Below, one piece after another: positions 1 through 26,490 of a stretch of DNA of 26,490 bases. Positions within the stretch are counted from its first letter, which is position 1; every line of letters starts with the position of its first letter. Below the pieces are notes generated by a model. It was given only the letters and a program-made list of their open reading frames with translations, had not been told where the DNA came from and searched no databases. Location of the stretch: positions 1 through 26,490 of the IMG/VR virus record IMGVR_UViG_3300022745_000132. One strand, written 5' to 3'. The translations under genes and the position numbers were made by a program. Source of the stretch: a virus.

Positions 1-105
1 GTCGATGTACTTACCTTGGCCAAAATATCGAGGCACCGTGACCTGAGCCTGCTGTCAAACACGTATTACCGGGCTACCGCTGAGCAGATCGCGGCGAAGA
101 TTTAG
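1..105 (+). CDS. int: Tyrosine recombinase (integrase), C-terminal end only
   Basis: The frame is open from base 1 and encodes 34 residues before TAG at 103-105, so the 5' part lies outside the window. The peptide contains LAKISRHRDLSLL followed by SNTYYRATAEQIAAKI. This fits the end of phage tyrosine recombinases: a conserved His of the catalytic box (the usual SGH context reads SRH here) and the Tyr nucleophile in the NTYY segment. Such enzymes insert and excise the phage at an attachment site. It is the only confident plus-strand gene and converges with the DUF1353 gene, their last four bases being shared. It suggests a temperate phage or a prophage edge. Whether it belongs to this phage or to a neighbouring element cannot be told from 34 residues. 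Confidence 0.82.
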   Translation, partial: VDVLTLAKISRHRDLSLLSNTYYRATAEQIAAKI

Positions 106-461
106 GCCCAATGGCTAGAACCACCCAGCCGAACACCTAACCACATACACCACGCCCTCCACCGGGAAACGCCTGATGCAATACCAGCCTCTCTAAGCAC
201 GGAGTCAGCGGTTGCGCGGTCTACTGGGTGCGGGTCTGCTGAGTAAATGAAATCATGAATGACTGCCGCCTGATGTGATGTATCTCCAAACGCATCAAAT
301 ACGAACGGAATTCTTGGCACGCTTGCAAAGTCAGTGACAAAACCAGGAGGCACGCTGAACGTGCGCCCAGCCACATCAGATTGATAAATCAGCGGGTCAG
401 TCAGTTGCCAAGTAGAGTCATCGAGCGCCTGCACCTTGAGGGGGGTTAGGAACTGACTCAT
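102..461 (-). CDS. DUF1353 family protein
   Basis: A 119-residue protein. The open frame extends upstream, but the ATG at 461 is chosen because it overlaps the stop of the lipoprotein gene as ATGA and because the residues before it are a shadow of that gene. It has the family pattern: VPPGFVTDFASVPR at residues 38-51, then a histidine-containing segment AAVIHDFIYS and a conserved RATADSVLREAG helix. DUF1353 proteins are frequent in phage late regions near lysis genes; no biochemical role is established. A hydrophobic/aromatic stretch near the C-terminus (RAWCMWLGVRLGG) may touch a membrane. It is the last gene of the late operon and runs 4 bases into the convergent integrase gene. Confidence 0.85.
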   Translation of the reverse strand: MSQFLTPLKVQALDDSTWQLTDPLIYQSDVAGRTFSVPPGFVTDFASVPRIPFVFDAFGDTSHQAAVIHDFIYSADPHPVDRATADSVLREAGIASGVSRWRAWCMWLGVRLGGSSHWA

Positions 462-727
462 GGTGCAGAAGCGGCTTTCGTTGGCGCAGCGGCAACAGGT
501 ACAACCGGCACAGACTGCGCTGGGTTGCAAACCCTGTCCCACGCCGCAGCGCGCTCGGGTGTTGCGCCGTAGCGCTTCTGCCAGGTGCTGATAGGGATAA
601 GCTTGCAAATCATCAGTTCTGCACCATCAAGCTCAGAGTCGAGCAGCGTTGAAGCAATCTTCATTTCCGTGCTGGTGATGGTCGAACAGCCAGCAAGTAA
701 GGCCAGCAGGAGAATAGATAAGCGCAT
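458..727 (-). CDS. Small lipoprotein of the lysis region
   Basis: An 89-residue protein whose N-terminus is a clear lipoprotein signal: MRLSILLLALLAGCS, with lipobox LAGC and lipidated Cys at residue 14. The mature part is about 75 residues, contains Cys36-type and Cys65-type cysteines, and ends in an Ala/Pro/Val-rich tail. The frame is open far upstream, but that extension is antisense-like low-complexity shadow of the endolysin gene; the ATG at 727 starts the signal peptide 8 bases after the endolysin stop. Its position after the endolysin is where an outer-membrane spanin would sit, but it is not the short proline-rich Rz1 type and has no C-terminal transmembrane segment of a unimolecular spanin. 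Function is therefore open. Confidence 0.82.
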   Translation of the reverse strand: MRLSILLLALLAGCSTITSTEMKIASTLLDSELDGAELMICKLIPISTWQKRYGATPERAAAWDRVCNPAQSVPVVPVAAAPTKAASAP

Positions 728-734
728 AGATACC

Positions 735-1226
735 TCAAGGGTTGGCAAGCGTGCCGCCTGCTTTGACATAAGCTGCAATGAGTTCAGGCATGTGGCGTTG
801 ACCTTGGCCTTCGTAGCCAGTGCCTGGAAGTGATGCCCACAACGGAGAGACTGAGCCAATCGCGGTTGTGATGTGCCCACGGTCGATAGCGTCAAGCGCG
901 CCGCGCTCTTTGATCTGCTGGATGGCAATGGCGTCCTGAGATGGCGCGGTGAAGTCGCGCAGGCCCAACAGCTTGCTGTAGGCCTGCCAGTAGCGCAGCA
1001 ACAGTTGGTAGCGGCCACTGGCCGAGCTGCACAGGCCACGCGCATTGATCCGCTTTGGCGGGCGCCCATTCGCAAATGGGTGGCTGGTGAAGCTGGTGAA
1101 GACTTCGGGCCGGCCATCCATGCCGGTGACAATCACGTCATAGCCGCTGCAGACCGTTGCCGGGCTGGTGCTGGTGCCCTCAGACCAGGCAAGCATGGAT
1201 AGAAAGGCCTGGCGATTCATGGTCAT
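735..1226 (-). CDS. Endolysin, lambda R-like lytic transglycosylase (GH104)
   Basis: A 163-residue protein closely resembling phage lambda R, which cleaves the glycan strand of peptidoglycan. Visible family blocks are FLSMLAWSEGTS (catalytic Glu16, matching lambda Glu19), GYDVIV, SGRYQLLLRYWQAY from residue 70, SQDAIAIQQIKERGALDAIDRG, and WASLPGTGYEGQ. The start at 1226 (MTMNRQ) overlaps the TGA of the upstream DUF6527-like gene as ATGA; an in-frame upstream start adds six residues but is less likely. There is no signal peptide or SAR segment, so release from the cytoplasm should need a holin, consistent with the small membrane proteins upstream in the operon. An insert with GRPPKRINARGLCSS replaces the shorter lambda loop. 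Confidence 0.93.
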   Translation of the reverse strand: MTMNRQAFLSMLAWSEGTSTSPATVCSGYDVIVTGMDGRPEVFTSFTSHPFANGRPPKRINARGLCSSASGRYQLLLRYWQAYSKLLGLRDFTAPSQDAIAIQQIKERGALDAIDRGHITTAIGSVSPLWASLPGTGYEGQGQRHMPELIAAYVKAGGTLANP

Positions 1227-1600
1227 GATTCGCTCCCAGGCCATGGCGGCAGGTCAACGGTCTGGCCAGCCAGGGTGTGCGTGCAGTCGCCCAGGAATTG
1301 GATTTGGCCATTGGTCACGAAGGTGTGGCAGACCATAGGCGCGCTTTCGAACGGCTCGGTGCGCGCCGGGTGCCCTGCTGCGCACCATGCCTCATAGTCG
1401 GCCTCACCCTTGTCCGTAAAGTTGCGGCCAGTCACCAGCACGCTCGGCGTGAAGGTTGGCTTGTCCGGGTTGCCGTTGTAGCCCCAGCGCGGCCCAGGGC
1501 CATCGCCGGTGGCGATCTGGTGCGCCTCTTTGCAGCCAGGGCACCAGAATGCGATGCGCCCGCCTTCGAGACTGCGCAAGAACGGGGACAGCGCGCTCAT
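1223..1600 (-). CDS. DUF6527-like small metal-binding protein
   Basis: A 125-residue protein starting at the ATG at 1600, which overlaps the end of the HNH gene (ATGA). Longer in-frame upstream extension is a shadow of that HNH gene. It shows FWCPGCKEAHQI near residues 18-29 (paired cysteines and a histidine), a Pro/Thr-rich centre (KPTFTPSVLVTG), and CHTFVTNGQIQFLGDCTHTLAG near the C-terminus. The Cys/His arrangement suggests a single bound metal. This pattern matches small phage proteins annotated as DUF6527, often found beside lysis genes. No activity is known and none is claimed. It is translationally coupled to both neighbours. Confidence 0.8.
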   Translation of the reverse strand: MSALSPFLRSLEGGRIAFWCPGCKEAHQIATGDGPGPRWGYNGNPDKPTFTPSVLVTGRNFTDKGEADYEAWCAAGHPARTEPFESAPMVCHTFVTNGQIQFLGDCTHTLAGQTVDLPPWPGSES

Positions 1601-1959
1601 GCCGCAGCCTCCGCCATTGGCCTTGTGGCGATCTTGTGCGCCCACTGGCCGGCGTCGCTCAGCACGTCCACGTTGAACGAGCGATAGTTGCCCAGGTGGC
1701 CAAAGAACAGATGGCAGTTTGCATAGCCACGCGACTCGCACAGCGTCACAAAATTCTTAGGGTCCAACTCAAGCTCGGGGTGCAAGTGGAATGGCCGGAT
1801 GTGATGCACTTCCAACTTTTCGAGCGAGCCGCACACAGCGCATGATGGGTGCAGGTCGAGGTGGGCGCGGCGGGCCGCTGGCCATGCGCCAGAGCGCTTT
1901 GCACTCAGCGGTGCTTTACCCTGAGCAGCATCAATCAATCGCGTGAAGATTTGTGGCAT
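1597..1959 (-). CDS. HNH endonuclease
   Basis: A 120-residue protein. Zinc/HNH residues are in order: C40 and C43 (SCAVCG), then EVHHIRPFH with H52 and H53, N69 in DPKNFVTLCE, C74, C82 and H83 (NCH). This is a compact HNH nuclease of the kind found as a free-standing gene in phages. It lies in the lysis cassette, between the second membrane protein and the DUF6527-like gene, and its stop overlaps the next ATG. Its ATG follows directly on the U-tract of a strong terminator hairpin; the 3' arm GGCGG, 7 bases before ATG, is the only Shine-Dalgarno-like sequence. It may be a free-standing homing gene or a packaging helper; HNH genes that aid packaging usually sit next to terL, which this does not. 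Confidence 0.88.
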   Translation of the reverse strand: MPQIFTRLIDAAQGKAPLSAKRSGAWPAARRAHLDLHPSCAVCGSLEKLEVHHIRPFHLHPELELDPKNFVTLCESRGYANCHLFFGHLGNYRSFNVDVLSDAGQWAHKIATRPMAEAAA

Positions 1960-1983
1960 AAAAAAACCGCCTCAGAGGGCGGT
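1960..1983 (-). terminator. Intrinsic terminator at end of membrane-protein gene
   Basis: On the minus strand ACCGCC (1983-1978), loop CTCTGA, GGCGGT (1971-1966) is followed by six more T. The stop codon of the 111-residue membrane protein is in the loop and the U-tract abuts the ATG of the HNH gene. It is one of the best-formed terminators in the window. Confidence 0.8.
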
Positions 1984-2307
1984 GTTGTATGAATCGGAGA
2001 AGTCTGCTTTTCTTCGCTTGGGCCTGCATTCAGGCTTCAGGAACTGACGCGGTACGCCATGCCCCCAATGCAGCGAAGTCGTCAACTGAACACTGGTGTA
2101 TCCGGCCAGCATCAGCACCTCAACAAAGTGCGGGTCATATCCCCAAACCAATGGAGCAGCCATGCCCAAGCACGCTGAAGTCCATAGCAGTTGAAACGAC
2201 AGCCGGATTCCTATCAGCACCTCGGAAGTTGACTGCACAGACCGGAAAAACACACAGACAATCAGCGTGAAACAAAGCGCCTCATGCGCAACAAGCAGCC
2301 AGTTCAT
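1972..2307 (-). CDS. Small membrane protein, holin/antiholin candidate
   Basis: A 111-residue protein with a hydrophobic N-terminus (WLLVAHEALCFTLIVCVFF, residues 3-21), a second hydrophobic region around residues 36-55 (LSFQLLWTSACLGMAAPLVW) and a third around 62-75 (VEVLMLAGYTSVQL), then a basic C-terminus with KPECRPKRRKAD. Its ATG overlaps the stop of the upstream membrane-protein gene. Two consecutive small membrane proteins ahead of a lambda R-type endolysin are what a holin/antiholin or accessory holin pair looks like; assignment is by topology and context only. The gene ends inside a terminator hairpin. Confidence 0.68.
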   Translation of the reverse strand: MNWLLVAHEALCFTLIVCVFFRSVQSTSEVLIGIRLSFQLLWTSACLGMAAPLVWGYDPHFVEVLMLAGYTSVQLTTSLHWGHGVPRQFLKPECRPKRRKADFSDSYNTAL

Positions 2308-2678
2308 TTTGCTGTGCCTCCCAGGCGGCGAGACACGGCAGCAACGGCCAACGTAAGCGAAGCAATGACAGGTCGCCAGCCGTTACCAAGCGCACCAATG
2401 GCAAAGGCAACATACCCCGCGCTCTCATCAATGCGCACGCTGTATCTGGTTTGCAGATAGGCGGATACCGCACCAGTCAGCACCACAGCGGTCAAGGTGC
2501 AGCGCAAGAGCAGCCAGCCACCTTGCAGCCACGTGAGCGTTGAATCACTGGATAGCGGCCACTGAGCGCCAGCAAGAGCAGCAAACACGATCAGCGCGTA
2601 TGGGCCAGCCAAAGGCCCAAACAACGCCACGGCAATAACGGCAAGCGAAAAGCTCCCGGTAGTCGTCGGTTCCGCCAT
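2304..2678 (-). CDS. Small membrane protein, putative holin
   Basis: A 124-residue protein with three or four predicted membrane segments: residues 10-36 (SLAVIAVALFGPLAGPYALI and on), 54-75 (WLLLRCTLTAVVLTGAVSA), 88-102 and a final hydrophobic helix near 108-118 before the basic end SRRLGG. I use the ATG at 2678, which shares its A with the stop of the DUF4376 gene (TGATG); a GTG at 2690 is also possible. Topology, size, basic C-terminal tail and position upstream of the endolysin fit a multi-pass phage holin, which would form inner-membrane lesions to release the endolysin. No family motif is decisive. Confidence 0.7.
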   Translation of the reverse strand: MAEPTTTGSFSLAVIAVALFGPLAGPYALIVFAALAGAQWPLSSDSTLTWLQGGWLLLRCTLTAVVLTGAVSAYLQTRYSVRIDESAGYVAFAIGALGNGWRPVIASLTLAVAAVSRRLGGTAK

Positions 2679-3208
2679 CAGATCGCCCACAGGTCAGATT
2701 GCGCACGGCCAGCAAGAAGCATGGCCTCGGTAAGTTCTGCAAGAGTGCAGTCAGGGCGCGTGTTGTCAGCCAAAGTCCAAGGCATCGAAAGGATGTTTGC
2801 CGCCTGCAAGCCGATGATTGCGCGTGCCATGCGCTGCTGGCTTTCCTCGTCACCATCGAATGTCTTGCCGCTGGTGGTCGTCACCTTGATGGCCGCAACT
2901 GCCAGATCACGGCGCACCTTTGCCGCTGCTCGCTCTGCCGCTACCGAATTTGCCTGATTGGCCGCCACGGTATCGGCGTCGAGTGCAACCACTTCCCACT
3001 GCTGCTCCCAGTGGCCCTTGATCGTGTCAGCTGGCGCAATCTCGCGCACTGCATGAGTGATGGGGTCGTAGGTCGGCTGAGGTGCGGGGAACACCCATGC
3101 GTAATCGTCCGGGGGCTGGAAGGGCTCGGCAAACGAGGTGTTGGGGTTAGCCTCACGGATGTCGCGCTCGGACAGGGGATATTGCTTGGTTTCGATTTGG
3201 ATGTACAT
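2678..3208 (-). CDS. DUF4376 domain protein, tail-fibre-associated
   Basis: A 176-residue protein. The N-terminal half (residues 1-70) is a soluble, proline- and aromatic-rich region (YAWVFPAPQPTYDPITH) typical of phage proteins coded just after tail fibres. The C-terminal half (about 85-176) has the DUF4376 pattern: an Ala/Arg-rich helix (AAERAAAKVRRDLAVAA), then the TTTSGKTFDGDEESQQRMARAI block, and a WTLADNT segment. Such proteins are often labelled tail-fibre assembly or tail-tip proteins; direct function is not established. It follows the long tail protein and one small gene, and its stop overlaps the start of the putative holin, coupling tail and lysis genes. Confidence 0.8.
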   Translation of the reverse strand: MYIQIETKQYPLSERDIREANPNTSFAEPFQPPDDYAWVFPAPQPTYDPITHAVREIAPADTIKGHWEQQWEVVALDADTVAANQANSVAAERAAAKVRRDLAVAAIKVTTTSGKTFDGDEESQQRMARAIIGLQAANILSMPWTLADNTRPDCTLAELTEAMLLAGRAQSDLWAI

Positions 3209-3210
3209 GC

Positions 3211-3417
3211 TTATTTCACCGTTTCGTCTTGCTTTATGATGCGCTTGAGCTTGGCGTCAGCTACCAATTCGGCCAAACGCTGGGGGTCTTGCTTGCACTC
3301 CATGAAGGCGTAGCCAAAAAGCTCAAGCTGGTTTTCGTCCAGCGTGTAGAAGTCGAGACCGTCGCAATCGCGTGGCTTTACGCCGTAGTAGATGGCGATA
3401 AATTTGAATAATTTCAT
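3211..3417 (-). CDS. Small hypothetical protein
   Basis: A 68-residue protein starting MKLFKFIAIYYGVKPRD at an ATG 8 bases after the stop of the 651-residue tail protein and ending 2 bases before the DUF4376 gene. It is mildly acidic in the middle (LDFYTLDENQLELFGYAF) and basic at the C-terminus. I recognise no domain. The tight spacing, the full use of the gap and the conserved-looking composition support a real gene of the tail module. It is probably cytoplasmic. Confidence 0.65.
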   Translation of the reverse strand: MKLFKFIAIYYGVKPRDCDGLDFYTLDENQLELFGYAFMECKQDPQRLAELVADAKLKRIIKQDETVK

Positions 3418-3425
3418 GGCGTTAC

Positions 3426-5381
3426 CTAGGAAAAACTCAAGAATATGTAGCTTGCAGAGGTCACGTTGATGTTCGTGGCCGCAAGCTGGTTCACGATGAA
3501 CCCAGACGAATCAGGATCAATCGAGTCATCAGTGGTTACTTCTGCTGCCGTGGTGTTGAGACTCAGGTGAGGATCATTGGCACTAACAATTCCACGTGCC
3601 GTGTCCCAAACATACCAATCACCCGTGCTATCAGTGCGCTTAATGAGGACGAAACGAGCGCCTGTGGAGAACCCGCAGTTGATCGTCTGACTGCTGCCGT
3701 TGCCTGTATAGCTGCCGACCTTGCTCACGCCTGGGAGGGGTGCGAATAGGTATGCGACGTATGTGTTTCCACTAATCGTGGAGTTTGTAGCGTTGCCAGT
3801 ACCAACAGTAAAGCTAGAAACTGTTGGGGATGTGTTGTTCCATATGGCTGAAGATGTAACTGGCGCAATGTCCGAGTTCACGTAAAAAACTTTTGTGTTG
3901 CCAACGTCTTTATGGTAGGTTGCCCAGCTTGTGGTTAGCCCCCTGGCTTTGACAATCACTAGTTCTGGCGTGACGCTAAGAGAGTGAGGAACAACAAGCG
4001 AAGAATTACCATCACTTAAATAGCAAACCACATCAAACACACCCGGAGCGCGGCGGAAGAAGTGGTTGATGTACCCTGCTCCGCCCTGGTTGTAGTACGC
4101 CGTGTTATATGCAGGCGCCGCAAACCTAACGCCATCCATTGAGTCAAGAACTAAATCCGTACTAACAAAGGATGACTCTGCATTAGTTTGGCTTGCACTA
4201 AGCATCGAGGTATTACCCCGTAATCTATCTATAAAAACAGTAGGGTACGAACCAAATGCCCTGTCTCTTAACAAAGCCAAATCCGGCGCAAACCCCACCC
4301 CCGTAACCGTAGCCGCTGCACTAGTCCCAGTCCGCGCAATCGCGTTATAGACCTGCGTCCCCGTAGTCGGCGGCTTGTTGGGGCGGCGGATGGCTAGGTA
4401 GATGTAGGTGTCTCCACTCGACAGGCTGCTGTTTTCTACAGTGAATCCTGTTGCGTTTGGCCGTGCTAACCCGGCTGCAACATTGCTCTCAACGGCTGAG
4501 CTGTCTGACCTAATTTGAGGTTGGTTTCCTGCTGTTGCAGACATCCCACGCATAGAATCCACGATGTACCAGGAATTTGATATGTAAGATGACGTTGCGG
4601 AATTACTTGCTTTTTGCAGAACAAACTGCGGTTCCCAGCCAAGAGTTACTGACGCGCCGCCAGACCCATTGGCAGCAAAACTCCCGCACTGGATAATCCC
4701 GTCTGCGCTGGTGTCGTGGGCGAATAGATAGGCAACGTAGGTGCCACCAGATGCGTTGACGCCGCCGCCACTACTTATCGTAAAGTTAGTAGCTGTCGGG
4801 TCTGTGTTATTGAAAAATAAGCTGGACGTAAATGCAGCATCTGTGCGCTCAAGGTATAAGGCTGCAGTGTTGCCAACCCCACGACTGTAAACAACCCACG
4901 ATGCAGCGGCGTCAGTACGCTTGAATAGAATCATCCCAGGCGCAATCCCCAGCGAGTGCGCGATCTGCCGACCGGGATTTCCATCCCCCGTATAAGTCAC
5001 CACATCAAAAAACTTCGGGGCTTTGCGGAATGTCCAGGAGATGTAGGTTGTTGAAAACGATGAGTTGTTGTAGTCACCAGAACCATCTCCAATCTGATAG
5101 CCGGTACTGAGTGCAGTGAAATTGTTGTAAGTCGTTGATGCGGCTGTACTGGAAGAATCCAGCTTATTGGACAAACCCCGGACGGTATCAACGATGTTAT
5201 GGGTTGGAGTGAAACCACTCGCTCTCCATTTCGTCCAAACCATCCCACCCTTGCCCGCCAGATCAATCCCGTTTGTGATCGTCTGAGTCGAGCCGTTGCC
5301 GGTGTAGGTGTAGGCGCTGAATACGTCATCGACGTACAGCTTCGCCGCCCCGCCAGTGGCGCTCATGAGTGCGTGCATCAT
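3426..5381 (-). CDS. Repeat-built tail fibre / tail protein (DUF7483-like)
   Basis: A 651-residue protein probably forming a distal tail part. It consists of about six beta-rich units of roughly 100 residues. Units open with related strands: AYTYTGNGSTQTI, VVTYTGDGNPGRQI, CGSFAANGSGGASVTL, YNAIARTGTSAAATV, VVCYLSDGNSSLVV and VGSYTGNGSSQTI. Most continue with a PxxVLxKR-like strand (APGMILFKRTD, EPQFVLQKAS, TPELVIVKARG, ARFVLIKRTD) and close with a YVAYLFA or YIFLSFS strand. It starts at 5381 directly after the stop of the short fibre gene, with AAGGTGG 8 bases upstream. Lower G+C and codon use than its neighbours suggest exchange, as is usual for receptor-facing proteins. Binding target is unknown. 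Confidence 0.8.
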   Translation of the reverse strand: MMHALMSATGGAAKLYVDDVFSAYTYTGNGSTQTITNGIDLAGKGGMVWTKWRASGFTPTHNIVDTVRGLSNKLDSSSTAASTTYNNFTALSTGYQIGDGSGDYNNSSFSTTYISWTFRKAPKFFDVVTYTGDGNPGRQIAHSLGIAPGMILFKRTDAAASWVVYSRGVGNTAALYLERTDAAFTSSLFFNNTDPTATNFTISSGGGVNASGGTYVAYLFAHDTSADGIIQCGSFAANGSGGASVTLGWEPQFVLQKASNSATSSYISNSWYIVDSMRGMSATAGNQPQIRSDSSAVESNVAAGLARPNATGFTVENSSLSSGDTYIYLAIRRPNKPPTTGTQVYNAIARTGTSAAATVTGVGFAPDLALLRDRAFGSYPTVFIDRLRGNTSMLSASQTNAESSFVSTDLVLDSMDGVRFAAPAYNTAYYNQGGAGYINHFFRRAPGVFDVVCYLSDGNSSLVVPHSLSVTPELVIVKARGLTTSWATYHKDVGNTKVFYVNSDIAPVTSSAIWNNTSPTVSSFTVGTGNATNSTISGNTYVAYLFAPLPGVSKVGSYTGNGSSQTINCGFSTGARFVLIKRTDSTGDWYVWDTARGIVSANDPHLSLNTTAAEVTTDDSIDPDSSGFIVNQLAATNINVTSASYIFLSFS

Positions 5382-6131
5382 TTAACGAACCACCTTGCCG
5401 TACACGGTCGTGCCCGCGTCACGAGTCCAGAGCAGCACCCAGTCCGTGCCAGAAGATTGCAGCGTCACGCCATTGCTCGAAAACGTAGTGGTAGTGGTGC
5501 CGTCAGCTTTTATCCACGAAATAGTCGGCCAAGTGATCGTCGCGGCACCCAGGTTGATGCCCTCGATCAGCAGTTGGCCGAGGTTGCCCGAACTGGGCCA
5601 GTTGGTAATACTCAGCGTCTGAGCGCCGGTATTCGGTGCCCAGCGTTGATGCGTGCCATTCGTATAGCTCAACGCATTGGTGGTGTTGCTGTTGTAGTAG
5701 GTAACGCCACCCGTTTGCGTGAGAACCCCGGTAACAACACCTGTCATGCCATTGACAGACGCAACAGGCCCGCCAGCGATAGACGCAGCAGACGCAGCCG
5801 CAGCAGCCGCCGATGCGGTCGCGCTACTTGCGGAACCACTTGCAGATGATTGAGAAGTAGATGCAGCGGAAGCACTCGCAGCCGCAGCCGAGGCGCTTGC
5901 CGTAGCCGAAACCGCAGCAGCCGATGCGGTTGCCGCGTCAGCAGATGCCAGCGCATAAGAGGTGTTGATCTGCGTATGCGTCAGCGTGACAGGGCCGGAA
6001 ACGTTGGGGAAGGTCGTTTGAATGACCGTCTTTACCAGCCGGATGTGGTCGTCAACCGTGCTTTTAAGATCACCGCCAGCCGGGTTTGTCAGAACAAGCT
6101 GCGTCGGATAAGATGCTGATTCAAGGCCCAT
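5382..6131 (-). CDS. Short tail fibre / appendage protein
   Basis: A 249-residue protein. Residues 1-50 contain DDHIRLVKTVIQTTFPNVSG, a motif common at the N-terminus of phage fibres that attach to the tail. Residues 60-119 are almost pure Ala/Ser/Thr, a helical shaft of the lambda Stf kind. GPVASVNGMTGVVTGV (121-136) is the hinge typical of fibres, and the C-terminal 110 residues are a beta-rich tip with aromatic strands (HQRWAPNTGAQTLSI, GTDWVLLWTRDAG). The start is clear: AGGAG, six bases, ATG. It lies just downstream of a terminator and immediately upstream of the repeat-built tail protein, which it probably anchors or accompanies. Confidence 0.82.
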   Translation of the reverse strand: MGLESASYPTQLVLTNPAGGDLKSTVDDHIRLVKTVIQTTFPNVSGPVTLTHTQINTSYALASADAATASAAAVSATASASAAAASASAASTSQSSASGSASSATASAAAAAASAASIAGGPVASVNGMTGVVTGVLTQTGGVTYYNSNTTNALSYTNGTHQRWAPNTGAQTLSITNWPSSGNLGQLLIEGINLGAATITWPTISWIKADGTTTTTFSSNGVTLQSSGTDWVLLWTRDAGTTVYGKVVR

Positions 6132-6144
6132 TGGGGTCTCCTAA

Positions 6145-6170
6145 ACGAAAGAAACCCGCTCTAGGCGGGT
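6145..6170 (-). terminator. Intrinsic terminator between ejection and fibre genes
   Basis: Minus strand: ACCCGC (6170-6165), loop CTAGA, GCGGGT (6159-6154), then TTCTTTCG. It separates the internal-protein genes from the tail-fibre genes. The plus-strand hairpin has no T-tract, so it acts on the minus-strand transcript only. Confidence 0.7.
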
Positions 6171-6182
6171 CTGTGGGGTGAT

Positions 6183-6308
6183 ATGGAATTTACCGACTAC
6201 ATGTGGATCAAGTTCGGCCTACTCACGGCAGCAGCCTTTGTATGGGGCCTGCTTGGTGGCGCTACTGGTTCGCAAGGAGAGGGGAAGCGCGATAAGCGCC
6301 CTGACTGA
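6183..6308 (+). CDS. Possible 41-residue single-pass membrane protein on the opposite strand
   Basis: A short open frame, ATG at 6183 and TGA at 6306-6308, in the otherwise empty gap between two minus-strand genes. The product has an acidic/aromatic start (MEFTDYMWIKF), one hydrophobic segment (residues 11-29, GLLTAAAFVWGLLGGATG) and a basic tail (GKRDKRPD), a plausible N-out or N-in single-pass topology. GGGGTGAT stands directly before ATG and resembles the extended Shine-Dalgarno sequence. It overlaps the 3' end of the 538-residue gene by 47 bases. No plus-strand promoter was found, so expression is uncertain. Composition and layout look like real small phage membrane proteins, but chance cannot be excluded. 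Confidence 0.45.
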   Translation: MEFTDYMWIKFGLLTAAAFVWGLLGGATGSQGEGKRDKRPD

Positions 6309-7878
6309 GTAGACCCATCATCTCTGGGTCAATGGATAGCAGACCACGCGAAGGCGCAAGCGCAGCCCTTTGCACCGGCCCAGACAGCAAAGCACTACGG
6401 GCCATTGGGCGAGCCATCATGGTCATTGCCGCCAGCGGGTTAGCAGTGGCAGCGCCAGACGTTGCAGCAACGGCAAAATCAAGCGGCGAGAAGGTCTTTG
6501 GCGATTCCTTCAGCATCTGAGTTGCCTTCGGGAATGCCTCAGCCATCTGCGCGATGGTCAGCAAGTCACCGGACAATGGCTTTCCCTTGCGCAGTTGCTC
6601 AGCCAACTTTTGCGCGTTAACGCTGCCGGTCTGTGAGTTCAGCCCCTTCTGAACAGAATAGGTCTTTGCGATCTCCTGCCGCGCCTCTCGCAGAGCCTGC
6701 AATGCGTCGGTGCTGCCCTGAGCCTGTAGATGGCGCTCAAGCTGAGATTCAAGCGCACCAGCCGCGCCCTTAGCAGCCTTGCCCATCCCTGTGTCGCCTT
6801 GGCGGAATGCCTTATCAGCGGTGTCTCTCAGCACCTTTATCGCATCTACTGCGCCGCCAGCGTCAAACTGACCAACACGCAGCGAATCAACCATAGATTC
6901 GATTTCGTTCTTCGCCAATCCAGGGAACGAACTGCCAGCAGACTTGTATGTACTGGCGATTGAATCGAGGTCTTTGGCAAATGCAGCGTCAGCGTTGACC
7001 ATTCCAGCACCTTTTACCGGGGCATAGGCACCGCCAGCACGCTGGCGAATGCTGTTCAACAGGTCAGCAGACAGCACAGCATCATCAGGCAATCCAAGGG
7101 CTTTGCGTGCCAGTCCATCGGTCACGGCCTGGTTACGCTGGCTTGCTACCTGCGCCGTCTTGATCTTCCCGGATAGGCCATTCATAGCCTCAGAAACCAT
7201 GCCTGGCCGAAGGTCAGCAGGAGGAATGACATACCCAGCACCAGCGCCAGCCCTTGCCGCTGTCATTGCTTGATCCGATGCGCCAGCCGCGTTGCCTCGC
7301 AAAGCATTGCCGATTGCGCCAGCGCCTTTGAGCGCAACAGGCAGAGCGCCGCCAATCATCGCGCCTTCAGCGGTCATTGATGGGTCAACAGCGCCAGCAG
7401 TCAAAGCGCCATTGATCGCGCCACCAGCAGCCCGCGTGCCCATGTCAGCAAACCTGCCCATGTTCGCGCCCGTTGTCATTCCAGCCGTTTCTACCGCCTT
7501 CAGCAATGGCGATGCAACGCCAAGCCTCGACAAGCCGCCAGCCAATGCGCCACCGATTCCAGACGTACCTGCAATCTCTGCCGCCAACTTTCCGCCAGCA
7601 AATGGGAGTGATTCAGTATCAGCTCCCATTGTCCGCAGGCCCGCGTCCATGCCTGCTCTGCGGTCATCGCGACCAATGATTGAATTGGAAATGCCCAAAG
7701 CCTTCGCCGCAGCGTCAACAGGGGTAAGCAGGGTCGCGCCAATCGAGCCAGCGCCACGAACAGCGCCAGCCGCTAAGTCTCCAAGACCTTGCTTCAGTTT
7801 GTCTGTCAGAGTCGCTTCATCAGGCGGCAGAATCTCAAACCGCCCTTTAGGCGCATCATCAAGGATTTCGTATGCCAT
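6262..7878 (-). CDS. Internal virion (ejection) protein, 538 residues
   Basis: A 538-residue protein, probably packed in the head or tail channel and released with the DNA. No signal peptide. The first 25 residues are acidic/polar (YEILDDAPKGRFEILPPDE), followed by a long Ala/Gly-rich amphipathic region (about 30-225) with repeated GA, GG and AAG patterns that could insert into membranes. The centre (250-400) is mixed helix with a LESQLERHLQAQGS segment, and a second hydrophobic stretch lies at 468-510. It is the third of three consecutive genes of this character, as gp7, gp20 and gp16 are in P22. Family is not recognised with certainty; role comes from composition and position. Confidence 0.68.
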   Translation of the reverse strand: MAYEILDDAPKGRFEILPPDEATLTDKLKQGLGDLAAGAVRGAGSIGATLLTPVDAAAKALGISNSIIGRDDRRAGMDAGLRTMGADTESLPFAGGKLAAEIAGTSGIGGALAGGLSRLGVASPLLKAVETAGMTTGANMGRFADMGTRAAGGAINGALTAGAVDPSMTAEGAMIGGALPVALKGAGAIGNALRGNAAGASDQAMTAARAGAGAGYVIPPADLRPGMVSEAMNGLSGKIKTAQVASQRNQAVTDGLARKALGLPDDAVLSADLLNSIRQRAGGAYAPVKGAGMVNADAAFAKDLDSIASTYKSAGSSFPGLAKNEIESMVDSLRVGQFDAGGAVDAIKVLRDTADKAFRQGDTGMGKAAKGAAGALESQLERHLQAQGSTDALQALREARQEIAKTYSVQKGLNSQTGSVNAQKLAEQLRKGKPLSGDLLTIAQMAEAFPKATQMLKESPKTFSPLDFAVAATSGAATANPLAAMTMMARPMARSALLSGPVQRAALAPSRGLLSIDPEMMGLLSQGAYRASPLLANQ

Positions 7879-7880
7879 GC

Positions 7881-9188
7881 TTACTCCGATACCCAGCTCA
7901 TCCCGTTGGACTTGAGAATCTTCCCGGTCTCAGTGTCACGAATGCGCTGACCCTTGTTGGCTGGGTTAGCCGCAGGGAGTGAATCAACAACATTGGACTT
8001 TTGAGGCATTGGCTTGCCGCCATTTACTACCGCCTCGCGCGTTCCCTTCATAAGGCGGTCAAGTTCAGATGCCTGCTTCTGCAATGCGCCATTGCTGATA
8101 AAGGCGCCCTTCATGCTTGTCGGGTCGGCAATGACAGATTGCAGGATCTGGTAGTCAGGGCCATTCAGCACGCCAAGGTTGTAAGCCTCTTTGGCTTGCA
8201 GCATCATGTTGTTGTACTTGGTGCCCATCGATGCGCGACGGTCAGGCCGGAGAAGGTCTGAAGTGCTGAACGTGCCAAGCTCTTTTTTGTACTCGTCAAT
8301 CGCAGACCCAAGCGCGTCAATCCCTGTCACCTGCTTTTTCTGTCCCTCGCCCATTGGCTTGGAAAAGCCTGGGACTGGTGCCGATGCGCCCTGTGGGTTT
8401 TGCGCATTTGGCGGTGTAACCCATTGACCATCGTGAAACTGAGGCTTATCAACCTGCGAGCGGTCAAGCGCAAGCCGCTGCGCCGACAGGCTGTTGTTAG
8501 CCCATCCCAACTGATTCGATGCAACGCTGTCAGGCGTTTGTGTCTTTTGCAATGCGCCAACAATGCTTGCTTCGTATGGGTTTCTGAATCCTACCTTGCC
8601 GCCAAGGTTGACTTCTTCTAGCTTGTCTCGCGGAATTGCATCAATCCATTTTGTCTCGCCGTTCTCTGCAACGATGTACGTCCCCGGCTTTCCTGTTGAT
8701 GGGTTGATTGCCTGGCGTGGCTCAGTACCAAACTTTGGCAACTCCTTCTTCAGCTTGGCTTGCAGGTCAAGCGAAGCCATAGGGTTGACCTGTGCCAATG
8801 CACCTGCAAGACCTTGGAAGTCATACCCAGCAGGCTTGTTACCAGCACCGATTTGAGGCTGTGCACCAATCTGGAATTGGCTTGGCAAAGCAGCATTCAC
8901 GCCTTCTGTAGACCCCATGCCCTGAACTGGTGGCGTGGCAAACTTGGCGTACATCTGTTGCATCTGCTCTTGCTTGGCCGCATCGCGCTGTGCGTTCTGC
9001 AATTGCAACTGCATGGCCTGCATTTGAAGCGCCTGCATCTGCTTTTGCTCCGCATGTCTGCGAGCCTCCTGCATACCTGCAACGCCAGCCGCCAAGCCCT
9101 GCGAGCCGCGAGCCGACAGCAGACCTTGTGCAAGCCCCATGCCCTCGTCGGATGAGGCAAATTGTGTGATTGCGTCGAGTAGTCCCAT
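7881..9188 (-). CDS. Internal virion (ejection) protein, 435 residues
   Basis: A 435-residue protein. The N-terminus is a short Gly/Ala/Leu amphipathic region (LLDAITQFASSDEGMGLAQG), then a Gln/Met/Ala-rich coiled coil at about residues 40-85 (QKQMQALQMQAMQLQLQNAQ). The middle holds a small beta segment (GTYIVAENGETKWIDAIPRD), and the C-terminal 170 residues are mostly helical (IDALGSAIDEYKKELGTFS), closing with a short beta piece (GKILKSNGMSWVSE). An AAGGCG sequence precedes the ATG. It lies between two other internal-protein genes with 2-8 base gaps. The 280-410 helical part resembles regions of phage DNA-transfer proteins, but I assign the role by context. Confidence 0.66.
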   Translation of the reverse strand: MGLLDAITQFASSDEGMGLAQGLLSARGSQGLAAGVAGMQEARRHAEQKQMQALQMQAMQLQLQNAQRDAAKQEQMQQMYAKFATPPVQGMGSTEGVNAALPSQFQIGAQPQIGAGNKPAGYDFQGLAGALAQVNPMASLDLQAKLKKELPKFGTEPRQAINPSTGKPGTYIVAENGETKWIDAIPRDKLEEVNLGGKVGFRNPYEASIVGALQKTQTPDSVASNQLGWANNSLSAQRLALDRSQVDKPQFHDGQWVTPPNAQNPQGASAPVPGFSKPMGEGQKKQVTGIDALGSAIDEYKKELGTFSTSDLLRPDRRASMGTKYNNMMLQAKEAYNLGVLNGPDYQILQSVIADPTSMKGAFISNGALQKQASELDRLMKGTREAVVNGGKPMPQKSNVVDSLPAANPANKGQRIRDTETGKILKSNGMSWVSE

Positions 9189-9196
9189 GTTTCGCC

Positions 9197-10771
9197 TTAT
9201 TTGAGGTTCTTTTCCAGCCAGGCCATGATCTGCGCAGCGGTAAGAGCTCCGCCTACGGCACCAGGTGTGCCGCCTCCAGCCGTGGAACTGGTAGAAGAGT
9301 TACCCTGCTGCGTGTACGGCAACAGCAAAGCATTCAATTTCTCAAGCATTGCCGCCTGAGAGTTCTGCGCCGTTTGCCCAGTGTTAACAACAGTCTGACC
9401 GGACGTTGTTTGCCCAGTTTGACCTTGGTTAACAAGGTTTGCACCAAGTTGCAGGCTGGTAAGGTCTTGGCCGCGCTGTGCCGTGTAGAAGTTGTTTGCA
9501 TTTGACGTGTTGAGCGCCTGCAACTGACCAAGCCCGAGGTTGTACGAGTTGTTATTGGCCGTCGATGTGTTGTACAGATTTCCAAGGCCAAGGTTGTAGT
9601 TGTTGGCGTTGTTCTGACTGGTGACGCCCAACTGCCCAAGTCCAAGGTTGTAGTTGTTCTGGTTGGCCGTATTCGTCGCCGCCAGTTGACCAAGGCCAAG
9701 GTTGTAATTGTTGTTAGCAGTCTGATTGCCAAGCGCCAGATTACCAGCACCGAGGTTGTAATTGTTGGTCAGCCCCATCTGCTGCAACGATGCATTTGTG
9801 TCGGTGTTGTACCCATTGGAGTACAGACTAGCCAATGCCGCGCCAAGTCCGGTAGACGCATTGCCAGATGCCACGCCTTCAGCGATTCCCTGACGCGATC
9901 CACCGTACTGACCAGACGCCATTGCGCCTTGACGAATGCCCGGCAAAACTCCCTGTGAGAACTGCTGGATAGCCTGATTCGTCAGCGCCGTTCCCTGCTC
10001 AATCAAGTATGGGTTTTGCTGTGGCTGGAATGTCGCAGCGGCTGGTAGTTGGTAGTTACCTTGTTGTCCCTGCTGCTGTTTTGCCGCCAACTGTGCTTGC
10101 AAAGCCTCCATCTGAGCCTGCATAGCCGCCATCTGCGCAGCGTTCTGGCTTGCGTACATGTTGGTCTGAGATTCAGGCGTTGATTTTGTGCCGCCCGTTT
10201 GCGTGGTCACTCCATTGATGCTGTTGGTAACGCTGCCGCTTCCATCCCCGCCACCTCGAACAAGCACGTTTCCGCCGCCTTGTGTCGTGGTTGTGCCCGT
10301 TGTTCCGCCGCCTGTCGGCTGGCCTAGCCCGTATTCCGGGTATTGCGCCGTTCCACCGCCATAGCTTGCCGTTGAGCCGGTGCCGGATGGGCTGCTAACG
10401 CTGGTCGTGTACGGGTTTCCGCCAGTCGTTGCCGAACCAGTTGGCGTGCCGCCATAAGACGAGCCATTTGATTGCGTTCCAGCCGTGGTTACTTGGTCAA
10501 GTGGCGTGTACGAGCCAAGTCCAAGGTTGTAGTTAGGCTGACCGTAATTCAGTGTAGATGCATTCGCAGCGCCAGACCCGCCACCGTAGGACGGTTGCGA
10601 AGCAGCCGCCGCCTGCTGGGCTTGGTAAGGGCTTGAGTTGTACCAAGACCCCAACACGCCAGTGGATGGGTCAAAGTATTGCGAAGGGTCAAGCCCGGTC
10701 GAAAGCCCAAGGCCAGCCCCATTCCATCCCTGCGTGTTTGTGTTGTCAGTCGTCTGCCAGTCCATGCCCAT
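9197..10771 (-). CDS. Internal virion protein with 18-residue tandem repeats
   Basis: A 524-residue, Gly/Asn/Gln/Thr-rich protein. Residues 1-195 are low-complexity Gly/Ser/Thr. Residues 208-240 are a Gln/Ala/Met coiled coil (AAQMAAMQAQMEALQAQL). Residues 255-330 look globular (YLIEQGTALTNQAIQQFSQG, ASGQYGGSRQGIAEG); this segment recalls phage proteins with a conserved G-x-x-GGSRQG block. Residues 336-425 are five 18-residue repeats built on NNYNLGLGQL. A C-terminal helix (TAAQIMAWLEKNL) ends the protein. The gene sits three bases after the 400-residue gene. Low complexity, coil and repeat suggest an extended protein threaded through the particle. The name is by position among ejection-type genes. 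Confidence 0.68.
   Translation of the reverse strand: MGMDWQTTDNTNTQGWNGAGLGLSTGLDPSQYFDPSTGVLGSWYNSSPYQAQQAAAASQPSYGGGSGAANASTLNYGQPNYNLGLGSYTPLDQVTTAGTQSNGSSYGGTPTGSATTGGNPYTTSVSSPSGTGSTASYGGGTAQYPEYGLGQPTGGGTTGTTTTQGGGNVLVRGGGDGSGSVTNSINGVTTQTGGTKSTPESQTNMYASQNAAQMAAMQAQMEALQAQLAAKQQQGQQGNYQLPAAATFQPQQNPYLIEQGTALTNQAIQQFSQGVLPGIRQGAMASGQYGGSRQGIAEGVASGNASTGLGAALASLYSNGYNTDTNASLQQMGLTNNYNLGAGNLALGNQTANNNYNLGLGQLAATNTANQNNYNLGLGQLGVTSQNNANNYNLGLGNLYNTSTANNNSYNLGLGQLQALNTSNANNFYTAQRGQDLTSLQLGANLVNQGQTGQTTSGQTVVNTGQTAQNSQAAMLEKLNALLLPYTQQGNSSTSSTAGGGTPGAVGGALTAAQIMAWLEKNLK
9497..9766 (-). repeat. Five tandem 54-base repeats (18 residues each)
   Basis: Five in-frame units encode NNYNLGAGNLALGNQTAN, NNYNLGLGQLAATNTANQ, NNYNLGLGQLGVTSQNNA, NNYNLGLGNLYNTSTANN and NSYNLGLGQLQALNTSNA. 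The first half of each unit (NNYNLGLGxL) is nearly invariant and the second half varies. A sixth, decayed unit begins NNFYTAQRGQDL. Confidence 0.9.
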
Positions 10772-10774
10772 GAT

Positions 10775-11977
10775 TTATTTCCCGGTGTATTTGTAGGGGT
10801 CAACACCGTAGCTTCCAAGAAGCCCAGCGTTTGGATTCCCATAGGAGACTGGAGCTTTCCCGCCGTTGGTAAACGGGTTGCCAGCGATCGGAGTCGAAAG
10901 AAGCCCTGATCCGGTGTTAATCATCTGCTTGTAAGCCCCCAAAGTCGTCGGGTCTGTGGCCGCGTTGTATTGCATGTTCAGACCGTCGACCATCTGCTGA
11001 TTCATGCCGCTTTTGTTCTTCTGATACCACTCATAAGCGTCAGCAAGCAGCCCAGGATTAGTGCCATCCCCGTAGACATATTTGTCTAGGCGTGGATCCA
11101 TGTACTTGGTTTGCGTGGTGCTGTTTGTCGTGCCTTGCGAGCCAGCCAAAGCGCCAGCGCCCATCGCTGCAATCTTGGTAATGTCGCCAAGACCAAGACC
11201 ACTAGCTGCAGTCTTAGCCAGTTCCTTTGCAGCCGCCGTACCAGAAGCCTCCAACGCGCTAATGCCAGCGCCTGGAATGTTGCCAGCAGCAGCCGCGCTA
11301 ATGCCCTGTGCGCTCAGCGTGTCGCCCCCAAGGCCAGCACCGCTAGACCATGCAGCAGATGTAGCCGGGTCAGCGCCACCAGTAGCACCAAGCAATCCGC
11401 CGCCCTCAACAGCGCCAGCACCGCTAATTGGCGTTGTGCCTCCCATTGCCTCCATCAAGGCAGCGTTTTCAGCACCGGCACCAGCGCCAGCCCCGCTAGT
11501 CAGATAGCCACCAGCAGCGCCAGCAGCCATCATTGCCGCCGCTGTCACCATGTCGACGTTAGCCGCACGGTTTTGTTCTGCCCAATTCCACATCGCCGGG
11601 TCAGAAACAGGAACAAGCTTGCCGCCCTGCATGACGTACTGGACATTCGCGTGCATGTCGCTTCCGGGCTTGCCGGTAAGTTGCGATGTGTCGCCGCTTA
11701 CGTCGTAAGTGTCTTGCTGGTAATAGCCAATGATGTTTGGTGCATCTGGGCTACCAGGGTTTGCCGGGTCAAGGATGGGGTCGCCAGCGCGGTGCATGGT
11801 GATTCCAGACCCTGCACCGGACGGATTCCAAGACTGCCCGCTGCTCAGCTTCAGGTTCGCGTATGGGTCGCCGTCTCGGTAATTCCATTGCGTCCCGCCT
11901 TTCAACAAGCGGTCAATGTCCTCTTTAGAGAGTGACCAATTAGCAATGGTCGATTGCGATGCAGGTTTAGTTGCCAT
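10775..11977 (-). CDS. Internal virion protein, Ala/Gly-rich, 400 residues
   Basis: A 400-residue protein beginning with a soluble part (1-135: WSLSKEDIDRLLKGG, SYPANLKLSSG-like strands) that includes short beta motifs such as VQYVMQGGKLVPVSDPAMW. Residues 140-290 are extremely Ala/Gly-rich (TAAAMMAAGAAGGYLTSGAG and similar) and hydrophobic, suitable for membrane insertion. The C-terminal 110 residues are polar (YMDPRLDKYVYGDGTNPGLL, SYGVDPYKYTGK). The start has AGGA six bases upstream. It is the first of three consecutive internal-type proteins after the nozzle region, so it is probably part of the ejected complex. No enzymatic motif is seen. Confidence 0.66.
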   Translation of the reverse strand: MATKPASQSTIANWSLSKEDIDRLLKGGTQWNYRDGDPYANLKLSSGQSWNPSGAGSGITMHRAGDPILDPANPGSPDAPNIIGYYQQDTYDVSGDTSQLTGKPGSDMHANVQYVMQGGKLVPVSDPAMWNWAEQNRAANVDMVTAAAMMAAGAAGGYLTSGAGAGAGAENAALMEAMGGTTPISGAGAVEGGGLLGATGGADPATSAAWSSGAGLGGDTLSAQGISAAAAGNIPGAGISALEASGTAAAKELAKTAASGLGLGDITKIAAMGAGALAGSQGTTNSTTQTKYMDPRLDKYVYGDGTNPGLLADAYEWYQKNKSGMNQQMVDGLNMQYNAATDPTTLGAYKQMINTGSGLLSTPIAGNPFTNGGKAPVSYGNPNAGLLGSYGVDPYKYTGK

Positions 11978-11980
11978 GAG

Positions 11981-12232
11981 TTATCCTAAAAATCGCCATG
12001 CTCCAGCGCGATAGCAGTAAACGCCGCCGCCTGATCCTGGGTTCCAATTTGTTCCATCTGCGAGGACAAGCGTGCCATCCGTGTATTTCTTGGGAGCACG
12101 CGGTTGCGGTGAAAGCCGCATTAGGTCAACGCTTGCCGAACCTGCCTCTGCGATGCGCTGCAATTCCTGCGTGAGAAACACGCCAAGGTCTTTAGAGTCT
12201 TGAGGGACATTGCGTGGCCTGTAGTTCACCAT
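11981..12232 (-). CDS. Small structural-region protein
   Basis: An 83-residue protein: a helical N-terminal half (QDSKDLGVFLTQELQRIAEAG) and a Gly/Trp-rich beta C-terminal half with LVLADGTNWNPGSGGGVYCY. The C-terminal part looks like the small LADGTxWNPG beta motif found in several phage tail-related proteins. It overlaps the end of the nozzle-like gene by 7 bases and ends 3 bases before the next gene, so it is coupled to both. Its role is unknown; I infer a virion or assembly protein from its position. Confidence 0.7.
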   Translation of the reverse strand: MVNYRPRNVPQDSKDLGVFLTQELQRIAEAGSASVDLMRLSPQPRAPKKYTDGTLVLADGTNWNPGSGGGVYCYRAGAWRFLG

Positions 12233-13779
12233 CCACCCCTAACCTCAAACTCCACATCTAGGCCCTCTAAGCGCCACAGGTAAGCCTCTGTGGAGTCGCA
12301 CCGCCAAGCGAGGAACCGGCCAGATGCAAAGGCGTCCACAGTCACATCAGTGCCAACAGTAAACGTGACTTGCTGCGACCAAGCAATAGGCCCATACAAG
12401 TCCATTGATCCACCAGCGCGGAACTTCAGAACAGTCCCACTAGGGGCATTGATACGCGGTCGAATGCGGGTAATGGTCTTTACCTTATCCGGCGCATCAA
12501 GACTGATGCCGGAACGTTCCATGTACGCGCTTGTGACAGAGCCCAGCGTTGTCGACCCACTGTCCATCAACACAAGTGCAGGAGTGGAAGGAACGCAAAG
12601 CAAAGTTCGCTGCAACTGAGCCGCGTTGTCGTTTTCATCAAACGCAGTGTTGTCGGAGCTAATCGGCGCTGTGTCACCGTCGATAGTGTTGCTGGCAGTC
12701 TCTTCCACCTGTCCGGTATTCCCGCTGGTAGCGCCCGGCAGATCGCGCACTCCTAGCGTGCCGTCCTTGTAGTTGTAAACGAGCGCCTTGTTGCAGCTTG
12801 TGTAGCCTACGCTCGGATAGCAAAAGAGAATCTCGTTGTGAAAAACTGACTTGGTGACGAAACAGCGCTCCAGCATCGTCGTATCGATCTGACGGAACAG
12901 CCAGCGCCGTGTAGCCTTGTCCAGCAGGGATTGAACCTGCGTGCCATCGTGCCGAATAATGTCTGACTGCGTGAAAACGTAATGTGTACCGTCAACATCC
13001 ACGCCACAGTCAGGAGCAATCATGCCGATGCCTGAAAACAGCGGCTTAAAGTTGAATATCAGCGTGTTGCCAGACAGCGTGCAAGCGTGCGTCGAATACT
13101 GCTTGTAAATGATGAGCGTGTTACCCATCGGCATCGCGTCAACCACAAACCCAGCGCCATCTAGGTCGAATTCACCAGCATCAAGCGTTGCGCTAGTCTC
13201 GTCCCACGACGAAGGAACAGCGCCAGGGTCGGCAGGATGCGACCATTTAACCCGGTGCGGATAGCGCGTTCCGGTCTTGGTCACATCAAACGCGAACATG
13301 AAATTGAGGTATGGACGCATGACCCGGCAAGTCGTTGCAGCGGGCCAGTTAGGCAGCGCAGCCAGCTTGGTGCCGGTGGAAATCGTTGACCAGTATTGAG
13401 GTGCGTCTACGCCGTTATTGACAATGGGAACACCGTTCAGCACGCCACCATTCCACAGCGTGTCAAGGGTCGCCGCATAGTCAACGTCAACGCTCGCAGT
13501 CTGCCGCGTGATGTTTGTCCACGTAGCAGGCGCGCCAGTGACCGCATAGCCCTTAGCAGCGCCTAGAACCAGCCAATAGATAGTGGAGCCAGTGCGAAGC
13601 GGGAAAACGCTGTATGGCGCGATTGGTGCCGTTGCGTAGGCAACAGACTGGCCCATCACAAGCTCGGCATACCCTTCCCGGAATCGGACGTTGTTGGAGT
13701 CCGTGACAGATCCCAGCGGCAGACCATCCGAGCCAAGGTCTTTGTTTACGCCGATGAATGGGGTCAACTTCTGGCGCAC
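12226..13779 (-). CDS. Nozzle-like / stabilisation tail protein
   Basis: A 517-residue, beta-rich protein with no signal peptide. Many short strands with Gly/Trp turns (STIYWLVLGAAKGYAV, GTHYVFTQSDIIRHDG, NKALVYNYKDGTLGVRDL) suggest a beta-propeller, as in podovirus nozzle and P22 gp10-type stabilisation proteins that close the tail below the adaptor. The N-terminal FIGVNKDLGSDGLPLGSVTDSNNVRFREG is typical of that group. It starts with GTG, preceded by GGAGG with five bases spacing, and this GTG shares its G with the TAG stop of the adaptor gene. Position directly after the adaptor supports the assignment. C-terminal ~110 residues look like a separate beta domain. Confidence 0.78.
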   Translation of the reverse strand: MRQKLTPFIGVNKDLGSDGLPLGSVTDSNNVRFREGYAELVMGQSVAYATAPIAPYSVFPLRTGSTIYWLVLGAAKGYAVTGAPATWTNITRQTASVDVDYAATLDTLWNGGVLNGVPIVNNGVDAPQYWSTISTGTKLAALPNWPAATTCRVMRPYLNFMFAFDVTKTGTRYPHRVKWSHPADPGAVPSSWDETSATLDAGEFDLDGAGFVVDAMPMGNTLIIYKQYSTHACTLSGNTLIFNFKPLFSGIGMIAPDCGVDVDGTHYVFTQSDIIRHDGTQVQSLLDKATRRWLFRQIDTTMLERCFVTKSVFHNEILFCYPSVGYTSCNKALVYNYKDGTLGVRDLPGATSGNTGQVEETASNTIDGDTAPISSDNTAFDENDNAAQLQRTLLCVPSTPALVLMDSGSTTLGSVTSAYMERSGISLDAPDKVKTITRIRPRINAPSGTVLKFRAGGSMDLYGPIAWSQQVTFTVGTDVTVDAFASGRFLAWRCDSTEAYLWRLEGLDVEFEVRGGW

Positions 13780-14387
13780 TAGATCCTCCGCACCCGCAAA
13801 GCAGAGCCGCTATGCACCGCTTCATCGTCTTGCGTCTGCGCCTGCTTGACTGCTGCTTTGTATTTGATTTCGCACTTGGTCATCAGGATGTCATCCTGCG
13901 CCCAATTTGCAGCCTCAGCCAATGCACCATAAAGGTAGATTGATGGGTACTTGGTCAACAGCGTGTTAGTTCCAGCCGTTGCAAGTGCAGGGAAGCGGGC
14001 GTAGTACCAAAGACCGACAGAGTAAACAGCGTCAGGGCATGGGCCGAAGTAAATCTCGTTGCCCTCAATCGTGTAGACAGCAGGCTCGCCTGTAAAGTCG
14101 CTCGGATACTTGCTATCGAGGTGTTCGATGTTGACGTAGGTCAACTGCTTTACTGGCGTATTCAGAGACAGGTTTTCAATCTCCAGCCAGTCAGTTGGCA
14201 GCGTAACATCCTGAGTACCTGCAACAGTCGTCAGCGTTGCCTCTGAGATTTGCAGCCGCAAGCGCAGTTCATTTGCAATGCGTTCCTCTGCCAATGCCAC
14301 AAAATCTGGAATGAGGTCGGTCAGGTCAGTTCGGTGCATCCATGATGCAATCGACTCCTTCAGTCCGGTGTAAGTGCCATCTAGCAC
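13779..14387 (-). CDS. Head-tail adaptor, SU10/P22 type
   Basis: A 202-residue protein. The N-terminal 50 residues are helical and contain LIPDFVALAEERIANELRLR, the characteristic start of podovirus adaptor proteins that dock under the portal ring. A beta section follows (VTLPTDWLEIENLSL, EPAVYTIEGNEIYFGP, YSVGLWYYARFPAL), then a C-terminal helical part (YLYGALAEAANWAQDD) and a polar basic tail. The start is GTG at 14387, which overlaps the TAG stop of the preceding gene by seven bases; the next in-frame ATG would remove the first helix. It lies before the nozzle-like gene, as expected for head completion. Confidence 0.82.
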   Translation of the reverse strand: MLDGTYTGLKESIASWMHRTDLTDLIPDFVALAEERIANELRLRLQISEATLTTVAGTQDVTLPTDWLEIENLSLNTPVKQLTYVNIEHLDSKYPSDFTGEPAVYTIEGNEIYFGPCPDAVYSVGLWYYARFPALATAGTNTLLTKYPSIYLYGALAEAANWAQDDILMTKCEIKYKAAVKQAQTQDDEAVHSGSALRVRRI

Positions 14388-14668
14388 AGCTTACCCCCCC
14401 ATATGCGGAAGTGCGACAACTCAGGGTCAACGAGAAGCCGCATCTTGTGCTCAGGGCTTGCCGCAAACTCTGCATAAGTGATGTTGTTTTCGTTGAGGTA
14501 CTTCTCAATCATCACAAACGGGATTCGGGCAACGTGGCGCATGTCTTTGGAGCCATGAACGCCCTCGTTGTGGCGCGACTTGGCATCCTCTGCAATGGCT
14601 GTACAGTCCTGCGTGCGCTGCACCGTCATGATGCCGTCGTGCAGGTGAAACTTTGTCGCCAGATCCAT
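14381..14668 (-). CDS. Conserved small phage protein of the head region
   Basis: A 95-residue soluble protein. It begins MDLATKFHLHDGIMTVQRTQD and has HNEGVHGSKDMRHVARIP and a C-terminal HFRIWGGKLC. I recognise the general look of a small protein commonly placed between capsid and adaptor genes in SU10-like phages, but no function. GGAG lies eight bases before the ATG, which follows the previous stop directly. The tight packing suggests it is made with the head proteins. It has a single cysteine, at its very end. Confidence 0.7.
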   Translation of the reverse strand: MDLATKFHLHDGIMTVQRTQDCTAIAEDAKSRHNEGVHGSKDMRHVARIPFVMIEKYLNENNITYAEFAASPEHKMRLLVDPELSHFRIWGGKLC

Positions 14669-14983
14669 TTAACTGTTCTCCAGCGGAACGATGTTCACGC
14701 GGCTTGCAGATGCACCTTGGATATAGGCAATATGCGTCATGCCCATCGGGATATGCAGGATCACAGCGTCAGCAGGTTGGACCATGATGTCATTGGCAGT
14801 GGCAGTGCCGCCAGCCTGCACAACCTTGACATAGCTTTCCTGCACAGCAGCAATGCGCACAAAGCGCGGTCGATTGCCATCGCTGGCTACAGGGATTGCG
14901 ACAGTTGCAGATGCTGCGCCGGTCGTAACGGTCGAGCCGGTACTGGTGACGGTCAGAAAGCCGCCGCTATAGGTCTGTGACAT
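14669..14983 (-). CDS. Small beta-rich structural protein
   Basis: A 104-residue protein made of short beta strands (GGFLTVTSTGSTVTTG, SATVAIPVASDGNRPRFV, VQPADAVILHIPMGM, HIAYIQGASASRVNIVPLE). Composition and size fit a capsid decoration or head-surface protein or a fibre-like tip. The start has GGAG five bases upstream. Its leader contains the fourth copy of the GAGA hairpin. No family is named. Confidence 0.7.
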   Translation of the reverse strand: MSQTYSGGFLTVTSTGSTVTTGAASATVAIPVASDGNRPRFVRIAAVQESYVKVVQAGGTATANDIMVQPADAVILHIPMGMTHIAYIQGASASRVNIVPLENS

Positions 14984-14993
14984 AGATACTCCG

Positions 14994-15007
14994 ACGCTTC
15001 TCAGCGG
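14994..15007 (-). repeat. GAGA-tetraloop hairpin, copy 4
   Basis: Minus strand CCGCT-GAGA-AGCGT; four of five base pairs form. It stands 10 bases upstream of the ATG of the 104-residue gene, just before its GGAG ribosome site. Confidence 0.7.
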
Positions 15008-15022
15008 TGAGAGAAAATGGGA

Positions 15023-15039
15023 AGGGGCTTTTCACCCCT
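15023..15039 (-). terminator. Weak hairpin after the 141-residue gene
   Basis: Minus strand AGGGGT-GAAAA-GCCCCT followed by TCCCATTTTC. The stem is strong but the U-tract is interrupted, so it may be a weak terminator or an mRNA-end structure. Confidence 0.45.
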
Positions 15040-15047
15040 ATTGATGC

Positions 15048-15473
15048 TTAGGCCGGAGCCAGTGCAATAGTGATAACGCCGGTTGCGCTGGTCAGCACGC
15101 CGGTGAAGTCCACGCCGATAGCAGTACCGGCAGGGATGGTGCAAACACCCGAGGTTGCGTCAAGCGTCAGGGCTTGGATGGTGTCAGCCGTGCCCTTCAG
15201 GTTGAAGGTGCTGGAGTGCAGAGCTACACCAGCCGTGATGGCAGTCGCAGAGGCTGCTTTCTTGATGACAGCAGTCACCGCGCCAGCATCAGTACCGGCC
15301 ACCGTGGGTCGGCCAGTGATGCCCTGCACGACATAGGAACGGGTGGCAACGAAAGCCACCTTGTCAACGCTCGCGGCGCTGTATTCGATGTTCACCAGGA
15401 TAAAGCCGCCGTTATCAGCGTCAGTACCTTGGATGCCCATCGAACCGTCTGGATTCTGTTTCAAACTTGGCAT
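15048..15473 (-). CDS. Putative head decoration / structural protein
   Basis: A 141-residue beta-rich protein beginning MPSLKQNPDGSMGIQG and continuing with alternating strands rich in Val/Thr/Ala (VDKVAFVATRSYVVQGI, GAVTAVIKKAASATAI, STFNLKGTADTIQALTL, VCTIPAGTAIGVDFTG). It directly follows the major capsid gene, the usual place of a decoration protein that stabilises the head. AAGG lies seven bases before ATG. No signal peptide or membrane segment. The assignment is by location and composition; a fibre-like role is an alternative. Confidence 0.68.
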   Translation of the reverse strand: MPSLKQNPDGSMGIQGTDADNGGFILVNIEYSAASVDKVAFVATRSYVVQGITGRPTVAGTDAGAVTAVIKKAASATAITAGVALHSSTFNLKGTADTIQALTLDATSGVCTIPAGTAIGVDFTGVLTSATGVITIALAPA

Positions 15474-15491
15474 ATCTAATCCTTGTTAAAC

Positions 15492-15513
15492 GGGGCCAGC
15501 GTTAGCCGGCCCC
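15492..15513 (-). terminator. Strong hairpin after the major capsid gene
   Basis: Minus strand GGGGCCGGC-TAAC-GCTGGCCCC, nine pairs with one G-U and a four-base loop, six bases after the capsid stop. Only GTTT follows, so it may be partial terminator or a 3'-end protecting structure. Confidence 0.55.
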
Positions 15514-15519
15514 TGTGGC

Positions 15520-16377
15520 TTAGGCCAAGTCGTACACAGCGCCGTGAGCCTTGGGAGCGCGGCATTCCAATGTGTACTCGACAATCAGTTCGCGCTGCTC
15601 AGCATCACCAGTCTTGGCAAGCTCAACAGTGGTGAACGGACGGAGGTACGCAACAGCGAGCTTGTCCGATTGCAGAATGAAAACGTCGCGGGTACGTTGG
15701 AAGCGGTTAGGTACAACCTCCAGCGTGCCGAAGTCGCTAACGTAGTAGTCAACCGATGCGTAGAGCTTGGCATCTTCCGACTTGTCCATGCGGGTAGCGT
15801 TACCCGAGAAGGTAGAGAAGGTTTGCTTCGCAGCAGGGGCAACCATGATGGTGTCAGGCTCGCCACCAGCGGTGAAGATCTTTTGCAACACATCCTTGAC
15901 CTGTGCTTCAGTGAATGCGCGCGTCGTGCCATCGGTCTGTGCGGTGTTACCAGTGTAGGAAGCAAGCGTGTTGCTAGCGCCCACAGAGGTGTTATCAACG
16001 CACCAGCCAATCAGGCCACGCGAGGAACGCGGGGAAGTAGCCAACACAGCATTCTGCGTAAGACCATATTCCATGTCACGCTTGAGTTCCAGCGAAGCCA
16101 GCGAGAGCTGATAAGCCAGTTCGTCTTTGCGGCCAGCCGGGTTCATGGCTTGTTGAGTGCCGGACACCACCACGGTCTTGGTCGAGATCTGCGTGCGATT
16201 CGTCAGACGAGTCGTAACAGTCACAGCCTTGGCCGATGCGTTGTCACCCTCAACCTGGGCATTAGCCGCAGCAGATGCGAGGTCTTGGGTTTGCCATTCG
16301 TGCAGCGTGTTCGTTGCCTTGGTCTTGGCAGAGCGATTCAGCACAGGGGTGGCGGTCGGGCTGATACGGTAGATTGT
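15520..16377 (-). CDS. Major capsid protein, exon 2
   Basis: Encodes 285 residues that continue the protein begun at 17439-17374. The open frame alone would begin with a poor internal start (MLNRSAK), whereas the frame upstream of it reads TIYRISPTATPVLNR, the conserved start of SU10/DUF5309-type capsid proteins with the HK97 fold. Joined after intron removal the N-terminus is DLSD + TIYRISP, and the total is 307 residues, the normal length. Other family blocks are TNTLHEWQTQDLASAAANAQ, NRTQISTKTVVVSGTQQA, AGGEPDTIMVAPAAKQTFS and a C-terminal AYLRPFTTVELAKTGDAEQR. It forms the icosahedral shell. The stop is followed by a strong hairpin. Confidence 0.92.
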   Translation of the reverse strand, partial: TIYRISPTATPVLNRSAKTKATNTLHEWQTQDLASAAANAQVEGDNASAKAVTVTTRLTNRTQISTKTVVVSGTQQAMNPAGRKDELAYQLSLASLELKRDMEYGLTQNAVLATSPRSSRGLIGWCVDNTSVGASNTLASYTGNTAQTDGTTRAFTEAQVKDVLQKIFTAGGEPDTIMVAPAAKQTFSTFSGNATRMDKSEDAKLYASVDYYVSDFGTLEVVPNRFQRTRDVFILQSDKLAVAYLRPFTTVELAKTGDAEQRELIVEYTLECRAPKAHGAVYDLA

Positions 16378-17373
16378 CAGTGTGTTATCGGTAGGCTCTT
16401 TATCCTACCCTCTAGCACTTTCATGCTAGTTCAGACTATATCATCACGCTTTTGAAGCGTGCCGGGCACTCGTGGCGCTTTACTGTCCCTGTAGGACTCC
16501 ATGCGCTAGTCGTTGAACCTTCGGCCTATTGCTAGGTCGCTTGGCTGCTGATTGCCCAATCCTGATAGTTTTCAAACCGTTACGCCTGCAATTACTTGCT
16601 TCGCTTTGGTCTACCAGGCTCTAAGGGGTTTCCAGCAATTCACTCGGTTTTACTCGGACTCAATCTTCCAGTGATGCTTTTTGTAATGGCACTTTGGACA
16701 TAAAACTTCACTGTTATCCGGGTCGTATCTGCTCTCAGGAAACTTTGAGAACGATTTGACATGATGGACATGAAGTTTCACCCTAACCCCGCAGCATTCA
16801 CAAGTTCTGCCATCCTCTACCCCGCAGCATTCGCATTTATGGTTAGCTCTGATGAGTGAATTTTTCTTCCACTCTCGCGCCTCCCAGCTTCGCCTAGCTT
16901 GCAGGTTTTTAGCAGTTGCGCCGCCCTTCCAGTTCGGATTCTTTTCACCGTAAGCAACACGCGCAATCAGAGACTTCCTGATGTTTGCTTTGTGCTCATC
17001 GGTGAATACCCGTCCAGGTTTTAGGCGGTGATTCTTGTGTGCATCCAGTTCTACTCCGTGTTCCTTCAATCTATTGAACACGACAGTTTCACCAACTCCA
17101 AAGTGTTCAGCAATCTCTCGCATTGACTTTGTTTGGTACAACTCTTGCAAAACCTCTTTCGGAGGATCGAAAGCCCTTCGGCCACCGACCTTTCCTATCT
17201 TGATCCCATGCTCATGCAAACGCTTCCTGACTGTCTCAGGGTTCACGCCATGCATCTTGCCGATCTGTGCGCAAGAGTAGAACTGATAGAGCTTCTCAAG
17301 CTCTGATTTTGAAGGGTTAAATATTCTTTCCAATTAGTGCCCCGTAAACATCTACGGGACTATTATATCGTTA
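16378..17373 (-). ncRNA. Group I intron (T4 td-like, IA) inside the major capsid gene
   Basis: A 996-base self-splicing ribozyme intron. Core elements on the minus strand: P-like AATTGCTGGAAA (16640-16629), Q-like AATCAGCAGCCAAG, R GTTCAACGACTAG (16518-16506), S GATATAGTC (16442-16434). GACTA and TAGTC pair as P7. P8 is CACGCTT/AAGCGTG (16461-16445); P9 CTAGCA/TGCTAG (16429-16412) and P9.1 GGTAGG/CCTACC (16409-16390) follow. Exon 1 ends in GGAT, which pairs with intron GTCC (17360-17357) as P1 with the expected U-G at the 5' splice site; the intron ends in G at 16378. Without splicing, TAA directly after the exon stops translation at 22 residues. The HNH gene lies between P1 and the core. Type IA is judged by likeness to td. 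Confidence 0.93.
16650..17333 (-). CDS. HNH homing endonuclease in the group I intron
   Basis: A 227-residue intron-encoded protein that would cut intronless alleles of the capsid gene and so spread the intron. Domains in order: two helix-turn-helix units (about 9-42 with CAQIGKMHGVNPETVRKRL, and 60-94 with MREIAEHFGVGETVVFNRL), a NUMOD3-like DNA-contact segment (103-138, FTDEHKANIRKSL to GEKNPNWKGG), then an HNH domain with C167/C169/C170, C178/C180/C181, H190 and H191, N207, C212, C215, H216. It starts with TTG, with GGGG six bases upstream. Codon use is more A+T-rich than the surrounding phage genes, a sign of recent arrival. Its stop is 10 bases before the intron core. Confidence 0.92.
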   Translation of the reverse strand: MERIFNPSKSELEKLYQFYSCAQIGKMHGVNPETVRKRLHEHGIKIGKVGGRRAFDPPKEVLQELYQTKSMREIAEHFGVGETVVFNRLKEHGVELDAHKNHRLKPGRVFTDEHKANIRKSLIARVAYGEKNPNWKGGATAKNLQARRSWEAREWKKNSLIRANHKCECCGVEDGRTCECCGVRVKLHVHHVKSFSKFPESRYDPDNSEVLCPKCHYKKHHWKIESE

Positions 17374-17439
17374 ATCCGACAGATCTTCACGGTTGCCGAT
17401 TGCGGCAGTAGTGAGGTAGGTATTAGTAGGTGCGGTCAT
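17374..17439 (-). CDS. Major capsid protein, exon 1
   Basis: Twenty-two codons, MTAPTNTYLTTAAIGNREDL then SD, ending in GAT; the next codon is TAA in the intron. This N-terminus matches the start of SU10/DUF5309-type capsid proteins. GGAG lies six bases before the ATG and a GAGA hairpin stands just upstream. It is too short to be found as a gene on its own and joins 15520-16377 after splicing. Confidence 0.9.
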
Positions 17440-17450
17440 GTTTAGCTCCG

Positions 17451-17464
17451 GCGCTTCTCAGCGC
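17451..17464 (-). repeat. GAGA-tetraloop hairpin, copy 3
   Basis: Minus strand GCGCT-GAGA-AGCGC; all five pairs form. It fills the gap between the scaffold stop (17466) and the capsid ribosome site. Confidence 0.8.
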
Positions 17465-17465
17465 A

Positions 17466-18407
17466 TTAGAGAATTGATGCAAAGACGCGGGCTGCGTCCT
17501 CGACTGATCCAGACTTGCTCAAGCGCTGGAATGCGCTGCTTCGCTTGTCCACGTTGTTAGATTCAGAGACTCCAGGACGCTCCACTTTTTGCGGTAGCGT
17601 TGCGACTTTCTTAGCCGCTGTCTGTGCCTTGGAAACCATTTGGTCATACAGCATGGCTTTACGGGCCATGACGACTGCTCGATGGTCAGCGACGTTATCA
17701 ACGTCCTTCTGCGAGTAGCCTTCTGCCACCAAATAGCTCTTGATTGCATCGCGCTCGGCTTGGGCTTTCTTTGCGTCTTTCCATGCTGGCAGCTTGGCGA
17801 GAAGTTCCTCCCGCTGCGTGCTCACATGGCGCTCAAAGTTGGCTTTCTGCTCTGCCTGTTGCTGCTCAAATACGAGCCGCTGCTGCTGTTGGTTCTGCTG
17901 CAACGCTGCTTGTCTCTGTTGATAGAGGTGCTGTTGCTTCAGATACTCAACAGGATCGGACTCTAAAAGAGCGTTCCAGTCGATGCGCTGCTGTTCAGTT
18001 AGCGCTCCTTCAAGTTGCGCCGCCATTTTCTGCAAGTTGGTTGCATAGGCTTGGCGCTCTTGTTGGGCTTGCACGATGGCTGCATCTGCTGCTTTACGCT
18101 GCTCTGCTGCCTCCATCGTTTTCTTGGTGTAGTCCGCTTGACGCAGGCCGTTTTTGTACGCCTCTGCGATCTGCTCTTGAGTTAGCTCTACGGTCTTGCC
18201 ATCGACTTCAATGGTGACTTTAGAACCCTCTAGAGGTGCGTCTACCTCGGGTTCAGCCGTTACTTCCGGTTCAGCTTTCGCTTCAATTTCTGTATCGACT
18301 TGCGGTGCCTTTTCAGGCTCCTTTGGGTCTAGCATTGCTGCAAAGACCTCGGCGGCTTGATTGGTGTCAAGCGGTGAATTGCTGGATTCCGATGAAGGAT
18401 TGTCCAA
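17466..18407 (-). CDS. Capsid scaffolding protein
   Basis: A 313-residue, highly helical protein. Residues 1-60 are acidic and Pro/Glu-rich (KEPEKAPQVDTEIEAKAEPE). Residues 61-100 contain a small recognisable segment (KVTIEVDGKTVELTQEQIAE) also seen in other podovirus scaffolds. Residues 100-215 are a Gln/Ala/Glu coiled coil, and the C-terminus (SSAFQRLSKSGSVEDAARVF) is basic-amphipathic, as needed to bind coat subunits. It precedes the capsid gene, the normal position. The start is TTG, with AAGGAG five bases upstream, so start choice is well supported although the codon is unusual. It would guide shell assembly and then leave the prohead. Confidence 0.87.
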   Translation of the reverse strand: MDNPSSESSNSPLDTNQAAEVFAAMLDPKEPEKAPQVDTEIEAKAEPEVTAEPEVDAPLEGSKVTIEVDGKTVELTQEQIAEAYKNGLRQADYTKKTMEAAEQRKAADAAIVQAQQERQAYATNLQKMAAQLEGALTEQQRIDWNALLESDPVEYLKQQHLYQQRQAALQQNQQQQRLVFEQQQAEQKANFERHVSTQREELLAKLPAWKDAKKAQAERDAIKSYLVAEGYSQKDVDNVADHRAVVMARKAMLYDQMVSKAQTAAKKVATLPQKVERPGVSESNNVDKRSSAFQRLSKSGSVEDAARVFASIL

Positions 18408-18422
18408 GTTAGCTCCTTGGGG

Positions 18423-18436
18423 TCGCTTCTCAGCGA
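18423..18436 (-). repeat. GAGA-tetraloop hairpin, copy 2
   Basis: Minus strand TCGCT-GAGA-AGCGA, all five pairs form, in the scaffold leader. With copy 1 it shares the wider pattern GGCAT-Y-GCTGAGAAGC-R-ACCC, where Y and R pair. Confidence 0.82.
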
Positions 18437-18452
18437 TGCCCGTTCACACAAC

Positions 18453-18471
18453 AAAAAAAGGTCAGTGACCT
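18453..18471 (-). terminator. Intrinsic terminator before the scaffold gene
   Basis: Minus strand AGGTC-ACT-GACCT followed by six T. The stem is short but the U-tract is good. It lies between the 114-residue gene and the scaffold leader, inside the head operon. Confidence 0.6.
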
Positions 18472-18494
18472 ATCTAGAAGGGGTTGTGCTTCCC

Positions 18495-18839
18495 TTAGAT
18501 TTCTACGACTTCACCAGTGCTGTATTGGTAAAAAGCCTTACCAACAACAATACGAACATTACCGCGCTCAGTGGTCAGCACCTCACCAACAGCGTTGGGA
18601 TGGCTCACAACGGCAATGCACTTGTGTACCTTCTGCTCAGCCTCTACAAAGGCTTTCAGGCTCGACCAATCCATGCCGCCGCTTGATCCCGCAACGTCTG
18701 TTTGTGGCGTAGTTCCTGCTGGGCCAGCATCCCCGTTTCCATCGTTGTCCGAAGGCACATTTGCACCTTCTGTAGCATTGTTTGCATCAGGTAGATGCTT
18801 TCGCGGCCGGCCTGGTCTCTTGCGGGGCTGTTCTTCCAT
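18495..18839 (-). CDS. Hypothetical protein with AT-hook-like start
   Basis: A 114-residue frame. The N-terminus has KRPGRPRKH, an AT-hook-like basic motif, then a disordered Asn/Gly/Pro/Asp region (residues 16-55), and a small ordered domain (56-114: MDWSSLKAFVEAEQKVHK, NAVGEVLTTERGNVRIVVGK). The first 184 bases overlap the upstream gene in another frame. An in-frame ATG at 18674 would give only the ordered 59-residue domain and reduce the overlap to 19 bases. The C-terminal domain looks genuine; whether the basic disordered part is translated is uncertain. No clear ribosome site precedes either start. Confidence 0.6.
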   Translation of the reverse strand: MEEQPRKRPGRPRKHLPDANNATEGANVPSDNDGNGDAGPAGTTPQTDVAGSSGGMDWSSLKAFVEAEQKVHKCIAVVSHPNAVGEVLTTERGNVRIVVGKAFYQYSTGEVVEI

Positions 18840-18946
18840 TGGTCTATCAATGCCTTTTCGATTGTTTCAAACGCTTCGATGTAAATCTCGTTTTCAAGGA
18901 CTTCCTTAGCCCTAGATCCACGGTGCAATTGCTGCTCAAGCGTCAT
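18656..18946 (-). CDS. Small helical protein after the portal
   Basis: A 96-residue, almost wholly helical protein (LEQQLHRGSRAKEVLENEIY, AFETIEKALIDQWKNSPARD, QTMLQKVQMCLRTTMETGML). Its ATG overlaps the portal stop as ATGA. It has no membrane segment or signal. Small helical proteins of this kind are often coded just after podovirus portal genes, with unknown function. Its last 184 bases are shared, in another frame, with the following gene. Confidence 0.75.
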   Translation of the reverse strand: MTLEQQLHRGSRAKEVLENEIYIEAFETIEKALIDQWKNSPARDQAGRESIYLMQTMLQKVQMCLRTTMETGMLAQQELRHKQTLRDQAAAWIGRA

Positions 18947-21219
18947 TGAATGTCCCGGCTAATCTCGCCTTCAGCCGCGGCGGTCGCCGCGTTGTTTGTC
19001 TTGACCTGTGCGCCAATGTTGGCAACCTGAATACGCACAGAAGCATCAAGCTCCGCCTTCCAGCGCTGGAACTCCATGTCACGCTGGTGCGCTTGGTCTG
19101 CAAACTGTGCTTTTAACTGCTCAAGTTGCGCCTCTTGCTGAAGCTTCAGTTGATGCTGCTCAGCCTCCGCGCGCTGCCGGTTGTTGTCAACCTGGGCCTG
19201 CATCTGCATGCGCAACTGCTCAATCTGCGCCTCGCTCTGGCGTTTCTGTTCTTCAATCTGCGCGTTGGCTTGTAGCTTGGCTTGCTCCACCTGCATATGC
19301 GCCTGCGCCTTGATCTGCTCAGGGTCAGGCTTGTGCGGCTGCTGTGGGCCTTTTGCTGGGTCTTTGAAGAACTTGTCAGCGTTCTTGAAGCCCATCGCCT
19401 TCGCCAACTCAGAGTGCAGCTCATACACACCATGCGGGTCTACGATGCCAATAGCAAAGGCGTGCTGCTGGCGCTCACCCAATGCCATCAGGTGGGCGAC
19501 TTGCTGGTCTTTGCTGCCAACACCGAGCCCAACATTGATCGACACATCGAATTGGTTTCGCCACTGGCGCGGATCCATTGCAACCCACTGACCAGACAGA
19601 CGAACCTGCGATTCCTTGTCCTGATGCTGGCAAACGAGCTTTAGCATCATGCGGAACAGGTCCACAAAACCTTCCGCGAAGTTGCGGGCAATCAGATCAA
19701 CCCGCATGTCAGCCTTATTGGTGACGATGTTGGCTGCGGTCGCCGTCTTGTTGATGCCGTTGGGGTCGTTCGCTTGGCTTTGCCTGCTCCAGCCCGTGGA
19801 ATCTTCCAAGAACTGGTGCATGTACTCCATCATTCCCATTGCGGCATTGTTGTCGCCCATGCCTTGGTCAAGCCTGCCAACTGCTTGCGGGTTATCCACA
19901 CGGACAACACCACCAGGCCGGGAGGTCAGCAGGTCGTCAAGATTCACCTGCCCGTTAACTGCAAAGTACCGGCCATTCACGCCAAGGTACATATTATCCA
20001 ACTGGGCACGCAGGATAGAAGTCCGAGTCTTTTGCCCTTCGATTGCCAAGTCAGCAACGGAAAGACCGAAAAACTTGTGTGGCATCGGCACAGGGCAGAT
20101 CGACACGAACGGGGCCACATCAACCTCTTCGTTGTCCAAGATCTGGTTGCCAGCCTTGACGATCTTGCGCAGTTCGCTGATTCCGTCGCCGTTCCAGTCG
20201 CAGCGCACATAGGCCTCGACAACCCAAACCTGCTGCTGTGATTCGTCGGTGTTGTTGATCTCGGCGTTAGCGTAGGCTAACTCGTCATCAATGCTCAGTC
20301 GCTCAATGCGCTCTTGGTTGAATGCGCTAACCGAGTCGTCAGACTGGATTTCATCGACGTTCTTGTAACCCATCGAGCGAAGGTCAGACCTGGTACGCAG
20401 CACGCGATGGCCGACAAACGATGCTGTTGCAATGTCCTTTGCCTTGCGGCTAATCAGGAACTCTTCAGGCGGGACATTCTCTACAGTGATCTTGCCGCCG
20501 CTCTTTGTGCGCTTGCACGCAATGTCGTACAGCAGTTTAGGAGGCTGCTGGTTGATGTTGTCGACTTGACCTTGCAACTGTTGCACAGCCTGCTGCGCCT
20601 GGGGATTGCCCATCTGTGCGCCCTGCATAGCCTGCTGCAATTGCTGGCCTAGCTGCTGTAATGCCTGCTCACGCTGCTCTTGATCTTCCTCGTCTGGCTT
20701 TGCGTCCTGCTCGATGATTTCAATCTCATCATCATCCATCAGTTGGGCAAGCTCAACATCAGACAGCCCGCGATACTCTTCCCGCGTTTCTTCCTTGCGC
20801 GTATCCCACCAGACCTTTAAGAACCCACGCTTTTGCAGCAAGGCATCTTTAAGCCACGTGTAGGTGATCGTGTGGCCGTTGTTCTTCTTGAAATACAGGT
20901 AATTGAGGTAGTCCGTGCATTGCTTAGCAGCCTGCTCATCCTCTGGCTGCGTAGGCTCGAACTCCACCACCGTATCGCCGCCGCAAAACTTCAGCATCAA
21001 CTGCGGCAACATGGACTCTATGGTGTTGCGCACATCAGGCGAGACAACAGACGAGCGGCCATCAATCTCGGGCGGAGTCAGGTCGCCTTTGGGCAGGCCA
21101 AGGTAGTAATACTCAGCCTTGCGCCGCTGCTCTGCGAGCTTGCCTCCCCAATAGCCAATCGAATTGCGCATCTCGCTATCTACGAGTGCCTTCAGTTCAT
21201 CTTCTGTCATCTTTGCCAT
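18943..21219 (-). CDS. Portal protein
   Basis: A 758-residue portal of the large podovirus kind, forming the twelve-subunit ring through which DNA passes. Conserved-looking segments: YYYLGLPKGDLTPPEIDGRS near residue 37, then SSVVSPDVRNTIESMLPQL, CTDYLNYLYFKKNNG, LLQKRGFLKVWWDTRKE, and a region ending HKFFGLSVADLAIEGQKTR. Residues 178-217 are a Gln-rich insert (QQLGQQLQQAMQGAQMG). The C-terminal 110 residues or so are a long Gln/Ala/Glu coiled coil (QVEQAKLQANAQIEEQKR), the likely barrel that projects into the head. The start is ATG; no Shine-Dalgarno sequence stands before it, only the GAGA hairpin 8 bases upstream. Confidence 0.93.
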   Translation of the reverse strand: MAKMTEDELKALVDSEMRNSIGYWGGKLAEQRRKAEYYYLGLPKGDLTPPEIDGRSSVVSPDVRNTIESMLPQLMLKFCGGDTVVEFEPTQPEDEQAAKQCTDYLNYLYFKKNNGHTITYTWLKDALLQKRGFLKVWWDTRKEETREEYRGLSDVELAQLMDDDEIEIIEQDAKPDEEDQEQREQALQQLGQQLQQAMQGAQMGNPQAQQAVQQLQGQVDNINQQPPKLLYDIACKRTKSGGKITVENVPPEEFLISRKAKDIATASFVGHRVLRTRSDLRSMGYKNVDEIQSDDSVSAFNQERIERLSIDDELAYANAEINNTDESQQQVWVVEAYVRCDWNGDGISELRKIVKAGNQILDNEEVDVAPFVSICPVPMPHKFFGLSVADLAIEGQKTRTSILRAQLDNMYLGVNGRYFAVNGQVNLDDLLTSRPGGVVRVDNPQAVGRLDQGMGDNNAAMGMMEYMHQFLEDSTGWSRQSQANDPNGINKTATAANIVTNKADMRVDLIARNFAEGFVDLFRMMLKLVCQHQDKESQVRLSGQWVAMDPRQWRNQFDVSINVGLGVGSKDQQVAHLMALGERQQHAFAIGIVDPHGVYELHSELAKAMGFKNADKFFKDPAKGPQQPHKPDPEQIKAQAHMQVEQAKLQANAQIEEQKRQSEAQIEQLRMQMQAQVDNNRQRAEAEQHQLKLQQEAQLEQLKAQFADQAHQRDMEFQRWKAELDASVRIQVANIGAQVKTNNAATAAAEGEISRDIQ

Positions 21220-21227
21220 ATGTCGGG

Positions 21228-21241
21228 TTGCTTCTCAGCAA
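21228..21241 (-). repeat. GAGA-tetraloop hairpin, copy 1
   Basis: Minus strand TTGCT-GAGA-AGCAA, all five pairs form. It lies between terL and the portal gene, where no other ribosome-site sequence is visible. Confidence 0.82.
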
Positions 21242-21254
21242 TGCCTTTTTGTGT

Positions 21255-22520
21255 TCATGCGTTGTTTAGCTTTGGATACTTGAGAGCGCCGCCCCATGTT
21301 TCATTGCTCATGGAGCCTTCAGTAAGCGCAAGGTATCTGAAGCTGTCTGCCCCGTGACTGAATTCATCGTGCAGCGGGCCAATCGCCTCGCCCGTCTTTG
21401 CGCTCAGATTCCATCGATACCGCTTCAAGCACTCGACCAGCCGCTCAGTTCTTGCTTCGTTGAAATAGACCCTTGGGAACATTTCCCGCGCCCTATCAAT
21501 CCCGCTGTTGATCTGGACGTTAGGCGTTTCCTTCACATCCCAGCCCAGGCCGCGCAATATGTCGGCGTCCATCTTTCCTGTCTGGTGGCGCTTCTGAAAG
21601 CCATCGTGAGGCAGGTAGCAAGCACCCCAGTTCATTGGCTGGTCATCCAGCTTGAGGGCTTTCAGTTCTGCGCTGTAGTCAGCCAGGATGCGCTGATTGC
21701 CCTCGATGTAGTGAATGATGCGAATCTCACTACTTACCTTCTGACACAGGATGATTGTCATACTGTCAGCCATCCCAAGATCCCACACTAGATGGGTCTT
21801 TAGACTGCCATCGTGCGGTACTCGCGTTATCCGCTTGCCTGCAATGGTCTGTGCCATCGACTCAAAGTAGATAGCGCCTTCCACGGCAGGCTTACAGTGC
21901 CCTTCCCAGATGTGCAGGTAATCCTCCTGCCGCATCACGAGCTTGGCGTGTTCGCGCTCTTTCTCAAGCACAGAAGGAAACCAAGGGTTATCGCTCCAGT
22001 TCATCTCAACGCACTTGCAGTCAGGCGGAGGCTTCACCACCAGCCGCTGGTGCGTTTCATCGGTGTCAAGCTGTGGGTTGTACGTTGCCCAAATCTCTGA
22101 GCCTTCAGCGCGGATTGTCGGAACAAGAATGTCCCAAGACCGCTTTGTGATGCTCTGAGCTTCCTCTAGCCAACAGATAGAAACGCCCTCGAATGACTTT
22201 AGGCTGTCCGCTGTCTGGTCACTAAGACCGCTGAAATAGAAAGCACTCCCATTTTTCCCGCGTATCTCAGTCTGCAAGACCTCATAGAACGATTCCAGTC
22301 CAAGCGCCGCAATCTGGTCTTTCAGCAACTGGTGCACCGACTGCTGGATGCTCTTTTGCACTTCCCGCGTGCAGAGGATGCGAGTGGGCTTTGATGCTGC
22401 AATCACCAGCAGGGCGCGAGCAACACCCCAAGACTTCCCACTACCTCTCCCACCTCTGATGCCCTTGTAGCGGCATGGCTCAAACAAGAATTTGAGCTTC
22501 TCCGGGAATTCAGCTTCCAC
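21255..22520 (-). CDS. terL: Terminase large subunit
   Basis: A 421-residue packaging motor of the Terminase_3 (PBSX) family. ATPase: Walker A GGRGSGKS at residues 23-30, Walker B ICWLEEA at 115-121 with catalytic Glu119/120, coupling motif TYNP at 146-149. Nuclease (RNase H-like): Asp247 in VWDLGMADS, Asp306 in YLPHDG and Asp392 in HGADSFRY are the expected acidic triad. It translocates DNA into the prohead and cuts the concatemer. The start is GTG and overlaps the end of the small subunit by 11 bases. Length is normal for the family. Confidence 0.97.
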   Translation of the reverse strand: MEAEFPEKLKFLFEPCRYKGIRGGRGSGKSWGVARALLVIAASKPTRILCTREVQKSIQQSVHQLLKDQIAALGLESFYEVLQTEIRGKNGSAFYFSGLSDQTADSLKSFEGVSICWLEEAQSITKRSWDILVPTIRAEGSEIWATYNPQLDTDETHQRLVVKPPPDCKCVEMNWSDNPWFPSVLEKEREHAKLVMRQEDYLHIWEGHCKPAVEGAIYFESMAQTIAGKRITRVPHDGSLKTHLVWDLGMADSMTIILCQKVSSEIRIIHYIEGNQRILADYSAELKALKLDDQPMNWGACYLPHDGFQKRHQTGKMDADILRGLGWDVKETPNVQINSGIDRAREMFPRVYFNEARTERLVECLKRYRWNLSAKTGEAIGPLHDEFSHGADSFRYLALTEGSMSNETWGGALKYPKLNNA

Positions 22521-22785
22521 GGAATGTCACGCGAATGCTCTGCTCAATAGGCCCGCCACCTTCGCCAGTAACCTGTAGCGGCATAGTCTTGCCTATCAGG
22601 CTCATAAACGCGGCAGGATGGCTAATTGCCACTTCTTGCAGGTATTGAGTCCCGCCCAAGTTATCCAGCGTCTGAACAATAATGTCCCGAATCTGCTGGT
22701 TGTTCTTATTCAGAACCCCCTTGGGCCTGCCTTGATTTGGTCTTTTTTCGCCTTTCTTATAGGCGGTCTTTGGTGCTTGTGACAT
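22510..22785 (-). CDS. terS: Terminase small subunit, short form
   Basis: A 91-residue DNA-recognition subunit candidate. The start at 22785 (MSQAPKTAYKKGEKRPNQ) is chosen because the typical basic KGEKRPNQGRPKGVLN segment follows it; a further ATG at 22842 would add 19 residues of no clear character, with only weak ribosome-site sequence before either. The basic N-terminus binds DNA, and the central helices (QQIRDIIVQTLDNLGG, YLQEVAISHPAAFMSLIG) resemble phage small terminases of the DUF5681 style. C-terminus ends RVTFRGS and overlaps terL. It is shorter than most (about 140-180 residues). Confidence 0.8.
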   Translation of the reverse strand: MSQAPKTAYKKGEKRPNQGRPKGVLNKNNQQIRDIIVQTLDNLGGTQYLQEVAISHPAAFMSLIGKTMPLQVTGEGGGPIEQSIRVTFRGS

Positions 22786-22994
22786 ATTGGGTTCACTCTC
22801 GTGATTATCCAAAGTTGAGTTAATGACCACGCCCACCCGCATGCGCCTGAAAGGGAAAGCGCCGCGCCGTTTCTGTGTCGTGGAGTGCTGCCGTTACGTT
22901 TCTGCCACTAGAGCAGCGATGGCATAGCTTGATGCGCCTGACCCGGACCCTGGCGGGCTGATGAGACGGGATTTGCTGGCGTAGAGCAAGCTGG
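22786..22994 (-). other. Leader spacer between late terminator and terS
   Basis: About 210 bases without a supported gene. The only open stretch is an upstream extension of terS (ATG at 22842) and short antisense frames. No further hairpin with a U-tract was seen. It would be the 5' leader of the late messenger. Confidence 0.55.
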
Positions 22995-22999
22995 AAAGA

Positions 23000-23032
23000 G
23001 AAAAGCCCCGGCGGCTTGTGACTGCGGGGGCT
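23000..23032 (-). terminator. Intrinsic terminator in late leader (tR'-like)
   Basis: Minus strand AGCCCC-C-GC (23032-23024), 11-base loop, GC-C-GGGGCT (23012-23004), then TTTCTCTTTCC. Eight pairs with one mismatch. It lies about 60 bases after the likely start of the promoter at 23095-23123, ahead of all head genes. Confidence 0.72.
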
Positions 23033-23046
23033 GTGGAGTCGAATCT

Positions 23047-23062
23047 CCCTGCGCAAACAGGG
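23047..23062 (-). promoter_or_regulatory. Leader hairpin between promoter and terminator
   Basis: Minus strand CCCTG-TTTGCG-CAGGG. A second small hairpin, GGAG-ATTCGA-CTCC (23048-23035), shares two bases with it, so the two would compete in part. Both lie in the first 60 bases of the predicted late transcript and could be a recognition or pausing structure for antitermination. Confidence 0.45.
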
Positions 23063-23094
23063 TATTGACTGTGCTATTGCTTCAATTACTGGTG

Positions 23095-23123
23095 TTTATA
23101 CATGAGAAGTTTCACGCTTGCAA
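23095..23123 (-). promoter_or_regulatory. Putative late promoter (pR'-like)
   Basis: TTGCAA (23123-23118), a 17-base spacer and TATAAA (23100-23095) on the minus strand: a good sigma70 match, 4/6 and 5/6. It overlaps the last codons and TAA stop of the Q-like gene. Transcription would start near 23088 and meet the terminator about 60 bases later, the layout of lambda pR' and tR'. Confidence 0.65.
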
Positions 23124-23485
23124 GCATTTTGCAGAATATTTCTAGCCTCAATCACCATATCAAACAGCGCATCTTTGCTGACCTCCAATGTCTTTGCGAT
23201 CTTTACCGGGCTATTGCGCCAGACGTAATTCCATCTGAGAGCCGTTTTGTGCTTGTGAGGCATGGCTGATATTGCCTTCTCGATTTCCACGGCATCCAGC
23301 GTGTCTACAGGCGTTGTAATCTCAGGCGGGTGCCACTGGCGGCTATTGGATTGAGCTTGGCGGAACATTGGATGCACTGCCCAGCCGTGAGGCCTGACCC
23401 TTACCCAGCGCGACCAATTCATCAGCCTGCGGTGTATGTCGTCCTGGCTTGCGGGTACATAGTCAAAATCAAAATGTACCTTCAT
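23096..23485 (-). CDS. Q-like late antiterminator / sigma region 4-like protein
   Basis: A 129-residue protein likely to switch on late genes by letting RNA polymerase pass terminators. The N-terminal half is basic/aromatic (RLMNWSRWVRVRPHGWAV). The C-terminal half (60-122) is a helix-turn-helix of the sigma-70 region 4 kind: AVEIEKAISAMPHKHKTALR, NYVWRNSPVKIAKTLEVSKD, MVIEARNILQNA. Antiterminators of the lambdoid Q and DUF1133-type families look like this. Its place, last in the early operon and directly before a promoter-terminator pair and the terminase genes, is that of Q. An alternative is an ArpU/RinA-type activator of late genes. Confidence 0.75.
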   Translation of the reverse strand: MKVHFDFDYVPASQDDIHRRLMNWSRWVRVRPHGWAVHPMFRQAQSNSRQWHPPEITTPVDTLDAVEIEKAISAMPHKHKTALRWNYVWRNSPVKIAKTLEVSKDALFDMVIEARNILQNACKRETSHV

Positions 23486-23961
23486 GCAGCCTCCAAAACA
23501 GAGTGATTCAATACGCGCACACCGGCTGACTTGTTCTGCATACGCGCTTTTGTCTTCACAAGCCAGTATTCATACTTGGACCGGCTGATTGATGTGCGCT
23601 GCAAGTCATGCCAGCGGAATAGCTCGCGCATTGCCTCCAGGCCTGGGCCAGTTAGCCCCATACGCCCTGTTTTCTCGAATCTGACAGCAGCGTCAAGCAA
23701 AGCATTTTCCGCCTCCTGGCAGGCTTCTAGCGCCTCTGGGCCTACGCCACCCATTGACATGGTTTCAGCAATGCTTTGCAGCGTGTTCAGGTCGTGCCAC
23801 TCTTGCAGCGTTGCGCGGCCAAGTGCAAATGCGTCGATTGATGCCAGCTCAGCCATGCGAACTTTGTTTAGCTCTTTGTCCTGGCTGATGGCGCAACCCT
23901 CAATTGCATGGGTGATTGGGTTAATGAGTGACAAGACCTTTCGGATAGTGCGCTTTCTCAT
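23482..23961 (-). CDS. Hypothetical early protein, 159 residues
   Basis: A helical protein with a basic start (MRKRTIRKVLSLINPITHAI), a central region (LASIDAFALGRATLQEWHDL, PEALEACQEAENALLDAAVR) and an Arg/Lys-rich C-terminus (LQRTSISRSKYEYWLVKTKA). I recognise no known domain, though small proteins of this design occur just upstream of antiterminator genes in betaproteobacterial phages. The ATG overlaps the preceding stop and its own stop overlaps the Q-like gene, so it is made together with that regulator. It may be DNA- or RNA-binding, given its charge; this is a guess. Confidence 0.72.
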   Translation of the reverse strand: MRKRTIRKVLSLINPITHAIEGCAISQDKELNKVRMAELASIDAFALGRATLQEWHDLNTLQSIAETMSMGGVGPEALEACQEAENALLDAAVRFEKTGRMGLTGPGLEAMRELFRWHDLQRTSISRSKYEYWLVKTKARMQNKSAGVRVLNHSVLEAA

Positions 23962-24167
23962 TTAGCCTCCCAGTTTCCATAGTTACGGCAGTCCGCGCAA
24001 ATGCGCAGCGTTTCGTTCGTATCGTCAAGCGCAGGCACCTTGCATGTTCCGCAAGTGACCTCTGCCAATTTCTCACGGAACCATTTAGCGCCACCTTGTG
24101 CCATGTATTTTGCGTGTTCTTCGGCAGTCACACGCAAACCGATGTGATGTGAAACAACTGGCTTCAT
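23958..24167 (-). CDS. Small zinc-ribbon-like protein
   Basis: A 69-residue protein. The N-terminal part is a short helix (TAEEHAKYMAQGGAKWFREK) that recalls ribbon-helix-helix-like C-termini. The C-terminal 30 residues have two Cys pairs, CGTCK and CADCR, separated by 15 residues, consistent with one zinc. Start and stop both overlap neighbours as ATGA. Function unknown. Confidence 0.75.
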   Translation of the reverse strand: MKPVVSHHIGLRVTAEEHAKYMAQGGAKWFREKLAEVTCGTCKVPALDDTNETLRICADCRNYGNWEAK

Positions 24168-24379
24168 GGCTTCTCCCCATATTGCAGTTCCAATGCAAGC
24201 TGGCAGTAATGGATAACCTTCCTCAGATCATCAGACCCGTTTTTATCCTTGTGCCGTGCTGCATATTTTATGATATTGCCCTGAAAAAAGTCCAAATTAT
24301 TGGCGTGTATAAACTCGATTGGCTGTATTTTCATCTTGGCGTAATGTGAACCGCCATGCTGTGTATCTAGTGCGCTCAT
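24164..24379 (-). CDS. DUF3310 protein
   Basis: A 71-residue protein with the whole DUF3310 pattern: HGGSHYAKMKIQPIEFIHAN at residues 8-27, then LDFFQGNIIKYAARHKDKNG and DDLRKVIHYCQLALEL. This family is widespread in phages of Gram-negative and Gram-positive hosts and is sometimes labelled nucleotide kinase on weak grounds; its biochemical role is not settled. It lies among recombination genes and is coupled to both neighbours by ATGA overlaps. Confidence 0.92.
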   Translation of the reverse strand: MSALDTQHGGSHYAKMKIQPIEFIHANNLDFFQGNIIKYAARHKDKNGSDDLRKVIHYCQLALELQYGEKP

Positions 24380-24639
24380 GCGAATAGCCTTTCCAATGTT
24401 TGAGCCAGCAAATCAAGCTCGGTTACTTTCTTGATATTCATCATCGACTTGTCGCCGTGAATGCCTTTACTTCCAGTGTGGCAAGATGGGCAAAGCGGGA
24501 TTACCAGCCAATTGCTTGCACGCTGTGACATTCCCTGCCCTTCGCGTATGTGATGGATATGGGCGCCTTCCACGCCACATGTAGCGCATGGGAGTTGCGC
24601 AACCCTGTCCATGTGCTGTTTCATGGCCTTGGTCGTCAC
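24376..24639 (-). CDS. Ref-like HNH nuclease
   Basis: An 87-residue protein with paired cysteines C18/C21 (LPCATCG), the histidine cluster H27, H29, H30 (HIHHIREGQGMSQR), a central NWLVIPLC and C50/C53/H54 (CPSCH), plus H61 in KGIHGD. This is the compact pattern of the P1 Ref family, RecA-dependent HNH nucleases that stimulate recombination, and also near the DUF968 proteins of the nin region. It sits next to ninB and a resolvase-type nuclease, which supports a recombination role. Start at 24639 overlaps the upstream stop. Confidence 0.82.
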   Translation of the reverse strand: MTTKAMKQHMDRVAQLPCATCGVEGAHIHHIREGQGMSQRASNWLVIPLCPSCHTGSKGIHGDKSMMNIKKVTELDLLAQTLERLFA

Positions 24640-25133
24640 ATCAAACCTTTGAGCAGTATTTGCAACTGGCGCAGCTTTTCCACATTCTTTTCATTCGCAG
24701 AAATTCCGTCTTCAATTTCCACCGCCGCCGCATCAATTTCATCAGCGATAGATCGGATTGACATCTGTACCGCAACAAGCCTTGAGGATATTTTAGAAAG
24801 CAATTCAAGCGGTGTTTTGTTTACTTCTGGCTTGATTTGTTTTTGAGCGATTACTTCAACTGCTGCCATTTCTATTTCCTTTACTTCAATCTTGTCTTTA
24901 ACCTCAACACGCTTAAATTTTCCTATCTGAACTTCATCAATCAGGCCAGATTCTTTTAGGCTATTCAAGCAACCTTTTATTATTCTTGGGTCACCGTTTG
25001 ATCGTGTGACCCGCCGCATTTCGCTTATTACTTGGTTTATTTCCCAAGAATCTTTGATTGGGACAAATTCATAAACCTTCTTGGCAATAGACGATTGCCC
25101 CTGCATTTTTTGTGCATATTTGCTTGGCGTCAT
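24636..25133 (-). CDS. Hypothetical protein with winged-helix-like and coiled-coil parts
   Basis: A 165-residue protein. Residues 28-78 (INQVISEMRRVTRSNGDPRI, KGCLNSLKESGLIDEVQI) look like a small winged helix, in which two helices and a short beta wing alternate. Residues 110-162 are a coiled coil (LELLSKISSRLVAVQMSIRS, EIEDGISANEKNVEKLRQLQ). The gene is markedly more A+T-rich than its neighbours, suggesting separate acquisition. Its ATG overlaps the ninB stop. Function unknown; DNA binding is likely only by fold impression. Confidence 0.7.
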   Translation of the reverse strand: MTPSKYAQKMQGQSSIAKKVYEFVPIKDSWEINQVISEMRRVTRSNGDPRIIKGCLNSLKESGLIDEVQIGKFKRVEVKDKIEVKEIEMAAVEVIAQKQIKPEVNKTPLELLSKISSRLVAVQMSIRSIADEIDAAAVEIEDGISANEKNVEKLRQLQILLKGLM

Positions 25134-25543
25134 GCGTGCTCCATCAGGTCAATAAAGCGCACGCCAAGCTCCACGGCTGCATGGGCTTCTACAAGGTCAG
25201 AGAATTCGCAAAACTCAGCAGTGGAAAGGCTGGTTGACGACTTCCCGATAACCTCACCGCTTGGCAGTTCTTCCACGCCTATAAACATGCGTTTGAACTG
25301 CTCATGCCATATTTCTGCGCTGTACAACCTGCCTCCTACTGTTGCCTGCTCTGCGATCTGAGCCAATACGCCGCGCCCCCAATAGCGCCTGTTCTGTGCC
25401 GCCGTGCGCTTGCGCAACTTGCATGTCAATACCAACTGCTTGCCAGACTTGAGCCATTGCCCAAGGAATGGGAATAGCTGCGCCTTGAGGATCGCGCGGG
25501 CCTGCATTGGGTTATGCAGGTCAATGGTTAACGATGTAGTCAT
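25130..25543 (-). CDS. ninB: NinB recombination protein
   Basis: A 137-residue protein of the lambda NinB (Orf) family, which binds single-stranded DNA with SSB and helps RecA- or Red-type recombination in place of RecFOR. The typical core is visible: LTCKLRKRTAAQNRRYWG from about residue 39, then GVLAQIAEQATVGGRLYSAE and IWHEQFKRMFIG, with a helical C-terminus (EFCEFSDLVEAHAAVELGV). Length is close to that of lambda NinB (146). It is coupled to a PD-(D/E)XK nuclease upstream and a Ref-like nuclease downstream, forming a small recombination cassette. Confidence 0.93.
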   Translation of the reverse strand: MTTSLTIDLHNPMQARAILKAQLFPFLGQWLKSGKQLVLTCKLRKRTAAQNRRYWGRGVLAQIAEQATVGGRLYSAEIWHEQFKRMFIGVEELPSGEVIGKSSTSLSTAEFCEFSDLVEAHAAVELGVRFIDLMEHA

Positions 25544-25857
25544 GCTTCACTCCAAACAGTTGGCTTTTCACCTTGTCGCTGAACCAGCCAAGACCCGGTA
25601 CCGCTGATTTTTGAAGCAAGCATCCACGGCAATTTGCGTTTAGTCGCCTGCTCCATTGCCTGCTTTCTGTGAGCCTCAGTAATCGCGACGGTGTTTTTGC
25701 ATTCAAGGCACCAATACCGCCCGCTTGGGTCTTTGGCTAGAAAGTCCTCTTGGCTCATGCCGGATGCTGTTTCAATCACATCCCAATCACGGCTTCGTAG
25801 GAGGTTTGCTAATTGGGTCTGGCCGCGCCTGCCCTTGTCTCTCTGTGCTTTGCTCAT
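25540..25857 (-). CDS. PD-(D/E)XK nuclease, resolvase-like
   Basis: A 105-residue protein with the nuclease core in order: basic N-terminus and first helix (KGRRGQTQLANLLRSR), then D38 in GMSQEDFLA, then E52-x-K54 in WCLECKN, and a following helix (AHRKQAMEQATKRK). This matches small PD-(D/E)XK enzymes of the Hjc-like junction-resolving group found in phages, but other DNA targets are possible. ATG at 25857 has GGAGG nine bases upstream, inside the preceding gene, so the 71-base overlap with that gene is probably real. It would act with NinB. Confidence 0.82.
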   Translation of the reverse strand: MSKAQRDKGRRGQTQLANLLRSRDWDVIETASGMSQEDFLAKDPSGRYWCLECKNTVAITEAHRKQAMEQATKRKLPWMLASKISGTGSWLVQRQGEKPTVWSEA

Positions 25858-26011
25858 GCTTCACAGCCTCCACAAGCAGTTCCGGCAGTTCCTTGAACTC
25901 CCTGCATTCCTCGGCCATCTGATTGACCCTGTGCCAGACGTACGCTTTCCATGCTGGGTGCTGGGCTAACGCAACGTAGTGCGCCAGGATCTCGGCTAGT
26001 TGTGGGTCCAT
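25787..26011 (-). CDS. Small hypothetical early protein, 74 residues
   Basis: A soluble, mostly helical protein (LAEILAHYVALAQHPAWKAY, WHRVNQMAEECREFKELPEL) with a polar Pro/Ser tail. I recall this type from betaproteobacterial phages, with no function. It starts two bases after the stop of the 44-residue gene and its last 71 bases are shared, in another frame, with the nuclease gene. Confidence 0.72.
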   Translation of the reverse strand: MDPQLAEILAHYVALAQHPAWKAYVWHRVNQMAEECREFKELPELLVEAVKHEQSTERQGQARPDPISKPPTKP

Positions 26012-26146
26012 TCATCGCGACCCCACAGAGTCACCCAGGACAAACAGCGCCCGCAAAATCTGCTGCTGTGGGACATTCACGCCAGCCCGCACTAAGTCCA
26101 GCGTGTGCGCGGCTTCGCGCTCTTCGTGTGTGTAGTGGTCACGCAT
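26012..26146 (-). CDS. Very small early protein, 44 residues
   Basis: Encodes MRDHYTHEEREAAHTLDLVR and on to a C-terminal LRALFVLGDSVGSR. It is below the usual gene-calling size, but its ATG shares the A of the preceding stop (TGATG) and its stop lies directly before the next ATG, exactly filling the gap. Acidic/basic mixed, helical, no membrane segment. Function unknown. Confidence 0.6.
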   Translation of the reverse strand: MRDHYTHEEREAAHTLDLVRAGVNVPQQQILRALFVLGDSVGSR

Positions 26147-26490
26147 CAATCAATCCTCAAGGCTTGTTTGTAAAAACGGATTTGGATAGGCTTCAAGAAC
26201 TCGCCGGACTGATCGCGGGATTGCAGGCGTCTCGCCCAATCTCTGCCGTCAATGTGCGCAGTGACTTTCAGCGGTGCCAGCTTGCGAAGCTCTGCGGCCA
26301 TGCGCTCAGGGTTTGCGCGTGGCGCTTCAAGTCGCGGCACCTCCGGCTGCGGTGCTTTGCGGCAAAGCGTGCGAAAGTCCTGCGCGGTCGGCGGCTTCGC
26401 GTCTGGCAAGTTGTCCAGCGCCCAGCCGATTGCCTTCGGGTGTTCGACCATGCCGGATAGCACATCACCCCAATCGGTCTTAACGTCGTT
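26146..26490 (-). CDS. Phage replication protein, C-terminal part
   Basis: The frame is open through the right edge, so the N-terminal part is missing; at least 114 residues are seen, beginning NDVKTDWGDVLSGMV. The segment MVEHPKAIGWALDNLPDAKP, followed by TAQDFRTLCRKAP and a Pro/Glu/Arg-rich linker with ERMAAELRKL, is a pattern I know from the C-termini of replication proteins (lambda P-like or helicase-loader type) of betaproteobacterial phages. A trimmed start at the GTG at 26463 is not needed. It is first in the visible operon, whose later genes are for recombination, and it probably loads or partners the host helicase. The exact class cannot be decided from this end. Confidence 0.68.
   Translation of the reverse strand, partial: NDVKTDWGDVLSGMVEHPKAIGWALDNLPDAKPPTAQDFRTLCRKAPQPEVPRLEAPRANPERMAAELRKLAPLKVTAHIDGRDWARRLQSRDQSGEFLKPIQIRFYKQALRID

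Follow-up and report, generated by a model that had tools for sequence, protein, structure and literature searches.

An HNH-encoding, putatively homing group I intron at a recurrent insertion site in an SU10-type viral major capsid gene

How is a major capsid protein encoded when an in-frame stop codon follows directly after codon 22 of its gene and the rest of the protein resumes only 996 nt further on, and what is the DNA that lies in between? This arrangement is found on the minus strand of a virus sequence of 26,490 nt (IMG/VR record IMGVR_UViG_3300022745_000132), which is referred to here as the window. The answer that we favor, with a probability of about 0.93, is a mobile homing group I intron inserted behind codon 22 in a major capsid gene of the SU10 type, which would splice and home, judging from sequence comparisons. 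The basis of this reading is the insertion site, the empty sites of relatives, a covarying RNA fold, homologous HNH proteins and the horizontal movement of the intron core. The features of the locus are given below, in coordinates of the window.

17439-17374, minus strand: capsid exon 1, MTAPTNTYLTTAAIGNREDLSD; 66 nt, 22 codons, ending in CGGAT; in relatives, too, the intron follows this 22-residue exon
17373-16378, minus strand: group I intron; 996 nt, first codon an in-frame TAA, last base G
17360-17357, minus strand: internal guide sequence GUCC, pairing with exon GGAU (17377-17374), with U-G at the splice site, as P1
17356-17343, minus strand: P2 hairpin CGUA/UACG, predicted from the sequence
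17333-16650, minus strand: HNH protein of 227 aa, initiated at a TTG codon; two helix-turn-helix segments precede the HNH region, which has Cys pairs
16647-16641 with 16468-16462, minus strand: P3, from covariation
16637-16632 with 16551-16546, minus strand: P4, from covariation
Within the P3-P6 span 16647-16462, minus strand: P5 and P6, from covariation
16511-16507 with 16438-16434, minus strand: P7 pseudoknot GACUA/UAGUC, from covariation
16461-16445, minus strand: P8, from the Rfam match and covariation
16429-16412, minus strand: P9, from the Rfam match and covariation
About 16409-16390, minus strand: 3' hairpin GGUAGG...CCUACC, ahead of the terminal G, from covariation
16377-15520, minus strand: capsid exon 2, TIYRISP... 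to the stop; 858 nt including the stop

Joined, the two exons encode a protein of 307 aa that was identified by profile search as an SU10-type major capsid protein (PF17236), with 329.7 bits over practically the whole profile (positions 5-291 of 292), in agreement with the type assigned earlier from the letters of the DNA. A GTG-started open frame of 274 residues, beginning at MLNRSAK, also exists and could be taken for the true capsid protein, in which case exon 1 would be unrelated to it; we regard this as practically untenable, given that the frame scores lower than the joined protein (300 bits, profile positions 35-291), that the intron fold covaries, and that a search of viral contigs with the joined protein yielded intronless relatives that align over residues 1-306 in one piece (70-82% identity). 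Since these relatives are continuous over residues 1-306, the capsid protein does not start at MLNRSAK, a point that the sequence-only reading had proposed to settle by such an alignment; and since many of them match uninterrupted, absence of the intron is the usual condition. That reading had also warned that annotation from open frames alone would shorten the capsid protein to the 274-residue frame, as indeed it would, and its exon, intron and stop coordinates proved exact to the base (66 + 996 + 858 nt, for a 307-aa product). An intein was considered as well and dismissed, as an in-frame stop opens the insert.

With respect to the identity of the insert, the only Rfam match above the gathering score in the whole window was RF00028 (group I catalytic intron), at 16714-16412 on the minus strand, with 78.3 bits against a threshold of 50 and E 1.4e-18; the match lies within 16378-17373, the span that had been suggested for such a check. 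Among relatives, RF00028 exceeds the gathering score in 7 of 10 loci with such introns. For the fold analysis 16 intron cores were aligned, and RNAalifold drew 61 pairs, with compensatory changes in 41. P7 is absent from this drawing because it is a pseudoknot, and was added separately; in the resulting set of 66 pairs, 97.3% of cells are paired versus 76.8% when shuffled and 30-40% when slid, and 43 pairs show double-sided changes. The pseudoknot itself covaries, GACUA/UAGUC of the window being replaced by GAUCA/UGAUC in locus L097 and by GAGCA/UGCUC in L096. The core helices proposed from the letters, among them P7, P8 and P9, were thereby borne out, with P3-P9 and a further 3' hairpin backed by covariation in 16 family members, and the P3-P8 core with its P7 pseudoknot, which defines group I introns, is kept through compensatory change.

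At the intron ends, the exon U is paired to a guide G and the last intron base is G, as in group I introns. P1 is formed by GGAU and GUCC in most members; it is less clear in L071, L072, L095 and L098, without a clear GUCC guide, and in L091, which has GCUCC. The small intron of L245 (3864-4155), at the same capsid codon, follows an exon ending in CGAAT and has the guide GUUCG, and its pairing of exon GAAU with intron GUUC is a natural compensatory change of P1 across the splice site. Introns of subgroup IA (the td class) carry one or more extra hairpins, P7.1/P7.2, between P7 and P3. One covarying helix (helix 11 of the analysis) lies at that position here, which suggests subgroup IA.

The protein encoded within the intron matches the HNH domain PF01844 above the cut-off (E 2.1e-7), with helix-turn-helix matches upstream of it below the cut-off, and its best PHROG is PHROG 8446, an HNH endonuclease family; an HNH domain inside a mobile intron makes it a candidate homing endonuclease. 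The central proposal of the sequence-only reading, a major capsid gene split by a group I intron with an HNH protein encoded inside, is thus supported by both PF01844 and the RF00028 match of 78.3 bits. The TTG at which the window protein starts is matched in the alignment by the ATG that starts its L080 homologue (TTGGAAAGAATATTTAACCC versus ATGGAACGTAGATTCAACCC), and homologues are present in 14 related introns. No relative was found in the bacterial genome contigs searched with the protein, a PDB sequence search gave nothing at E 0.01, NCBIfam gave nothing above the cut-off, and in annotated phages the best tblastn matches were remote (below 60% identity, mostly partial). The P2 stem (17343-17356, minus strand) includes a G-rich stretch directly ahead of the start codon of the HNH gene, whose ribosome-binding site may thus be hidden by folding of the intron.

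The relatives fix the splice junction, because occupied and empty alleles share one exact codon. A scan of viral contigs, using as pattern the last codons of exon 1 plus a stop, detected 17 further contigs whose capsid gene is interrupted by an intron at this codon. Since a stop was part of the pattern, its presence after exon 1 is no independent finding in these contigs; however, TAA also opens the introns of L240, L245, L272, L276 and L289, which interrupt the same codon and were found via the core alone. All 17 contigs present, as far as each extends, exon 1, an intron and exon 2, with capsid identities to the window down to 35-39%; apart from three short ones, the introns encode an HNH homologue, and every 3' intron end that was located, that of L097 included, is a G directly before the codon for residue 23. 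Empty sites, in frame, were retrieved with a joined-site pattern in at least 120 contigs. Exon 1 ends in CGGAT in all stop-anchored members versus 18 of 151 distinct empty sites, a comparison in which the members are mutually related, so that a raw binomial figure does not serve as a p-value; among empty sites CCGAC, CCGAT, GCGAT and CGGAC are commoner. This bias may arise from the need of P1 for GGAU, a requirement of the endonuclease being also possible, and the P1 explanation is favored because L245, whose intron at this codon was recovered by the core scan, has CGAAT in place of CGGAT at the end of exon 1, together with a matching guide change.

Most members have an uninterrupted HNH reading frame, with identities reaching as low as about 40%; the gene is frameshifted in L090 and deleted from the introns of L071, L095 (342 nt) and L093 (255 nt), with the cores of L071 and L093 staying above the Rfam threshold. 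The introns of L071 (1685-2026, without HNH) and L072 (118-1110, with HNH) are closely similar, and the endonuclease frame seems to have been deleted from the former. Intact, frameshifted and deleted HNH genes correspond, as far as can be read from these alleles, to the homing cycle expected of such introns, with invasion, decay and loss. The lost or broken HNH genes would also fit an intron that splices and is no longer mobile, its HNH protein being a passenger under vertical inheritance, and the HNH tree, poorly resolved, is compatible with the vertical capsid clade and does not reject it (p 0.145). We nevertheless consider such an immobile intron quite unlikely. In the capsid tree the window groups with L080, L089, L072 and L099 (support 100/99), and this clade, defined on the capsid tree ahead of any core tree, is rejected by the intron-core data (AU p 4.4e-11, 58.7 log units), which place the window with L091, and L089 and L099 with L100, L101 and L088. 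Further, the window HNH protein retains its full length and shares 73-74% identity with its L100 counterpart, whereas the L100 capsid is only 61% identical. Because intron cores depart from the capsid phylogeny, the intron appears to move between capsid alleles, and horizontal movement of the core is well supported by these comparisons.

For the mobile homing intron that we favor, the transcript would fold into a ribozyme in which the guide GUCC pairs with GGAU of exon 1, and the intron would self-splice to leave a normal mRNA for the 307-residue capsid protein, while the stop right after exon 1 would keep ribosomes off the ribozyme, as a translation shield. The most likely role of the HNH protein is to introduce a cut or nick into the intronless capsid genes of co-infecting phages, at the codons for the conserved stretch GNREDL(S/T)D, and repair of the cut gene would copy the intron in, which constitutes homing. 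The gene that it would attack is structural and essential, with the site empty in at least 120 contigs, and cutting this gene might in itself reduce the yield of intronless co-infecting phages, so the protein could conceivably serve mainly as a weapon. A precedent is gp210 of PhiPA3, likewise an intron-encoded phage HNH enzyme, which is reported to act against PhiKZ and to lower the yield of the co-infecting phage; its targeting of another phage was demonstrated by experiment, and its host gene is other than the capsid gene (PMC11620839), whereas the window HNH is a putative endonuclease predicted from its sequence. As the main role this is unlikely in our view, given that homing alone already explains the pattern, and the low frequency of CGGAT (only 18 of the 151 empty sites) would restrict the target range should the enzyme require this motif.

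The unspliced message would give no full capsid protein, and a regulatory switch that holds back capsid synthesis until late infection might be read into the intron; this seems very improbable, as the large majority of related capsids are intronless with a patchy presence of the intron, and for phages LittleE and BAKA the introns are described as being spliced with high efficiency while late genes are expressed (PMC3706429). The idea, raised from the sequence, that splicing gates head assembly is logically possible and unsupported. Capsid protein is required in hundreds of copies, so splicing of a capsid intron must be fast and near complete.

A location in the major capsid gene had been considered unusual, a view that the published and database evidence largely contradicts. 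LittleE has a probable group I intron in its major capsid gene, with splicing demonstrated by RT-PCR and N-terminal sequencing, and a capsid intron of the lactococcal phage Tuc2009 is cited in the same paper (PMC3706429). The LittleE intron resembles that of the window in the U before the intron, the G at its end and the presence of a homing endonuclease frame; it differs in its gene family and site, being in the HK97-type capsid gene of a siphovirus, with the endonuclease frame on the opposite strand (PMC3706429). In Bacillus phage SP-15 (KT624200) the annotated capsid CDS consists of two joined segments that flank an endonuclease, and the core DNA is about 72% identical over half of the query, whereas the capsid is T4 gp23-like, the phage is large, and the endonuclease is annotated as Phage_endo_I-like. 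The T4 td intron is likewise a phage group I intron encoding an endonuclease, I-TevI, which is a GIY-YIG enzyme with its gene in the P6 loop, within the thymidylate synthase gene; the window differs in its HNH gene, located between P2 and P3, and in its capsid host gene. The description of the intron as td-like thus holds at most for the core class, which the P7-P3 helix suggests to be IA, and fails for the endonuclease and its position.

Furthermore, a core motif without capsid information was used to scan IMG/VR viral contigs, yielding at least 120 contigs, from which 117 downstream frames were tested. Among the matches listed, SU10_MCP was the most frequent family (17 of 117), ahead of endonuclease families, which makes the SU10 capsid the commonest identified host gene, and other capsid families among the matches listed were Phage_capsid_4 (5), Phage_capsid_2 (1) and Phage_cap_E (1), assignments with which PHROGs agrees. 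These counts speak for recurrence and not for enrichment, since the core scan is a non-random sample with gene abundance uncontrolled.

The virus had further been described as temperate. The genes scanned in the 26-kb record, which is probably a fragment, encode packaging, head, tail and lysis proteins, a Q-like antiterminator, NinB and RusA-like proteins, and no integrase or repressor is found among their family matches, which leaves that description without backing. Related capsids are also encoded in long contigs from the bacteria Variovorax and Pseudomonas, and relatives may therefore be prophages. Two more small HNH-like frames are present on the minus strand of the window, at 1597-1959 and at 24376-24639, the latter above the DUF968 cut-off.

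Interruptions of SU10 capsid genes were located, from tblastn edges, near codons 22, 24, 55, 80-112, 212, 237 and 280. Within a single SU10-type capsid gene of L253 (2318-4084, minus strand), four RF00028 matches lie above the threshold; its exons MAIIANTFTSFDAKGIREDLSNVI, YNIAPEETPFISN..., AAADASNQHIDG..., SDFGELSIVPNRF... and ...AEKRMILAEYGLIVKNEAASGAVYDL jointly span the SU10 capsid, the later intron ends being approximate. With four introns in one capsid gene, the L253 shell protein would need five exons joined. Group I matches in or beside SU10-type capsid genes were also found in L288 (534-1364, three), L312 (652-1255, two) and L326 (6074-6713, two), and the literature searched, of partial coverage, contained no mention of a four-intron capsid gene. 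With moderate confidence, we propose that small group I introns have the SU10-type capsid gene as a general target, with about six positions occupied across phages, and that the L253 gene, with four group I introns, would produce its shell protein from five exons.

These intron-rich SU10 capsid genes are a more interesting lead than the single intron of the window, which appears from its sequence to be an intact homing group I intron at a recurrent capsid site, capsid introns being already known. Where the capsid serves as a survey marker, such phages will be lost or misplaced, since annotation from open frames truncates the capsid protein. Finally, a recurrent capsid intron with many empty and occupied alleles provides a natural set for the study of site choice, spread and decay of homing introns.
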